A DNA stretch of 64,000 bases, from the NCBI RefSeq assembly GCF_002283365.1, contig NZ_MQWD01000001.1, positions 1,621,154-1,685,153 of the forward strand, read 5' to 3'. The stretch is from Rubrivirga marina. GTDB taxonomy: Bacteria > Bacteroidota > Rhodothermia > Rhodothermales > Rubricoccaceae. Shown here piece by piece: positions 1 through 64,000 of this stretch; positions within the stretch are counted from its first letter, which is position 1, and each line of letters begins with the position of its first letter. Made by a program: the position numbers and the translations under genes. A model generated the notes under the pieces. That model saw only the letters and a program-made list of their open reading frames with translations. It searched no databases and was not told the DNA's origin.

Positions 1-2087
1 AGATCCAGGCGGAGTACTCCAACCGGTTCCAGCAGAACTACCCGGACGAGTTCGGCAGCGACATGAGCGACCTCCTGTTCTACGGCGACATCGACGCCGA
101 GCAGAACGCGGTCGCCCGTCGGTACTACAACTACAACGCGGGCACGGGGACGTACACCCCGACCTACAGCGACGGGGCCATCAGCCCGGTCGGCGCGAAC
201 CAGGGCATCGGCTTCAGCGCCCCGGGCACGCCGCTGACCGGCTACTCGAAGTTCAGCCAGGACCAGTTCCGCGTCTTCGGTTCCGCCCAGACGCAGGTCG
301 GCGTCCACGAGCTCTCCTTCGGTGGCGAGTACGAGACGCAGACCCAGCGCTCCTGGTCGATCGGCGGTGCGTTCGCGCGCGATCTGGCCGAGTGCTACGA
401 CGACGGCAGCGTCGAGCTCGCGTGCATCGACACGGACGGCGACGGAAACAACGACGCCGGCGTGACGAGCTACGAGCAACTCCCGTTTAGCATCGGGTTC
501 GATAACCCGCGCGCTCGGGTCCGCTACTATGGCTACAACTACCTCGGCCTCGAAGAGGTCGACACGGACGACGTCGACGCCTACACGTCGAACCAGAGCC
601 GGAACGTGGCCCCGTACAAGCCGCTCTACTACGGCGGCTACGTCCGGGACCGGATCGAGTACCGCGACCTCGTTCTCGACCTCGGGCTCCGGCTCGACGT
701 GTTCGACAACAACACGCGCGTGCTCCGCGACCCGTTCGCGCTCGTCGACATCTACCGCGTCGACGACGTGCTCTCGGGCGTCCAGGGGATCAACCCGATC
801 AACAACCTCCCGTCCAACATCGAGGGCGACTACGCCGTCTACGTGAGCGGGCAGAACGTCGTGGGCTACCGCGACCTCAACGGCAACTTTTACAACACGC
901 AGGGTGGCGCGGTCACGGCCGACCGGATCCTCTCGACGGCCGGCGGCTCGCCGGCGATCGACGAGACGTCGGGCGGCCAGCTCACGGTCGACGCCTTCCG
1001 CGACTACGAGCCGCAGCTGACCGTCATGCCGCGCATCGGCGTGACGTTCCCGGTCACCAACCGGGCCCTGTTCTTCGCGTCCTACAACGTGACGAGCCAG
1101 CGCCCGAGCGAGAACGCGTTCGCCTCGATCCAGGACTTCGCCTACGCCTCGGAGAGCGGCGGCACCCTGAACAACGCGGACCTCAAGCCGGAGACGACGA
1201 CCCAGTACGAGCTCGGCTTCCGCCAGAGCGTCCTCGACCGGGCCGCCCTCACGGTCTCGGGGTTCTACCGGACCCAGCGTAACAAGATCACGCTCCGGAC
1301 CTTCAACCAGGCCTTCCCCTCCGGGTACACGGCCTACACGAACCAGGACTTCAGCACGACCAAGGGCGTCGAGTTCGCCTTCGACCTCCGTCGGACGCGC
1401 AACCTCCAGGTCAACGCGAACTACACCCTCCAGTTCGCGGAGGGGACCGGCTCCGACGCGCAGTCGGCCAACCTCCTCTCGTTCCGGACCACGACGTTCA
1501 TCTTCCCGGAGACGCTCTCGCCGCTGGCCTACGACCAGCGCCACAACGTGAACGTCTCGGTGGACTACCGGCTCGGTCAGGGCGAAGGCCCGATGATCGG
1601 CGGTGTCCGTCCGTTCGCCGGGTTCGGTCTCAACGTCCTCGGCGTGTTCAAGAGCGGCAACCGCTACACGCAGCTCGACGAGGGGGCGTTCACGTCGGAC
1701 TACGCCCAGAACATCGGTCTCCAGATCACGGGCGAGCCGAACGAGGTGGTCATCCCGGCGACGACGCGCCTCGACCTCAAGCTCGACCGCGGGTTCAACC
1801 TCGGCGGTGCCAACCTCCGCGGCTACCTCTGGATCCAGAACCTCCTCGACACGGACAACGTGGTCGGCGTCTACCGGACGACCGGCAACCCGGACACCGA
1901 CGGGTACCTCTCGACGGACCCCGACGTCATCGCCAACCTGGGCAGCCAGATCCAGCGTGACGCCTACCGGTTCCTCTACTCTGAGTACGTGGGTGGCCCC
2001 GTGACCCCGGGTGGCTACAAGACCTCCGGCGGCAGCTTCTACAGCCCGCCGCGCCGGATCCGTCTCGGCGTGACCCTCGACTTCTAG
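1..2087 (+). CDS. TonB-dependent outer-membrane receptor, C-terminal part
   Basis: The frame is open at the left edge (codons read from base 3), so signal peptide, plug and any N-terminal regulatory domain are outside the window. About 695 residues are visible, rich in alternating aromatic/polar strands typical of a TonB-dependent beta-barrel, ending in RLGVTLDF, a usual C-terminal strand. A calcium-loop-like DTDGDGNND lies near base 430. Such receptors import large ligands across the outer membrane using TonB energy, but the substrate cannot be read here. The next two genes encode a secreted protein and a PorV-like protein on the same strand, suggesting a functional unit. Glycine GGT and arginine CGT codons look commoner than in the rest of the window, which fits high expression (impression only). 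Confidence 0.88.
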   Translation, partial: IQAEYSNRFQQNYPDEFGSDMSDLLFYGDIDAEQNAVARRYYNYNAGTGTYTPTYSDGAISPVGANQGIGFSAPGTPLTGYSKFSQDQFRVFGSAQTQVGVHELSFGGEYETQTQRSWSIGGAFARDLAECYDDGSVELACIDTDGDGNNDAGVTSYEQLPFSIGFDNPRARVRYYGYNYLGLEEVDTDDVDAYTSNQSRNVAPYKPLYYGGYVRDRIEYRDLVLDLGLRLDVFDNNTRVLRDPFALVDIYRVDDVLSGVQGINPINNLPSNIEGDYAVYVSGQNVVGYRDLNGNFYNTQGGAVTADRILSTAGGSPAIDETSGGQLTVDAFRDYEPQLTVMPRIGVTFPVTNRALFFASYNVTSQRPSENAFASIQDFAYASESGGTLNNADLKPETTTQYELGFRQSVLDRAALTVSGFYRTQRNKITLRTFNQAFPSGYTAYTNQDFSTTKGVEFAFDLRRTRNLQVNANYTLQFAEGTGSDAQSANLLSFRTTTFIFPETLSPLAYDQRHNVNVSVDYRLGQGEGPMIGGVRPFAGFGLNVLGVFKSGNRYTQLDEGAFTSDYAQNIGLQITGEPNEVVIPATTRLDLKLDRGFNLGGANLRGYLWIQNLLDTDNVVGVYRTTGNPDTDGYLSTDPDVIANLGSQIQRDAYRFLYSEYVGGPVTPGGYKTSGGSFYSPPRRIRLGVTLDF

Positions 2088-2102
2088 ACCCCCCGAGTTC
2101 GT

Positions 2103-2137
2103 CCCGCCCGCGGCGCGCTTCGGCGCCCGCGGGCGGG
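2103..2137 (+). terminator. GC-rich hairpin with C(UUCG)G loop, no U-tract
   Basis: An 11-bp perfect arm (CCCGCCCGCGG with CCGCGGGCGGG) continues past one bulged base into GCGC/GCGC capped by a UUCG tetraloop closed by C-G, an extra-stable RNA loop. It begins 16 bases after the receptor stop. There is no T-run, so it may stabilise the 3' end or reduce read-through rather than act as a classical terminator. Confidence 0.6.
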
Positions 2138-2171
2138 AGCTCCGGTCCCCGACTCCGACTTCTCCCTGAAC

Positions 2172-5100
2172 ATGACTACCCTTACCACCCTCGCTCGCCG
2201 AACGGTCGTGGCCCTCCTGGGCGCCGTCCTGCTCTCGGCGGGCGTCAGCGCCCAGAAGGCGCTCCCCGAGGGGTTCGACGCCCCGCCCGCGCAGCTGAGC
2301 GCGGCCGCGGCCGAGGCCACCGCCGCGGCCGGCGCCGCCGAGTGCTCGCTCGGCGCCGCCGAGGTCGACCTCAACGTCAACAACGTCCGCGCCAAGATCT
2401 ACAACATCGGCGGCCTGTTCTGGCGCGGTGGCGGCGCCCAGTACGAGGTGCCGTACAACCCGGACTCCCCGACCCCGGGCCCGAACTCGATCTTCGCCTC
2501 GGGCATCTGGATCGCCGGCCTTCAGAACGGCAACGAGAACGACCTCCGCTTCGCGGGCTCGACCTACAGCAACTGGGAGTTCTGGCCCGGCCCGCTCGAC
2601 GAGAGCGGCCAGACCACGACCCAGCGGTGCGCCAACTTCGACAAGCTCTGGAAGGTCAACCTGAGCGACCTCGAGGACTACTCCGCCAACGGTGAGACGG
2701 CCACGACCAACCGAGACCTCCTGACGTGGCCCATCGCCCAGGGCGCCCCGTACTTCCGTGACACGAACGGGAACAACCGGCGCGACCCCGACGAGCCCCG
2801 CCTCGAGCTCGACCTCGGCGACGACGGCTATAGCGTCACGCGTGGCGGCGGCGCCACGCTCGACCTCGCCGCGGGCTTCCGGCCCGACCTCATCGGCGAG
2901 CAGGCTGTGTGGTGGGTCATGAACGACAACGGCAACACCCACGGTTGGAGTGGCAAGGCGCCGCTCCAGGTCGAGGTGCGCGCCCAGGCGTTCGCCTTCT
3001 CGACGGCCGACGCCCTCAACAACACGACGTTCTACCGCTACCAGTTCATCTCGCGGAACTCGCAGAACATCGAGGACACGTACGTCTCGCTCTGGTCCGA
3101 CCCGGACCTCGGGCAGTACACCGACGACTACGTCGGCAGTGACCCGGCCCTCGGCCTCGGCTTCGTCTACAACGGCGACAGCGTCGACGAAGGCGCGGCC
3201 GGCTACGGCGCGCTCCCGCCGGCCCTCGGCTACGACTTCTTCCAGGGCCCGCTCGTCGGCGACGGCGAGGGCTCGGACTACAACGACGGGATCGACAACG
3301 ACGGCGACGGCCTCATCGATGAGGAGAACGAGCGGCTCCAGGTCGAGACGTTCTACTACTTCACCAACCAGGGGGGCCCGACGGGCGACCCGTCGGCCAG
3401 TGAGGACCGCGGCCTCGTGTCGTACCGTCTCATGCAGGCCCTCTGGAAGGACGGCGTCCCGTTCACCCGCGGTGGCGACGGCTACAACCCGGGGAGCACG
3501 GACTTCACCAACTTCGCCTTCCCGGACGACCCGCCGTCCTACTGGTCGGAGTACAACTCGAACGGCCTCGGCCGGGCGAACCTCCCGGACGACCGCCGCT
3601 TCGGCGTCGTGACGGGTCCGTTCACCTTCAAGCCGGGTGACATCCAGGAGCTCGTGTTCGGCATCGTGTGGGCCCAGGCCCCGCAGGCCTGCGCGGCCAC
3701 GGCGACGCCGCAGATCGCCTCGCTCCAGCAGCTGAAGTTCGACGACATCACCGTCCAGGGTGCCTTCAACGCCGACTTCAACCTCCCGAGCCCGCCGCCG
3801 GCCGTCACGGTCCAGGCGACGCCGCTCGACCAGGAGATCGTCCTCCAGTGGGACAGCGTGACCGGGGACAACAACGACATCTTCACCTACTCGGTGCAGA
3901 GCCCGTTCGCCATCTCCGGCGCTCCGGACGAGACGTACGACTTCGAAGGCTTCAAGGTCTTCCAGTACCGCGACGCCCAGGACACGGAGGGGACCCTCAT
4001 CGGGACCTTCGACCTCAACAACTCGGTCACGACGGTCATCGACGAGGGCCTCGACTGCGCCACCGGCGCCATCGTGAACAACGTGGTGGCCCAGGGCAAC
4101 AACAGCGGCACGGCGACCAACACGCCGACCTCGATCCTGATCCAGAACGATGCCTACACGGGCAACGAGCTTCGGAACAACACGACGTACTACTTCGGCG
4201 TCCAGCCGTACGCGTACAACGAGTTCTCCTCGCCGAACCGGATCTTCTCCGCGCCGGTGACGCGCGTCTCAGCCCGCCCGTCGCAGGTGGCCGTCCGCAA
4301 CGACGGCACGGTCCTCCGGTCCTCGGCCGGCAGCTCGATCGCCGTCCAGGCGGCCGAGGGCAACGTCGGTGGCGGCGTCATCACGGCTCGCGTCGTGGAC
4401 CCGTCGCAGATCACGGGTGACACCTACCGCGTCACCTTCTTCGAGTCGACGGACGATGAGGGTCACTCGTTCACGAACTACCGCATCGTCAACTCGGACA
4501 CCGGCGAGATCATCCTCGACGGGGCCGAGTACTTCGCGGAGAACGGCGTGCCGCTCCGGCAGATGACGGACGTGGCCCGCGCCGACGGCCTCGCCTTCGA
4601 CGTCCAGGGCCCGGACCCCGGTCCGCTCTCGGCGCCGGGCGCCGACCCGGCGTTCGTGGAGATCACCGGCCCGGGTGGCGTCGACGCGTGCGGCGCTGGC
4701 GCCGCATCGACGGGCGGCTGCCCGCTCGGCAACTTCATCTACGGCTCGTACAACTCGACGGCCGACTACGTGGGCTACCACCAGGGTGACGGTCCGGAGT
4801 TCAGCATCGGCAACTTCGCGCCGAACGACTACGAGATCCGGTTCACCGACGCCGGTGGGTACGCGGTCTACGGGTTCTCGACGGACAACGTGATCCCGGT
4901 GCCGTTCGAGGTCTGGGACATCGGCCTCACGCCCCCGGGCGCGGCCAACGACCCGTCCGACGACGTCCGGATGATCCCCTTCCTGTTCGCCGACGGCCCG
5001 AACGAGTGCGTGTTCGAGTACGGTGGCCCGACGATCTTCGGGCTGGGCAACATCACGCAGCGGATCTACGGGTACTACGCGACGACGTCCTACGCGGACT

Positions 5101-5696
5101 TCGCCGCTGCCGCGGAAGCCGCTCTCGCGGGCGATCCCGACCAGTGCGCGGTCTCCGTCGAGGCGTACAACGTGGCCAACACGGGCCTCGGCCGTCCGAT
5201 CCAGCGGTTCGTGATGGAGCAGGCTGGCGCCGGGATCGACGAGCTGACCGGCACCGTCATTCGGTTCTACACGAGCGATCCGAACCAGCCTGGGGACACG
5301 TTCATCATCGACACGGGTGACTCGGCGGCCCTCACGGGTGACGCCGAGACGGCCGAGGCCGCCCTCGACCTCATCGCGATCACGCCGAACCCGTACCGCG
5401 GTGCCTCCGGCTACGAGGTCTCGGGTGACCAGCGCATCGTCCGCGTCGTGAACCTCCCCGCAGAGGCGACCGTCCGGATCTTCACGCTCAGTGGCACTCT
5501 CATCCGCGAGCTCGAGAAGGTCAACGACGGGAGCACCACCATCGACTGGAACCTCCAGACGGCGGCCGGTCTCCAGGTCGCCAGCGGCATCTACCTCGTC
5601 CACGTCGAGGCCCGTCGGGCCGACGGCAGCGTGATCGGGGAGCGGGTGCTGAAGTTCGGCGTCGTCCAGCGCCGCGTGCAGCTGGACGTCTACTAA
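2172..5696 (+). CDS. Large secreted protein with type IX-like C-terminal sorting domain
   Basis: An 1174-residue exported protein. Residues 1 to about 27 form a signal peptide (hydrophobic core, VSAQ before the cut). Around residue 375 is a calcium-loop-like motif, DNDGDGLIDE. The middle region has a fibronectin/Ig-like appearance, with paired strands and the segment YDFEGFKVFQYRD. The last ~100 residues start ITPNPYRG and contain VRIFTLSGTLIRELE and ASGIYLVHVEA, the pattern of FlgD-like type A C-terminal domains recognised by type IX secretion in Bacteroidota. Function of the body is not recognised. It lies 84 bases after the receptor and 46 bases before the PorV-like gene. The three look co-expressed. 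Surface attachment or secretion is inference from the C-terminal domain and neighbours. Confidence 0.85.
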   Translation: MTTLTTLARRTVVALLGAVLLSAGVSAQKALPEGFDAPPAQLSAAAAEATAAAGAAECSLGAAEVDLNVNNVRAKIYNIGGLFWRGGGAQYEVPYNPDSPTPGPNSIFASGIWIAGLQNGNENDLRFAGSTYSNWEFWPGPLDESGQTTTQRCANFDKLWKVNLSDLEDYSANGETATTNRDLLTWPIAQGAPYFRDTNGNNRRDPDEPRLELDLGDDGYSVTRGGGATLDLAAGFRPDLIGEQAVWWVMNDNGNTHGWSGKAPLQVEVRAQAFAFSTADALNNTTFYRYQFISRNSQNIEDTYVSLWSDPDLGQYTDDYVGSDPALGLGFVYNGDSVDEGAAGYGALPPALGYDFFQGPLVGDGEGSDYNDGIDNDGDGLIDEENERLQVETFYYFTNQGGPTGDPSASEDRGLVSYRLMQALWKDGVPFTRGGDGYNPGSTDFTNFAFPDDPPSYWSEYNSNGLGRANLPDDRRFGVVTGPFTFKPGDIQELVFGIVWAQAPQACAATATPQIASLQQLKFDDITVQGAFNADFNLPSPPPAVTVQATPLDQEIVLQWDSVTGDNNDIFTYSVQSPFAISGAPDETYDFEGFKVFQYRDAQDTEGTLIGTFDLNNSVTTVIDEGLDCATGAIVNNVVAQGNNSGTATNTPTSILIQNDAYTGNELRNNTTYYFGVQPYAYNEFSSPNRIFSAPVTRVSARPSQVAVRNDGTVLRSSAGSSIAVQAAEGNVGGGVITARVVDPSQITGDTYRVTFFESTDDEGHSFTNYRIVNSDTGEIILDGAEYFAENGVPLRQMTDVARADGLAFDVQGPDPGPLSAPGADPAFVEITGPGGVDACGAGAASTGGCPLGNFIYGSYNSTADYVGYHQGDGPEFSIGNFAPNDYEIRFTDAGGYAVYGFSTDNVIPVPFEVWDIGLTPPGAANDPSDDVRMIPFLFADGPNECVFEYGGPTIFGLGNITQRIYGYYATTSYADFAAAAEAALAGDPDQCAVSVEAYNVANTGLGRPIQRFVMEQAGAGIDELTGTVIRFYTSDPNQPGDTFIIDTGDSAALTGDAETAEAALDLIAITPNPYRGASGYEVSGDQRIVRVVNLPAEATVRIFTLSGTLIRELEKVNDGSTTIDWNLQTAAGLQVASGIYLVHVEARRADGSVIGERVLKFGVVQRRVQLDVY

Positions 5697-5742
5697 GCGT
5701 CGGACGCCTCACCATCCGCACACACACAGAGACCTTACTCTC

Positions 5743-6774
5743 ATGACCCGCACACTTCTCATCCTGGCCTTCCTGGTGGGCGCCCTCGCGGCCCCCACCG
5801 AGGCCCAGACGCGTGAGGTCGATGGGGACGAGCGCGCCGGCACGGCCGGCGCCTCGTTCCTCCTCGTCCCCACGACCGCACGCACGACGTCCCTCGGCAA
5901 CGGCCTCACGGGCGGCCTCAACACGCTCTCGGGCGTGGAGGCCCTCCAGTCGAACCCGGCCTCCCTTATGGCCAACGACGGGACCGAGGCCCTGTTCAGC
6001 TACAACAACTACGTGGCTGACATCGGCGTCAACTACTTCGGCGTGGCCCAGGCCTTCGGTAACTCGAACATCGCCCTCTCGGTGATGTCGTGGGACTTCG
6101 GGGACCTCGTCCGCACCGACGCGCAGTTCTCGGACCCGTCCGACCTCACCTTCGACGCCTCGGCGGTCGTCGTCGGCGCCTCCTACGCCCGGGCCTTCAC
6201 GGACCGGATCGCGGCCGGCGTCACGGTCAAGGCCGTCAACGAGTCGATCGACAACATCAACGGCAGCGCCGTGGCCTTCGACGCCGGCATGACCTACACG
6301 GTCGGCGAAAGCGGGCTCCAGTTCGGCGTCAGCCTCCGCAACTTCGGGACGAAGATGAGCTACTCGGGCAACGGCCTGAGCCAGTCGCTTCAGTTCGACC
6401 CGAACGGCGGCACGTTCCCGGTGGCCATCGAGGCCGACGACTACGAGCTCCCGTCGCTCCTGAACTTCGGCGCGACCTACTCGCGCCAGTTCGCGGGCGA
6501 CCTCTCGGCGTCGGTCCTCGGCAACTTCCGCTCGAACGCGTACGACCAGGCGGAGTTTGCCGGCGGCCTCGAGCTCGGCTACGCCGACCTCGTCTACGCC
6601 CGGGCCGGCGTCAACGTCATGCCCGAGCAGGACATGAACGAGTTCGAGATGTGGAGCGTCGGCGCCGGCGTCAACGTCCCGGTGTCGAACTCGTCCCTCT
6701 CGGTCGACTACGCCTACCGCTCGATGGGCGACCTCGGCGAGACGAACCTGATCACCGCCAAGATCGGGTTCTAA
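5743..6774 (+). CDS. PorV/PorQ family outer-membrane protein
   Basis: A 343-residue protein with a signal peptide (cut after about residue 21, PTEAQ) and the family's opening SFLLVPTTARTTSLGNG followed by ALQSNPASL. The rest is repeated beta-strand pairs with NFG-type turns and ends in an aromatic residue (AKIGF), as expected for a FadL-like 14-strand barrel. PorV in Bacteroidota carries proteins with type IX C-terminal domains from the translocon to the attachment complex; PorQ and related proteins are of the same fold. Lying directly after a gene with such a C-terminal domain, it may be a dedicated partner. The subfamily (PorV or other) is not decided from sequence alone. A strong terminator follows. 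Confidence 0.88.
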   Translation: MTRTLLILAFLVGALAAPTEAQTREVDGDERAGTAGASFLLVPTTARTTSLGNGLTGGLNTLSGVEALQSNPASLMANDGTEALFSYNNYVADIGVNYFGVAQAFGNSNIALSVMSWDFGDLVRTDAQFSDPSDLTFDASAVVVGASYARAFTDRIAAGVTVKAVNESIDNINGSAVAFDAGMTYTVGESGLQFGVSLRNFGTKMSYSGNGLSQSLQFDPNGGTFPVAIEADDYELPSLLNFGATYSRQFAGDLSASVLGNFRSNAYDQAEFAGGLELGYADLVYARAGVNVMPEQDMNEFEMWSVGAGVNVPVSNSSLSVDYAYRSMGDLGETNLITAKIGF

Positions 6775-6796
6775 GCGAGACCGTTTGGTAGACCTA

Positions 6797-6832
6797 GAGG
6801 CGGCTCCGAGCGATCGGGGCCGCCTCTTTTTT
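6797..6832 (+). terminator. Intrinsic terminator after the PorV-like gene
   Basis: GAGGCGGC pairs with GCCGCCTC, with inner CCGA/TCGG pairs and a short loop, followed by six T (6827-6832). It is one of only three classical terminators seen in the window and ends the receptor-cargo-PorV unit. Confidence 0.9.
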
Positions 6833-6840
6833 GAGCCTAC

Positions 6841-6869
6841 CCGCCTCGGTGGAGGATCCGCCGAGGCGG
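6841..6869. repeat. Palindromic element copy 1, 11-base loop
   Basis: Perfect 9-base arms CCGCCTCGG and CCGAGGCGG. It abuts the ypdA stop codon (6870-6872), so it would form the immediate 3' end hairpin of the ypdA transcript. Confidence 0.85.
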
Positions 6870-7880
6870 CTAGGGCTGGCCCTGGGGCTGGAGGTCCGGG
6901 ACCGGCAGCCCGGCCAGCGCCGCGGCGATCCGCGCGGCGTGGATCCGGCCGTTCTCGATGAACCACCGGCTCGTGGCGTAGCCGCCGCAGACGGTCCCCG
7001 CGAGGTACACGCCGGGCCGCGTCGACTCCATCGTGTCGAGGTCGACGACCGGCGCGCGCTCGGGGCCCTCGAACGTGAGCCCGAGCGCCTCGAGGAGCGA
7101 GTAGTCCGGGTGGTAGCCCGTGAGGAGGAGGACGAAGTCGGCCGGCACGGTGCGCTCCCCATCGGGCGTCGCGAGGCGGACGGCGTCGGGCGTGATGGCC
7201 TGGACCGTCGTGTGGTAGAGGGCCTCGATGGCGCCTTCCTTGATCCGGTTGAGGAGGTCGGGCCGGATCCAGTACTTCACGCTCGTCGTGATCTCATCGC
7301 CCCGGACGACGAGCGTGACGTCGCCGCCGTGGCGGTTGATCTCGAGGGCCGCCTTGGCCGCCGAGTTCTTGGCGCCGACGACGACCGTCTTCCGGCCGCT
7401 GTAGCGGTACGGCTCCTTGTAGTAGTGCGAGACGTGGGGCAGGTCCTCGCCCTCGACGCCGATCCGGTTGGGCTGGTCGAAGAAGCCGGTCGCGACGGCG
7501 ACGGCGCGGGCTTCGTGGGTCCCCTTCGACGTGACCACGCGAAAGGCGCCGGCCTCGCCGTCGGCCTGCTCCACGCGCTCCCCGAGGCGGACGTCGAGGC
7601 CCTCGCGCTGGGCCACGCTCCGGTAGTAGTCGAGGGCCTCCTCGCGCCGCGGCTTGTAGTAGGTCGTCGCGAGCGGGTGCCCGCCGATCTCCAGCAGCTC
7701 GGGCGTCGAGAAGAACTCCATCTGCGTCGGGTACCCGACGAGGGAGTTGACGATCGCCCCCTTCTCGACCACGCGCGCCGTCAGGCCGACGCGTTTGGCT
7801 TCGAGGGCGCACGCCAGCCCGATCGGGCCGGCGCCCACGATGAGGAGGTCGACAGGAGAGGAGTCGGTGCGTGCGTCCAT
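6870..7880 (-). CDS. ypdA: YpdA-type bacillithiol-disulfide reductase (flavoprotein)
   Basis: A 336-residue two-dinucleotide-fold flavoprotein. The N-terminal FAD site is LIVGAGPIGLACALEA (about residues 13-28); the second nucleotide site is VVVGAKNSAAKAALE (about 165-180), with the GAKNSAA form typical of YpdA and not of thioredoxin reductase. There is no CxxC redox motif. Late ATG is followed by GTVCGGY, matching the conserved YpdA cysteine region. YpdA reduces bacillithiol disulfide with NADPH. Members of this phylum are known to make bacillithiol, but no biosynthesis gene is in view. It sits 55 bases downstream of tadA and may share its transcript. Confidence 0.85.
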   Translation of the reverse strand: MDARTDSSPVDLLIVGAGPIGLACALEAKRVGLTARVVEKGAIVNSLVGYPTQMEFFSTPELLEIGGHPLATTYYKPRREEALDYYRSVAQREGLDVRLGERVEQADGEAGAFRVVTSKGTHEARAVAVATGFFDQPNRIGVEGEDLPHVSHYYKEPYRYSGRKTVVVGAKNSAAKAALEINRHGGDVTLVVRGDEITTSVKYWIRPDLLNRIKEGAIEALYHTTVQAITPDAVRLATPDGERTVPADFVLLLTGYHPDYSLLEALGLTFEGPERAPVVDLDTMESTRPGVYLAGTVCGGYATSRWFIENGRIHAARIAAALAGLPVPDLQPQGQP

Positions 7881-7918
7881 GCGGGTGCAACCGGGGGCGG
7901 CGGGGGCGGTTGCCGAGA

Positions 7919-7934
7919 CCGCGTCAAAACGCGG
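7919..7934 (-). terminator. Small hairpin after tadA
   Basis: CCGCGT and ACGCGG arms with a 4-base loop, ending 1 base before the tadA stop. On the minus strand the loop is rich in T but no U-tract follows. It may mark the 3' end of tadA or be an intercistronic hairpin. Confidence 0.4.
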
Positions 7935-7935
7935 C

Positions 7936-8487
7936 TCAGGAGGGCTCCGCCGGTCGGTGAGGCGGCGGCTCGCCGTCGGCGCCGTCGCCGGCGACCGTCG
8001 TGGGGTCGGGCGGAGCGGCGCCGCGCCGCTGGCGGAAGAACGAACGGAGCAGGTCGGCCGCGGCGTCGGCCTCGACGCCGGAGACGGTCTCGATCTGGTG
8101 GTTGAGCCGGCGGTCGCCGGGGATGTCGTAGAGCGTGGAGGCCGCGCCGGCCTTCTCGTCGAGCGCGCCGAACACGAGCCGGTCGATCCGGGCCCAGACG
8201 AGGGCGCCGGCGCACATCGGGCACGGCTCGAGGGTGACGTAGAGCGTGCACCCGTCGAGGAACTTCGTCCCGAGCGTCTGGCAGGCGGCCGAGACGGCGA
8301 GCATCTCCGCGTGCGCCGTCGGGTCGGCCAACCGCTCGACCTGGTTGTGCCCGCGCCCCACGACCTGCCCTCCCTTGACGACGACCGCGCCCACGGGGAC
8401 CTCCTCCGCTTCGAACGCGCGCTCGGCCTCCATCAGCGCGAGTCGCATCCACCGGCGGTCGGGGTCGAGGAGAGAAGACAGGGCCAT
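7936..8487 (-). CDS. tadA: tRNA-specific adenosine deaminase TadA
   Basis: A 183-residue cytidine-deaminase-fold enzyme that converts A34 to inosine in tRNA-Arg(ACG). Zinc/catalytic motif HAE at residues 59-61 and PCPMC at 88-92 are intact. The frame extends upstream to 8532, but ATG at 8487 starts the conserved N-terminal helix and fits family length. The C-terminal ~25 residues after RRGA are Pro/Gly/Asp-rich and nonconserved. A general nucleoside deaminase is the alternative; the spacing of motifs favours TadA. It is followed by ypdA on the same strand. Confidence 0.88.
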   Translation of the reverse strand: MALSSLLDPDRRWMRLALMEAERAFEAEEVPVGAVVVKGGQVVGRGHNQVERLADPTAHAEMLAVSAACQTLGTKFLDGCTLYVTLEPCPMCAGALVWARIDRLVFGALDEKAGAASTLYDIPGDRRLNHQIETVSGVEADAAADLLRSFFRQRRGAAPPDPTTVAGDGADGEPPPHRPAEPS

Positions 8488-8554
8488 GGCGAGGAGGGGA
8501 CGGGGGTCCCCTATGTCCAAGCGGCCCGTCAAAAGTTCCGTCGCCCCACTCCCT

Positions 8555-8574
8555 CCGCCTCGGCACCGAGGCGG
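8555..8574. repeat. Palindromic element copy 2
   Basis: Both 9-base arms are perfect with CA between. It lies 9 bases beyond the arcA stop codon, in the arcA-tadA gap, where it would cap the arcA message. Confidence 0.9.
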
Positions 8575-8583
8575 GCGACGCCA

Positions 8584-9831
8584 CTAGGCGGTCCGGGCGA
8601 GCGGCATCGTCATGCAGCGGGGGCCGCCGCGGCCGCGCGAGAGCTCGTTGCCCGAGAGGCGGACGGCGATGCGCGCGTCCGACGATGGGGCGGTGTCGCC
8701 GTAGAAGTCGAGAAAGCTCTCGGCGTCGACGACGTGGAAGCCCTCCGCGCGGAGGGCGTCGTAGGTCGCCCGGTTCCGGTCGTAGCCGACGACGAGGCCC
8801 GGGCGGATGGCGAACAGGTTGGCCCCGTCGGTCCACTGCTCGCGCCGCTGGCGGACCGGGTCGTCGCCCCCGCACTTGACGAAGGAATACGTCCGCCCCG
8901 TGACGTCTTCGAGCGCCTCCCGGAGCGTCCGCCGCGGCCGGAGCCGGAGGTCGGACGTGTCGCCGTCGACGGCCTCGATCACGAACGTGTGGTCCTGCGC
9001 GTCCTCGATGATCGGCGGGAAGACGACGCACGTCTCGGGGTCGGCGAAGGTGAACACCGTGTCGAGGTGCATGCAGTAGCGCGCCTTCGGGAGGTTCACC
9101 ATGATCACGTGCTCGACCGACGTCCGCTCCAAGAGCTCGCGGGCCGCGGCGAGCACGCCGCCGAGGCTCGTCCGCTCGCTCTGCCCGATCAGCACCACCC
9201 GCTCGTCGACCACGAGGAGGTCGCCGCCCTCGAACGACACGTCGTCGGGCAGCTCGATCACGTTCTCGCGGACCTCGTCGAAGCGCGGGTGGTGGGCGTA
9301 GATCGTCTCCATGATCACGCTCTCCGGCGCCCGGGCGGCCGTCGCGGCGTGGCTCAGCAGGACGTGCCCGCCCACGACGGCCGAGAGGTCGCGCGTGAAC
9401 ATGAGGTTCGGCGTCGGGAGCGCCGTGACCGGGAACGGCGCCTGGCCCGTCGTGGCGAACCGGAGGAGGCCGTCGGCATCGAGCCCCTTCAGCTCCGACT
9501 CGTAGGCCTCGAAGTTTCGGTACGGCATCCGCTCGATGAGGCCGTCCACGAACGCCGTCCGCGCCTCGTCGGCGTCGAAGGCCTCGTGGAGGAGGGCCGT
9601 CACCTGGAGGACGGCGTCGTCGCGGCCGACGGCGGCTTGGAACAGGCGGACGAGCGTCGCGTGCTCCTCGCGGGCCTCCTCGACGAACAAGATGTCGTCG
9701 AACAGGAGCTCCTCCGCGTTCTCGGGCGAGACGAGCGCCATCTCTTCGCCCGGCGTGTGGACGACGACCTGCTGGAGCGGGCCCGTCTCGGACGGGATGT
9801 GGAGCGGGGCGACGGCGGGTTCGGCAGACAT
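8584..9831 (-). CDS. arcA: Arginine deiminase
   Basis: A 415-residue guanidino-group hydrolase (arginine to citrulline plus ammonium). Visible signatures: MFTRDLSAVVGG (~residue 138), MHLDTVFTF (~255, the His-Asp pair) and the C-terminal GNELSRGRGGPRCMTMP, with the catalytic cysteine about residue 406. Length matches the family. No carbamate kinase or ornithine transcarbamylase is adjacent, so this copy is not in an arc operon here; it could support pH homeostasis or arginine catabolism. A TAGCTTCC box lies 20 bases before the start, suggesting its own promoter with a very short leader. Confidence 0.92.
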   Translation of the reverse strand: MSAEPAVAPLHIPSETGPLQQVVVHTPGEEMALVSPENAEELLFDDILFVEEAREEHATLVRLFQAAVGRDDAVLQVTALLHEAFDADEARTAFVDGLIERMPYRNFEAYESELKGLDADGLLRFATTGQAPFPVTALPTPNLMFTRDLSAVVGGHVLLSHAATAARAPESVIMETIYAHHPRFDEVRENVIELPDDVSFEGGDLLVVDERVVLIGQSERTSLGGVLAAARELLERTSVEHVIMVNLPKARYCMHLDTVFTFADPETCVVFPPIIEDAQDHTFVIEAVDGDTSDLRLRPRRTLREALEDVTGRTYSFVKCGGDDPVRQRREQWTDGANLFAIRPGLVVGYDRNRATYDALRAEGFHVVDAESFLDFYGDTAPSSDARIAVRLSGNELSRGRGGPRCMTMPLARTA

Positions 9832-9850
9832 GGTGCTTTGGGGATCCCCC

Positions 9851-9858
9851 GGAAGCTA
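9851..9858 (-). promoter_or_regulatory. Candidate -7 box for arcA
   Basis: TAGCTTCC on the minus strand, its first base 27 bases before the arcA ATG. No clear -33 TTG is visible. A GGGGATCCCC palindrome lies between box and start. Confidence 0.45.
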
Positions 9859-9881
9859 CGAGGGGCGCCCCGCCCGCCCGG

Positions 9882-10073
9882 TCACCGCCGGGTCTTCTCC
9901 CAGACCAGCTCGAAGAACCGGAGGACGGCGGCCACGACGATCAGCACGATCACCACCTTCACGACGAGCCCGAGCAGCCACCCGGCCAGCTTCAGGACGA
10001 ACGCGAGCACGCCGAACGCCGCCACGAGCACGATCGCGGCGAGGAGGATTTGGAGGAGGCGCTGGATCAGCAT
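9882..10073 (-). CDS. Small hydrophobic membrane protein
   Basis: A 63-residue protein made of two long hydrophobic stretches (about residues 8-28 and 33-50, the latter VVKVVIVLIVVAAVL) and a basic tail WEKTRR. The start ATG is 8 bases after the stop of the upstream lipoprotein gene, so it is probably the last gene of a truA-lipoprotein-membrane protein transcript. No family recognised. Composition and spacing support a real gene. Function unknown. Confidence 0.6.
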   Translation of the reverse strand: MLIQRLLQILLAAIVLVAAFGVLAFVLKLAGWLLGLVVKVVIVLIVVAAVLRFFELVWEKTRR

Positions 10074-10081
10074 GGTCCGGG

Positions 10082-11380
10082 TCAGAACTGGAGGACTTCA
10101 AAGGAGGCGATCGCCGAGCCGGCCGAAGGGCGCCCGCCTCCGATCACGATTCGTCCGCCCCCGAAAATAGTTGCGGTGTGTTCGGACCGCGGCACACGCA
10201 GTTGGATTCCGGGCACCGAGAACACCCGGTCGATGCCGGGGGCGTAGACCTCGACCGACCCGAGGGGCTCTCCGCCGGCGGTGCGCCCGCCCGTGACGAG
10301 GGCCAGCCCGCCCCCGAGGTCGACCGCCTCGGCGTCCGTGCGGGGGGTGGCGAGCGGCTCGCCCGGCCGCACGCTGAGGCTAAAGGGGAACGTTCCGGTG
10401 CCCGGCGTCGACCAGCGGAGGTCCAGCGTGGCCCCCTCGGCCCCGTCGAGCCCGACCGCCACGGCCGACCGGTCTCCGATCGGGGCGAGGGCCGGTCCGG
10501 CGAGCGCGGCGAACCCGCTGGCGCCGCCCTCCGGCGAGAGCCGCGTGAGGGTGAAGCCGAACCCGCGGTCCCCGTCGACGCGGTACACGTCGACCGTCGA
10601 CGAGGCCGCGGCGCCGGGCGTCCGGCCGCCGAGGAGGTAGACGTAGGTCGTGCCGTCGAGCAACACGGCGCGGGCGACGTGTCCGCTCCGGGCCGGCTCG
10701 CCGCCGTCGACCTGGACCGTTCGGGCCTCCCCGTTTGGTCCGATCCACTCCGGCGGGCGGACGAAGTCGGACGGGGCCGAGGGCGCCTCGGTGCTCGCGC
10801 CGCCCATGAGGAGCACGCCGTCCAGGAGCTCCGTCGCCGTGTGCCCACCGCGCGCACGCTCGAGGTCGATCTCGAACGCGAGGATCTGTGTGCTCACCAG
10901 CTGGAGGATCGTGGCGGACGCCAGCGGGGCGCGCGACACCCCGAATCCACCGCTGACGAGCCCCTGTCCCGTGGTCCCCAGCGGGGCCGACGCCGCGCTC
11001 GTCCGCGCCGGGAGCCCCGTCGTTGTGCTGATGACGCCCTGGGTGAGCGGGAGGTAGACGGCGTAGAGCGTGTCGCGGCGGAGCGGCCCGTCGTCGCCGA
11101 AGAGAGTGTACGGGATCGCGTTTAGGCCGCGTATGAGTCGGGCGTCGTAGACGAAGGCCTGGAGCGTCGTGTCGTAGGGGACCTCGACGTCCTCCACCTG
11201 GAGCCCGAGGCGGAGGCTCGCCGACTCGGGCACGAACCGGATCTGGAGGTCCGGGGAGGTCTGGACTTCGCTGAGGTCCGGGGAGATGAGGACCGGGGAG
11301 ATGTCGCCGTCCGACCCGATCGGGACGCGGTCGCAGCCGACGACGGCGAGGAGCAGGCAGGCGAGGGCGAGGCGGCGCAC
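10082..11380 (-). CDS. Lipoprotein with kelch-like repeats
   Basis: A 432-residue protein starting at GTG, with a short signal peptide and lipobox ending VVGC (Cys about residue 16). The first ~150 residues look like a beta-sandwich domain. From about residue 165 on, there are repeated blocks of the form R(T/S)..A..L.GG..L..GGR, for example YVYLLGGRTPG, ALVTGGRTAG and RIVIGGGRPS, the glycine-doublet strand pattern of kelch beta-propeller repeats. Probably anchored in an envelope membrane. Substrate or partner unknown. The stop of truA is 3 bases upstream, so the two are almost certainly cotranscribed. Confidence 0.75.
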   Translation of the reverse strand: MRRLALACLLLAVVGCDRVPIGSDGDISPVLISPDLSEVQTSPDLQIRFVPESASLRLGLQVEDVEVPYDTTLQAFVYDARLIRGLNAIPYTLFGDDGPLRRDTLYAVYLPLTQGVISTTTGLPARTSAASAPLGTTGQGLVSGGFGVSRAPLASATILQLVSTQILAFEIDLERARGGHTATELLDGVLLMGGASTEAPSAPSDFVRPPEWIGPNGEARTVQVDGGEPARSGHVARAVLLDGTTYVYLLGGRTPGAAASSTVDVYRVDGDRGFGFTLTRLSPEGGASGFAALAGPALAPIGDRSAVAVGLDGAEGATLDLRWSTPGTGTFPFSLSVRPGEPLATPRTDAEAVDLGGGLALVTGGRTAGGEPLGSVEVYAPGIDRVFSVPGIQLRVPRSEHTATIFGGGRIVIGGGRPSAGSAIASFEVLQF

Positions 11381-11383
11381 GGG

Positions 11384-12133
11384 CTAGGCGGGGGGGGCGT
11401 CGTACTCGACCCGGTCGAGGACGAGGCCGTGGGGCGGGGCAGCGGGGCCGGCGGCGCGGCGGTCGCGGGCCGCCAGCACGTCGGCGACGTCGGAGGGCGA
11501 CCGCCGTCCGCGGCCGACCTCGACGAGGGTACCGACGATGCCGCGGACCATCCCATGCAGAAATCGGTCCGCCTCGACCTCGAAGTCGAAGTCGCCCGGC
11601 CGCGCGCCCGGCCCCCAGCGGGCCAGCCGGACGGTGCAGACGCGGTTCGTCGTCTCCGACTTCGTCCGGCAGAACGACGAGAAGTCGTGGCGCCCGACGA
11701 GGCGTCGCGCCGCCTCGTTCATGGCGTCGACGTCGGGCGCGGGCCAGAGGTGCACGCGCGTCCGGCGGTCGAGCGCGCGCGGCTCCGTCGCCGCGTGGTA
11801 GACGTAGCGCCGCCGCCGCGCGTCGTAGCGGGCGTGGAACCCGTCGGGCGCCGGCGCGACCGCGAGCACCGCGATCGACGGCGGGAGGAGCCCATTGAGC
11901 GATGCCTTGAGCCGGAACGCGTCCACGGCCGCCTCGGTCACGAAGTGGGCCACCTGGCCACGCGCATGGACGCCCGTGTCCGTCCGCCCCGATCCGACCA
12001 CGGCGACCGGGTGGCGGAGCGCCACGGCGAGGGCGTCCTCGATCGCTCCTTGGACCGTCGGCCCCTCGGGTTGAATCTGCCAGCCCCGGAAGTCGGTGCC
12101 GTCGTATTCGATCAGGAGGCGGGTGGTGGGCAC
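11384..12133 (-). CDS. truA: tRNA pseudouridine(38-40) synthase TruA
   Basis: A 249-residue enzyme that makes pseudouridine at positions 38-40 of tRNA anticodon arms. The catalytic motif GRTDTGVHARGQ carries the nucleophile Asp52. YDGTDFRGWQIQP at the N-terminus and RFLHGMVRGIVGTL near the C-terminal part are family signatures. An upstream in-frame ATG exists at 12271, but GTG at 12133 places the conserved YDGT at residue 10 as in homologues; the extra sequence would be noncoding spacer before divergent aroK. It heads the transcript with the kelch-like lipoprotein. Confidence 0.92.
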   Translation of the reverse strand: MPTTRLLIEYDGTDFRGWQIQPEGPTVQGAIEDALAVALRHPVAVVGSGRTDTGVHARGQVAHFVTEAAVDAFRLKASLNGLLPPSIAVLAVAPAPDGFHARYDARRRRYVYHAATEPRALDRRTRVHLWPAPDVDAMNEAARRLVGRHDFSSFCRTKSETTNRVCTVRLARWGPGARPGDFDFEVEADRFLHGMVRGIVGTLVEVGRGRRSPSDVADVLAARDRRAAGPAAPPHGLVLDRVEYDAPPA

Positions 12134-12257
12134 AGAGCCGAGGGGAGGGGGATCCGTAAGGTGAGGCGGCGCCCGAAAAGTTCCGCCAGCTTTCGGGGCT
12201 GCGGCTGGCAGACCCGTCCCGGCTGGACGGACCTTCGAGTCCCCCGCCTCCTTCCCT

Positions 12258-12803
12258 GTGCCCCCCCGCATCTACCTCACCGGCTTCATGGCCTCCGGCA
12301 AGAGCACGGTTGGCCCGCTGCTGGCGGACCGACTGGGCTACCGGTTCGTGGACCTGGACTGGCTCGTGGAGGCACAGACGGGGCGGTCCGTCCCGGACCT
12401 CTTCGCCGAGGGGGAGGGCGTCTTCCGCGCCGCGGAGGCGACGGCCCTCCGGGAGACGACCGGCGGACAGGGCCTCGTGGTCTCGACCGGCGGCGGCACG
12501 CTCGTCACCCCGCAGAACCTCGTCGTCGCGCGCGGGGCGGGGCCGATCGTGTGGCTCCGGGCGTCCGTTCCCGTGGTCCTCGCCCGCGTCGGCGACACGG
12601 AGGGGCGGCCGATGCTCGCCGGACGCGACGGGCGTCCCCTCCGGGACGAGGCACTCCGGTCGCGCGTGGCCGACCTCCTCGCCGCCCGAGAGCCGTTCTA
12701 CGCCCAGGCCGACCTCGTGGTCGACGCGGACGCCGAGGCGGACGTGGTCGCCCGCGACGCGGCCGAAGCCCTCGCGCGCTGGCGGCGCGGGCCGGCGGCC
12801 TAG
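12258..12803 (+). CDS. aroK: Shikimate kinase
   Basis: A 181-residue P-loop kinase that phosphorylates shikimate in chorismate synthesis. Start is GTG. The P-loop GFMASGKST is at residues 9-17, the shikimate-binding DLDWLVE follows at about 33, then STGGGT (~79), RPMLAG and the lid arginine region RRP/REPFYAQAD. Length is normal. A GACCTTCG sequence at 12230-12237 lies close before the start and resembles a weak -7 box. Its stop overlaps the stop of convergent rnhB at the tetranucleotide CTAG. Confidence 0.92.
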   Translation: MPPRIYLTGFMASGKSTVGPLLADRLGYRFVDLDWLVEAQTGRSVPDLFAEGEGVFRAAEATALRETTGGQGLVVSTGGGTLVTPQNLVVARGAGPIVWLRASVPVVLARVGDTEGRPMLAGRDGRPLRDEALRSRVADLLAAREPFYAQADLVVDADAEADVVARDAAEALARWRRGPAA

Positions 12804-13396
12804 CGCGTCAGGCGGAACGACCGGCGGTGGTGCGGGCTCGGCCCGTGCGCCGCGAGGGCCTCGTAGTGGGCCGCCGTCGGGTACCCCTTGTGGCCGGCCC
12901 AGCCGTACACCGGGAACGCCGCGTCGAGCTCGACCATGACCCGGTCGCGCGTGACCTTTGCCACGACGGACGCCGCGGCGATCGAGAGGCTCTTCCCGTC
13001 GCCCTTGACGACCGTCTCTTGCGGGCACGGCGCGTTCGGGACCTCGCGGTTGCCGTCCACCAGGAACACGTCGGGGACGAGCGGGAGGGCGGCGGCGGCG
13101 CGGCGCATGGCCTCCATCGACGCCCACAGCACGTTGAGCTCGTCGATCTCCGCCGGCGAGCACTGCCCGACGCCGACGGCCAGCGCCTCGCGGCGGATCC
13201 GGGGCACGAGCGCCTCGCGCGCCTCGCGCGTCAGCGTTTTCGAGTCGTCGAGCCCGGGAAGGTCGGCCTCGGGCGGGAGGACGACGGCGGCGGCCACGAC
13301 GGGGCCGGCGAGGCAGCCCCGGCCGGCCTCGTCGAGCCCCACGACGACGCGGCGGCCGGCGCTCCAGTGGCGGTGTTCGATCGAGAGGTCTGGCAC
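12800..13396 (-). CDS. rnhB: Ribonuclease HII
   Basis: A 198-residue enzyme that cuts RNA in RNA-DNA hybrids and single ribonucleotides in DNA. Active-site motif GLDEAGRGCLAGPV (~residues 20-33) supplies Asp and Glu; DGN (~107) and SIAAASVVAKVTRD (~140) complete the site. Start is GTG (encoding MPDLS), 6 bases after a TAGGTTCG box, so the message could be almost leaderless. Convergent with aroK, sharing 4 bases. Confidence 0.93.
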   Translation of the reverse strand: MPDLSIEHRHWSAGRRVVVGLDEAGRGCLAGPVVAAAVVLPPEADLPGLDDSKTLTREAREALVPRIRREALAVGVGQCSPAEIDELNVLWASMEAMRRAAAALPLVPDVFLVDGNREVPNAPCPQETVVKGDGKSLSIAAASVVAKVTRDRVMVELDAAFPVYGWAGHKGYPTAAHYEALAAHGPSPHHRRSFRLTR

Positions 13397-13401
13397 GGCG
13401 A

Positions 13402-13409
13402 CGAACCTA
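13402..13409 (-). promoter_or_regulatory. Candidate -7 box for rnhB
   Basis: TAGGTTCG on the minus strand, only 5 bases separating it from the GTG start. If functional, transcription would begin at or next to the start codon. Confidence 0.4.
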
Positions 13410-13467
13410 CGAGGCCCCCGCCGGCATCAGAAAACACCCGGGCGAGCGTTCCGTGAAGCGTGGGGGG

Positions 13468-13498
13468 TTGAAGGGGCGACCGAAACCATCTATCTTGG
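13468..13498 (+). promoter_or_regulatory. Candidate rho promoter (-33 TTG, -7 TATCTTGG)
   Basis: TTG at 13468-13470 and TATCTTGG at 13491-13498 with 20 bases between, matching the Bacteroidota -33/-7 arrangement (TTG-N19-21-TAnnTTTG). It lies about 325 bases before rho, implying a long leader. Confidence 0.55.
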
Positions 13499-13823
13499 CT
13501 CGCGTCATACGACTCCCCGGCAGCGAACCATACCGACGTCGCCAGGGGGGTCCGGGCCAGGTCACAGCCGTCGCAGCGGAGCGAGGCGCAGCGGACCGTT
13601 CGACCACCGGCCCATCGTTCCGATTTTCGGCACGGGTTCTGCCCGACCGGAGACACCGGCATACCGGCGGCACGGCCGCCCGCGCCTCTCGTAACGACCC
13701 GTCCGCAGACTGGCGGACCCTCCCGCGCCCCGCGGGAGATCCCACCTCCGGGACCGTGGGCGGCCTACGCCGCTCGTCCCCACCGCGCCCCCCAGGGGCT
13801 CCGTATCGCCACCCAGCCACTCC
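13499..13823 (+). other. Long, C-rich rho leader
   Basis: About 320 bases with no convincing gene between the candidate promoter and the rho start. The last ~60 bases are markedly C-rich and G-poor on the plus strand, the composition favoured by Rho utilisation sites. In Escherichia coli rho is autogenously attenuated in its leader; a similar arrangement here is inference. Possible short hairpins (for example CTCCCGCG/CGCGGGAG at 13719-13739) are present. Confidence 0.4.
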
Positions 13824-15383
13824 ATGGCAGACAAGACGAGCGCGACGGCCGACGCCGACGCCCCCGAGACCGAGACCACGCCCTCGAAGCGCCGACGCAC
13901 GCGGGCCCACGTCATCGACCTTACCGACTCCGGGTCGGGCTCCACCGGTGACGGCGCCCCGGCGCCGGCCGAGGAGAAGCCCAAGCGCCGGTCGCGGAAG
14001 AAAGCCGACGAGCCCGAGGCCAAGACCGCCGAGGACCAGGGCGCCGACGAGGGCGACGAGAAGCCCAAGCGCCGCCGCCGGACCCGCGAGGCCGAGCCCG
14101 TCGCCTCCAGCGACAAGCTCGACGAGGTCGAGGACGACGCGCCCACGAAGGGCCAGGCGAAAAGCCAGTCCGACGACGACGACTCGGACGACGACTCCGA
14201 CGACACCTCGGGCGGTCGCCGGCGGAGCCGCAAGAAGCGGAACCGCGGCAAGAAGAACGACGGCGGCGGGCACCCGGGCGAGCCCTTCGAGGGCATGCTC
14301 GAGCTCATCGGCGACAAGAAGTTCGGCTTCATCCGCGAGCTCTCGACCTCGCTAGCGAAGGGCGACAACGACCCCTTCATGCCGCCGCCGATCATCCAGA
14401 AGTACAACCTCCGCGATGGCGTCAGGCTAAAGGGGACCATCAAGCCGGGACGCAAGGGCGCCTGGCAGGTCACCGACGTCGAGGAGGTCATGGGGATGGA
14501 CCCCGAGGAGTGGGCGGAGACGTCCGACTTCGAGGACGGCATGGTGATCTACCCCGAGGACAAGCTCGACCTCGTGGCGGGCCCCGGCGACATCTCGATG
14601 CGCGTCATCGACCTGGTGTCGCCGCTCGGGAAGGGCCAGCGGGCCCTCATCGTGGCGCCGCCGCGCGCCGGCAAGACGTTCATCCTGAAAGGGATGGCGG
14701 CCGGCCTCGCCCAGAACCACCCCGAGGTCAAGCTCGTCGCGCTCCTCATCGACGAGCGGCCGGAGGAGGTCACCGACTTCCGCCGGAACACCGACTGCAC
14801 CGTCTTCGCCTCGTCGAACGACGCCGGCGAGGACAACCACGTCCGCGTCGCGACGCTCGCCTTCGAGTACGCCCGGCGCCTCGTCGAGCAGGGGAACGAC
14901 GTGGTCATCCTCCTCGACTCGCTCACGCGCCTCGGCCGGACGTTCAACCTCTACGGCGGCAACTCCGGCCGGACGATGTCGGGCGGCCTCGACGCCCGCG
15001 CGCTCCTCATGCCGCGGAAGATCTTCGGCGCGGCCCGCAACATCGAGAACGGCGGCTCGCTGACCATCGTCGCGACGGCCCTCGTCGAGACGGGCTCCCG
15101 CATGGACGACGTCATCTTCGAGGAGTTCAAGGGGACCGGCAACTCGGAGATCGTCCTCGACCGGGACCTCTCGGAAAAGCGGATCTACCCGGCCATCAAC
15201 ATCCGGCGGTCGGGCACGCGGAACGAGGAGCGCCTCGTCAACCCGGACATCGCGACGCAGCGCAACCTCCTCCTCCGCGCGCTCAACAGCCGCTTCCCGG
15301 ATGAGGCCATGCAGGCGCTCATCAAGCAGATCCACGCGAGCCCGTCGAACGAGCAGATGCTCATCGAGCTCATCCCCGAGTAG
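13824..15383 (+). CDS. rho: Transcription termination factor Rho with long charged N-terminal extension
   Basis: A 519-residue hexameric RNA helicase/ATPase. Residues 1 to ~150 are a low-complexity extension of alternating acidic and Lys/Arg-rich blocks ([38 protein letters not shown]), absent from the E. coli protein. The RNA-binding OB domain begins near residue 153 ([17 protein letters not shown]). P-loop APPRAGKT is at about 278-285, then [12 protein letters not shown], the Q-loop/secondary channel region and [13 protein letters not shown]. All catalytic motifs are intact. Such insertions occur in Bacteroidota and Actinobacteria Rho and can mediate nonspecific RNA binding or phase behaviour. 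A true terminator follows the gene. Confidence 0.95.
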
Positions 15384-15397
15384 ACGGCCGGCTCCTC

Positions 15398-15417
15398 CCG
15401 CCTCGGCACCGAGGCGG
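15398..15417. repeat. Palindromic element copy 3
   Basis: Perfect arms with CA centre, 15 bases after the rho stop and just before the intrinsic terminator. Confidence 0.9.
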
Positions 15418-15426
15418 ACGACCCTG

Positions 15427-15461
15427 CGGGGCGCTGCCACACCGGCGGCGCCCCGTTTTTT
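15427..15461 (+). terminator. Intrinsic terminator after rho
   Basis: GGGGCGC(T)GCC pairs with GGC(G)GCGCCCC around a 4-base loop, followed by six T at 15456-15461. Confidence 0.9.
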
Positions 15462-15473
15462 GGCCGGCCCAGC

Positions 15474-15507
15474 CCACCTCGGTCGGCCCGCGGGCACACC
15501 GAGGCGG
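15474..15507. repeat. Palindromic element copy 4, degenerate
   Basis: Left arm has one change (CCACCTCGG), right arm CCGAGGCGG is perfect; the 16-base centre holds its own CCCGCGGG palindrome. It sits after the rho terminator, so it is not needed for rho termination. Confidence 0.6.
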
Positions 15508-15538
15508 ACCGTTTCGCTTCCGGCGGGTGCCTCGCTCC

Positions 15539-15672
15539 TCGTGTCCTCCTGAGCCAAGACCCGCAGCGGCGGAGCCGAAGGGTCCCCGGCGCGCACGGAG
15601 TCCGAGCGCATCCCTGGTGTTGGAGCTCGTCGGAGAGCCTTCGGCTCGCTCCGCTCGCGCGGGACGACACGA
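15539..15672. repeat. Inverted-repeat-bounded intergenic element, copy A
   Basis: A 134-base element bounded by TCGTGTC and GACACGA, with further pairing TCC/GGA just inside. The interior contains GAGC-CGAAGG-type blocks such as GCGGCGGAGCCGAAGG and ends GGCTCGCTCCGCTCG. Ends and interior blocks resemble copy B at 46419-46575 and the widespread bacterial intergenic repeat of the form GTCATCCTGAGCG...GAAGGATC. No reading frame. MITE-like or REP/RNA-hairpin element; no transposase in view. Confidence 0.65.
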
Positions 15673-15748
15673 CGTTCGCGTTGGCGGCCGACGGCGAGGT
15701 TAGGCGATCCGTTCGGAGGGGTCTAGGGGCCGACAGACGCACGCGCCG

Positions 15749-16516
15749 ATGCCGCCCGACTTCCGACCGGGGATCGCCCTCCACGAGCCCGACGCCGACG
15801 AGCCCGAGGTCCAGTACGACTACGTCCCCATCAAAGAACGGCCCGAGGCGGACCGGCCGCGGGAGAAGCTGTTGACGCGAGGTCCGGCCGTGCTCTCCGA
15901 TGCCGAGCTGGTCGGCCTCGTGTTCGGGAGCGGGACGCGCGTGGGGGGGCGGAGCGTGTCGGCGGTGGAGCTGGCGCAGGCGCTGATCGGGGCGTACGGG
16001 TCGCTGGCGAAGCTGGCCCGGCGCGACGCGAACCAGGTGGCGAAGGCGACGAAGGGCGTCGGCCCGGCGAAGGCGGCGCAGCTGGCGGCCGTGTTCGAGA
16101 TCGGGCGGCGGGTCGAGGCCGCGCCGCCCGAGGACCGCGTCCAGGTCCGCTCGCCGGCCGACGTGGCGGCGGCCTACGGCCCGCGCCTCCGCGACCTCAA
16201 CCGCGAGGTGTTCGTCGTCCTCCACCTCAACACGGCCAACGTCGTGACGGCCGAGTACACCCTCACGACGGGCGGGCTGGCAGCGTCCATCGTCGAGCCG
16301 CGGCAGGTGTTCGAGCGGGCCATCTTGGAGCACGCGGCGTCGGTGGTGTGCCTCCACAACCACCCGTCCGGCAACCCGGAGCCGAGCCGGGAAGACGTCG
16401 CGATCACGAAGCAGCTCTGCGAGGCGGGGAAGGTCCTGGGCATCCCGGTCCACGACCACGTCATCATCGCGGGCCGGGGGTACACGTCGCTGGCCGAGCG
16501 CGGGCTGATGGGCTGA
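15749..16516 (+). CDS. radC: RadC/JAB-domain protein (UPF0758)
   Basis: A 255-residue member of the RadC family. An N-terminal helix-hairpin-helix-like region (ANQVAKATKGVGPAKAAQ, ~90-110) precedes the JAB1/MPN-like metal site LHNHPSGNPEPSRED near residue 205, with all His and Asp ligands present. The family was historically linked to DNA repair, but its biochemical role is unsettled; JAB fold implies a metal-dependent hydrolase or remnant. Residues 1-30 are a variable acidic/proline-rich start. The 365-base gap before it holds two repeats, a terminator and element A. Confidence 0.9.
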   Translation: MPPDFRPGIALHEPDADEPEVQYDYVPIKERPEADRPREKLLTRGPAVLSDAELVGLVFGSGTRVGGRSVSAVELAQALIGAYGSLAKLARRDANQVAKATKGVGPAKAAQLAAVFEIGRRVEAAPPEDRVQVRSPADVAAAYGPRLRDLNREVFVVLHLNTANVVTAEYTLTTGGLAASIVEPRQVFERAILEHAASVVCLHNHPSGNPEPSREDVAITKQLCEAGKVLGIPVHDHVIIAGRGYTSLAERGLMG

Positions 16517-16520
16517 GCGC

Positions 16521-16528
16521 TACGTTGC
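16521..16528 (+). promoter_or_regulatory. Candidate -7 box
   Basis: TACGTTGC, first base 27 bases before the ATG of the membrane acyltransferase gene and just after the radC stop. Confidence 0.45.
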
Positions 16529-16547
16529 GGGGCCCCTCCGCACCGTC

Positions 16548-17756
16548 ATGGCCGTCGTCGCCGCGCCCGCCCGTCCCGCCGACCCCGCCCGCCTCGGCGC
16601 CGAGGCGGAGGCACTCGGTCCACCGCGCGGGCGCCTCGTCTCGCTCGACGTCTTCCGTGGACTGGCGATCATGGGCATGATCCTCGTCAACAACCCGGGG
16701 ACGTGGAGCGCCATCTTCCCGCCGCTCCGTCACGCCGAGTGGCACGGGTGGACGCCGACGGACCTCGTCTTCCCGTTCTTCCTGTTCATCGTCGGGGTGG
16801 CGATCCCGCTGGCGTTCTCGAAGCGGCTGGCGCGTGGGGACGACCGGGGCGCCCTCGTGCGGAAGACGATCAAGCGGGCGGCCGTGCTGTTCGCCATCGG
16901 CGTCGGGCTGGGGCTGTTCTCGCGGGTCTGGCGGGCGTTCGAGGGCGTGCCGCTCGACCTGAGCGACTTTCGCATCCTGGGCGTCCTCCAGCGGATCGCG
17001 CTGTGCTACCTCGCCGCGTCGCTCCTCTTCCTGTACACCTCCGCGCGGACGCAGCTCTGGATCGGGGCCGCGATCCTGCTCGGCTACTGGGCGGCGCTTG
17101 AGCTGGTCCCGGTCCCGGGCGCTGGGGCCGGGCGCCTCGACGTGGCGGCCGAGACGCTGCCGGCCTACGTCGACCGCCTCGTCCTCGGCAGCCAGCACTT
17201 GTGGGCGGGGGCCGACAAGCTGTGGGACCCGGAGGGACTCTTGAGCACGCTCCCCGCCATCGTCACGACGCTCCTGGGCATCGCGGCTGGGCGGATGGTG
17301 CGCCAGCGGGACGTGGCGCCCGTCGAGACGGCGGCGCGGATGATGGCACTCGGCCTCGCCCTGACGGCGGTCGGGAGCGCGTGGGGGTGGGTCTTCCCCG
17401 TCAACAAGTCGCTGTGGACGAGTTCGTACGTGCTGCTCACCGGCGGCCTCGCGTTCAGCGTCCTCGGCGCGTGTTACTGGGCCGCTGACGTCCGCGGGTG
17501 GCGCGGGTGGACGCGGCCGTTCGTGGTCTACGGCGTCAACGCGCTCCTCGTGTTCGTCGGGAGCAGCCTCCTGGCGCAGACGCTCGCGCGGATCTCGGTC
17601 GGCGAGTCGTCGCTGCAGGCGTGGCTCTTCCAGACCGTGTTCGCGCCGCCCGGGCCGCCCGAGGTGGCGTCGCTACTGTACGCGCTCGTCTGGATCGGCG
17701 GGTGGTTCCTCGTCCTCCGTGCGCTGTACCGTCGCGGCATCGTCTGGAAGGTGTAG
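16548..17756 (+). CDS. Membrane acyltransferase, heparan-alpha-glucosaminide N-acetyltransferase-like
   Basis: A 402-residue polytopic protein (about ten hydrophobic segments). Signature SLDVFRGLAIMGMILVNNPG at about residues 27-46 and GWTPTDLVFPFFLFIVGVAI at ~65-84 define the DUF5009/YeiB-HGSNAT group, which moves acetyl or acyl groups from cytoplasmic CoA to extracytoplasmic sugars. Substrate here is unknown; cell-wall or exopolysaccharide modification is plausible. Oddity: residues ~14-21 (ARLGAEAE) are encoded by a complete copy of the palindromic element, just before the conserved domain, so the N-terminus appears to have absorbed a repeat insertion. A downstream start after the repeat lacks a good ATG, so the ATG at 16548 is preferred. 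Confidence 0.85.
   Translation: MAVVAAPARPADPARLGAEAEALGPPRGRLVSLDVFRGLAIMGMILVNNPGTWSAIFPPLRHAEWHGWTPTDLVFPFFLFIVGVAIPLAFSKRLARGDDRGALVRKTIKRAAVLFAIGVGLGLFSRVWRAFEGVPLDLSDFRILGVLQRIALCYLAASLLFLYTSARTQLWIGAAILLGYWAALELVPVPGAGAGRLDVAAETLPAYVDRLVLGSQHLWAGADKLWDPEGLLSTLPAIVTTLLGIAAGRMVRQRDVAPVETAARMMALGLALTAVGSAWGWVFPVNKSLWTSSYVLLTGGLAFSVLGACYWAADVRGWRGWTRPFVVYGVNALLVFVGSSLLAQTLARISVGESSLQAWLFQTVFAPPGPPEVASLLYALVWIGGWFLVLRALYRRGIVWKV
16589..16608. repeat. Palindromic element copy 5, inside coding sequence
   Basis: Perfect 20-base palindrome (CG centre), in frame within the N-terminal extension of the membrane acyltransferase; translated as ARLGAEAE. Confidence 0.9.
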
Positions 17757-17768
17757 GGCCGGCCCCGC

Positions 17769-17788
17769 CCGCCTCAGCACCGAGGCGG
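17769..17788. repeat. Palindromic element copy 6
   Basis: One arm change (CCGCCTCAG) and CA centre; 12 bases after the acyltransferase stop. Confidence 0.85.
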
Positions 17789-17844
17789 ACGAAGTCGGCG
17801 CTCGGGCGCGGTCGCCCGCAGTCCCTCCGACCGGGCGATCACGC

Positions 17845-17852
17845 TACCTTCA
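17845..17852 (+). promoter_or_regulatory. Candidate -7 box for the GMC oxidoreductase operon
   Basis: TACCTTCA, first base 28 bases before the ATG at 17873. No convincing -33 element. Confidence 0.45.
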
Positions 17853-17872
17853 CGGACTCCGCCGCGCCGCCC

Positions 17873-19591
17873 ATGCAGATCATCGAGCCCTCCGAGACCT
17901 ACGACGTGTGCATCGTCGGATCCGGGGCGGGCGGGAGCATGGCGGCGTACGTGCTCGCGCAGGCCGGCGCCAACGTCGTGATGCTGGAGGCCGGCGGGCC
18001 GTGGTCCGAGGAGGACGCCGACATGCTGACGTGGACCTACGAGTCGCCGCGGCGCGGGGCGGCCATCGAGACGCGGCACTTCGGCGAGTTCGACGCCTGC
18101 GACGGCGGGTGGAGCCTGGAGGGCGAGCCCTACACGTCGGCCGAGGGAACGCGCTGGGACTGGTGGCGCGCCCGGATGCTCGGCGGGCGGACGAACCACT
18201 GGGGCCGGATCTCGCTGCGGTTCGGCCCCGACGACTTCCGGGGCAAGTCGCTCGACGGCTACGGCGACGACTGGCCGATCTCCTACGACGACGTCGCCCC
18301 GTACTACGACAAGGTCGACGAGCTCGTCGGCATCTTCGGGTCGCAGGACGGGTTCTACAACGAGCCCGACGGCCGCTTCCTCCCGCCGCCCGAGCCGCGG
18401 TGCTACGAGAAGCGCGTCATGCGAGGGGCCGAGTCGATCGGGGTCCCCGTCCTGTCGTCGCGCCTCTCGATCCTGACCCAGGCCAAGGGCGACCGGGCGG
18501 CGTGCCACTACTGCGGCCAGTGCAACCGCGGCTGCTCCGTCGGCGCCAACTTCTCGGCGGGGCGCGTGCTCTTGCGGCCGGCGCAGGCAACGGGCAACCT
18601 CACGCTCGTGACCCACGCGATGGCTCGCGAGGTGCTGACCGACAGGGAGGGCCGCGCGAGCGGCGTCTCGTTCGTCAACACCCAGACGCTCGAGGAGCAG
18701 CAGGTCAGGGCCGACGTCGTGGTGCTGGCGGCGAGCGCGTGCGAGTCGGCGCGGCTGCTGTTGAACTCGGCGAGCGAGCGGCATCCGAACGGGCTCGCCA
18801 ACTCGTCGGGCGTCGTCGGCAAGTACCTCATGGACACGGTGGGGGCGTCCGCCTCGGCGTTCGTCCCGGCCCTCGCGAGCCAGCCGACGCACAACTGCGA
18901 CGGGGTCGGGGGGATGCACATCTACATCCCGTGGTGGCTCTACGACCAGCACGCGTCGCTGGGCTTCCCGCGCGGCTACCACCTCGAGACGTGGGGCGGA
19001 CGCGGGATGCCGGGCTACGGCTTCGGCGGCGGGATCCAGGGCCAGAACGGCTCGCTCCCCGGCGACCGCAGGGGCGCCGGCGGCTACGGCCGCCAGCTGA
19101 AGGACGACTACCGGACGCTCTACGCGGCCCGCGTCGGCTTCTCCGGCCGCGGCGAGATGATCGCGCGGGAAGACAATTTCTGCGAGATCGACCCCGCCTC
19201 GGTCGACAAGTACGGCATCCCGACGCTCCGCTTCGACGTGACGTGGAGCGACGCCGAGATCCAGCAGGCCCGCCACATGCAGATGGCGATGCGCGAGATC
19301 CTCGAATCGATCGGCGGCGAGATCGACGAGATGCCGACGGAGGAGACCCAGTACGGCATCTCGTCGCCGGGCTCGATCATCCACGAGGCCGGCTGCGTCC
19401 GGATGGGCGACGACCCGACGACCTCGGCGCTCAACGAGTACTGCCAGGCCCACGACGCCGACAACGTGTTCGTCGTCGACGCGGCCCCGTTCGTCTCCCA
19501 GCCGCACAAGAACACGACGTGGACGATCCTCGCGCTCGCCTGGCGTGCGGCGGACTACCTCATCGACCAGCGCAAGCAACGCAACGTGTGA
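17873..19591 (+). CDS. GMC-family oxidoreductase (gluconate 2-dehydrogenase large-subunit-like)
   Basis: A 572-residue FAD enzyme. The dinucleotide site CIVGSGAGGSMAAYVLAQAG is near the N-terminus (~residues 12-31). RMLGGRTNHWGRISLRF (~100-116) is the second FAD-contact motif. A cysteine cluster HYCGQCNRGCSVG (~205-217) is typical of this subgroup. The C-terminal GMC domain ends FVVDAAPFVSQPHKNTTWTILALAWR. The start at 17873 is chosen because it puts the FAD motif at the usual place and follows a -7-like box. It oxidises a sugar, sugar acid or alcohol; exact substrate unknown. Stop and next start overlap by one base (TGATG), so the pair are coupled subunits. No cytochrome subunit is adjacent. 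Confidence 0.88.
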   Translation: MQIIEPSETYDVCIVGSGAGGSMAAYVLAQAGANVVMLEAGGPWSEEDADMLTWTYESPRRGAAIETRHFGEFDACDGGWSLEGEPYTSAEGTRWDWWRARMLGGRTNHWGRISLRFGPDDFRGKSLDGYGDDWPISYDDVAPYYDKVDELVGIFGSQDGFYNEPDGRFLPPPEPRCYEKRVMRGAESIGVPVLSSRLSILTQAKGDRAACHYCGQCNRGCSVGANFSAGRVLLRPAQATGNLTLVTHAMAREVLTDREGRASGVSFVNTQTLEEQQVRADVVVLAASACESARLLLNSASERHPNGLANSSGVVGKYLMDTVGASASAFVPALASQPTHNCDGVGGMHIYIPWWLYDQHASLGFPRGYHLETWGGRGMPGYGFGGGIQGQNGSLPGDRRGAGGYGRQLKDDYRTLYAARVGFSGRGEMIAREDNFCEIDPASVDKYGIPTLRFDVTWSDAEIQQARHMQMAMREILESIGGEIDEMPTEETQYGISSPGSIIHEAGCVRMGDDPTTSALNEYCQAHDADNVFVVDAAPFVSQPHKNTTWTILALAWRAADYLIDQRKQRNV

Positions 19592-20298
19592 TGTCCGACC
19601 GCCCGACGCCCGAGCCCATCCGCGACCTCCCCCGCCTCGACGTCGAGGCGGGCACTCCTGGACCTCCCGGCACGCTCTCGCGCCGCGACGCGCTCCGCCT
19701 GCTGGCGATCTCGGCCGCCGCGCCGGCCCTGATCTCGGGGTGCGGGCCGGACGAGGCGGCCGAGGGCGCCGCCCACCACGCCGCTGCCCGCGCGCGGGGC
19801 GCCGTGGCGCCGGCCGTCGGCGCTGAGCCGGGGTTCTTCACGGCCCACGAGTTCGACACGGTCCGGCTGCTGGCCGACACCATCCTCCCAGCCGACGACC
19901 GCGGCCCGAGCGCGGCCGAGGTCGGCGTGCCCGAGTTCATCGACTTCCTGATGACCGACGACGAGCTCCGCGGTGACATGGAAGAGCGGCAGACGGCCAT
20001 GCGGGGCGGGCTCGGCTGGCTCGACGCCCAGTGCCGCCGCGCCCACGGCGAGCCGTTCGTCCGCTGCTCCGACGCCCAGCGCCGCGCGATGCTCGACCGG
20101 ATCGCCTACCCCGACGACGCGGCGCCGGCCGACGCGCCGGGCGTCCGGTTCTTCAACCGGTTCCGCGACTACACGGCCGCCGGCTACTTTTCGAGCCCGC
20201 AAGGGATGGACGACCTCGGCTACGTCGGCAACGCGGCGCAGGCCCAATGGACCGGCTGCCCCGACGAGGCCAACGCCTGGGCCGCCCGCACCGTCTGA
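19591..20298 (+). CDS. Gluconate 2-dehydrogenase subunit 3 family protein, Tat lipoprotein-like
   Basis: A 235-residue small subunit for the preceding dehydrogenase. A twin-arginine signal (SRRDALRLLAISAAAPALISGC, residues ~30-51) ends in a lipobox-like ISGC, suggesting Tat export and lipid anchoring. The mature part begins FFTAHEFDTVRLLADTILPADD, the family signature, and continues with PEFIDFL. Family small subunits escort the folded FAD subunit through Tat. Oddity: the segment before the twin arginines (PRLDVEAG) is encoded by a perfect copy of the palindromic element, lengthening the n-region. The gene overlaps the upstream stop by one base. Confidence 0.85.
   Translation: MSDRPTPEPIRDLPRLDVEAGTPGPPGTLSRRDALRLLAISAAAPALISGCGPDEAAEGAAHHAAARARGAVAPAVGAEPGFFTAHEFDTVRLLADTILPADDRGPSAAEVGVPEFIDFLMTDDELRGDMEERQTAMRGGLGWLDAQCRRAHGEPFVRCSDAQRRAMLDRIAYPDDAAPADAPGVRFFNRFRDYTAAGYFSSPQGMDDLGYVGNAAQAQWTGCPDEANAWAARTV
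19632..19651. repeat. Palindromic element copy 7, inside coding sequence
   Basis: A perfect 20-base palindrome with variant centre GACGTC, in frame before the Tat motif of the subunit 3 gene. The paired change in both arms preserves the palindrome. Confidence 0.85.
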
Positions 20299-20304
20299 CC
20301 CGGC

Positions 20305-20324
20305 CCGCCGGGGCGCCGAGGCGG
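20305..20324. repeat. Palindromic element copy 8, degenerate left arm
   Basis: CCGCCGGGG/CCGAGGCGG with CG centre, between the convergent subunit 3 and phosphatase-like genes. Confidence 0.55.
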
Positions 20325-20330
20325 AGGGGG

Positions 20331-20675
20331 CTAGGGCTCGTCGACGCCGAGCACGCCGGGCAGGCGCTGGCGGAGGAGCCGGACGAGGGCTGCGTCCATG
20401 AACGCGTAGTCGTCGGGCACGCCGAGGACGACGACGCGGCGGTCGCGGAGGAGCGGGCCGAACGCGGACTGGAGCCGCCGGCGGTGCTGCGGCTCGAACG
20501 CGACGATCACGTCGGCCCACGCCACGAGGTCGGCGGAGACGGGCGCCTCGGCGTCGGGCGCGGTGCCGGCCGAAAGGGCCTCGACGCCCGGCCAGTCGGC
20601 GACGACGGCCTCGGCGGTCGGGCTTCGGAGCCGGTTCCGGCTGCAGACGAACAGGACCCGGAGCGGCCGGCTCAC
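20331..20675 (-). CDS. Low-molecular-weight protein tyrosine phosphatase-like protein
   Basis: A 114-residue protein with the N-terminal C(X5)R signature VLFVCSRNRLRSPTAEAV, characteristic of a short phosphatase-like group that carries RNRLRSPT rather than the classical GNICRSP. A downstream VGVPDDYAFMD could supply the general-acid Asp (D-D pair). Start is GTG at 20675, whose bases overlap the TGA of the GNAT gene (GTGA), indicating translational coupling. In this group the substrate is undefined; tyrosine phosphatase activity is inferred from the P-loop. Third gene of a metalloprotease-GNAT-phosphatase string. Confidence 0.8.
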   Translation of the reverse strand: MSRPLRVLFVCSRNRLRSPTAEAVVADWPGVEALSAGTAPDAEAPVSADLVAWADVIVAFEPQHRRRLQSAFGPLLRDRRVVVLGVPDDYAFMDAALVRLLRQRLPGVLGVDEP

Positions 20676-21103
20676 GCCGTCAGGTCGAACGTGATGTAGA
20701 CGGGCCGTTGCTCCTCCGTCCCGCCGATGGCGGCGTAGAAGGCGCGCGCCGGCTCGTTCTCCTCCTCGGTCATCAGCCACACCGTCGTGCAGTCGAGCGC
20801 GCGGGCATGGTCGAGGAGCGCCTTCATGAGCGCGGTCGCGATCCCGCGCCGCTGGTACGCGTCGGCCGTGCCGACCTCGTCGACGTAGAGGACCGGCGCC
20901 TTGTCGGGTTCCACGACCCGGATCCCCATCGCGAAGCCGACGACGCGCGTCCCGTCGAGCGCGACGGCGAGGTGCTGGTCGGGCGCCACGAGCGCCGCCT
21001 CCGCCCAGCGCGGGTCGACCGGCCCGTCGAACGTGTCGGGGTCGACGTCGGCGAGCACGCCGAGGTCGCCGGGACCCAGGATGCGGATCTCGAGGCCCTC
21101 CAT
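20672..21103 (-). CDS. GNAT family N-acetyltransferase
   Basis: A 143-residue acyl-CoA transferase fold. Strand motif LYVDEVGTADAYQRRGIATALM (~residues 73-94) contains the QRRGIA acetyl-CoA pyrophosphate loop; NEPARAFYAAIGG is motif B. ATG at 21103 overlaps the upstream stop by one base (TGATG) and is preferred to an upstream in-frame ATG inside the metalloprotease gene. Small single-domain member, resembling aminoglycoside 3-N-acetyltransferase-type GNATs in the VDEVG.....RGIAT motif, but substrate cannot be assigned. Confidence 0.85.
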   Translation of the reverse strand: MEGLEIRILGPGDLGVLADVDPDTFDGPVDPRWAEAALVAPDQHLAVALDGTRVVGFAMGIRVVEPDKAPVLYVDEVGTADAYQRRGIATALMKALLDHARALDCTTVWLMTEEENEPARAFYAAIGGTEEQRPVYITFDLTA

Positions 21104-23583
21104 CACTGGCCAATGGGCGAGCCCGGGGGAATCGTGACCGGCTCCGGCGCCGCTGCCTCGTCGAAGTCGCGGTCGAGGAACGCCTCGATGCGGCGGGCCA
21201 GCCACGCGCCGTGGACCGCGTCGTCGTCGGTCCCGTCCGTGTCGAGGGCATCCCCGAGCATGTCGAGCGTGCCCTCAGCGGCGGCGCGGACGGGGATGGC
21301 GGCGTCGGGCTCGGCGGCGAGGTCGATGAGCGCCTCGACCCACGTCGCGAGGACGGCTCGGCGGATCGCCGCCTCGTACGGCGTCGCAGCCCCCGCCCCG
21401 CGAATGGCGCCGTCGGCCGCCATCAGGAGGTCGGTAAACGACGGGAGCGAGGGGTCGAGGTCGTGCTGGTAGGCGAGGCGCGCGGCGCGGTCGGCGTCGA
21501 GGAGGTACGAGAAGGTGAGCTGGGCCGCGGTCTCGGCCGGCGCGACGGGATCGAACGTCAGCCCGGTCCGGCCGTCGAACAGCTCGCGGCCGTCGTAATA
21601 GCCCGGGGGACGCGGCGGGATGAGGCGGGCGGCCCCGGGGAGCGCGAGCGCTTCGGGCGTCACCGTCATCAAGAGGGCGTCGATGGCCGCCCGCTGCGTG
21701 TCGCCGTCGACCGGCGTCGGCGGCTCGGCGCCCTCGCCGCGCGAGGTGTAGCCGTAGGCCACGCCGCCGACGAGGTGCGCCGTCGCGTCGACCTGGTAGC
21801 GGTGGCGGAGGTAGAGCGGGACGAGGGCCTCCTCGAGCGTCGCGAGCGGCCGGCCCTCGCGGACGACGGCCTCGGAAAAGCGGTCGAGCGCGTCGCGGCG
21901 CACGGCCATCTCGAGCTCGAGCGCCTGGACGGCGTCGGCGCCGTTGTCCCAGAGCGCGCCGGTCGGCGTGGCCGCGCCGGTGGGCCGGGCGTCCGTGTCG
22001 GTGATGTAGCGGAGGCCGCGGTCGCGGTTCTCCGCGAGGACCCGCTCCGCCTCGGCGTCGCTCGGCGCGTAGCCGTAGCGGACGGCCTGGACGTCCCAGT
22101 CGCCCACGCCGACGGCGTAGGCCTCCGAGAGGTCCGGCGCGTTCCCCGAGGCGGGCAGGGCCAGCGGCGCGGGGTAGTCCATGACGGTCGACCGGTCTTG
22201 GGTCGAGCCGGCGAAGTTGTGGGCCAACCCGATCGTGTGGCCGACCTCGTGGGCCGAGAGCTGCCGCAGCCGCGCGAGCGCGAGTTGGAGCATCGGGTCG
22301 TCGGCCTCGGACGCGAACCCGTCGGCGTTCTCGCCGACGTAGGGCGCGAGCAATCCCTCGGCGATCAAGTAATCCTGGCGCACGCGGAGCGAGCCGAGCG
22401 AAACGTGGCCCTTCAGGATCTCACCCGTCCGCGGGTCGATCACGGACGACCCGTAGCTCCACCCGCGCGTGGCCCGGTGGACCCACTGGATCGTGTTGTA
22501 CCGCGCGTCGAGCGGGTCGACGGAGTCGGGGCGGACCTCGACGCGGTAGGCATCGCGGAAGCCGGCGGCCGTGAAGGCGTCGGCCCACCAGCGGGCGCCG
22601 TCGAGGAGCGCGCTCCGGACGGGCTCCGGCGTGCCGGGGTCGAGGTAGTAGACGATCGGCTCGACCGGGTCGCAGAGCCCGTCGGCTCCGGCCGGCGCGG
22701 CGCACTGGAGCCGGTGCCGCGTGATCCAGCGCCGCTCGATGTCCTCGCCGATGGGGACGGCGTAGTCGGCGTACGAGATCGGGAAGTAGCCGGCGGCGGG
22801 GTGGAAGGCGCGCGGCTCGTAGCCGTCGTCGGGCAGCATCACGAACGAGTGCCGCACGCGGACCGTCACGGCGGTCGGGTCGGCGGCCACGTCGCGGACG
22901 TAGCGGCCGGGCTGCGTGCTGGCGAACGTCAGCCGCGCCTCGATCTCGGTGTTGCGAGGAAAGGCCTTGAGCGCCGACGGGACCGGCGCGCTCCGCTGCT
23001 TGTCGAGCGAGAACGCGCCCTGGCCCGTCTGGCGGAGCGTCTCGGCGACCCCGTGCGCGTCGCGGAGGACGAAGTCGGTCACGTCGATCAGCACGCGCCC
23101 GTCCGTCTCGGCCGCCACGTCGAAGCCCCACACCACCGACGAGGCGAACGCGTCCTCGACGGCCAGTTGCTCGGCCGGGTTGTCGGTGTCGGCGCGGAAG
23201 CGGAGGTTCGGCTGGACGAGGAGCACGCGCCGCCCGACGCGCTCGAACCGGACGACGCGCTCGCCGCCGAGCTGGCTCCGGTCGAGCCCGACGTCGTTCG
23301 ACCCGAGCCCGGCCGCGAGCGAGACGACGTACAGCAGGTCGGCGTCGAGCTCCGGGACCTCGAGCCAGATCTTCCCGTCGGCGCCGTCCCACCAGACCGG
23401 CCACTGCCCGTCGTGCGATTCCAGTCCGGCCGTCTTGGACTCGATGGCCGGGAGTCCGCCCGCCTCGGTCGGCGCGTGGCCCGAGGCGGGCGCAGTCGGG
23501 GCCGTGGAGGAGCAACCGGAGGTCGCCGTCAAGGAGACGACGACGAGGGCGGCTAGCAGGGCGAGAGCGAGAGGGCGGGGCAT
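21103..23583 (-). CDS. Zinc-dependent metalloprotease lipoprotein (DUF5117/DUF4953-type)
   Basis: An 826-residue exported metalloprotease. Signal peptide with lipobox TATSGCSS (Cys about residue 24). The extended metzincin motif HEVGHTIGLAHNF lies about residue 445, followed downstream by a VMDYPAPL Met-turn. An N-terminal region (LWKIWLEVPELDADLLYV-like) matches the DUF5117/5118 arrangement of this Bacteroidota family. Start ATG at 23583 is favoured over 23607 because it gives a standard signal. Residues following the lipobox (PASGHAPTEAG) are encoded by palindromic element copy 9, a repeat tolerated in a disordered linker. First of three overlapping genes with GNAT and phosphatase-like protein. 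Confidence 0.87.
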   Translation of the reverse strand: MPRPLALALLAALVVVSLTATSGCSSTAPTAPASGHAPTEAGGLPAIESKTAGLESHDGQWPVWWDGADGKIWLEVPELDADLLYVVSLAAGLGSNDVGLDRSQLGGERVVRFERVGRRVLLVQPNLRFRADTDNPAEQLAVEDAFASSVVWGFDVAAETDGRVLIDVTDFVLRDAHGVAETLRQTGQGAFSLDKQRSAPVPSALKAFPRNTEIEARLTFASTQPGRYVRDVAADPTAVTVRVRHSFVMLPDDGYEPRAFHPAAGYFPISYADYAVPIGEDIERRWITRHRLQCAAPAGADGLCDPVEPIVYYLDPGTPEPVRSALLDGARWWADAFTAAGFRDAYRVEVRPDSVDPLDARYNTIQWVHRATRGWSYGSSVIDPRTGEILKGHVSLGSLRVRQDYLIAEGLLAPYVGENADGFASEADDPMLQLALARLRQLSAHEVGHTIGLAHNFAGSTQDRSTVMDYPAPLALPASGNAPDLSEAYAVGVGDWDVQAVRYGYAPSDAEAERVLAENRDRGLRYITDTDARPTGAATPTGALWDNGADAVQALELEMAVRRDALDRFSEAVVREGRPLATLEEALVPLYLRHRYQVDATAHLVGGVAYGYTSRGEGAEPPTPVDGDTQRAAIDALLMTVTPEALALPGAARLIPPRPPGYYDGRELFDGRTGLTFDPVAPAETAAQLTFSYLLDADRAARLAYQHDLDPSLPSFTDLLMAADGAIRGAGAATPYEAAIRRAVLATWVEALIDLAAEPDAAIPVRAAAEGTLDMLGDALDTDGTDDDAVHGAWLARRIEAFLDRDFDEAAAPEPVTIPPGSPIGQ
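23460..23489. repeat. Palindromic element copy 9, inside coding sequence
   Basis: Perfect 9-base arms with a 12-base centre, located in the linker after the lipobox of the zinc metalloprotease. Confidence 0.85.
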
Positions 23584-23603
23584 GGCGACGCGGGGACGGG
23601 GCG

Positions 23604-23611
23604 CCAATCTA
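23604..23611 (-). promoter_or_regulatory. Candidate -7 box for the metalloprotease operon
   Basis: TAGATTGG on the minus strand, first base 28 bases before the ATG at 23583, in the 43-base gap after the CIA30 lipoprotein gene. Confidence 0.45.
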
Positions 23612-23626
23612 GGCCGGGTCTCGGCG

Positions 23627-24214
23627 CTACTCGGCGTAGGCCCGGATCCAGTCCACCTCCAGGCGGAACGGCCCGTCGATCCCGTCGGCGATGTAGATCC
23701 CGACCGACCGAACGGCCGACCGGTCGAGCGGGTCGACGGAGACGGTCTCGCCGTGGGCCGTCGTCTCCAGGCCGTCGAACGGGATGCGGACGGTCTGCCA
23801 GTCCTCCGTCGTCGGGAACGTGCCGACGCGGTTGACCTCCCGCCCGCGCGACCGCGTCCCGTCGTCGACGTCGAGCTCGAACGTCCGCCCGCCGCCCCGC
23901 ACGCGGAGCTCGACCCCGTCGTAGGCCGAGAGGTCGAGGTCGCGCTGGGCGCGGACCGACGTGAACCCGCCGCCCTCGGTCACGACCTCGCCCGTGAACA
24001 CGAGGGTCCCGTCCCCGACCTCCGCGAACCCCTGGGAGTCCCCGCCCATCACGCCGTCGTTCTCGATGCGCCACGTGGCGCCGTCATCGGTGTCGAAGTC
24101 GAAGAGGGTCATGGTCGTGTCGGGCTGCGCCGTCGCCGGAGCGGTCGCCGGCTCGGGCGGCGAGCCGCCGCAGGCGGCGAGGACGGTGAGAAAGAGGAGG
24201 AAGGGGAGAGGCAT
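23627..24214 (-). CDS. CIA30-domain lipoprotein
   Basis: A 195-residue protein. A short signal ends in lipobox LAACGGS (Cys15). From residue ~37 it matches the CIA30 fold (complex I intermediate-associated protein 30, a carbohydrate-binding-module-like jelly roll): FDFDTDDGATWRIENDGVMGGDSQG, then DLSAYDGVELRVRGGGRTFELDV and the final strand GPFRLEVDWIRAYAE. Bacterial members are envelope proteins of unknown role, not complex I factors in a demonstrated sense. It precedes the metalloprotease gene on the same strand by 43 bases, with a possible internal promoter. Confidence 0.83.
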   Translation of the reverse strand: MPLPFLLFLTVLAACGGSPPEPATAPATAQPDTTMTLFDFDTDDGATWRIENDGVMGGDSQGFAEVGDGTLVFTGEVVTEGGGFTSVRAQRDLDLSAYDGVELRVRGGGRTFELDVDDGTRSRGREVNRVGTFPTTEDWQTVRIPFDGLETTAHGETVSVDPLDRSAVRSVGIYIADGIDGPFRLEVDWIRAYAE

Positions 24215-24285
24215 GGGGCGGAGACGGGCGCCCCGCCCGGCCGGGTCCCGACGGCGAGCCTCTCAGGGCGTTCCCCCTACTCGGC

Positions 24286-24305
24286 CCGCCTCGGCGCCGA
24301 GGCGG
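24286..24305. repeat. Palindromic element copy 10
   Basis: A perfect 20-base palindrome (CG centre) between the divergent CIA30 and glyS genes, one of the few copies in a promoter-side position. Confidence 0.9.
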
Positions 24306-24403
24306 AGGGGGCGGCCTCTTTTCGAGCGGCGTTCGCGCCTCGGCCCGCCGGCGCCGCGATCTTGCGCGCTCCCCTCGCTCCCGCGCCCGCCCGGGCCCCC
24401 CGC

Positions 24404-25840
24404 ATGGCCGACCTCGACACGATCGTCTCCCTCTCGAAGCGCCGCGGCTTCCTGTTCCCGTCGTCCGAGATCTACGGCGGCCTCGGCGCCGTCTACGACT
24501 ACGGCCCGCTCGGCGTCGAGCTCAAGCGGAACGTCCGCGAGCGGTGGTGGAACGCGATGGTCCGCGAGCACGACAACGTCGTCGGCATCGACGCGGCGAT
24601 CCTCATGCACCCGACCGTCTGGAAGGCGTCGGGCCACGTCGACGCCTTCTCCGACCCGCTCATCGACGACAAGGCCTCGAAGCGCCGCTACCGCGCCGAC
24701 CAGCTCATCGAGGGCCACATCGAGAAGCTCCGCAAGAAGGGCAAGGACGAGCAGGCCGACGCCGTCTACGACCGGTTCGTGGAGGCCCTCAACGCCGACG
24801 AGCCCGCGCCGGCCCTCGGCGCCATCATCCAGGACGAGGAGATCCGCTCGCCGGACTCTGGCGCGTTCGACTGGACGGAGGTCCGCCAGTTCAACCTCAT
24901 GTTCGAGACCGCCACGGGCGCGCTCGCCGAGGAGGCCAACAAGATCTACCTCCGCCCGGAGACGGCCCAGGGCATCTTCGTCCACTTCAAGGACGTCGCC
25001 GAGACGGCCCGCCAGCAGGTCCCGTTCGGGATCGCGCAGATCGGCAAGGCCTTCCGGAATGAGATCGTGGCCCGCCAGTTCATCTTCCGGATGCGCGAGT
25101 TCGAGCAGATGGAGATGCAGTACTTCGTCGCGCCGGGCTCGCAGATGGAGGCCTACGAGGCGTGGGCCGAGACGCGGATGCAGTGGCACGCCAACAACGG
25201 CATCCGGACCGAGAAGCTGCGCTGGCACGACCACGAGAAGCTGGCCCACTACGCCGACGCGGCCAAGGACGTCCAGTACGAGTTCCCGTTCGGTTGGAAC
25301 GAGATCGAGGGGATCCACTCGCGGACCGACTACGACCTCAGCCGGCACCAGGAGTACTCGGGCAAGAAGCTGGAGTACTTCGACCAGGCCAGCCGCGAGC
25401 GCTACATCCCGTACGTCGTCGAGACGTCCGTCGGCCTCGACCGGACGATCCTGATGGTCCTCTGCGACGCCTACCGCGAGGAGGAAGTCGACGGCGACAC
25501 GCGGACGGTCCTCAAGTTCCACCCGGCGCTGGCGCCGTTCACGGCGGCCGTCTTCCCGCTCGTCAAGAAGGACGGGATGCCGGAGCGGGCCCACGAGATC
25601 GAGGCCGACCTCCGCAAGCAGTTCAACGTGATGTACGACGAGAGCGGCGCCGTCGGGCGCCGGTATCGCCGGCAGGACGAGATCGGCACGCCGTTCTGCA
25701 TCACGGTCGACGGCGACACGGGGGAGGACGGGACGGTGACGGTCCGCGAGCGCGACTCGATGGAGCAGGACCGGATCCCGGCCGAGAACGTCCGCCGCTA
25801 CATCGAGGACCGGATCGAGGGCTGGGCGCCGCAGCCGTAG
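24404..25840 (+). CDS. glyS: Glycine--tRNA ligase (alpha2 type)
   Basis: A 478-residue class II aminoacyl-tRNA synthetase. Motif-type sequences: SKRRGFLFPSSEIYGG at the N-terminus, YLRPETAQGIFVHFK (motif 2 region, ~185-199), FRNEIVARQFIFRMREFEQMEMQYF, and the motif 3 region SVGLDRTILMVLCDAY (~345). The anticodon-binding domain occupies the last ~100 residues. This is the eukaryote-like homodimeric form, normal for Bacteroidota. Start ATG at 24404 gives MADLDTIVSLSKRRG. A GATCTTGC sequence at about 24358 resembles a degenerate -7 box. Confidence 0.95.
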   Translation: MADLDTIVSLSKRRGFLFPSSEIYGGLGAVYDYGPLGVELKRNVRERWWNAMVREHDNVVGIDAAILMHPTVWKASGHVDAFSDPLIDDKASKRRYRADQLIEGHIEKLRKKGKDEQADAVYDRFVEALNADEPAPALGAIIQDEEIRSPDSGAFDWTEVRQFNLMFETATGALAEEANKIYLRPETAQGIFVHFKDVAETARQQVPFGIAQIGKAFRNEIVARQFIFRMREFEQMEMQYFVAPGSQMEAYEAWAETRMQWHANNGIRTEKLRWHDHEKLAHYADAAKDVQYEFPFGWNEIEGIHSRTDYDLSRHQEYSGKKLEYFDQASRERYIPYVVETSVGLDRTILMVLCDAYREEEVDGDTRTVLKFHPALAPFTAAVFPLVKKDGMPERAHEIEADLRKQFNVMYDESGAVGRRYRRQDEIGTPFCITVDGDTGEDGTVTVRERDSMEQDRIPAENVRRYIEDRIEGWAPQP

Positions 25841-25858
25841 CCCGACTGCTGGATCTGC

Positions 25859-25878
25859 CCGCCTCGGCACCGAGGCGG
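25859..25878. repeat. Palindromic element copy 11
   Basis: Perfect arms, CA centre, filling the gap between the stops of convergent glyS and the regulatory-domain protein gene (6 bases from the latter); it could serve both transcripts. Confidence 0.9.
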
Positions 25879-25884
25879 GTGGGG

Positions 25885-26988
25885 TCAGCGGGCGCGCGGC
25901 GGGAGGGCGTAGTCGGCCGGGAGGAGGTCGGCGAGCCGCTCGAAGCCGAGGTAGCCGCGTGCCAGCACGTCGAGCGGCGCCGCCAGCGTCCCGTCGGCGT
26001 CGACGGCGACGGACTCGGCCCGGAGCTCGATCGACGACCGCTGCTCGTCGGCCGGCGCCGATCGGGTCTCGGCGAACCACCGCGAGCCGGGGTAGCCCGC
26101 GTCCTCCGCCTCGTCGTAGTGGACGTCGAGCCGGCCGTCGAAGCGGAGCTGGCCGGTCCCGTCGCGGCGCCGCTCGAACACGTCGCGGGCGTCGGCGGGG
26201 CGCGGACGACCGGCCGCGCTCCGCCCGAAGGCGTCCGCGTTGAACGACGCGTCGGCCTCCTCGTCGAGGAACAGGTCGAAGCCCTCGGCCTCGGCCGTGC
26301 CGCCGAGGAGGGCGCGCAGGAGGTGGCGGAGCGAGCCGCGGTAGGCCCGGACGCGGGCGGCGGCCCACCGCACGGCCTCGGCGTTCGACGCCGGCTCCAG
26401 CGGCTCGAACCGCTCGTCGCCGTCGTACCGGACCTCGGTGTCGGAGAGCGCGAACCCCCGGAGGTCGTACGTCAGCCGGTAGCCGAGCGCGCGGTTCTCG
26501 ATGGCGAGCGGCTTGGCCGCCGCCGCCTGCAGACCGCCGACGCCTTCGCGGAACTCCAGGACCTCCGGATTCACGATCCGCACGGAGTCGGCGAGGGTCG
26601 ACTCGCCGAGGAACGCCTGCTCGAACGTGGCGAGTTGGCTCTGCCAGCGCGGGTCGCGTGGGGCCTCGACGCGCACGAATCCGACGGTCCGCCGGGCGCC
26701 GTTCAGCACGAAATCGGTCGCGATCTCCTGCCCAGCCTCGGCGACGATCTCCTGGGTCTCGGCCTCGTACCCGACGAGCGACGCGACGAGCCGGTGCGCG
26801 CCGGGCGGGACGCCCTCGATCCGGTAGCGGCCCTCGGCATCGGCCGCGTCGCCGCGGGTCGTGCCGGAGAGGTAGACGTTGGCGCCGGCGAGCGGGGCCC
26901 CGTCGCCGCCGCGGACGGTGCCGGTGAGCGTGGCGGGCTGGGCGCCGGCGGCGCCGGCCAACAGGAGGGAGCAGAAGAGCAAACGCAT
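25885..26988 (-). CDS. Carboxypeptidase-regulatory-like domain protein, exported
   Basis: A 367-residue protein with signal peptide (MRLLFCSLLLAGAAGAQ, cut ~16). Residues 19-100 form a carboxypeptidase D regulatory-like domain (LTGTVRGGDGAPLAGANVYL, then GRYRIEGVPPGAHRLVASLVGYE). The rest, about 260 residues, includes RTVGFVRVEAPRDPRWQSQLATFEQAFLG-like sequence seen in Bacteroidota/Rhodothermota proteins of unknown function that start like TonB-receptor N-termini but lack a barrel. Last gene of a five-gene minus-strand operon, 31 bases after the GH1-like gene. Function unknown; periplasmic or outer-membrane-associated by inference. Confidence 0.78.
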   Translation of the reverse strand: MRLLFCSLLLAGAAGAQPATLTGTVRGGDGAPLAGANVYLSGTTRGDAADAEGRYRIEGVPPGAHRLVASLVGYEAETQEIVAEAGQEIATDFVLNGARRTVGFVRVEAPRDPRWQSQLATFEQAFLGESTLADSVRIVNPEVLEFREGVGGLQAAAAKPLAIENRALGYRLTYDLRGFALSDTEVRYDGDERFEPLEPASNAEAVRWAAARVRAYRGSLRHLLRALLGGTAEAEGFDLFLDEEADASFNADAFGRSAAGRPRPADARDVFERRRDGTGQLRFDGRLDVHYDEAEDAGYPGSRWFAETRSAPADEQRSSIELRAESVAVDADGTLAAPLDVLARGYLGFERLADLLPADYALPPRAR

Positions 26989-27019
26989 GCCCTCGGATAC
27001 GACGTGGCGGGCCGTGGCG

Positions 27020-28231
27020 TCAAGGCGATCCGGACGCCGGCTCTGCTCGCCTCGGCGCCGAGGCGGGCACGGGCGACGGGAGCCGGGCCCGCCACCGCGC
27101 CAGCTCGCGCGCGAGCGGGGCGTGGACGGGGCGGGCGCCGTCGGGGTCGAGGTAGCCGAGGAGGCCGTTCGGGCAGTGCCGGTCGTCGTCCCACCCGGGG
27201 TGGTTCGCGATGGGGTACCAGCACACGCCGTCGAGGCGGACGCCGGCCGCACGCGCGGCGCGGACCTCGCCGGCCACGTAGCGGAGCCACTCGGCCCGCT
27301 CGTCGCCCTCGCTCCCGGTCTCAGCCACGACGACGGGGCGGCCGTAGCGGGCCGCGACCTCGGTCAGGATCCGGCGGAGCGGCCGGTACTGCGGGTGCCC
27401 CCGCCCGATCGGCGGCCCGCCGTGGACCCACTGGTTCGTCGGGTAGTAGTTGACGCCGAGCACGTCGAGGACGTCCTCGCTCCCGCCGACCTGGGGCCAG
27501 AGGTGGCCCGCCAGCAGGTCCCACGCCTGAAACTGGGCGAGCCGGTGGCCCTCGGCGTGCGGCGCATCGTGCGGTCGCGACGGGTCGCAGGCGACGTGGA
27601 TGGCCGGCTCGGCCCAGAGCAGGCGCGCGCGGCGGTCGACGTCGCGGACGGCGTCGACTCCGCCGAGGGCGGCCCGCGCTAGTTGGACCTTGAGCTCGAA
27701 CCCGCGCCCGTTCGCGAACGGCGGGAGGTAGCCCGCGTCGCCGCCAGCCCACGACCAGAACGAGATCTCGTTGACCGGGCACCACCACGGGACGCCGTCG
27801 GTCTCGGACCGGACGACCTCGGCCGCGGCCCGCGCGAACGCCTCGAACCGGCGGACGAACGTCGGCCCCCACACGTCGAGGCCGTCGGGGACGCCGTAGT
27901 GGCAGAGGTCCCAGATCACCTGCGTCTCGGTCTCGCGCGCCGCCCGGAGCTGAGGCAGGAACGATGACCAGTCGTAGCGGCCCGGCGAGCGCTCGACGAG
28001 CGGCCACCGGACGCCGTCACGGACCGTCCGGATGCCGTGGGCCGCGAGCTGGCGGTAGTCGGCCGCCGCGGCCCGGTCGTGCCCAGACGCTGCGACGACG
28101 TCGACCCGCGCGCCGTCGCGGCGGCGGTGGGAGGAGCACTCGAACCCGCCCATCCAGAACGACTGGAATGGAGAGGGCTCGGCGGCCACGGCGAGGGCGT
28201 CCGTCAGGCGGCCGGTCGCGTTGTGTGTCAT
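27020..28231 (-). CDS. GH1-like clan A glycoside hydrolase
   Basis: A 403-residue TIM-barrel glycosidase without signal peptide. Catalytic acid/base Glu155 is in WWCPVNEISFW (GH-A clan NE at the end of strand 4) and the likely nucleophile is in VVVAETGSEG (about residue 305, strand 7 position). The N-terminal SFWMGGFECSSHRRRDG resembles the (W/G)GFECS start of a beta-glucosidase-like family near GH1. Cytoplasmic, perhaps acting on galactose- or glucose-containing glycans. Its last residues (ASAPRRA) are encoded by palindromic element copy 12, extending the C-terminus. In an operon with a GH2 gene 15 bases upstream. Confidence 0.8.
   Translation of the reverse strand: MTHNATGRLTDALAVAAEPSPFQSFWMGGFECSSHRRRDGARVDVVAASGHDRAAAADYRQLAAHGIRTVRDGVRWPLVERSPGRYDWSSFLPQLRAARETETQVIWDLCHYGVPDGLDVWGPTFVRRFEAFARAAAEVVRSETDGVPWWCPVNEISFWSWAGGDAGYLPPFANGRGFELKVQLARAALGGVDAVRDVDRRARLLWAEPAIHVACDPSRPHDAPHAEGHRLAQFQAWDLLAGHLWPQVGGSEDVLDVLGVNYYPTNQWVHGGPPIGRGHPQYRPLRRILTEVAARYGRPVVVAETGSEGDERAEWLRYVAGEVRAARAAGVRLDGVCWYPIANHPGWDDDRHCPNGLLGYLDPDGARPVHAPLARELARWRARLPSPVPASAPRRAEPASGSP
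27047..27066. repeat. Palindromic element copy 12, inside coding sequence
   Basis: One mismatch in the left arm (TCGCCTCGG), CG centre. In frame within the last ~15 codons of the GH1-like gene. Confidence 0.8.
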
Positions 28232-28246
28232 AGAGTCGGGACGTCG

Positions 28247-30103
<1,857 letters not shown>

Positions 30104-30105
30104 GG

Positions 30106-31317
30106 CTAGGGCTCGGCCGGCGGGCGGACGTCTCCGTCGCCGCGGCTGACCAGGTCGACGGGCGCGCCGAGGCGGGCCTTCGCGGTCCCCGTCGGGCGCG
30201 GCGCGTCGGCTGCCCGGTCCCCGCTGGCCGCGCCGGCCAGCCGGTCGTAGAGCGCGAGCGCCTGGGCCACGACCTGGTCCATGTTGTAGTACTTGTACGT
30301 CGCCAGCCGCCCGACGAAGTGGACGTCGGCCTCGGCGTTGGCCAGCGCCTCGTACTTCCGGTACAGCTCGGCGTTCTCCGGCCTCGGGATCGGGTAGTAC
30401 GGGTCGCCCTCGGCCTGCGGGTACTCGTAGACGACGGCCGTCTTCGGGTGCTCCTGGCCCGTGAGGTACTTGAACTCCGTGACCCGCGTGTAGGGGTGCT
30501 CGTTCGGGAAGTTGACGACCGGGGCCGGCTGGAACCGCTCACACGCGTGCGTCTCGTGGACGAACTGGAGCGAGCGGTAGGGGAGCGTCCCGTAGCGGAA
30601 GTCGAAGTACTCGTCGACCGGGCCCGTGTAGATCAGCCGCCGGTACGGGACGAGGTCGCGGACCTCGCGGAAGTCGGCGTTGAGCATGACCTGGATCCGC
30701 GGGTGGTCCAGCATCCGCTCGAACATCCGGGTGTACCCGTGGAGCGGCATGGCCTGGTACGTGTCGGTGAAGTACCGGTCGTCCCGGTTCGTCCGGGTCG
30801 GGACGCGGGACGTCACGCTCGCGTCGAGCTCGGACGGGTCGAGGTCCCACTGCTTCCGCGTGTAGCCGCGGAAGAACTTGCGGTACAGCTCCTCGCCGAC
30901 CCGGCTCACGACGACGTCCTCGCTCGTCCGGATCGTCTCGCGCGGCTGGGCCACGGACTGGAAGAACGCCTCGACCTCGAACGAGGTCAGGCTCAGCCCG
31001 TAGAGCGCGTTGATCGTGTCGAGGTTGATCGGGATGGGGACGAGCCGGCCGTCGACGCTCGCGCGGACGCGGTGTTCGTACGGCCGCCACGCCGTGAACC
31101 GCGAGAGGTGGTCCCAGACGCGCTTCGCGTTCGTGTGGAAGATGTGGGGGCCGTAGCGGTGGACGAGGAGCCCGTCGGCGTTGTACTCGTCGTAGGCGTT
31201 CCCGCCGATGTGGGCCCGGCGGTCGATGAGGAGGACGCGCTCGCCCAGCCCGGCCGCCAGCCGCTCGGCGAGGACGGAGCCGGCGAACCCGGCCCCGACG
31301 ATGAGGGTGTCGAACAT
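30106..31317 (-). CDS. glf: UDP-galactopyranose mutase
   Basis: A 403-residue FAD enzyme that converts UDP-galactopyranose to UDP-galactofuranose. FAD site [17 protein letters not shown] at residues ~5-21; [19 protein letters not shown] (~54-63) and [11 protein letters not shown] (~155) are family motifs; [21 protein letters not shown] forms the substrate loop region. Length is typical. It starts immediately after the glycosyltransferase stop (no gap), so the two are coupled. The presence of galactofuranose in a surface glycan is the natural inference. Confidence 0.94.
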
Positions 31318-32475
31318 CTAGCGGAGGGGGGCGGTCGACAGCGATGCCGACGGGGTGCGGGTGGGGGACGGGGAGCCGTCGAGGAGGGCGGCCATGGCCG
31401 TGGCCGTGGCGTCCCAGGAGGTCCGCGCGAGGACCTCGCGCATGTCGGCCACGTTGGCGGCGCGCTGACGCGGGCTCGCCCGGAGCGCCGCCTCGCAGGC
31501 GGCCACGAACGCCTCGGGCGTCTCGCCGAGGTAGACGACGTCGCCGTAGGGCTCGGCCACGTCCGTGATCGGCGTCGAGACGATGGGCCGCTCGGCGGCC
31601 ATGTACTCGAGCGTCTTCGTCGGGCTGATGAACTCGGTCGACCGGTTGCGAGCGAACGGGAGGAGGCAGACGTCCCACCCGGCGAGGTAGGCCGGGAGCT
31701 CGTCGTAAGACTTCCCACCGAGCCAGTGGAGGTTGGCGGCGCGGGGGAGCGAGGCCGGGTCGATCTTGACCACGGGCCCGAGCATCACGACGTGCCAGTC
31801 GGGCCGGGCCGCGGCGAGCGCGCCGACGAGGTCCCGGTCGAGCCGCTCGTCGATCACGCCGAAGAAGCCGAGGCGGGGCCGCGGGATGGCGGCCTGGTCC
31901 GACGGCTCGTCGAGGCCGGCCGCCTCGGGCCGCGCGCGGCCGAAGTGGTCGGCCTCGACCGACGACGGGAAGCAGTGGACGTCGGGGTGCCGGCCCTTCT
32001 TGGCCCGATAGAGGCTGGGGCCGCCCGTGAACACGAGGTCGGCGCGGGCCAGGAGGTCGCGCTCGCGGTCGAGGAGCGCGGCCGGGGCATGGTCGAACGC
32101 GGCCAGCTCGTCCATGCAGTCGTAGACGACGCGGCGGACCCGGCCACCGAGCGCGTCGAGGAGAGGAAGCGCGAGCGGCGTGTAGAACCAGACGTCGCAC
32201 CGGCCGACCTCGTCGGCCAGCGCGGCGACGAGCGGGCGCATCGCGTCGAGTTGGGCGTCCGAGAAACCGCCCTCGTGGACGGCGGTGTGGGGGCGGAGGA
32301 CGGTGACGCCGGGCGCCGGTGCATGGCGCTCCCAGCGCGCGGGGCCGCCGTCGAACACGGGCTCCTCGACGACGAGGACGGGCCGGGACGCGGCGAGGCG
32401 GGAGAGGACGTGCTGAGGGCGCTGGGTGACGAAGTCCCACCGGAGGTGGGAGAAAACGACGAGAGGGATCGGCAT
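31318..32475 (-). CDS. Glycosyltransferase (GT-B, GT4-like)
   Basis: A 385-residue protein with the N-terminal HLRWDFVTQRPQHVLSRLA motif of a glycosyltransferase group often found with glf. Rossmann-like C-terminal domain: LGFFGVIDERLD (~205), MLGPVVKIDP, WLGGKSYDELPAYLAGWDVCLLPF and STEFISPTKTLEYMAAERPIVST, the last carrying the E of the nucleotide-sugar-binding EX-type motif. Start at 32475 chosen because the conserved motif then begins at residue ~10. Donor could be UDP-galactofuranose given the neighbour, but this is inference. First gene of the five-gene operon; no convincing promoter seen before it. Confidence 0.85.
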   Translation of the reverse strand: MPIPLVVFSHLRWDFVTQRPQHVLSRLAASRPVLVVEEPVFDGGPARWERHAPAPGVTVLRPHTAVHEGGFSDAQLDAMRPLVAALADEVGRCDVWFYTPLALPLLDALGGRVRRVVYDCMDELAAFDHAPAALLDRERDLLARADLVFTGGPSLYRAKKGRHPDVHCFPSSVEADHFGRARPEAAGLDEPSDQAAIPRPRLGFFGVIDERLDRDLVGALAAARPDWHVVMLGPVVKIDPASLPRAANLHWLGGKSYDELPAYLAGWDVCLLPFARNRSTEFISPTKTLEYMAAERPIVSTPITDVAEPYGDVVYLGETPEAFVAACEAALRASPRQRAANVADMREVLARTSWDATATAMAALLDGSPSPTRTPSASLSTAPLR

Positions 32476-32515
32476 GCGACGGAGTGGGTGGGAGGCACGC
32501 CGGTTTGCCCTCGGC

Positions 32516-32529
32516 GTACCGCACGGTAC
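32516..32529. promoter_or_regulatory. 14-base palindrome between divergent operons
   Basis: GTACCG-CA-CGGTAC, 41 bases upstream of the glycosyltransferase start and about 200 bases before atpD. Operator-like in symmetry; no regulator in the window can be linked to it. Confidence 0.3.
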
Positions 32530-32607
32530 CCCGCCGGCCTCGGGGGAGGGAATCGGGGGTTTTCTGCCTGGGGAGGTCGGGATTTTCGTGGTCCATCCCG
32601 GATGTGA

Positions 32608-34266
<1,659 letters not shown>

Positions 34267-34282
34267 GCTCCCCCGACCGCGT

Positions 34283-34308
34283 CCGCCTCGGGCCCGCGCC
34301 CGAGGCGG
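34283..34308. repeat. Palindromic element copy 13, 11-base arms
   Basis: CCGCCTCGGGC and GCCCGAGGCGG around a 4-base loop, in the 58-base gap between atpD and atpC. An intercistronic copy, which may adjust the ratio of the two subunits. Confidence 0.88.
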
Positions 34309-34324
34309 GCCGACTCCCCCTGAC

Positions 34325-34735
34325 ATGGCTGACTCCCTGCTCGTCGAGATCGTCTCCCCGGACCGCGCGGCCTACCGTGGCGAGGCCCGGGCCTTCCGCG
34401 CCCCCGGCGTTGAGGGCTCGTTCGAGGTCCTCCGCGGCCACGCCCCGCTGCTGGCCGCGACCCAGGTCGGGACCGTGACGGTCACCACGCTGAACGGCGA
34501 CCGCGTCCAGTTCGCCACGTCCGGCGGGTTCGTCGAGGTCCTCGACGACCACGTCATCATGCTGGCCGAGACGGCCGAGCCGGCCGGCGAGATCGACGTC
34601 GAGCGCGCTCGTGCCGCCGAGGAGACCGCCGCCGAGCGGCTCGCCGCGGCCACGACACCCGAGGAGCGGGCCCAGATCGAGGCCGAGCGCGACCGCGCGC
34701 GGAACCGGCTCCGCACCGCGATGGGCCAGGTCTGA
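34325..34735 (+). CDS. atpC: F0F1 ATP synthase epsilon subunit
   Basis: A 136-residue protein: N-terminal beta-sandwich (LLVEIVSPDRAAYRGEARAFRAPGVEGSFEVLRGHAPLLAA) and C-terminal helical hairpin starting about residue 88 (IDVERARAAEETAAERLAA). It couples rotation and can inhibit ATP hydrolysis. It follows atpD after a hairpin-forming palindromic element. Confidence 0.95.
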   Translation: MADSLLVEIVSPDRAAYRGEARAFRAPGVEGSFEVLRGHAPLLAATQVGTVTVTTLNGDRVQFATSGGFVEVLDDHVIMLAETAEPAGEIDVERARAAEETAAERLAAATTPEERAQIEAERDRARNRLRTAMGQV

Positions 34736-34774
34736 CGGCTCCCGGCTAACGGCCTGAGCCTTCATGAAGGGTTC

Positions 34775-34805
34775 TTGCCGCGCCCCCCGTGCCGGCGTAC
34801 CTTGG
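34775..34805 (+). promoter_or_regulatory. Promoter for a candidate small RNA
   Basis: TTG at 34775-34777, 20 bases, then TACCTTGG at 34798-34805: the best -33/-7 match in the window. A 12-base palindrome CCTTCATGAAGG (34759-34770) lies just upstream and could be an operator. Confidence 0.6.
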
Positions 34806-34810
34806 CACTC

Positions 34811-34924
34811 CGACACCGGCCGACACACTGGCCAACGAATCGGGTTGAGCACGCCCAGCCCCGCCCTCCAGGGCGAGCTCCCCGACCGAGCGTCCGACGG
34901 GTTTCCGTCGGGCGCTCTCTTTTT
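34811..34924 (+). ncRNA. Candidate structured small RNA downstream of atpC
   Basis: About 114 bases between a good promoter and a strong terminator with no plausible protein. Predicted pairings by eye: GGCC/GGCC at 34818-34821 and 34830-34833; an outer stem TCGGG(TT)GAGC at 34840-34850 with GCTCCCCGA at 34877-34885; inside it CGCCC-TCCA-GGGCG at 34862-34875; then the terminator stem. It does not match the SRP RNA, 6S RNA, tmRNA or RNase P RNA signatures I know. The 5' end is estimated from the -7 box. An alternative is a standalone attenuated leader without a downstream gene, as the next gene is on the other strand. Confidence 0.55.
34888..34924 (+). terminator. Intrinsic terminator of the small RNA unit
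   Basis: A 13-pair stem GAGCGTCCGACGG/CCGTCGGGCGCTC with one G-U pair and a GTTT loop, followed by TCTTTTT. It may also catch atpC read-through. Confidence 0.9.
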
Positions 34925-34948
34925 GTACCCGCCGCGAGCCGGCTCCGT

Positions 34949-34974
34949 CCGCCTCGGGCGCCCCGCCGAGGCGG
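34949..34974. repeat. Palindromic element copy 14
   Basis: Perfect 9-base arms with an 8-base centre, 6 bases beyond the stop of the minus-strand lipoprotein gene. Confidence 0.88.
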
Positions 34975-34980
34975 GCGGGG

Positions 34981-35463
34981 TCAGCGCTCGAACGTCAGGC
35001 GCGTGCCGGAGGCGAGGAGCGGGAACGAGAGCCCGTTCGAGCCGCCGCCGTTGAACACGAGCTTGGCGTCGGCGCGCTGGACGAGGTAGACCATCCGGTC
35101 GCCCTCCAGGCTCTCGACCCGGCCGTAGAGGTCGACGTAGACGGTCCCCTCGGCGACCGACATCGACCACAGCTTGACGTCGAAGCCCTGCGGGTCGTCC
35201 GGGTCGAGCGAGTAGTCGCTTCCGAACGCGCCGCGCATCTCGGGGAACTGGCTGTTGCCCGTCGCGAGGACGCCGTAGCCGCTCCGGTCCACAAAGCCTG
35301 CGGCGATCTCCCACCGCCCGCTGGCGGCCTCGCCATTCCGCGACACGAGTTGCCAATCGCCGGGCAGGTCGCAGCCGACGTCGTCGTAGAGGCAGTCGTC
35401 GTAGAGGTAGTCGCAGCCGCCGAGGACAAGCGCGGCGAGGATGAGGAGGGGGAGCCGGGTCAT
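34981..35463 (-). CDS. Putative lipoprotein
   Basis: A 160-residue protein with signal peptide and lipobox LGGCD (Cys ~16), followed by a tyrosine/aspartate/cysteine-rich stretch YLYDDCLYDDVGCDLPG. The rest looks like a lipocalin-like or small beta-barrel fold (GDWQLVSRNG start, repeated strands with VYVDLYGRVESLEGDRMVYLVQ). No family recognised. ATG at 35463 overlaps the upstream TGA by 4 bases (ATGA), so it is translationally coupled to the preceding lipoprotein; they may be paralogues of related fold. Confidence 0.75.
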   Translation of the reverse strand: MTRLPLLILAALVLGGCDYLYDDCLYDDVGCDLPGDWQLVSRNGEAASGRWEIAAGFVDRSGYGVLATGNSQFPEMRGAFGSDYSLDPDDPQGFDVKLWSMSVAEGTVYVDLYGRVESLEGDRMVYLVQRADAKLVFNGGGSNGLSFPLLASGTRLTFER

Positions 35464-35951
35464 CGGGTCAGGGTCCAAAGCGTGCGGACGGCGTCGGCGC
35501 CGTCGAAGGCGTAGAAGGCCCAGACCTGTCGGCTGGCGCTGTCCTCCTCAATCGTCGCCACCACGTCGTCGACGATGTTTGCGCCCTCGCCGATGAAGAT
35601 GAGGCGGCTCGCGTCGCCGTCGGCCGTGATCACCGAGCAGTCGCGGAAGCCCCGCGGATTGGCCGGGTCGTAGGCGACCGCGACGCGGTCGTCCTCCCCG
35701 GCGTTCTCGATGGTGGTCCGGTTGCACTCGATCACCCGTCCGACCTCGTAGGCGTCGACGCGCGGCGTGCCCTCGGCGGTGACGGATCCATCGGAGCGGA
35801 CGCGTTCGGTGGTGACGGTTCGCGTCCAGACCCCGTCGAGGCGAGACATGAGCGCGGCGCCGCCGGAGCCGGTCGTCGTGAACGTGTCGCAGCCGGCGAG
35901 GAGAAGGACGGCGAGCGCGACGACGAGGGGGCGGCCCGAGAGCGGAGACAT
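35460..35951 (-). CDS. Putative lipoprotein
   Basis: A 163-residue protein. Signal with lipobox LLAGCDTF (Cys ~19). Mature part begins LDGVWTRTVTTERVR, again a lipocalin-like opening (GxW), then strands and an acidic NIVDDVVATIEEDSASRQVWAFYAF. Unrecognised. It follows the outer-membrane barrel gene by 10 bases and overlaps the next lipoprotein start by 4 bases. The three form a probable envelope operon. An upstream longer frame exists but would run through the barrel gene; ATG at 35951 gives the proper signal peptide. Confidence 0.75.
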   Translation of the reverse strand: MSPLSGRPLVVALAVLLLAGCDTFTTTGSGGAALMSRLDGVWTRTVTTERVRSDGSVTAEGTPRVDAYEVGRVIECNRTTIENAGEDDRVAVAYDPANPRGFRDCSVITADGDASRLIFIGEGANIVDDVVATIEEDSASRQVWAFYAFDGADAVRTLWTLTR

Positions 35952-35961
35952 CGACGTGGGG

Positions 35962-36738
35962 TCAGAAGAGGCGTAGCTCGACGCCGACCTGCAGGCGCAG
36001 GCCGACGTAGTCGCGGTCGGAGACGGCCGCGCCGTCGTCGAGGCCGTTGGGGTCGGCGAGGTAGCGGCCGAAGTCGCGCGGGAGGTAGGTCTTCCCGTTG
36101 CGGCTGGCGTCGAAGTCGGTGGCCGGCAGCCGGTCCTCCCCGAACGTCTCGACGGGGAACAGGAGGCGGACCGGGACGAACACGCGGTCGCCGACGGCAA
36201 GCCCCCCCAGCACGCCGACCTCGAAGTAGGTCGACGACGCCGTGTAGACGCCGTTGAAGACGAACTCCGAGCCGAGGCTCTCTGACCCGTCCGGGTACGT
36301 CGTGGCGACCTCGACGCGGACCCCGCGAAACATCCCGCCGAACGATCCGCCGACCACGAGCGGTCCGAGTTGGCCCGTCAGGTCGATCGTGACGACGTGG
36401 TCGAGCGTCCGCGCTTGGACGCGGTTGCCGCGTCCGTTCGAGAACGCCGACGCCTCGTCGGACGTCGCGCGGCCGACTTGGTAGGCGAACCCGGCGCCGA
36501 GGCCGCCGCCCCCGATCCGGACCGCCGCCCCGAGGGCCGGGTGCGTGTGCTCGCCGGGCAGGAAGTCGACGGGCGCGTCGAGTACGGTCGAGAAGACGTC
36601 GCTGTAGGTCTCGCCGAGGAGCGCGAGGCGGTCGCCGTCGAACTGTGTCCTCGAGAAGGCGCCGGTGAGGTAGAGGCCCGACGGCTGCGCCGAGGCGGAG
36701 GCGGCCAGCAGAAGGAGGGCGAGGGGTCGGAGGCGCAT
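35962..36738 (-). CDS. Putative outer-membrane beta-barrel protein
   Basis: A 258-residue exported protein with signal peptide (RPLALLLLAASASAQ, cut ~18) and repeated amphipathic strands, for example AGFAYQVGRATSD, HVVTIDLTGQLGPLVVGGSFGGMFRGVRVEVATTYPDG and VGLRLQVGVELRLF, ending in phenylalanine as outer-membrane barrels do. About 10-12 strands plausible. No specific family recognised. First gene of a three-gene unit with two lipoproteins, divergent from ftsX. Confidence 0.75.
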   Translation of the reverse strand: MRLRPLALLLLAASASAQPSGLYLTGAFSRTQFDGDRLALLGETYSDVFSTVLDAPVDFLPGEHTHPALGAAVRIGGGGLGAGFAYQVGRATSDEASAFSNGRGNRVQARTLDHVVTIDLTGQLGPLVVGGSFGGMFRGVRVEVATTYPDGSESLGSEFVFNGVYTASSTYFEVGVLGGLAVGDRVFVPVRLLFPVETFGEDRLPATDFDASRNGKTYLPRDFGRYLADPNGLDDGAAVSDRDYVGLRLQVGVELRLF

Positions 36739-36837
36739 GGGGGAGGGGGCGGACGGCCGGAAGGTCGCCGGCACCGAAACGGCGGCGCGTCCCCTCTGCC
36801 GGGGAGGGCGCCGGTGGGAGAGAAGGCTCGCGCGCGC

Positions 36838-36845
36838 TAGTTTGC
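36838..36845 (+). promoter_or_regulatory. Candidate -7 box for ftsX
   Basis: TAGTTTGC, the closest match to the Bacteroidota TAnnTTTG among those seen, first base 30 bases before the GTG start. Confidence 0.5.
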
Positions 36846-36867
36846 GGCGTCTCCCCCCGACACCCCC

Positions 36868-37767
36868 GTGGCCCTCTCCTACACGCTCCGCGAAGGGCTC
36901 GCCGGCTTCCGGCGCGCCAAGCTGGCCGCGGCGACGAGCGTCGTCGCGCTCGCCATCGCGCTCGTCCTCATCGGCCTGTTCGTCCTGCTCGGGTGGCAGG
37001 GCCAGCAGGTCGCCGAGCTGCTCCGCCAGCGTGCCTCCGAGGTCGAGATCTTCCTCGACGACGACGCGACGGCCGAGGCGTCGGCCCGCGTGGGCGACCG
37101 GCTCCGGAGCGTGGCCGGCGTCGACTCGGTGCGGTACGTCTCGCACGAGGAGGCGGCCGAGATCTTCCGCGAGGCGTTCGGCGAGGAGGCCGACCTCTAC
37201 GACGACGCCCAGTTCCTCCCGGCCAGCTACCGCGTCCGCCTCGGCGGCGACGCGGCCTCGCCCGACTCGCTCGAGGCCTTCGCCGAGGTCGTCGCGGGGT
37301 GGACCGCCGTCGACGACGTGGCCTACGACCGGGCCTCGGTCGAGGCCGTCGAGCGCAACGTCCGGACGTTCTCGAGCGTCGGGCTGGCCGTCGCCCTCCT
37401 CGTCGTGCTCGCGGCGCTGCTCCTCGTCGGCAACACGGTCCGCCTGTCGATCTACGCGCGGCGGATGCTGATCCGGACGATGAAGCTGGTCGGGGCGACG
37501 AACGCGTTCATCCGGCGGCCCTTCCTCATCGAGGGCGTGATCCAGGGGCTCGCGGCGGGCGTCGTGGCCGGCATCGTGCTGTGGGGGCTCTACGGCCTGT
37601 TCCTCCGCTTCATCCGCTCCGCCGACGCGAGCCGCGCGGTCGTGGACTGGCCGGGCGGGACGCCGCTGCTGGCCGTCGCCGCCCTCATCGTCCTCGGGCT
37701 CGTGCTGGGCTTCATCGCGTCGAGCGTGGCCGTCCGGCGGTTCATCCGGCAGGTGAGCCTGAGCTAG
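36868..37767 (+). CDS. ftsX: Cell division permease-like protein FtsX
   Basis: A 299-residue membrane protein with the FtsX plan: N-terminal cytoplasmic YTLREGLAGFRRAKLAA, TM1 (~25-45), extracytoplasmic domain (VEIFLDDDATAEASARVGDRLRSV...VRYVSHEEAAEIF, the FtsX ECD pattern), then three TM helices at ~165-190, ~220-245 and ~265-290, with RRMLIRTMKLVGATNAFIRRPFLIEG in the loop. It couples the FtsE ATPase to cell-wall hydrolases at the septum. ftsE is not adjacent, as is common in this phylum. Start is GTG. Confidence 0.92.
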   Translation: MALSYTLREGLAGFRRAKLAAATSVVALAIALVLIGLFVLLGWQGQQVAELLRQRASEVEIFLDDDATAEASARVGDRLRSVAGVDSVRYVSHEEAAEIFREAFGEEADLYDDAQFLPASYRVRLGGDAASPDSLEAFAEVVAGWTAVDDVAYDRASVEAVERNVRTFSSVGLAVALLVVLAALLLVGNTVRLSIYARRMLIRTMKLVGATNAFIRRPFLIEGVIQGLAAGVVAGIVLWGLYGLFLRFIRSADASRAVVDWPGGTPLLAVAALIVLGLVLGFIASSVAVRRFIRQVSLS

Positions 37768-38024
37768 GGGTTCGCTGCGCCCGCCCGGGAACGGGGAATT
37801 GGGAAACAGGAGCGGGCAGAGGGCGCTGGTTCGCGGCGCCGTGGACGACCGCCAGCGAGGCGGTGGGACGCGGAATCAGACGGGACGGATCGCTCGTCTC
37901 GTGATGCCCATGTGACGAACCGGGCGACGAACGCGGCCCACGGGTGTCTGGATGGTGCATCACGCCCGCCGAGGTACGTCTCGCACGATCAGGACGTTGC
38001 CTCCCCCCATTCGCCCGACTTGTC

Positions 38025-40016
38025 ATGGCCCTCCGCTCTCTGGCGTTCGCCGCCCTCGCCCTTTCCGCCCTCGCGTTCGCCGTCCCACGTCCCGTGGAGC
38101 CCGTCGGCACCATCGCCGGCACCATCACCGACACCGAGACCGGCGACCCGCTCGTCGGAGCCCACGTCGCGATCCCGTTCCTCGGCCTCGGCGCTGCGAC
38201 GGACGAGGCTGGCCGGTTCCGCCTCGCCAACGTGCCGGCCGGGACGCACCGCGTCGTCGTGTCGCACGCCGGCTACGCGCGCGTCGAGCGGCAGGTGCGG
38301 GTGGAGGACGGCGCCCAGGTCGCGCTCGACGTGGCCCTCGCGGCTGTCGAGGTGGGCGAGGTCGTCGTCGAGTACGAGCGGCCGATGATGGAGCAGGATG
38401 CGATCTCAGTCCGCGGACGGACGGCGGGGATCGCGCCGCCGCCGGCCGCTCCCGCGGCGCCGCCGGCCGCGAGCGGCCAGTTCTACATGCAGCGCCAGTC
38501 GACGACCGGCGGCGGGCTCCAGCCACCACCGACCGACCGCGAGGGCTACGCGCCCATCGACGAGGTCGGGTTCAAGACGGCCACCGACGCGCCGCTCTCG
38601 ACATTCTCCATCGATGTCGACCGGGCCAGCTACGCCAACACGCGCCGGTTCCTCACCGACGACCGGCTCCCGCCCGTCGACGCCGTCCGCGTCGAGGAGT
38701 TCGTCAACGCCTTCGACTACGCGCTCGACGGGCCGGGCGAGCAGGACCGCCACCCGTTCGCCGTCCACACCGAGGTGACCGAGGCGCCGTGGGCGCCGGC
38801 CCACCGGCTCGTCCGGATCGGGCTCCAGGGGCGGCGGATCGACACCGAGGACCTCCCGCCGGCCAACCTCGTCTTCCTCCTCGACGTCTCGGGCTCGATG
38901 CAGGCGCCCGACAAGCTCCCGCTCCTCCAGCGCGCGTTCCGGCTCCTCGTCCGCGAGATGCGGCCGGAGGACCGCGTGGCGATCGTCGTCTACGCCGGCG
39001 CCTCGGGCCTCGTCCTCCCGTCGACCGACGGGACGGAGAAGGCCGAGATCCTCGACGCCATCGACCGGCTCCAGGCCGGCGGCTCGACGGCCGGCGCCGA
39101 GGGCCTCCGCCTCGCCTACGCCACGGCCCGCGAGCACTTCGACCCCCGCGCGACGAACCGCGTGATCCTCGCCACCGACGGCGACTTCAACGTGGGCGTC
39201 TCGTCCGACGCCGAGATGCAGCGGCTGATCGAGGAGGAGCGCGAGTCGGGCGTCTTTTTGTCCGTCCTCGGGTTCGGCACGGGCAACCTCCAGGACTCGA
39301 AGATGGAGACGCTCGCCGACCACGGGAACGGCAACTACGCCTACATCGACTCGATCCGCGAGGCCGAGCGCGTGTTCGTCCGCGAGTTCGGCGGAACGCT
39401 GTTCGCCATCGCGAAGGACGTCAAGATCCAGGTCGAGTTCAACCCGGCCGAGGTCGCGGGCTACCGGCTCGTCGGCTACGAGAACCGGATGCTGGCGGCG
39501 GAGGACTTCAACGACGACCAGAAGGACGCCGGCGAGCTCGGCGCGGGCCACACGGTCACGGCGCTCTACGAGGTCGTCCCGGTGGGCGTCGAGGTGCCGA
39601 CGGCCGGCGTCGACGGGCTCCGCTACCAGACGGCGCCGTCGCTCACGAGCGCGGCCCGGAGCGGCGAGCTGATGACCGTCGCCCTCCGCTACAAGCCGGC
39701 CACCGGCGCCGGCACGTTCGCCGACGAGTCCGTCCGCCTCGCGGTCTCCGTCGACGGGGCCGGCTTCCGGCCGATCGCGCGGGCCTCGGAGGCCACGCGC
39801 TGGGCGACGGCCGTGGCCGAAGCGGCGTTGCTCCTCCGCCAGAGCGAGTACGCGCCCGGCGCGTCGTGGGAGCAGGCGCTCGCCCTCGCCCGCGGCGCCC
39901 GCGGCGGTGACCCCCACGGCGACCGCGCCGAGTTCGTCCGCATGATGGAGACGGCCCAGGCGCTCCAGCAGACCGAGGCCGCCCAGCGCGATCGGCCCGT
40001 CGCGCTGGGGGACTGA
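38025..40016 (+). CDS. von Willebrand factor A protein (YfbK type) with N-terminal regulatory-like domain
   Basis: A 663-residue exported protein. Signal peptide ~1-22; carboxypeptidase-regulatory-like domain ~25-105 (GTIAGTITDTETGDPLVGAHV...GRFRLANVPAGTHRVVVSHAGY); Pro/Ala linker; YfbK-type N-terminal segment FSIDVDRASYANTRRFLTDDRLP (~195); vWA domain with intact MIDAS DVSGS (Asp287) and TDGDFNVG; C-terminal YfbK domain. The domain order is common in Bacteroidota. Function unknown; a metal-dependent adhesion or assembly role is inferred. The 257-base gap before it holds no gene I can support. ATG at 38025 gives the signal peptide. Confidence 0.87.
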   Translation: MALRSLAFAALALSALAFAVPRPVEPVGTIAGTITDTETGDPLVGAHVAIPFLGLGAATDEAGRFRLANVPAGTHRVVVSHAGYARVERQVRVEDGAQVALDVALAAVEVGEVVVEYERPMMEQDAISVRGRTAGIAPPPAAPAAPPAASGQFYMQRQSTTGGGLQPPPTDREGYAPIDEVGFKTATDAPLSTFSIDVDRASYANTRRFLTDDRLPPVDAVRVEEFVNAFDYALDGPGEQDRHPFAVHTEVTEAPWAPAHRLVRIGLQGRRIDTEDLPPANLVFLLDVSGSMQAPDKLPLLQRAFRLLVREMRPEDRVAIVVYAGASGLVLPSTDGTEKAEILDAIDRLQAGGSTAGAEGLRLAYATAREHFDPRATNRVILATDGDFNVGVSSDAEMQRLIEEERESGVFLSVLGFGTGNLQDSKMETLADHGNGNYAYIDSIREAERVFVREFGGTLFAIAKDVKIQVEFNPAEVAGYRLVGYENRMLAAEDFNDDQKDAGELGAGHTVTALYEVVPVGVEVPTAGVDGLRYQTAPSLTSAARSGELMTVALRYKPATGAGTFADESVRLAVSVDGAGFRPIARASEATRWATAVAEAALLLRQSEYAPGASWEQALALARGARGGDPHGDRAEFVRMMETAQALQQTEAAQRDRPVALGD

Positions 40017-40024
40017 TGATGTCG

Positions 40025-40054
40025 GGTCGGGGCGCGCCGCCGTGTGCCCCGACC
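40025..40054 (+). terminator. Hairpin after the vWA gene, no U-tract
   Basis: GGTCGGGGC pairs perfectly with GCCCCGACC around a 12-base loop, starting 9 bases after the stop. Possible weak terminator or 3'-end protector. Confidence 0.5.
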
Positions 40055-40206
40055 GTTGCCGACCCGGCCCACGGCACCGCCGAGGTGGCCCGCCTCGGCG
40101 ACGCGCCAGCAGGTGGAGGGGCCGAATACCGGCGCAAGCCGGAACGCGGCGGCGACGGACGGCACACGCGAGCTCGTAATGGCACGCGTTTGGATCTGGC
40201 GCGTTC

Positions 40207-42819
40207 ATGCCTCTCCCTGGTCCTCCCACCTCCCCCGTGGCCCTGACGCCCAACGTCGCCCGCCCCGCCCGCTCGTGGTCGCCCTCGGCGCCCGTCGAGG
40301 AGCCCACGCGGAACCCCTTCAAGCGCTACTGGCGGGCCGTGACCGACGACGAGGCGTCGTGGGGACGCCGGCTGTTCGTGGGCCTCGGCGTTCCGTTTGG
40401 GATCGGCCTGGGGGGATTGGTGCTCGGCGTGGCGGCGTTCGCCGTCTACGCGTGGTCGCTCCTGCCGGAGACGCCGGACGCCTACGCCCTCGCCCGTGCC
40501 ACGCAGTCGCAGCCGACCGTCGTCGTCGACGTCCGCGGCGAGCGGATCACGCAGTTCGAGCCCGAGTTCCGCGAGTGGGTCCCGCTCGACTCCATCCCGA
40601 CCCACCTCGTCGACGCGCTCATCGCGACTGAGGACCGCGACTTCTACGGTCACGGCGGCATCGACTACCAGCGGACCGTCGGGGCCATCTGGAACACGCT
40701 CAAGGGCGCCCGCCAGGGCGGCTCGACCATTACGCAGCAGCTCGCGCGGAACCTCTTCCCGGACGAGATCGGCAACGCCGGGACCATCGAGCGGAAGACG
40801 AAGGAGGCCCTCGCGGCGCGCGCCATCGAACGCGACCACACCAAGCGCGAGATCCTCGAGGCCTACCTCAACACGGTCCCGTTCCTCTACAACGCGCACG
40901 GCGTCGAGCTCGCGGCGCGGACCTACTTCGCCTCGCACGCGCCCGACCTGACCGTGCCCCAGTCGGCCATGCTGGTGGCGATGCTGAAGGGGCCGAACCA
41001 GTTCAACCCGGTCCGCCACCCCGAGGCGGCGACGGACCGCCGGAACCTCGTGCTTCGGCTGATGGCCGAGCAGGGCGTTCTCGGTCAGGAGGAGGCGGCG
41101 GCGTACCAGGCCGAGGGCCTGGACATCGACCTCCAGCCGCAGCCCTCGACCTACAGCGCCGCGCCCCACTTCACGGCCGCCGTCCGCCGCGAGCTCGACG
41201 CGTGGGCCACGGCGCGTGGCTACGACGTCGACCGGGACGGGCTCGTCGTCCGCACGACGCTCGACCTGACGATGCAGCGGGAGGCCGAGGCCGCCGTCGC
41301 CGCCCGCGCCGGCCGGCTCCAGCGGACCGCCGACGGCCAGTGGGGCCGCCGCGTCCCCCGCGCCGCGCTCGACGCCGCGTTCCGCAAGACGACGGCCTAC
41401 GCCCAGGCCGTCGACGGCGGGATGAGCGAGTCCGAGGCGCTCGCCGAGGTCCGCGCCGACGCCGCGCTGTGGGATTCCGTGGCCCAGACGGTCCGCCGCG
41501 TCGAGGCGTCGCTCGTGGCGATCCAGCCCGAGACCGGCGCCGTCCGCGCCTACGTTGGCTCCCGAGACTTCCGCGTCGACGAGTACGACCACGCGGGCGT
41601 GGCGCTCCGCCAGCCCGGCTCGACGTTCAAGGCGTTCGTGTTCGCCGGCGCGCTCCAGCGTGGCTACGGCCCCGAAGACGAGATCGACGGCGGCGCTGCC
41701 GAGGTGGAGCTCGACGACGGCACGACGTGGACCCCGGCCGGCGGCTGGTCGGAGGGCACGCTCGCCGACGCGCTCGCCTACTCCAAGAACGCCGCGACGG
41801 CCCGGCTCACGCAGGAAATCGGGCCGCACCGCGTGGCGCTCGTGGCCCAGCGGATGGGCGTCGAGAGCGACCTCGACGTGGTCCCGTCGATCGGCCTGGG
41901 CACGAGCCCGGTCACGCTCCTCGAGATGGTCTCGGCCTACGCCACGATCGCCAACGACGGGCTCCGCCGCGAGCCGAAGCTCATCACGCGCGTCGAGACG
42001 GCGTCGGGCACGGTCCTCGACACGTTCGGCGGCGTGGGCCGGCAGGCGCTCACGCGCCGCGACGCGCGCAACCTCCTCGACATGCTCCGCGGCGTCATCG
42101 ACCGCGGGACCGGGCGCCCGCTCCGCGAGATGGGCGTGACCGGCGACCTCGCCGGCAAGACCGGCACCACGCAGGAGTACGCCGACGGCTGGTTCATCGC
42201 CATGCGGCCCGGGCTGGCGGTCGGCGCCTGGGTCGGGTTCAACGACCAGCGGGTCACGTTCCGGTCGAAGCAGACCGGCGAGGGCTCGCGGACGGCGCTG
42301 CCCGTCGTCGGCGACTTCCTCCTGCGCGTCCAGGACCGCCTCCCGAACGTGGCGTTCCCGCCGCCGCCCGGCCGCTACGCCGACCTCGACTTCGACGCCG
42401 ACGGGGACTCGCTCCTCATCGATGAGGCCGACGTGGCCGACCTTACGGCCGAGGACTACGAGTGGGCCTACGGCGAGGACCCCTACGACCCGGTCGAGGT
42501 GGACGTCCCCGACGTCGAGCGGCCGATGGAGGACCGCCCCGACCTCCGCCAGCCGCCCCCCGCCACGCGCCGGATCGGCTGGGACGGCAACGGCCAGCGG
42601 AGCGACGAGCGCCAGCGGACCGACGCGCCCCGCCGGGCCCCGATCCCAAGGACGCCCCCCCCGTCCGCCCCGCGCGGCGGCCAGTCGGGCGAGCCCGTCA
42701 TGATCCCACGGGACGCCCCGCCGACGCCGGACCCGGAGGTCCGCAACCGAAACAACCGCGGCGGCATGACGGCCGAGGAGATGATCGAGGAGGCCCGCCG
42801 CCGCGACGGGGACGGCTAG
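40207..42819 (+). CDS. Penicillin-binding protein 1A-type transglycosylase/transpeptidase
   Basis: An 870-residue class A PBP that polymerises and crosslinks peptidoglycan. Cytoplasmic tail, one TM (~60-85), GT51 domain with catalytic Glu142 in IATEDRDFYGHGG and QGGSTITQQLARNLF; EAYLNTVPF motif. Transpeptidase domain: serine nucleophile Ser472 in PGSTFKAF, SKN in YSKNAAT, KTG in AGKTGTTQEYADGW. The C-terminal ~110 residues are acidic then proline/arginine-rich and probably disordered. ATG at 40207 is used; GTG at 40237 is also possible. The 190 bases before it hold a hairpin but no gene. Confidence 0.94.
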   Translation: MPLPGPPTSPVALTPNVARPARSWSPSAPVEEPTRNPFKRYWRAVTDDEASWGRRLFVGLGVPFGIGLGGLVLGVAAFAVYAWSLLPETPDAYALARATQSQPTVVVDVRGERITQFEPEFREWVPLDSIPTHLVDALIATEDRDFYGHGGIDYQRTVGAIWNTLKGARQGGSTITQQLARNLFPDEIGNAGTIERKTKEALAARAIERDHTKREILEAYLNTVPFLYNAHGVELAARTYFASHAPDLTVPQSAMLVAMLKGPNQFNPVRHPEAATDRRNLVLRLMAEQGVLGQEEAAAYQAEGLDIDLQPQPSTYSAAPHFTAAVRRELDAWATARGYDVDRDGLVVRTTLDLTMQREAEAAVAARAGRLQRTADGQWGRRVPRAALDAAFRKTTAYAQAVDGGMSESEALAEVRADAALWDSVAQTVRRVEASLVAIQPETGAVRAYVGSRDFRVDEYDHAGVALRQPGSTFKAFVFAGALQRGYGPEDEIDGGAAEVELDDGTTWTPAGGWSEGTLADALAYSKNAATARLTQEIGPHRVALVAQRMGVESDLDVVPSIGLGTSPVTLLEMVSAYATIANDGLRREPKLITRVETASGTVLDTFGGVGRQALTRRDARNLLDMLRGVIDRGTGRPLREMGVTGDLAGKTGTTQEYADGWFIAMRPGLAVGAWVGFNDQRVTFRSKQTGEGSRTALPVVGDFLLRVQDRLPNVAFPPPPGRYADLDFDADGDSLLIDEADVADLTAEDYEWAYGEDPYDPVEVDVPDVERPMEDRPDLRQPPPATRRIGWDGNGQRSDERQRTDAPRRAPIPRTPPPSAPRGGQSGEPVMIPRDAPPTPDPEVRNRNNRGGMTAEEMIEEARRRDGDG

Positions 42820-42821
42820 GC

Positions 42822-42841
42822 CCGCCTCGGCGCCGAGGCGG
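42822..42841. repeat. Palindromic element copy 15
   Basis: Perfect 20-base palindrome (CG centre) two bases after the PBP stop codon. Confidence 0.92.
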
Positions 42842-42917
42842 GGGAGGTGAAGTGTCGGCAAGGCGGAACGCTTCCAGGCGGCCCGCCCTTCACCCGTCTC
42901 CCTTCACGCCCCACCCC

Positions 42918-44084
42918 ATGCCCCGCGTCCTCCTCTTCACCGGCAAGGGCGGCGTCGGGAAGACGACGTGCGCCGCGGCCACGGCCCTCGCCTGCGCCAG
43001 CCGCGGCCAGCGCACGCTCGTCCTCTCGACCGACCCCGCCCACTCGCTCGCCGACGCCGTCGACCGGCCGCTCGGGCCCGAGCCCCGCGAGCTCGCTCCG
43101 AAGCTCGACGCCATGGAGGTCGACCTGTACTACTCCATGCGGAAGTACTGGGGCAACATGCGCGAGCTGGTCCGCGCCGTCCTCCGCTTTCAGGGCGCCG
43201 ACGCCATCGCGGCCGAGGAGCTCGCCGCGCTGCCCGGGATGGGCGAGGGGAGCGCGCTCCTGTGGCTCGACGAGTTCGTCCGCTCCGGCGACTACGACGT
43301 GATCGTCCTCGACGCCGCGCCGACGGGCGAGACGCTGACGCTCCTCACGCTCCCCCAGGTCACGCAGTGGTGGCTCCAGAAGGCGTTCCCGCTCCAGAAG
43401 ACGGCCATCAAGACCGTCGGCTTCGCCGTCCGCAAGACGACGGGCGTCCCGCTCGACAAGGGCTACGAGGAGCTCGACCGGCTCTTCGGGAAGCTCGGCG
43501 ACGTGCAGGAGATCTTGCAGGACCCTGAGGTCACGTCGGCCCGCCTCGTGATGAACCCGGAGCGGATGGTGATCCAGGAGGCCAAGCGGGCCTACACCTA
43601 CCTCCAGCTCTACGGCTACGGCGTCGACGCGGCGGTGGTGAACCGCGTGATCCCGGAGGACGAGGCGGGCGGCGTCATGGCGAAGTACGTCGAGGCGCAG
43701 GCCGGCTACCTCGACGAGATCCACCGCTCGTTCCACCCGCTCCCGGTCCTGACCGTGCCCCACCTCGGGCGCGAGGTGTTCGGACTCGAGCTGCTGGAGC
43801 AGGTCGCCGAGGGGATGTACGAGGGCCGCGACCCGGCGGCCGTCTACCACGCCGAGCCGTCTTACAAGGTCGAGAACGAGGGCGAGGTCTACACCGTCGC
43901 GCTCCGCGTGCCCGGCGCCGACCCCGGCGACGTGGAGGCCGAGCAGTTCGGGGACGACCTCGTGGTCCAGATCGCGAACCAGCGACGCAACGTCACGCTG
44001 CCCGCATTCCTAGCCTACTACCGTTTGGCCGAGGCGCGCGTCGCGGACGGCTGGCTCCGCGCCCGGTTCGTGCCCGAGGCGTAG
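42918..44084 (+). CDS. ArsA/Get3-family ATPase with HSP20-like C-terminal domain
   Basis: A 388-residue P-loop ATPase. Deviant Walker A FTGKGGVGKTTCAAATA at residues ~6-22, switch motif STDPAHSLADA (~40-50), DAAPTGETLTLL (~130), and a final ~75-residue domain (YKVENEGEVYTVALRVPGADPGDVEAEQFGDDLVVQIANQRRNVTLP) matching the ArsA HSP20-like fold. A single ATPase half and no arsenic genes nearby point to a Get3-like or chaperone-related role rather than arsenite export. Bacterial members lack a proven function. Start ATG at 42918. Confidence 0.88.
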   Translation: MPRVLLFTGKGGVGKTTCAAATALACASRGQRTLVLSTDPAHSLADAVDRPLGPEPRELAPKLDAMEVDLYYSMRKYWGNMRELVRAVLRFQGADAIAAEELAALPGMGEGSALLWLDEFVRSGDYDVIVLDAAPTGETLTLLTLPQVTQWWLQKAFPLQKTAIKTVGFAVRKTTGVPLDKGYEELDRLFGKLGDVQEILQDPEVTSARLVMNPERMVIQEAKRAYTYLQLYGYGVDAAVVNRVIPEDEAGGVMAKYVEAQAGYLDEIHRSFHPLPVLTVPHLGREVFGLELLEQVAEGMYEGRDPAAVYHAEPSYKVENEGEVYTVALRVPGADPGDVEAEQFGDDLVVQIANQRRNVTLPAFLAYYRLAEARVADGWLRARFVPEA

Positions 44085-44114
44085 GAGATCCCCGGATCTC
44101 GTGTCATCCCCCGA

Positions 44115-44144
44115 TTGGCGGTTGGCCGCGTGACCGTAGGTTTC
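44115..44144 (+). promoter_or_regulatory. Candidate promoter for the small unknown gene
   Basis: TTG at 44115-44117, 19 bases, then TAGGTTTC at 44137-44144. Consistent with the -33/-7 arrangement; start codons follow at 44163 or 44211. Confidence 0.5.
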
Positions 44145-44210
44145 CGTTCCGCCCGTTTAACGATGCCGACGAATGGGCCGATAGGGGATAAGGCTCCCCA
44201 ACCCTGCGAC

Positions 44211-44486
44211 ATGGCCCTCTCGAATCCTCCGCTTCCGCCCGACTACGACGGGCTCGGGTTCTCGGACCCGACCAACGAGTTCGTGCGCATCACGACGACC
44301 GAGGACGAGGCGGGCCGGGCCCTGGTCGACGGCGTCGTCGTCATCCCCGGCCTGCCGGTCTGCCGCGTCCGCATGAAGACGGACGTCGACCGGATCTACC
44401 GCTACGGGCCGGGCCGGCACGCCCTTCTGGGCTACGTCCGCGCGGCGCTCCACGAGGACGTCGTCGTCGAGCTGCCCTGGAACTGA
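44211..44486 (+). CDS. Small protein of unknown function
   Basis: A 91-residue protein (MALSNPPLPPDYDGLGFSD...), no signal peptide or TM segment. Features: TNEFVRITTTEDEAGRALVDGVVVIPGLPVCRVRM, a compact mixed alpha/beta-looking core with a single cysteine, and a tail HEDVVVELPWN. An earlier in-frame ATG at 44163 would add 16 residues; ATG at 44211 is preferred because the extra part is low in conserved-looking content, but this is not decisive. It has its own promoter candidate. No family recognised. Confidence 0.6.
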   Translation: MALSNPPLPPDYDGLGFSDPTNEFVRITTTEDEAGRALVDGVVVIPGLPVCRVRMKTDVDRIYRYGPGRHALLGYVRAALHEDVVVELPWN

Positions 44487-44539
44487 GCGGAGCGAGGGCG
44501 GCGCAGCCAACCGCTCGCTAGACGGGGCAGCCAGTTGAT

Positions 44540-44555
44540 CCGTCCCGCGGGACGG
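44540..44555. terminator. 16-base perfect palindrome between convergent genes
   Basis: CCGTCCCG/CGGGACGG in the gap between the small unknown gene and mscS, six bases before another palindromic element copy. Possibly shared 3'-end structure. Confidence 0.45.
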
Positions 44556-44561
44556 GCGTGC

Positions 44562-44581
44562 CCGCCTCGGTGCCGAGGCGG
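44562..44581. repeat. Palindromic element copy 16
   Basis: Perfect arms with TG centre, 11 bases beyond the mscS stop. Confidence 0.9.
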
Positions 44582-44592
44582 GGTGCGTCGGG

Positions 44593-45567
44593 CTACTCGC
44601 CGTCCGCGCCTCCGGCCGTCAGCTCCCCGCCGGAGCCCTTGAGCACCGCCCGGAGGTCGACGCCGCCGTTGGGGTCGAAGTCGAGCGTCCGGATCGGGAA
44701 CGGGATCGTCACGCCGTGGCCGTCGAACGCGGCCTTGACGGCCTTGATGGCCTCGCTCTGGGCCTCCAGGAAGTCCGTCTGCCGCATGAAGTCGACCCAG
44801 AAGCGGACGACGAAGTTGATCGACGAGTCGCCGAACTCGGTGTAGTAGAGCTGGACGGGCTTGCCGTCCTTCCGCATCTCGAGCCCCTCGACGGCCGCGA
44901 CGGCCACGCGCTGGGCGTGCCCGAGGTCGTCGCCGTAGCCGACCCCGCACGCGAGGTCGACGCGCCGCTCGCCCCGAGCCGAGTAGTTCACGATCGGGTC
45001 GCCGAACACCTTCGCGTTCGGGAGGATGACCTTCTGGCCCTGGAACGTGTCGAGGACCGTCGACCGGAGCGAGATCTCGCGGACGGTCCCCGTGAACCCG
45101 TTCGTCTCGATGATCTCGCCCACGAGGAACGGGTTCCGGATCGCCATCAGGATGCCCGCGATAAAGTTCGAGGCGATGTCCTGGAACGCGAAGCCGAGGG
45201 CCAGCCCCACGACGCCGGCGCCGGCGAGGAGCGTCGTCACCACGCCGTCGAGCTTGAGCACGCTGAGCGCGATGAACGTCCCGGCCGCGAGCACGGCGAT
45301 GTAGACGATCGTCGCCAACAGCTCGACGACGTTCTTCGTCTGCGGCGCCCGGTCGGCCGCCCGGTGGAGCACGCTCGCGACGACGTTCCGGACGAGCCGG
45401 GCCACGAACGCGGCCGCGATGACGATGAGGACGGCGAGGACGAGGTTCGGGAGGAGCTCGAAGAACCCGTCCAGCCACTCGCGGAGCGTCCCGAGCGCGC
45501 CGCTGGCGGCGGCGCCTACGGTCTGGGCGGTCGTGTCGACGGCGACGACGGTCGTATCGGTCTGCAT
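44593..45567 (-). CDS. Small-conductance mechanosensitive channel, MscS family
   Basis: A 324-residue membrane channel. Three predicted TM helices (~37-60, ~83-105, ~110-140); TM3 LLAGAGVVGLALGFAFQDIASNFIAGILM is the Gly/Ala pore helix signature. The beta domain follows (NPFLVGEIIETNGFTGTVREISLRSTVL, GQKVILPNAKVFGDPIVNYS) and the C-terminal cytoplasmic vestibule. It releases solutes on hypo-osmotic shock. The last ~20 residues are Gly/Ala-rich. It follows the DsbA-like gene by 63 bases on the same strand. Confidence 0.93.
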   Translation of the reverse strand: MQTDTTVVAVDTTAQTVGAAASGALGTLREWLDGFFELLPNLVLAVLIVIAAAFVARLVRNVVASVLHRAADRAPQTKNVVELLATIVYIAVLAAGTFIALSVLKLDGVVTTLLAGAGVVGLALGFAFQDIASNFIAGILMAIRNPFLVGEIIETNGFTGTVREISLRSTVLDTFQGQKVILPNAKVFGDPIVNYSARGERRVDLACGVGYGDDLGHAQRVAVAAVEGLEMRKDGKPVQLYYTEFGDSSINFVVRFWVDFMRQTDFLEAQSEAIKAVKAAFDGHGVTIPFPIRTLDFDPNGGVDLRAVLKGSGGELTAGGADGE

Positions 45568-45630
45568 GCGGCGCGATCTGTGGGGGCGGGGGTAGCTACG
45601 AGCCGCCTCGTGCGCGGTTCGCCGGGCGAG

Positions 45631-46278
45631 TCAGGCGTCGGACGTGTCCGACACGTCCGCCTCGGCGGCGCGGTCGAGCGCCTGGACGAACGCCTCGACG
45701 GGCTGGGCGCCCGAGAGCGCGAACTGCTCGCCGAACAGGTACAGCGGGACGCCCCCGATCCCCGCCCGCTGCGCGACCGTCTGGCTCCGGCGGACGTCGG
45801 CGGCGTAGCGGTCGTCGTCGAGGAGCGCGCGGGCGTCGGCGCCCGGGACTCCGGCGTGCTCGGCGATGGCGACGAGGTCCCCGGCGTCGTTGAGGTCGCG
45901 GCCGTCGGCGAAGTAGCCCTCGAACAGGGCGTCGACGGTCTCCCACGTCCGGTCGTAGGTGCCGGCCAGGAGGATGAGGCGGTGCGCGTCGGTGGTGTTG
46001 GGCGCGCCGGCCAGCTGGGAAAAATCGAACCGGAGCCCCGCGGCCTCGCCGGCCTGCGCGGTGTGGGCGAACGCGGCCTCGGTCCGCTCCGGGCCGCCGA
46101 ACTTCCGGTGGAAGAACTCCCGGGGCTGGCCCTGGGGCGGCAGGTCGGGCTGGAGCTGGAACGGCCGCCACCGGCGCTCGATGCCGAGCCCGGGCCGCTG
46201 GCGGAGCGCCTCGGCGAGGTGGGCCTCCCCGATGTAGCACCACGGGCAGGCGATGTCGGCGAATACGTCGAGCGTCAT
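45631..46278 (-). CDS. DsbA-family oxidoreductase (FrnE-like)
   Basis: A 215-residue thioredoxin-fold protein with active site IACPWCYIGE (Cys-Pro-Trp-Cys, residues 10-13) and no signal peptide, so cytoplasmic. The conserved cis-proline region is GIGGVPLYLFGEQFALSGAQ near residue 175. This is the FrnE/2-hydroxychromene isomerase-like branch, linked in Deinococcus to oxidative stress tolerance. ATG at 46278 follows a TACGTTCG box by 24 bases. The longer frame upstream has no conserved content and overlaps element B. Confidence 0.88.
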   Translation of the reverse strand: MTLDVFADIACPWCYIGEAHLAEALRQRPGLGIERRWRPFQLQPDLPPQGQPREFFHRKFGGPERTEAAFAHTAQAGEAAGLRFDFSQLAGAPNTTDAHRLILLAGTYDRTWETVDALFEGYFADGRDLNDAGDLVAIAEHAGVPGADARALLDDDRYAADVRRSQTVAQRAGIGGVPLYLFGEQFALSGAQPVEAFVQALDRAAEADVSDTSDA

Positions 46279-46301
46279 GGGGTCGAGGAAGCGGGAGACC
46301 C

Positions 46302-46309
46302 CGAACGTA
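46302..46309 (-). promoter_or_regulatory. Candidate -7 box for the DsbA-like gene
   Basis: TACGTTCG on the minus strand, first base 31 bases before the ATG. Confidence 0.45.
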
Positions 46310-46350
46310 CCGTGCCGCGTCGGCGGAGTTCGTCGTGCGGTCCGATGCCT

Positions 46351-46370
46351 CCGCCTCGACGCCGAGGCCG
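46351..46370. repeat. Palindromic element copy 17, degenerate
   Basis: CCGCCTCGA-CG-CCGAGGCCG; two changes. Promoter-side of the DsbA-like gene and adjacent to element B. Confidence 0.5.
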
Positions 46371-46418
46371 GGAACGGGGCCGAACCGCAGGCCCCGCGCG
46401 ATCGGTTGGCTCGGAGGT

Positions 46419-46575
46419 CCCACCGTGTCCTCCTGGGCGGAGCCGCGTAGCGGCGGAGAGACCGCGAAGCGACGGCGCAGCCAAGGATCTCGCCGGACTC
46501 GCGCGCTCCGCTCGCGACGTGCGAGCCGTTCGGCCGACACGGATCCCTCACGTTCGCTCGGGATGACACGGTGGG
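46419..46575. repeat. Inverted-repeat-bounded intergenic element, copy B
   Basis: 157 bases bounded by an 11-base perfect inverted repeat CCCACCGTGTC / GACACGGTGGG, with inner pairing TCC/GGA. The interior has GGAGCCG-GCGGCGGAG, CCAAGGATCTCGCCGG and ends GGATCCCTCACGTTCGCTCGGGATGACAC-type sequence. Shares ends and blocks with copy A (15539-15672), but the outermost paired bases differ between copies in a compensating way. It accounts for much of the 463-base gap between the DsbA-like and TerB-like genes. No reading frame. Confidence 0.65.
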
Positions 46576-46606
46576 GAGGCCACGGCTCAGGGGAGGCCAA
46601 GGCTCA
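46573..46606. repeat. Tandem duplication of a 17-base unit
   Basis: GGGGAGGCCACGGCTCA at 46573-46589 is followed directly by GGGGAGGCCAAGGCTCA at 46590-46606 (one change). It starts inside the right end of element B. Confidence 0.85.
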
Positions 46607-46713
46607 ACTGCAAGCGCCGCGCGTTCGACGGGCGGGACGCCCCGCCCGCGACAGCTCCCTCCAGGCCTCCCGTAACCATTCTATCATCGGGAGCGGATGG
46701 TGCCTCCCGCCCG

Positions 46714-46721
46714 TTAGCTTG
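46714..46721 (+). promoter_or_regulatory. Candidate -7 box for the TerB-like gene
   Basis: TAGCTTGG, first base 28 bases before the ATG. The preceding ~40 bases are unusually AT-rich for this region. Confidence 0.5.
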
Positions 46722-46741
46722 GCCGACTCTCTTTCCGACCC

Positions 46742-47146
46742 ATGTTCATCCACGAGCTGAGCCCCGAGCAGCGCCGCGCCTTCCTGGTCCTCGCCCGCCA
46801 GGTCATCGACGCCGACAACCGGCTGGCGATCCAGGAGGTCGAGCGGCTCGACCGGCTTTACGTCGAGGCCGGCGTCGCGACCGAACTGGCCGGCGCCCCG
46901 AGCGGCGTCGGCGACCTGAACCTCCTGTTCGGGACCGAGCGGTCGCGTGTGGTCGTCTTGCTCGACCTCCTCCTCATGGCCTACGCCGACGGCCAACTCC
47001 ACCTGCGTGAGATCGCGGCCATCCGGTCCGTCGCCGCCGGGCTCCAGGTCGATGCCGGGACGTTCGAGGCGGCGCTCGACTGGGCCCGCCGGCATCAAGA
47101 GCTGGTCGAGGAGGCCGAGCACCTCGGGAGCGCCGTCGGCTCGTAG
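46742..47146 (+). CDS. TerB-like protein
   Basis: A 134-residue all-helical protein resembling the TerB/DUF533 tellurite-resistance fold: LSPEQRRAFLVLARQVIDADNRLAIQEVERLDRL (first helix pair with the D-N acidic pattern) and LLDLLLMAYADGQLHLREIAAIRSVAAGL (second, with the ADG..H..E pattern). No signal peptide or TM. Function of single-domain TerB proteins outside ter operons is unknown; no ter genes nearby. Own -7 box. Terminates 48 bases before palindromic copy 18. Confidence 0.7.
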   Translation: MFIHELSPEQRRAFLVLARQVIDADNRLAIQEVERLDRLYVEAGVATELAGAPSGVGDLNLLFGTERSRVVVLLDLLLMAYADGQLHLREIAAIRSVAAGLQVDAGTFEAALDWARRHQELVEEAEHLGSAVGS

Positions 47147-47193
47147 GGCGCGGCCGGGCGGCGAGAGCGCCGCGACCGGCGGCCCGGCCCCCT

Positions 47194-47213
47194 CCGCCTC
47201 GGTGCCGAGGTGG
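47194..47213. repeat. Palindromic element copy 18
   Basis: One change in the right arm (CCGAGGTGG), TG centre; between the TerB-like gene and ettA. Confidence 0.85.
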
Positions 47214-47247
47214 ACCGGCCCGGCGCCTTTGCGGCCGGTGTCCACGG

Positions 47248-47268
47248 GTTATCCACCGCGTGGATAAC
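47248..47268. promoter_or_regulatory. Palindrome of two inverted DnaA-box-like sequences upstream of ettA
   Basis: Nine-base arms GTTATCCAC and GTGGATAAC separated by CGC. Each arm contains TTATCCAC, eight of nine bases of the DnaA box TTATCCACA. It overlaps the expected -33 to -10 region of the ettA promoter, so it is a good operator candidate. Not an origin on its own: no cluster, no AT-rich unwinding region. Confidence 0.6.
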
Positions 47269-47278
47269 GAGGCCCATC

Positions 47279-47286
47279 TAGCTTCG
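47279..47286 (+). promoter_or_regulatory. Candidate -7 box for ettA
   Basis: TAGCTTCG, first base 30 bases before the GTG start and 10 bases after the palindrome. Confidence 0.5.
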
Positions 47287-47308
47287 CCGGTCCACCCTCT
47301 GCGACCCC

Positions 47309-48982
<1,674 letters not shown>

Positions 48983-49000
48983 CGCATGAGGGGCGGATGA

Positions 49001-49043
49001 GTGAGGGGTGAAGAGTCATTGCGCCTCACACGTCCCCCCTCAC
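49001..49043 (+). terminator. Hairpin after ettA, no U-tract
   Basis: GTGAGGGG (49001-49008) and CCCCTCAC (49036-49043) around a 27-base loop, 19 bases after the stop. Confidence 0.45.
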
Positions 49044-49124
49044 TTGTGCCCCCGTCGTCCCTCTGACACGCACCCGGCAGCGGGGGACCAGAGATTCCCC
49101 AGGCCCCGGTTCGGGAGTGCTCCG

Positions 49125-49132
49125 TAGCTTCG
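49125..49132 (+). promoter_or_regulatory. Candidate -7 box for the phosphohexomutase gene
   Basis: TAGCTTCG, first base 45 bases before the ATG; a longer leader than most in the window. Confidence 0.45.
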
Positions 49133-49169
49133 GCGCCGCCCCCGGGCACGCTCTCACCCGCCCCTCCCC

Positions 49170-50582
49170 ATGAGCGAGATCACGTTCGGCACGGACGGCT
49201 GGCGCGCCGTCATCGCCGAGGACTACACCTTCGACAACCTGACCCGCGTGGCGCGCGCGACGGCGGCCTGGGTCCAGAAGCAGGACGCCGGGGACGGGTC
49301 CGTGGTGGTGGGACACGACACGCGGTTCCAGGGCCCAGCCTTCGCGCGGCACGTCGCGTGCGTGTTCGCCAGCGCGGGCGTCCACGTCCACCTCGCCGAG
49401 GCGTTCGCGACGACGCCGGCCGTGAGCTGGGCCACAAACGACCGCGGCGCGACGGCCGGCATCGTCATCACGGCCAGCCACAACCCGCCCGAGTACAACG
49501 GGTTCAAGATCAAGGGCCACTTCGGCGGGCCGGCCACGCCGGCCATGATCCGAGAGGTCGAGGCCGAGCTGGCCGCGCTCAAGGGCCGGTTCACGCTCAG
49601 GCCCTACGACGCCCTCGTGGCCGACGGGCTCATCGAGACGTTCGACCTCCAGGCCGGCTACGTCGACCTCCTGCGCCAGCGGCTCGACCTCGACGCCATC
49701 AAGGAGGCCGCCACGCGCGTGGCCTACGACGCGATGTACGGCGCCGGCCAAGGTGTCGTGACCGAGCTGCTGGGGAAGCCGCGCGTCGAGGAGCTCCACC
49801 ACGAGCTCAACCCCGGGATGCACGGCCAGGCGCCCGAGCCCATCGAGCGGAACCTGGAGGGCCTCCTCGAGACCGTGACGGCCGAGAACTGCGGGATCGG
49901 CCTCGCCACCGACGGTGACGCCGACCGGATCGGACTCGTCGACGAGGAGGGCCAGTTCGTCGACTCGCACAAGATCCTCGCGCTCCTCGTCAAGTACCTC
50001 CACGAGGAGAAAGGGCTCAGGGGCGACATCGTCAAGACGTTCTCGACGACCGACATGCTCGACCGGATGGGCGAGACCTACGGCCTCGACGTCACGACGA
50101 CGCCCATCGGGTTCAAGTACATCGGCCCGAAGATCGTCGAGGGCGACGTGCTCGTCGGCGGCGAGGAGTCGGGCGGGATGGCCATCAAGGGCCACATCCC
50201 CGAGCGCGACGGCCTGTTCATCGGCATGACCGTCGTCGAGATGATGGTCAAGCGCGAGCGGACGCTCTCGGGCCTCGTCCGCGAACTGATGGACGAGTTC
50301 GGTCCGCACTACCAGTCGCGCCAGGACCTCCACACGACCGAGGACCGAAAGCAGGCCGTGCTGCAGCACCTCCAGGCCGACGGCCTCGCCGAGGTCGACG
50401 GGCAGCCGGTCACGGCGACCGAGACGCTCGACGGGTTCAAGTTCCGCGTGGCGGACGGCTGGCTCATGTTCCGGGCCTCCGGCACGGAGCCGGTCCTCCG
50501 CATCTACTCCGAGGCGCCCAGCCAGGAGGCGGCCGACGCGCTCGTGGCCTGGGGCGTCCGGTTCGTCGAGGGCGACGGCTGA
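49170..50582 (+). CDS. Phosphoglucomutase/phosphomannomutase family protein
   Basis: A 470-residue alpha-D-phosphohexomutase. Active-site serine loop VITASHNPPEYNGFKIKG (Ser ~ residue 101), metal loop ATDGDADRIGLVD (~247-259), sugar loop GGEESGGMAIKGHIPERDG (~330) and phosphate loop FRASGTEPVLRIYSEA near 432. All four are intact. It interconverts hexose 1- and 6-phosphates; glucose or mannose specificity is not decided by the loop seen. Feeds sugar nucleotide and glycogen/trehalose paths. Confidence 0.92.
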   Translation: MSEITFGTDGWRAVIAEDYTFDNLTRVARATAAWVQKQDAGDGSVVVGHDTRFQGPAFARHVACVFASAGVHVHLAEAFATTPAVSWATNDRGATAGIVITASHNPPEYNGFKIKGHFGGPATPAMIREVEAELAALKGRFTLRPYDALVADGLIETFDLQAGYVDLLRQRLDLDAIKEAATRVAYDAMYGAGQGVVTELLGKPRVEELHHELNPGMHGQAPEPIERNLEGLLETVTAENCGIGLATDGDADRIGLVDEEGQFVDSHKILALLVKYLHEEKGLRGDIVKTFSTTDMLDRMGETYGLDVTTTPIGFKYIGPKIVEGDVLVGGEESGGMAIKGHIPERDGLFIGMTVVEMMVKRERTLSGLVRELMDEFGPHYQSRQDLHTTEDRKQAVLQHLQADGLAEVDGQPVTATETLDGFKFRVADGWLMFRASGTEPVLRIYSEAPSQEAADALVAWGVRFVEGDG

Positions 50583-50668
50583 GCGCCGGCCCGCGACCGG
50601 TCGGCCCGTTTGGGCGGCGCGCGGCGCGCGCCGTGACGACGTTCGCCCTCTCCACCACACGCCCGCCG

Positions 50669-51253
50669 ATGCGCTCGCTCCCCCCGACGGCGCTCGCCCT
50701 CCTCCTCGCGCTCGCCGCCTGCGACAGCTCGGCGCCCCAAGACGGGCCGCTCGTCGCGAACACGTTCTCGGTCCAGGTCGGTGACGGGGAGCCCGTGGTC
50801 CGCACGGAGGCCCACTTCGGGTCCTACGTGAGCGCGACGACGGGGGCGACGGTGGCGATGGTGCTCGGCACGCGGCCCGTGGGGTCGCTCGCCTCGATCA
50901 CGGCGCCGGTGGTGGGGTTCGCCTACGACGGCGCGTCGGTGAGCGTGGGGAGCTACGACCTCGCGGCGGTGAACCCGAGCGGCGACCCGCCGGAGGGCAT
51001 GTTCATCGGCGTCTACATCGACCCGGCGGAGTACGTCTCCGGCCAGATCGGGCGGAGCGGGTTCTACTACACCGGCGAAGGCACGATCACGTTCGATGAG
51101 GTCGACGCGACGCACGCGCGGGGCTCGTTCTCGATGCGGGCCGTCGAGTTGGGCGACGGGTTCGCCGCCTCGGAGGCGGCCGTCGAGGTGAGCGGCGAGT
51201 TCCACGCCGTCCACACCGACGCGTTCGGGAACGAGGACGCGATCTGGAACTGA
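50669..51253 (+). CDS. Putative lipoprotein of unknown function
   Basis: A 194-residue protein with signal peptide and lipobox LALAACDSS (Cys ~17). The mature part is all-beta in character: VSVGSYDLAAVNPSGDPPEGMFIGVYIDPAEYVSG, then GEGTITFDEVDATHARGSFSMRAVE and a final VEVSGEFHAVH, recalling DUF6252-like Bacteroidota lipoproteins with a sequence I.G.F....L.. repeated twice, but I do not recognise the family with certainty. ATG at 50669 chosen for the signal peptide. Follows the phosphohexomutase by 86 bases. Confidence 0.7.
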   Translation: MRSLPPTALALLLALAACDSSAPQDGPLVANTFSVQVGDGEPVVRTEAHFGSYVSATTGATVAMVLGTRPVGSLASITAPVVGFAYDGASVSVGSYDLAAVNPSGDPPEGMFIGVYIDPAEYVSGQIGRSGFYYTGEGTITFDEVDATHARGSFSMRAVELGDGFAASEAAVEVSGEFHAVHTDAFGNEDAIWN

Positions 51254-51349
51254 GTGCTCCTCGGCGCGAGGGGGCGGGGATAGAAGGCCGTGCGTGACGG
51301 CACCCTGTCAGGCCTGGGCCGTAGTCTGCCGGACTGCACCCGCCCCACC

Positions 51350-53293
51350 GTGTCCGCCGCCACTGTCCCCCTGACCTCGGCCCCGTCCGCCTCGGGTGAC
51401 GCGTCGATGTGGCGAGTCGAGGCCGTGTTCGCCGGCCTCGCGCTGGCCGGACTGGTGGGCGGGCTCTGGGCCGAGTGGCAGGGCGCGGCCGTCGCCAGCG
51501 CCGCGGGCTACGCGGTGGCGTACGCCTTCGGCGGGTGGTTCGGGCTCCGGGCCGGGCTCGAGTCGCTCCGCGAGCGGTCGGTCGACATCGACCTGCTCAT
51601 GGTCCTCGCGGCGCTCGGCGCGCTCGCGATCGGGGCGCCCTTCGAGGGGGCGATGCTCCTCTTCCTGTTCTCGCTCTCGAACGTGCTCCAGCACGTCGCC
51701 ATCGGGCGGAGCCGGCGGGCCATCGGCGCGCTCATGGAGCTCCGACCCGACGCCGCGCTCGTCCAGCGCGACGGCGAGTGGGTCGAGACGCCCGTCGAGG
51801 CGGTCGCGGTCGGCGACGTGTTTCGCGTCCGGCCCGGCGACCGGGTCCCGCTCGACGGCGTCGTGGTCGAGGGCCAGAGCGAAGTCGACCAGGCCTCGCT
51901 GACGGGCGAGAGCGTGCCGGTGCCGAAGGGCGCCGGCGACGAGGTGTTCGGCGGGACGACCGTCGGCGGCGGCGCGCTCGACGTCCGCGTGACGAAGCCG
52001 GCGGGGGAGAGCGCCATCGCGCGCGTGATCGCGCTCGTCGAGGACGCGCAGTCGCGGAAGGCCGAGACGCAGCGGCTCATCGACCGGTTCGAGCAGCCGT
52101 ACGCGCTCGCCGTGATCGGGATGACGCTCGTCGCCATCGCGCTCCCGCTCCTCGGCTGGGGCGCCCCGTTCCGGCCGACGTTCTACCGCGCCATGACGCT
52201 GATGGTGGCCGCCAGCCCGTGCGCGCTCGTCATCTCGACGCCGGCCGCCGTCCTCAGCGCGATCGCCGCGGCGGCCCGGAGCGGCGTCCTCTTCAAGGGC
52301 GGCGCGACCGTCGAGGAGGCCGCGGGCGTCCGCGCCGTCGCGTTCGACAAGACGGGCACCCTGACGGCCGGGCAGACGCGCCTGACCGACGTGGTGCCTC
52401 TGGCAGAGGGCCTCACCGACGACGGCCTCGTGGCCCTCGCGGCGTCCGTGCAAGCGCGGAGCGAGCACCACCTCGCGCGGGCGACGGTCCGCGAGGCCGA
52501 GGCGCGCGGGCTGGACGTGGAGGAGGCGGCCGCGTTCGAAGCCACCGCCGGCCGCGGCGTGGGGGCGAGCATCGGCGGGCGGGTCGTGCGGATCGGCAAC
52601 CCGCAGCACGTCGACGGGCGCGAGGTCGCCGGCCTCGACGCCGCGCTCGCCGAGGTCGACCGGCTCCGCGGAATGGCGCGGACGGCCGTCGTCGTGACGG
52701 AGGCGGACGCCGCGGGCGAGCGCGCGCTCGGCGTGATGGCCTTCGCCGACATCCTCCGGCCGACGGCCGCCGAGACGGTCCGCCGCCTCCGGGCGGCCGG
52801 CGTCGAGCACGTCGTGGTCCTCACCGGCGACACGGCCGCCGTCGCCGAGGCCGTGGGCCGCGAGGCCGGCGTCGACGCGGTCTATGCCGATCTCTTGCCG
52901 GAGGCGAAGGTCGAACTCATCCGCGAACTGGAGGCGCGGTGGGGCGGCGTGGCGATGGTGGGCGACGGCGTCAACGACGCGCCGGCGCTGGCGGCGGCGA
53001 CGCTCGGCATCGCCATGGGCGGCGGCGGCACCGACGTCGCGCTCGAGACGGCCGACGTGGTCCTCATGGGCGACGACCTCGGCAAGATCCCGTACCTCCT
53101 CCGCCTGAGCCGCCGGACGCGCCGGACGCTGGCGGTCAACATCGCGATCTCGCTCGGCGCCATCGTCGTGATGGTCGTGACGATCCTCGGCGTCGGGCTC
53201 GCGCTCCCGCTGGCGGTCGTCGGGCACGAGGGGAGCACCGTCCTCGTGTCGCTCAACGGCCTCCGCCTTCTCGGCGCCCGCGACCGGCGCTGA
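51350..53293 (+). CDS. P1B-type (SPC/HEGS, P1B-4-like) metal-transporting ATPase
   Basis: A heavy-metal P-type ATPase of about 647 residues. No N-terminal CxxC metal-binding domain. Actuator loop SLTGESVPVPKG; ion-site motif ASPCALVIST with SPC in place of CPC; phosphorylation DKTGTLTAG; SEHHLARATV (HP-loop variant); GDGVNDAPALAAATLGIAMG; and HEGSTVLVSLNGLRLL near the end. SPC together with HEG(S/G)T defines subgroup P1B-4 (CoaT/CtpD), exporters of cobalt, iron(II) and related ions. GTG at 51350 is chosen because a TAGTCTGC box lies 28 bases before it; ATG at 51407 is an alternative. No metalloregulator adjacent. Confidence 0.88.
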   Translation: MSAATVPLTSAPSASGDASMWRVEAVFAGLALAGLVGGLWAEWQGAAVASAAGYAVAYAFGGWFGLRAGLESLRERSVDIDLLMVLAALGALAIGAPFEGAMLLFLFSLSNVLQHVAIGRSRRAIGALMELRPDAALVQRDGEWVETPVEAVAVGDVFRVRPGDRVPLDGVVVEGQSEVDQASLTGESVPVPKGAGDEVFGGTTVGGGALDVRVTKPAGESAIARVIALVEDAQSRKAETQRLIDRFEQPYALAVIGMTLVAIALPLLGWGAPFRPTFYRAMTLMVAASPCALVISTPAAVLSAIAAAARSGVLFKGGATVEEAAGVRAVAFDKTGTLTAGQTRLTDVVPLAEGLTDDGLVALAASVQARSEHHLARATVREAEARGLDVEEAAAFEATAGRGVGASIGGRVVRIGNPQHVDGREVAGLDAALAEVDRLRGMARTAVVVTEADAAGERALGVMAFADILRPTAAETVRRLRAAGVEHVVVLTGDTAAVAEAVGREAGVDAVYADLLPEAKVELIRELEARWGGVAMVGDGVNDAPALAAATLGIAMGGGGTDVALETADVVLMGDDLGKIPYLLRLSRRTRRTLAVNIAISLGAIVVMVVTILGVGLALPLAVVGHEGSTVLVSLNGLRLLGARDRR

Positions 53294-53299
53294 GTCCGC

Positions 53300-53367
53300 C
53301 CGCCTCGGGGCGCTGCCGGTCCGGGCGAGAGACCGACCGAGGCGGACCGACCGAGGCGGACCGACCG
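53300..53367. repeat. Palindromic element copy 19 with tandem right arms
   Basis: Left arm CCGCCTCGG at 53300-53308; right arm CCGAGGCGG twice (53337-53345, 53351-53359) because the 14-base unit ACCGACCGAGGCGG is tandemly repeated (53332-53345, 53346-53359, then a partial third). It fills the gap between the convergent ATPase and AspT-like genes. Confidence 0.8.
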
Positions 53368-53369
53368 GG

Positions 53370-55007
53370 CTAGAGGAGCGACGCCAGCAGGATCTGGGCC
53401 AGGAGGATCTTGAGGATGATCGCGACCGGGAAGACGGTCGTGTAGCCCACGTTCGGGAGGTCGTCGCCGCTCTGGTCGAGGGCGTAGCTCAGCACGGCCG
53501 GCTGCGACTGGATGCCGGCCACGATCCCGATGAGCAGGCCCATCGGCATCCGGAGCACCTTCCGCCCGATCCACAGCGCGGCGACGGCGCTGGCGAACGT
53601 GACGGCGGCGCCTGCGGCGACGATGGCCGCCCCGCCGGTCTCGGTCAGCGTCGTCAGGAACGTGTGGCCCGACCGCGTGCCGATGCCGGCGAAGAACAGG
53701 ACGAGCCCGAACTGGCGGAGCACGAGGTTGCCGCTGTACGGAAGGTGCCACACGAGCGGGCCGGTCCGCCCGAGCGTCCCGAGCACGAGGCCCACCACGA
53801 GCGGCCCGCCGGCCAGGCCCAGCCGGAACGTGAGGCCCCCGGGGAGGGGGACCGGGACGAGCCCGACGAGGAGCCCGGCCGCCAACCCGAGGCTGAACGT
53901 GAGGAGGTCGATCTCACTCAGCGCTTTGTACGAGTCGCCGAAAAAGCGGCTCACCGCGGGGAGCGCGGCCGTCGGCGCGACGACCCGGACGCGGTCGCCG
54001 GGCTCGAGCACGGTGTCGTCGCGGGCCAGCCACTCGACGTCGCCGCGGCGGACGCGCGTGACGACGGCGCCGAACCGGTCCATCAGGCCGAGGTCGCCGA
54101 TCCGTCGGCCGGCCACCTCGTGCGACGACACAAACACGCGGCGGTAGTCGACCTGCCCGCGGTCGACGACGAGGGGCGCGCCGTCCTCGGCGCCGAGGTC
54201 GGCGGCGACGCGGTCGAGCGCGTCGGGCGCGCCGACGACGCTGACGAGGTCGCCCTCGCGGAGGTGGTCGCCGGGCGCCGGGAGCCGCTGGCCCTCCCGC
54301 TGGACGCGCCCGAACCGGACGGCCCCGCCGTAGCGGTCGGCCAGCTCGCCGACGCTCGGCTCCGTCGCCTCCGGCCGCGTCACGCGGACCGTCCGCCGGT
54401 CGACGGCCTCCGGGATCGACTCGTGGCCGCGGACCCGGGCCGCCTCGGCGGCATAGTCGATCCGCCAGGCCCGCTGCGCCACGGCGATCGCCACGATCGA
54501 TCCGACGACGCCGACGGGGTAGGCGAGGGAGTAGCCCACGACCGGCTCGTCCGCGATCCGCGCGGCGACGTCGGGCGGGACGTACGACGCGACGTAGTCG
54601 AGCACGGCCGCGAGGGCCGGCGTGTTGGTCGTGGCGCCGGTGTACATCCCCGTCGCGACGGCCGCGGGCAGGTCCAGCGCCACGGCGAGCGCGGCCGCCA
54701 GCCCGGCCCCCCCGAGCAGCACGCCGACCGCCAGCACGTTGTCGCGGACGCCCTTCCGCCGGAACGACGCGAAGAACCCGGGCCCGCTGCTCAGCCCGAT
54801 CGTGTAGACGAACAGGACGAGGCCGAGCGCGACGGTGAACTCCGGGAGCGCGAGCGCGGGGTCGAGCGCGCCAACGCCGAGGCCGGCGAAAAGGACGGCC
54901 GCCACGCCCAGCCGCGTCCCCAACACACGGATCCGCCCGAGCACGTAGCCCAGCGCCGCGACGACGACGAGGAGCAGGACCGGGCTCTCCGTGAGCAGGG
55001 CGACCAT
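53370..55007 (-). CDS. AspT/YidE-type transporter with two RCK_C domains
   Basis: A 545-residue membrane protein of the aspartate:alanine exchanger family. Five or six N-terminal TM helices (ESPVLLLVVVAALGYVLGRIRVLG start; VALGLVLFVYTIGLSSGPGFF motif), two TrkA-C/RCK_C-like domains in the middle (LRVTRPEATEPSVGELA...; EVAGRRIGDLGLMDRFGAVVTRVRRG, GDRVRVVA), then a second set of TM helices with GIQSQPAVLSYALDQ near the end. Complete duplicated architecture. Substrate is unknown; members move dicarboxylates or amino acids. ATG at 55007 preferred to 55043. Confidence 0.88.
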   Translation of the reverse strand: MVALLTESPVLLLVVVAALGYVLGRIRVLGTRLGVAAVLFAGLGVGALDPALALPEFTVALGLVLFVYTIGLSSGPGFFASFRRKGVRDNVLAVGVLLGGAGLAAALAVALDLPAAVATGMYTGATTNTPALAAVLDYVASYVPPDVAARIADEPVVGYSLAYPVGVVGSIVAIAVAQRAWRIDYAAEAARVRGHESIPEAVDRRTVRVTRPEATEPSVGELADRYGGAVRFGRVQREGQRLPAPGDHLREGDLVSVVGAPDALDRVAADLGAEDGAPLVVDRGQVDYRRVFVSSHEVAGRRIGDLGLMDRFGAVVTRVRRGDVEWLARDDTVLEPGDRVRVVAPTAALPAVSRFFGDSYKALSEIDLLTFSLGLAAGLLVGLVPVPLPGGLTFRLGLAGGPLVVGLVLGTLGRTGPLVWHLPYSGNLVLRQFGLVLFFAGIGTRSGHTFLTTLTETGGAAIVAAGAAVTFASAVAALWIGRKVLRMPMGLLIGIVAGIQSQPAVLSYALDQSGDDLPNVGYTTVFPVAIILKILLAQILLASLL

Positions 55008-55137
55008 CGGGGCACGGGGGACGACGAGCCGCACGGCCTCCACCGGTGGCCGGTTCCGCCTCCGGCCGCCCGCAGAGGTGGCCCGCGGGTCGGGAGCGCT
55101 TTTTTTGTGGCTCCGCCCCGCGGGGCCGCCCGGTGCG

Positions 55138-55830
55138 CTACCGAGGCGGGCGGTACACGAGCCGGAAGCGGGCGTCGAACCGGCCGTCGGCGTGGTGCCC
55201 GCAGCACGTGGCGCAGGCCGTCCGCCGCGAAGGGCGCCGGGCGCGACGGTGGACCGTCCCGCAGCCCGGGCACGTCGCCGTGACGCCGGCCGTCCCGCCG
55301 TAGGCCCCGACCGTGGCGCCGCCGGGCCAGATCACCCGGCCCGTCCGCCGGTGGACGATGCGGACGTAGGCCGGCCGTCCCGCCCGCGCGCACGCCGAGC
55401 ACCGCCGGGGGTGGATCGGCTGGCGGTAGAGGTCGTGGTGGGCCTCGCAGGACGGACATGAGGCGAGGTACGGCGCCGTCGGGTCGGCGGGGAGCGTGCC
55501 CGTGTGGCACCGCTCGGGCCGGGCGCCGCAGGCGATGGCGATCGCTCGCCACGTGGCGTCGTGCGACGTCTCGCCGCGCCGCTCGACGTCGATGGCGTGG
55601 GCGACCTCGTGGCGGAGCGTCTCCTCGACCTCGGCGGCCGAGAGCGTGCGTGTGAGGTGGGCCGAGAGCGTAATCCGCCGGCCGGTCGGGTGGCACGCCC
55701 CGAGCCGCCGCCGCGCGCGGTCGAACCCGAACGACCACCCGAGATCGGTGAGGGGGGCGCCGAGGAGATCCCGGCCGAGGGCGCTCATCAGGCGCTCGGC
55801 GAGCGCGCGGGCGTGGTCGAGATCGGGCAT
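55138..55830 (-). CDS. SprT-like zinc metalloprotease with extra zinc ribbons
   Basis: A 230-residue protein. SprT-like domain (~1-110) with HEVAHAIDVERRG (~residues 74-86, HExxH plus downstream H: TSHDATWR), matching the SprT/Spartan protease core. C-terminal half has cysteine clusters: CPSCEAHHDLYR...CSAC and CPGC...CATCCGHH, two treble-clef or ribbon pairs rich in Trp/Arg, more than the single ribbon of E. coli SprT. DNA-protein crosslink repair is known for eukaryotic Spartan but not shown for bacterial members. Ends six bases from a weak palindrome half-site. Confidence 0.82.
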   Translation of the reverse strand: MPDLDHARALAERLMSALGRDLLGAPLTDLGWSFGFDRARRRLGACHPTGRRITLSAHLTRTLSAAEVEETLRHEVAHAIDVERRGETSHDATWRAIAIACGARPERCHTGTLPADPTAPYLASCPSCEAHHDLYRQPIHPRRCSACARAGRPAYVRIVHRRTGRVIWPGGATVGAYGGTAGVTATCPGCGTVHRRARRPSRRTACATCCGHHADGRFDARFRLVYRPPR

Positions 55831-56127
55831 CTGGCGGCAGCGGCGCCCGACGCCTCAGGGGAGGCGAAGGGATCGAGTCCGGGGAGGTTCGGTGGTCGGC
55901 ATTCCCGTGCGAACGCCGCCGCGAGGCGTCACGCGCATCACTCTGGGGTCGAGGGAGATGGCGCGAGGAAAAAGTAACCCCGCCGCCGCGCACGTCGCCG
56001 TCGCTGAGACGGGCGGGAGTCGCCGGAGCGGACGGCGGGACGCGAGCCGTCGTGCCATGGGGGCGGAGGGCGGCACCGGTGCGGGGGGCGCGCGTACAGC
56101 CCGTCCCGTCACCCCCTGCACGTCTCC

Positions 56128-57591
56128 ATGTCCACCCCCCACCTCGGCGTCGTCGGCCTCGGCGTCATGGGCCGCAACCTCGCCCTCAACGCGCTCGACG
56201 CCGGAAACGACGTCTCGGGTACCGACCTCGGCGAGGACGCCGTCCGCGGCTTCGAGCAGGAGGCCGCCAGGCCCGTCACGGCCACGACCGACATCGGCGC
56301 GTTCCTCGACGCGCTCCCACGGCCCCGCAACATCCTCGTGATGGTCCCGGCCGGCCCGCCGGTCGACGCCGTTCTGGGCACGCTGGCTCCGAAGCTCGAC
56401 GAGGGTGACCTCGTCATCGACGGTGGCAACTCGCACTTCCCCGACACGCAGAGGCGGCACGACGAGATGGCCCAGCAGGGCCTCCACTTTTTCGGGATGG
56501 GCGTCTCGGGCGGCGAGGAGGGCGCCCGCCTCGGGCCGAGCATGATGCCCGGCGGGCCGAAGGCGCCCTACGCCCGCGTCGCGCCGGTCCTTGAGGGGAT
56601 GGCGGCCAAGGTCGACGGCGAGCCGTGCGTGGCGCACCTCGGCGCTGGCGCCTCCGGCCACTACGTCAAGATGGTCCACAACGGGATCGAGTACGGGCTG
56701 ATGCAGCTCCTCGCCGAGGCCTACGACCTCCTCAAGCGCGGCGCCGGGCTCGGCAACCAGCGGATGGGCGACTTGTTCAGCCAGTGGAACGACGGCGAGC
56801 TCCGGAGCTACCTCGTCGAGATCACGGCCGACATCCTCCACCACCCCTACACCGTCGAGGTCGACCCCGACGAGGCGCCCGGCGACGAGGCCCCGCCCGA
56901 GGGGATGACCGGCCGCTACCTCCTCGACTACATCCTCGACACGGCCGCGCAGAAGGGGACCGGCAAGTGGACGAGCCAGGACGCCCTCGACCTCGGCGTC
57001 CCGACGCCGACCATCGACGCGGCGGTCACGGCCCGCTACCTCTCAGCGCTCAAGGACGAGCGCGTGGCGGCCAGCGACCTCCTCGGCGACCCCGCCGGCC
57101 GCGCCCCCGGCGACCCCGAGGACCTCGTCGACGCTCTCGGCGACGCGCTCCTGGCGGCGTTCCTCGTGACCTACGCCCAGGGCTTCGCGCTCCTCAAGCG
57201 CGCGAGCGACGCCTACGAGTTCGGGCTCGACCTCGGGACCGTCGCCCGGGTCTGGCGCGGCGGCTGCATCATCCGCGCCGACCTCCTCGAGACGTTCCGC
57301 GAGGCGTTCCGCGCCGACGAGGACCTCCCGAACCTCCTCGTGGCGCCCGTCGTCGCCGAGAAGCTGATCGGCCACCGCGGCGCGCTCCGGCGGGCGGTCG
57401 GCCTCGGGACGCAGGCCGGCATCCCCACGCCGTGCCTCTCGACGGCCCTCGCCTACCTCGACGCCTACCGCAGCGCCTGGCTCCCAGCCAACCTCGTCGC
57501 CGCCCAGCGCGACTACTTCGGCGCCCACACCTTCCAGCGGACCGACCAGGACGGCACGTTCCACGTCCAGTGGGAGCCGGCCGGTCTGTGA
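56128..57591 (+). CDS. gnd: 6-phosphogluconate dehydrogenase, decarboxylating
   Basis: A 487-residue homodimeric enzyme: 6-phosphogluconate plus NADP+ to ribulose 5-phosphate and CO2. N-terminal fold GVVGLGVMGRNLALN (residues ~7-21), DGGNSHFPDTQRR (~98), GMGVSGGEEGARLGPSMMPGG (~125-145, catalytic), GHYVKMVHNGIEYGLMQ (~186) and KGTGKWTSQDALDLGVPTPTI (~280) are all intact. It heads a two-gene unit with zwf. The 297-base gap before it shows no gene or clear promoter. Confidence 0.95.
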   Translation: MSTPHLGVVGLGVMGRNLALNALDAGNDVSGTDLGEDAVRGFEQEAARPVTATTDIGAFLDALPRPRNILVMVPAGPPVDAVLGTLAPKLDEGDLVIDGGNSHFPDTQRRHDEMAQQGLHFFGMGVSGGEEGARLGPSMMPGGPKAPYARVAPVLEGMAAKVDGEPCVAHLGAGASGHYVKMVHNGIEYGLMQLLAEAYDLLKRGAGLGNQRMGDLFSQWNDGELRSYLVEITADILHHPYTVEVDPDEAPGDEAPPEGMTGRYLLDYILDTAAQKGTGKWTSQDALDLGVPTPTIDAAVTARYLSALKDERVAASDLLGDPAGRAPGDPEDLVDALGDALLAAFLVTYAQGFALLKRASDAYEFGLDLGTVARVWRGGCIIRADLLETFREAFRADEDLPNLLVAPVVAEKLIGHRGALRRAVGLGTQAGIPTPCLSTALAYLDAYRSAWLPANLVAAQRDYFGAHTFQRTDQDGTFHVQWEPAGL

Positions 57592-57597
57592 GGTGGC

Positions 57598-57642
57598 GAG
57601 TTTAGAGTTCTCTGATGCCCTGCAGGATCCAACTCTGAACTC
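57598..57642 (+). terminator. AT-rich hairpin between gnd and zwf
   Basis: GAGTTTAGAGTT (57598-57609) pairs with AACTCTGAACTC (57631-57642), 12 pairs with one T-G, around a 21-base loop. Its base composition is strikingly low in GC compared with everything around it. No U-tract; may attenuate or stabilise gnd relative to zwf. Confidence 0.5.
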
Positions 57643-57660
57643 CCCACTCCGAACGCAAGA

Positions 57661-59241
57661 ATGACTGTCCCCTCTGCCGTCCAACTCATCCTCTTCGGCG
57701 CCGCCGGCGACCTCGCGCACCGGAAGCTGATCCCGGCCCTCTACGACCTCCATCGGGAGGGCCACCTGCCCGACGAGGTGGACGTGGTCGGGGTCGACCT
57801 CCAGGAGATGGACCCCGCCGCGTTCGTCGAGTTCTCCTGCGACGCGGCCGACTCGCTCGGCCGGTTCTTCCCCCGTGACGCCGACGCCGACAACTGGGCC
57901 GCCTTCTCCGAGCGCCTGAGCTACGTCCAGGGCGACGCCACGGAGCCTGAGACCTACGCCCGCCTCGGCGAGCATCTGGAGAAGGTCGGTCCGAAGGGGG
58001 AGCGCCCACACCGCGTCTTCTACCTCTCCGTCGCGCCGTTCCTCGTCGAGTCGATCGTCAAGAACCTCGCCGAGGCGGGCCTCCTCGACGACGTGGAGCG
58101 CGACCGGTTCGTCGTCGAGAAGCCGTTCGGGCGCGACGCCGAGAGCGCGCGCCAACTCGACCGCGTCCTGCTCGGCACCGCCGACGAGGGCCAGGTCTAC
58201 CGGATCGACCACTACCTCGGCAAGGAGACGGTCCAGAACCTCCTCGCCTTCCGGTTCGCCAACGCCCTCTTCGAGCCCGTCTGGGACGCCCGCTACGTCG
58301 ACCACGTCCAGATCACGGTGTCCGAGACGGTCGGCGTGGAGCACCGCGGGGGGTACTACGAGGGGGCCGGGGCCATGCGCGACATGGTCCAGAACCACCT
58401 CCTTCAACTCCTCTGCCTCGTGGCGATGGAGCCGCCCGTCGCGTTCAAGGCCGACGAGGTCCGCAACAAGAAGGTCGACGTGCTCCGGGCCGTCCGGCCG
58501 GTCACGCGCGAGCGGGTCCACGAGGTCGCCGTGCGGGGCCAGTACGGCGAGGGGTTCCTCCGCGGCGAGCGCGTGCCGGGCTACCGCGAGGAGCCGAAGG
58601 TGGCGAAGCGCTCGGCCACGGAGACGTACGCCGCGCTCAAGCTGGAGGTCGACAACTGGCGCTGGCACGGCGTCCCGTTCTACCTCCGCACGGGCAAGCG
58701 GATGCCGCGCCGCGTGAGCGAGATCTCGGTCCAGTTCCGGCCGGTCCCGCACCGCGCGTTCCCGTCCGGCGCCGACGAGGCGTTCCAGCCCAACCGGCTC
58801 GTCCTCCGCATCCAGCCCGACGAGGGGATCGTCCTCCGCTTCCAGGCCAAGCGGCCCGGCCCGCAGATGCTCCTCCAGCCGGTCGCCATGCGGTTCGACT
58901 ACGACGAGGCCTTCGACACGCCGCCCGACGCCTACGAGACGCTGCTCCTCGACGCCATCCGCGGCGACGCCACGCTCTTCATGCGGGCCGACCAGGTCGA
59001 GGCCGCGTGGCAGGTGGTCGACCCCGTGCTCGAGGCGTGGGCCGAGTCGCCGCCGGCCGAGTTCCCCAACTACGCCGCCGGCACCTGGGGCCCCGCCGCG
59101 GCCGACCGACTTCTCGCCCGCGATGGCCGCTCGTGGTCGGAGCCGTTGCCCTCCGACCCGATCCCGCCCGGCACCGCCCCCGAGGCCGTCGCCGACGCGC
59201 ACCCGGAGGAGGGGGAAGGAGGGACGGGCCATCCGGGATAG
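57661..59241 (+). CDS. zwf: Glucose-6-phosphate 1-dehydrogenase
   Basis: A 526-residue first enzyme of the oxidative pentose phosphate path, yielding NADPH and 6-phosphogluconolactone. Cofactor motif LILFGAAGDLAHRKLIPALYDL (~residues 10-31), the active-site segment RIDHYLGKETVQNLLAFRFAN (~180-200, catalytic His) and FYLRTGKRMPRRVSEI (~340). It is 69 bases downstream of gnd, completing two of the three steps; 6-phosphogluconolactonase is not here. Start ATG gives MTVPSAVQLILFG. Confidence 0.95.
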   Translation: MTVPSAVQLILFGAAGDLAHRKLIPALYDLHREGHLPDEVDVVGVDLQEMDPAAFVEFSCDAADSLGRFFPRDADADNWAAFSERLSYVQGDATEPETYARLGEHLEKVGPKGERPHRVFYLSVAPFLVESIVKNLAEAGLLDDVERDRFVVEKPFGRDAESARQLDRVLLGTADEGQVYRIDHYLGKETVQNLLAFRFANALFEPVWDARYVDHVQITVSETVGVEHRGGYYEGAGAMRDMVQNHLLQLLCLVAMEPPVAFKADEVRNKKVDVLRAVRPVTRERVHEVAVRGQYGEGFLRGERVPGYREEPKVAKRSATETYAALKLEVDNWRWHGVPFYLRTGKRMPRRVSEISVQFRPVPHRAFPSGADEAFQPNRLVLRIQPDEGIVLRFQAKRPGPQMLLQPVAMRFDYDEAFDTPPDAYETLLLDAIRGDATLFMRADQVEAAWQVVDPVLEAWAESPPAEFPNYAAGTWGPAAADRLLARDGRSWSEPLPSDPIPPGTAPEAVADAHPEEGEGGTGHPG

Positions 59242-59284
59242 GGAGCCCCGGGTCCCTCCATCCCGGACTTCTCCAGCCCTCGTC

Positions 59285-59485
59285 TTACCCGAACCAGCCG
59301 AGCAGCCACGCCAGGAGCGGCACGGCGAACAGGATCATCAGGCCCACGAACAGCCACGCGCTAAGCGTCATGCTCGCCTTACGGACGGGGAACTCGTAGG
59401 CGCAGTAGGGGCAGACCTCGGCGTCCTCGGGGACGGCGAACCCGCAGGAGGGGCACTCGCGCTCGCCGGGGCCGGGTTCGGTCAC
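59285..59485 (-). CDS. Small zinc-ribbon membrane protein
   Basis: A 66-residue protein starting at GTG. The N-terminal zinc ribbon CPSCGFAVPEDAEVCPYCAYEFP has four cysteines in CxxC-X11-CxxC spacing, followed by one TM helix (LSAWLFVGLMILFAVPLLAWLLGWF). Cytoplasmic ribbon with C-terminal anchor. The start overlaps the mnmA stop as GTGA, so it is translationally coupled to mnmA. Function unknown. Confidence 0.8.
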   Translation of the reverse strand: MTEPGPGERECPSCGFAVPEDAEVCPYCAYEFPVRKASMTLSAWLFVGLMILFAVPLLAWLLGWFG

Positions 59486-60657
59486 AGCGTCGGGAGGGCG
59501 ATGAAGTCCTCCGCCTCGGTCGCTTCCTCCACGGAGTCGCCGAGGCGGGCGGGGCGGCGGTCGATCCAGCCGCCGGCCACGACGTCGTCGCCGTCGTAGA
59601 ACACGGCGGCCTGGCCCGGGGCGACGGCGTCGCGCGGCTCGGAGAAGACGGCCTCCAGCGTGTCGGGGCCGGTCTGGCGGACGACGGCGGGCGCGCCGGG
59701 GTCGCGGTGGCGGATCTGGCCGTGGAGCGTCGTCTCGTCGTCGAGGCCGGCGCGGCCGCTCCAGACGACGCCGCTGGCGTCGAGCGTCCGCTCCGCCAGC
59801 GCCTCGCGTGGGCCGACGACGACGGTGTTCGTCTCGGGCTCGATGCGGACGACGTAGACCGGCTCGCCGAGCGCGATCCCCAGCCCGCGGCGCTGTCCGA
59901 CGGTGTAGAACGGGTACCCCTCGTGCCGCCCCACGACCTCGCCCGTCTCGACGTGGACGAACGGGCCGTCCGCGATCTCAGCGGCCTCGGGCGAGCGGCG
60001 ACGCAGAAACCCGCGGTAGTCGTCGTTGGGGACGAAGCAGATCTCGTACGAGTCCGGCTTCTGGGCGACGTGGTCGAAGCCCATGTCGTCGGCCATCCGG
60101 CGGATCTCGGTCTTGGCGAGGCCGCCGAGCGGGAAGAGCGTCCGCGCGAGGTGGTCCTGCGCGACGCCCCAGAGGACGTACGACTGGTCCTTGGTCCGGT
60201 CGAGCCCGCGGCTGACGACCCAGCGGCCGTTCTGCTCCCCGACCCGTGCGTAGTGGCCCGTCGCGATGTGCTCGCAGCCGAGGGCGTCGGCGCGCTTCAG
60301 GAGCGCGGCCCACTTGATGTGCGTGTTGCAGAGGACGCACGGGTTGGGCGTCCGCCCGGCGAGGTAGTCGGCCTCGAACCGGTCGATGACCCAGCCGCCG
60401 AACTCGTCGCGGATGTCGACGACGGTGTGGCTGGCCCCGAGGCGGACGGCCACCGCTCGGGCGTCGTTCATGTCGTCGAGCGAGCAGCAGCCGGACTGGG
60501 TCCGCGAGACGCCCGAGCCGCCGAGCGACGTCTCGTAGTCCCACGTCTTCATGGTCACGCCCACGACCTCGTAGCCGGCCTCGTGGAGGAGGCCGGCCGT
60601 GACGGACGAGTCGACGCCACCGCTCATGGCGACGAGTACGCGACCATGACGACTCAT
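59482..60657 (-). CDS. mnmA: tRNA 2-thiouridine(34) synthase MnmA
   Basis: A 391-residue thiouridylase that adds sulfur to U34 of Lys, Glu and Gln tRNAs. PP-loop LVAMSGGVDSS (residues 8-18), catalytic cysteine in NPCVLCN (~110), second cysteine in EICFVPNDDYRGFL (~210), and GHYARVG. The C-terminal beta-barrel runs to ~380. ATG at 60657 chosen since it begins MSRHGRVLVAMSGG. Its last ~25 residues (RPARLGDSVEEATEAEDFI) contain the two arms of palindromic element copy 20, apparently an insertion that extended the C-terminus. Confidence 0.94.
   Translation of the reverse strand: MSRHGRVLVAMSGGVDSSVTAGLLHEAGYEVVGVTMKTWDYETSLGGSGVSRTQSGCCSLDDMNDARAVAVRLGASHTVVDIRDEFGGWVIDRFEADYLAGRTPNPCVLCNTHIKWAALLKRADALGCEHIATGHYARVGEQNGRWVVSRGLDRTKDQSYVLWGVAQDHLARTLFPLGGLAKTEIRRMADDMGFDHVAQKPDSYEICFVPNDDYRGFLRRRSPEAAEIADGPFVHVETGEVVGRHEGYPFYTVGQRRGLGIALGEPVYVVRIEPETNTVVVGPREALAERTLDASGVVWSGRAGLDDETTLHGQIRHRDPGAPAVVRQTGPDTLEAVFSEPRDAVAPGQAAVFYDGDDVVAGGWIDRRPARLGDSVEEATEAEDFIALPTL
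59511..59548. repeat. Palindromic element copy 20, inside coding sequence
   Basis: Perfect 9-base arms with a 20-base centre, in frame within the C-terminal codons of mnmA. Confidence 0.85.
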
Positions 60658-60698
60658 AAAACGGACCGGTAACCGGTGGGGACGCAGTTTGGCACGGG

Positions 60699-60706
60699 GG
60701 AAGCTA
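60699..60706 (-). promoter_or_regulatory. Candidate -7 box for mnmA
   Basis: TAGCTTCC on the minus strand, first base 49 bases before the ATG. A symmetrical ACCGGT-AACCGGT sequence (about 60665-60677) lies in the leader. A plus-strand TAGAGTTT at 60741 may serve divergent ridA. Confidence 0.4.
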
Positions 60707-60811
60707 GGGGGAGAGGAGCCGGCCGGCCCCGCTGGCGGGCTAGAGTTTCCTCCATCTTCGCCGTCCCCCGACGCGAGCGCCGGGATCTTCCGGCTCGTTC
60801 CCCCGACGTCC

Positions 60812-61210
60812 ATGCAGTCGCAGCCCCCCACCCGCCGCGAGCGGATCAAGACCCCCGACGCGCCGGCCGCCATCGGCCCGTACTGCCAGGGCCTCCTCGT
60901 CGGCGAGACGCTCTATGTGTCGGGCCAGATCGCGCTCGACCCGAAGACCGGCGACATGGTCGAGGGCGACGTCCAGGACGAGACGGCCCAGATTCTCGAC
61001 AACGTCGGCGCCGTCCTCCGCGCGGCCGACATGGACTTCGCGCACGTCGTTCAGGTCACGCTCTTCCTCCGCGAGATGGACGACTACGCCCCCGTCAACG
61101 AGGTCTACGCGCGCTACTTCAGCGGGGCCACGCCGGCCCGGGAAGCGCTCGAGGTGGGGAAGCTCCCGCGCGAGGCGCGCGTCGAGATCAGCTGCATCGC
61201 CGTCCGGTGA
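60812..61210 (+). CDS. ridA: RidA family enamine/imine deaminase
   Basis: A 132-residue trimeric protein that hydrolyses reactive 2-aminoacrylate and related imines. Core features: IKTPDAPAAIGPYCQGLLVGETLYVSGQIALDP and VNEVYARYFSG.TPAREALEVGKLPREARVEISCIAV, with the substrate arginine in the ARVE segment. ATG at 60812 preferred; an upstream frame from 60689 would cover the intergenic promoter region. Convergent with apt via palindromic copy 21. Confidence 0.9.
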   Translation: MQSQPPTRRERIKTPDAPAAIGPYCQGLLVGETLYVSGQIALDPKTGDMVEGDVQDETAQILDNVGAVLRAADMDFAHVVQVTLFLREMDDYAPVNEVYARYFSGATPAREALEVGKLPREARVEISCIAVR

Positions 61211-61224
61211 CCGATTGGCCCGGT

Positions 61225-61244
61225 CCGCCTCGGCGCCGAGGCGG
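61225..61244. repeat. Palindromic element copy 21
   Basis: Perfect 20-base palindrome (CG centre) between the convergent stops of ridA and apt (6 bases from the apt stop). Confidence 0.92.
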
Positions 61245-61250
61245 AGGAGG

Positions 61251-61769
61251 CTAGACCACGATCGCGACCTCGACCGGGACGCCGGCGGGCAGCTTCGAGC
61301 GCCCGTCCAGGAACGCGATCTCGACGGCGAACGAGATCCCGACCACCGTCCCGCCGGCCTTCTCGACCAGTTCGCAGGCCGCGGCCGCCGTCCCGCCCGT
61401 CGCGATCACGTCGTCGTGGACGAGCGCGCGGGCGCCGTCGGGGAGGTCCTGGCCGTGGAGCTCGAGGGCGTCCTCGCCGTACTCCAGCGCGTAGGTCGCG
61501 CGGACGCTCGCGGCCGGCAGCTTGCCCGGCTTCCGGGCCGGGAGGAAACCGGCCCCCAGCCGCTCGGCGAGGGCGGCGCCGAACCAGTAGCCCCGCGACT
61601 CGATCCCGACGACGTGCGTCACGCCCGCGTCGGCCCAGGGAGCGGCGAGCGCGTCGAGCAGCTGGCCGAACAGGGCGGGGTCGGCGAGGACCGGCGTGAG
61701 GTCCTTGAACTGGATGCCCGGCTTCGGGAAGTCCGGGATCGTGCGGAGGGCGTCGGCGAGGTCAGGCAC
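61251..61769 (-). CDS. apt: Adenine phosphoribosyltransferase
   Basis: A 172-residue purine salvage enzyme making AMP from adenine and PRPP. PRPP-binding motif ALVHDDVIATGGTAAAAC (~residues 114-131), flexible loop region RKPGKLPAASVRATYALEYG, N-terminal IPDFPKPGIQFKDLTPVLAD. Length and motifs are standard. It follows the amidase gene by 58 bases on the same strand. Confidence 0.95.
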   Translation of the reverse strand: MPDLADALRTIPDFPKPGIQFKDLTPVLADPALFGQLLDALAAPWADAGVTHVVGIESRGYWFGAALAERLGAGFLPARKPGKLPAASVRATYALEYGEDALELHGQDLPDGARALVHDDVIATGGTAAAACELVEKAGGTVVGISFAVEIAFLDGRSKLPAGVPVEVAIVV

Positions 61770-61827
61770 GGGCGGGGAGGCGGGGCGTCGAAGATTACGG
61801 GGCTCTGCGCGTCCCGGCCCGGCCGAT

Positions 61828-63174
61828 CTACCCCTCGGCGTTGGCGACGCGGAGGCCGCGCTCGTACGTCGTCTTGTACTGGCGGACGGCCTCGAAGATG
61901 GACCGGGCCGTCTGGTCGAGGCCGGCGCTCGTCGAGAGGAATTGGGCCTCCTCGCGGTTCGTCACGAACCCGACCTCGACGAGGACGGCCGGCATCGACG
62001 CGGCCCAGAGCACGATGAAGTTGTCCTGCTTGACACCCCGGCTGTGCCGGCCCGACTTGACGAACTCGCCCTCGATGAGCCGGGCGAGGTGCTGGCTCTC
62101 TTCCTGGTAGGCGCTCATCGCCAGCGACGCGAGGATGTCGTCCTCGCCGTGGAAGTCGGCGTAGAGGCTCGGGTCGCTCTCGAGCTCGATCACGGAGTTC
62201 TCGCGCTCCATGACGTCGCGGGCGTTGCCCTGGCCGCGCGGGGCCAGGAAGAACGTCTCCGTCCCGCGCGCCGACGTCGAGCCGGCGGCGTTGGCGTGGA
62301 CCGAGATGAACAGCTTGCCGCCCGACCGGTTGGCGATCCGCCCGCGGTCGCGGAGCTCGACGAACGTGTCGTCGTCGCGGGTGTAGACGACACGGACGCC
62401 GAGCTCGCGCTCGATCATCGGGCCGAGGCGGGAGACGACGCCGAGCGCGATCTCCTTGTCGGAGGTCCCGTTGGCGCGCGCGCCGAAGTCGTGGGCGCTG
62501 TGGCCGGCGTCGAGGACGATCGTGTCGAGTCGCCAGCGCTCGGCGCCGGTCGCGATCGGCAGCGACTCCCCGCCGGGGACCGGACCGACGCCCGTCTCGG
62601 CCGGCGCCGGCGCGACGGGCTGGACCCGCTCCGGTTGGCGCGGGGCTGGCCGACGGGAGGTGGGCCGGTCGGAGACCGTCTGGCGGACGCCGGGGTTCTC
62701 GACCGTCGTCGCGACCGGCCGGCTGGGGCGACCGCCGCCCCACGCCTGGCGCCGGGGGCGCGGCGTCGAGGAGAACGACACGAGGAGGTCGTCGCTGTCG
62801 CGGTCCGGGTAGGCCCGGACGTGGACGCCGTCCTCGACTTCGAACCGGACCACGACGCGGTCCTCGTCGGACTCGACGCGGTACTCGCGGACGGGGCGGA
62901 CGGCCCGCTCGCGCTCGACGGCCGGCGCGAGGTGCGCGCGGTACAGGACGAGTTCAAGCGCGTCGCCGTCCTGGTCCACGCTGTAGGCCCGGACGGGGCT
63001 CGTGGTGTGGACGCGGGCGACGAGGGCGTCTCCGTCGGGACTCCGGTCGAACGAGACGCGCTCGACGTCGAGGCGGGCGTCGGCGAACCGAGCGGTCGGC
63101 GAGGCCATCGTAGGCGCGGCCGACGCGGGCGCCGCCATCGCGAGCGCGAGGAAGAGGCTAGCGAAACGGTGCAT
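61828..63174 (-). CDS. N-acetylmuramoyl-L-alanine amidase (Amidase_3) with AMIN-like domain
   Basis: A 448-residue exported cell-wall hydrolase. Signal peptide ~1-22 (MHRFASLFLALAMAAPASA). AMIN-like beta domain ~35-165; Pro/Arg-rich linker ~165-230; Amidase_3 domain with zinc ligands in IVLDAGHSAHDFGARA (~237), Glu in the ENSVIELE region, LFISVHANAAGS (~300) and the catalytic Glu in VLVEVGFVTNREEA (~405). It splits daughter cells or remodels peptidoglycan. ATG at 63174 chosen for the signal; the longer frame upstream crosses a promoter candidate. Confidence 0.92.
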   Translation of the reverse strand: MHRFASLFLALAMAAPASAAPTMASPTARFADARLDVERVSFDRSPDGDALVARVHTTSPVRAYSVDQDGDALELVLYRAHLAPAVERERAVRPVREYRVESDEDRVVVRFEVEDGVHVRAYPDRDSDDLLVSFSSTPRPRRQAWGGGRPSRPVATTVENPGVRQTVSDRPTSRRPAPRQPERVQPVAPAPAETGVGPVPGGESLPIATGAERWRLDTIVLDAGHSAHDFGARANGTSDKEIALGVVSRLGPMIERELGVRVVYTRDDDTFVELRDRGRIANRSGGKLFISVHANAAGSTSARGTETFFLAPRGQGNARDVMERENSVIELESDPSLYADFHGEDDILASLAMSAYQEESQHLARLIEGEFVKSGRHSRGVKQDNFIVLWAASMPAVLVEVGFVTNREEAQFLSTSAGLDQTARSIFEAVRQYKTTYERGLRVANAEG

Positions 63175-63338
63175 GAGGCGGAGGGGCCGGGGGGAGAGCC
63201 CAACGACACGGGAAAACCGTGCCGCACAACGTCCCCCGCGGACGGCGTCGTCCCATCGGGGCGGGGCGCAAAACAGGCGGCCTATCCGGAACCGCCTCGT
63301 TCCCGCGTCGCCCTGCGATGGTGGGGGGACCGTGTCAC

Positions 63339-63370
63339 CGAAGGTATTCACTTGGGAGCCATTCCCTCAA
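63339..63370 (-). promoter_or_regulatory. Candidate amidase promoter overlapping an inverted repeat
   Basis: Minus strand: TTG at 63370-63368, 21 bases, TACCTTCG at 63346-63339. An inverted repeat TCACTTG/CAAGTGA spans 63348-63374 over the -33 to -10 region, an operator-like layout. The leader to the ATG would be about 155 bases. This is the AT-richest part of the gap. Confidence 0.5.
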
Positions 63371-63466
63371 GTGATTTCTGAGCCGCCACCGGGTTACCGA
63401 ACGCCACGGCTCCGGGTCGTCTCGACCCGCCTCGGCGAACGCGTCACCGAGGCCGGCGGAGCGCGT

Positions 63467-64000
63467 TTACTGGCCGCCGATGAGTTCGCGGAGCCGCCCC
63501 TCGACGATGTCGTCGTGGTGATCGCGGCGGTCGGAGAGCTCCTGTCGGGCGGCATCCAGGCGCTGCGCGGCGACCGAAATCTCGCCCTCGCGGATTTCGT
63601 GGTGGAGGTCGAGGAGGTCCGAGAGGAGGTCGCGGAGCTGGCCGCGAAGGCGCGTCCGCTCGGGGCCGCTCGGGAGGGCGCGGATCCGGGCCGCGAGCGC
63701 GTCGGACTCGGTCTGCATCGCGGCGGCCTCCTGCATCCGGTCGTAGAGGTCCCCGTCGCGAGAGGCGACGTCGCGCATGTAGGCGGCCTCGACGATGGGT
63801 GAGACCTCCTCCTCCGGCATGGGGGCGGCCTCCGTCTCGGCCACGTCGCCCATGATGTAGACGCCACGGCCGGGCCGGCTGGACTCCGACATGGTGACGA
63901 GCCGCTCGTTCTCGAGGACGTAGGCCTCGCCGTCGATCTCGAGGACGGGGGCGAGGGGGCCGCTGTACTCGAGCGGGGCCATCGCGAAGCCGGTCAGGTC
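63467..64000 (-). CDS. Coiled-coil protein of unknown function, C-terminal part
   Basis: The reading frame is open through the right edge, so the true start is outside; the internal ATG near 63982 is probably not the start because the codons before it (DLTGFA) read on naturally. Visible part (~177 residues): beta-type segment PLAPVLEIDGEAYVLENERLV, a glycine-containing VYIMGDVAETEAAPMPEEE, then helical heptad-like sequence (MQTESDALAARIRALPSGPERTRLRGQLRDLLSDLLDLHHEIREGEISVAAQRLD). No family recognised. Confidence 0.65.
   Translation of the reverse strand, partial: DLTGFAMAPLEYSGPLAPVLEIDGEAYVLENERLVTMSESSRPGRGVYIMGDVAETEAAPMPEEEVSPIVEAAYMRDVASRDGDLYDRMQEAAAMQTESDALAARIRALPSGPERTRLRGQLRDLLSDLLDLHHEIREGEISVAAQRLDAARQELSDRRDHHDDIVEGRLRELIGGQ

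Follow-up and report, generated by a model that had tools for sequence, protein, structure and literature searches.

Organization of the locus downstream of atpC

The window analyzed is a 64,000-nucleotide stretch of the Rubrivirga marina genome, in which the spacer that follows atpC carries the parts of a candidate small RNA gene. From upstream to downstream, the locus contains the following features.

34325..34735, + strand: atpC, ATP synthase epsilon subunit (Pfam PF02823, 4.5e-21, and PF00401), the conserved upstream neighbor
34775..34777, + strand: −33-like element TTG, within TTCTTG
34798..34804, + strand: −7 box TACCTTG, of the Bacteroidota type (TAnnTTTG)
34809..34839, + strand: variable 5′ leader with a small hairpin, GGCCG/TGGCC (34818-34822/34829-34833)
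34840..34885, + strand: core hairpin, recognized from identity in relatives, changes on both sides of pairs and fold; outer stem 34840-34844/34881-34885, UU bulge 34845-34846, stem 34847-34850/34877-34880, inner stem 34852-34856/34871-34875, open loop 34857-34870 (AGCCCCGCCCTCCA)
34888..34924, + strand: intrinsic terminator with a 13-pair stem (34888-34900/34905-34917), loop GTTT and tail TCTTTTT
34981..35478, − strand: gene for a small lipoprotein-like protein (from the list of open reading frames), the next gene here, outside the RNA

Nearly every genome of the order has an atpC; for the copy here, the nearest named record comes from a Rubrivirga sp. MAG (94% identical). The lipoprotein-like protein has no match in Pfam. 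The syntenic place was retrieved through atpC from nine genomes of the family and 99 genomes of the order. Four of the family genomes are Rubrivirga (G000, which is the source genome, G006, G007, and G008), and G004 and G005 belong to a second genus. The gene that follows the RNA is not the same throughout: in G006, alignment shows the antisense lipoprotein-like gene in synteny; G007 and G008 have ftsX, on the strand of the RNA and within about 200 bases of it; and G004 and G005 have a DUF4870-like gene (named from sequence), also on the RNA strand. In the source genome, two opposite-strand genes without a Pfam match (34981-36200) separate the RNA from ftsX; this stretch aligns in G006, and the two genes are absent from G007 and G008, where ftsX comes directly after the RNA. 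A TAGTTTG box at 36838-36844, about 30 bases upstream of ftsX (36868), is kept in G007 and reads TACCTTTG in G008.

The predicted promoter consists of the TTG at 34775-34777, a 20-base gap, and TACCTTGG at 34798-34805. For the primary sigma factor of Bacteroides, TAnnTTTG at −7 and TTTG near −33 are cited in a study of Bacteroides thetaiotaomicron (PMC7366714). The first-pass annotation, made from the sequence by itself, had singled out this site as the best promoter match of the window; TACCTTG does occur just once in the window, but TTG-N20-TAnnTTG occurs twice (13468 and 34775), so that the site is one of the two best. A 12-base palindrome named in the same annotation exists at 34759-34770, but the window contains 59 such palindromes in total and no relative has kept this one intact. 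In 464 kb of the source genome, the 120 bases upstream of a gene contain TAnnTTG in 8 of 153 cases, compared with 1 of 153 matched stretches inside genes.

All six homologues carry the −7 box, in G005 as the variant TACATTG. It lies 6–8 bases before the core in four genomes, where the RNA would therefore start almost at the hairpin, and 36 bases before it in two. The 5′ leader, a 29-base insertion with a small hairpin in the gap between promoter and core, is present only in the source genome and G007, and the length of the RNA has thus changed within the genus; a G-U pair of the leader hairpin (34818-34822/34829-34833) is a G-C pair in G007. We infer a transcript start near 34809-34811 and predict an RNA of about 114–116 nt here and about 85–105 nt in relatives. 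The −33 TTG is found at the 20-base gap in three of the four Rubrivirga genomes (TTC in G007) and not at such a distance in the second genus, where the −7 box is instead preceded, 34 bases upstream, by the conserved TTCTTCAC, possibly an activator site.

Fold, conservation, and distribution of the RNA

The segment 34811-34924 folds with −58.3 kcal/mol (z = −4.95, with 0 of 200 shuffles as good), in line with the ~114-base fold that had been proposed, and just 1.7% of random windows of this GC-rich sequence are as stable as the 85 bases from 34840 to 34924. The 46-base core hairpin by itself is not exceptional, its stability being equaled or exceeded by 9% of random windows of that length, and the case for a small RNA thus rests on comparison and not on energy. 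The core fold has −22.1 kcal/mol and a pairing probability of about 98%. Its outer stem (34840-34850/34877-34885) and the 13-pair terminator with a U-tract had both been predicted correctly. The inner hairpin proposed at 34862-34875 turns out to be a competing fold of about 1% probability (−18.1 versus −22.1 kcal/mol), whose partner sequence is absent in the second genus; pairing of 34852-34856 with 34871-34875 is the version backed by the relatives. Folded singly, the five distinct sequences all have the large-loop hairpin as the minimum-energy fold (z −4.0 to −8.1), from which the centroid fold of G008 differs, and the loop is unpaired in all six homologues.

A plain alignment of the six sequences put the loop in the wrong place, and the five distinct sequences were therefore aligned by hand on the structure, with N as padding. 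In this structural alignment, whose counts lean towards the structure, 91.5% of cells are paired, compared with 36–52% when the partners are slid. Four pairs have changes on both sides, three of them clear, in this hand-made alignment of five distinct sequences, a number that allows few independent changes and in which the invariant lower stems are uninformative on pairing. Pairing is kept between the genera in the inner stem, where columns 19/49 and 22/46 change from C-G to U-A, and in the terminator, where column 82/91 changes from G-C to A-U. The first-pass annotation had staked its reading on conserved pairings in relatives, and such both-side changes are how the pairings have been kept. 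The terminator is paired in 100% of cells over the five distinct sequences, and its 13-pair stem is found in all six homologues. Two of its wobbles (U-G and G-U) would be A-C mismatches on the opposite strand, which favors the + strand as the transcribed one.

At the level of sequence, the core (34840-34885) is identical at 46 of 46 positions in both G006 and G007 and at 44 of 46 in G008, and the terminator at 36 of 37 in G006. Between the source genome and G006, identity is 67% at third codon positions of atpC, 44% in the upstream spacer, and 74% in the downstream gene; for G008, third codon positions of atpC are 69% identical. The RNA is therefore far more constrained than the silent positions of the adjoining atpC. 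The two genera share without change the stem sequences CGGGUYGAGC/GCUCCCCG and GAGCGUCC and the loop motif CC-CCGCCCU (written also CC-CCGCCCUC); as a whole, the open loop of Rubrivirga reads AGCCCCGCCCUCCA, and that of the second genus reads AACCGCCGCCCUCC(C). A small protein was considered and rejected. A TTG at the core could serve as its start, but G008 and G005 have TCG instead and the frame is broken by indels, so that this is not a coding gene.

The element follows atpC in four of four Rubrivirga genomes and in two of two genomes examined from the second genus. Covariance models built from the homologues, a check suggested in the first-pass annotation for syntenic atpC-downstream regions, found one copy per genome in all six carriers, and only ordinary terminators both in the 245 remaining genomes of the class and in a set of 395 from across the phylum. 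Weak model matches that might have been further copies in the genome or class were likewise ordinary terminators without the core. In the third genus (G002 and G003), just a short terminator follows atpC; the search of the nine family genomes gave no atpC match in G001; and most atpC genes of the order are without the RNA core. As comparison of these genomes shows, the predicted product is a non-coding two-hairpin RNA that is under strong purifying selection, comes from a single-copy gene on the + strand, and does not depend on its neighbors. The locus would thus represent a new and lineage-restricted small RNA gene family that is real and ordinary in kind.

Relation to described RNAs and to translation starts

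No family of Rfam 15 reaches its gathering threshold for the RNA, and 6S RNA (RF00013, gathering score 46.4 bits) has no match in the source genome; the first-pass annotation had recognized no housekeeping RNA signature. The best sub-threshold match, suhB/mmgR (RF00519), is at chance level, its 18.9 bits falling short of the gathering score (41); a small hairpin, a CUCCC stretch, and a terminator are common to both, whereas the first hairpin is paired otherwise. In the literature, no small RNA was found that had been described from this lineage (Rubrivirga, Rhodothermus, Salinibacter) or from downstream of atpC.

Two described groups are reminiscent of the RNA. The alpha-r14 or “cuckoo” sRNAs of Alphaproteobacteria (NfeR1) are also small RNAs with a C/U-rich motif open in a hairpin loop; they act in trans through anti-Shine-Dalgarno-like motifs, with the C-rich loop as the seed, and fold into three hairpins with an identical CCUCCUCCC motif in each loop (PMC10746234). 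The RNA described here, in contrast, has a single hairpin and loop (CCGCCCUCC) and comes from another phylum and from a genome without Shine-Dalgarno motifs; with the loop AGCCCCGCCCUCCA in place of CCUCCUCCC in three hairpins, it does not belong to that family. GibS and other intergenic sRNAs of B. thetaiotaomicron are conserved in their genus, have their own promoter and terminator, and occur in a bacterium without Hfq (PMC7366714). The likeness extends to an Hfq-less bacterium of the wider Bacteroidota and to an intergenic RNA with its own promoter and terminator (predicted here), but by description GibS is set apart by an open 5′ seed and low GC, whereas the RNA here is almost wholly folded, with a seed proposed in its loop. 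Hfq (PF17209) is absent from the nine family genomes, the controls being positive, and no 6S RNA is detectable by Rfam in these nine genomes. Since the genome is without Hfq, the RNA does not qualify as an Hfq-dependent sRNA; of the features by which an intergenic sRNA is judged, it has its own predicted promoter, its own terminator, and a conserved non-coding structure with compensatory changes.

A CCUCC loop brings to mind the Shine-Dalgarno sequence. In the window and further loci of the source genome, GGAGG precedes 4 of 153 starts, compared with 9 in the control region, in a test that is rough because each start was taken as the first ATG of an open frame. The region from −20 to −6 before the starts of these 153 genes has C at about 0.48 and G at about 0.24, and CCCC occurs within −20 to −5 of 57 of the 153 starts, compared with 17 in the control region. 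Rubrivirga thus does not appear to use Shine-Dalgarno motifs, which agrees with the lack of the motif reported for Rhodothermus and Salinibacter (PMC3155529). As the genes here are without the motif, ordinary Shine-Dalgarno masking by the loop is unlikely, and general anti-Shine-Dalgarno masking was set aside with GGAGG being rarer before starts than in the control. The complement of the loop occurs before ATG about twice as often as a reversed-pattern control in four of five genomes. Among the readable ones of 30 matches fetched, however, most of the ATGs are internal to genes, in Glu-Gly-Gly codons, so that the excess says nothing about targets; the search for the loop complement before ATG in the five genomes found no target.

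Proposed function and rival readings

An independent small RNA gene after atpC, as first proposed, is supported by synteny, kept pairings, and independence from neighbors, and on the genomic comparison we consider it highly probable. In the mechanism that we favor, a promoter of the sigma-A type would drive transcription of the stand-alone gene, the intrinsic terminator would end the RNA, and the RNA would act in trans without Hfq. The exposed C-rich loop would serve as a seed for base pairing with G-rich segments in a single mRNA or a small number of them, altering their translation or decay, and the GC-rich stems would both protect the RNA and prevent the loop from closing. A loop acting as a seed would be aimed at individual G-rich sites rather than at ribosome binding sites as a class. 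This antisense loop mechanism is held tentatively, at a weight approaching but not reaching even, and the gene and the mechanism taken together carry that same weight.

The invariant stems would also fit protein binding. A decoy RNA that titrates a protein binding C-rich strands (an RNA-binding or ribosomal factor), with the stems as a recognized scaffold, is rather unlikely: the invariant stem sequences between genera exceed what pairing needs and the loop shares its C-richness with the G-poor regions ahead of start codons, yet the RNA has a single copy of the loop. Titrating RNAs known so far often bear many sites. That the loop specifically mimics start regions and titrates an initiation factor or RNA-binding protein, as a device peculiar to the Rubricoccaceae, is improbable to a much greater degree. 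Hardly more probable than such mimicry is a processed 3′ UTR or terminator of the atp operon, which would stabilize or end the atpD-atpC mRNA. The RNA always lies after atpC, and no other terminator separates the two in the source genome; in G004 and G005, however, atpC has its own terminator ahead of the RNA promoter, the −7 box keeps its distance from the core in four genomes, and the core is missing behind most atpC genes of the order.

A leader, attenuator, or riboswitch of the downstream gene is very improbable, as the first-pass annotation had held. It could appeal to the same-strand ftsX (G007 and G008) or DUF4870-like gene (G004 and G005), but the downstream gene differs in kind and orientation between lineages and is antisense here, ftsX is preceded at a short distance by a TAGTTTG/TACCTTTG box of its own, and no fold was seen to compete with the strong terminator. 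We give equally little credence to a 6S RNA that has diverged strongly and binds RNA polymerase; its place is vacant, with none recognized in the nine family genomes, but 6S RNA is a long rod with a central bubble, whereas this RNA is too short, is without a central bubble between long stems, ends in an intrinsic terminator, and is restricted to two genera. Least credible of all is a chance structure in a GC-rich spacer. The modest standing of the core hairpin among random windows would allow it, but six syntenic, near-identical cores amid diverged flanks and double changes that keep the pairs refute it.

An independent gene for a probably regulatory small RNA would be found here in a lineage without Hfq, a recognizable 6S RNA, or Shine-Dalgarno motifs, in which a slowly evolving RNA offers a handle on the regulation of mRNA. 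A reading of raw sequence has in this case led to a real RNA family that is missing from Rfam. If mimicry of start regions were true, the RNA would be a global regulator of translation in bacteria that initiate without Shine-Dalgarno pairing.
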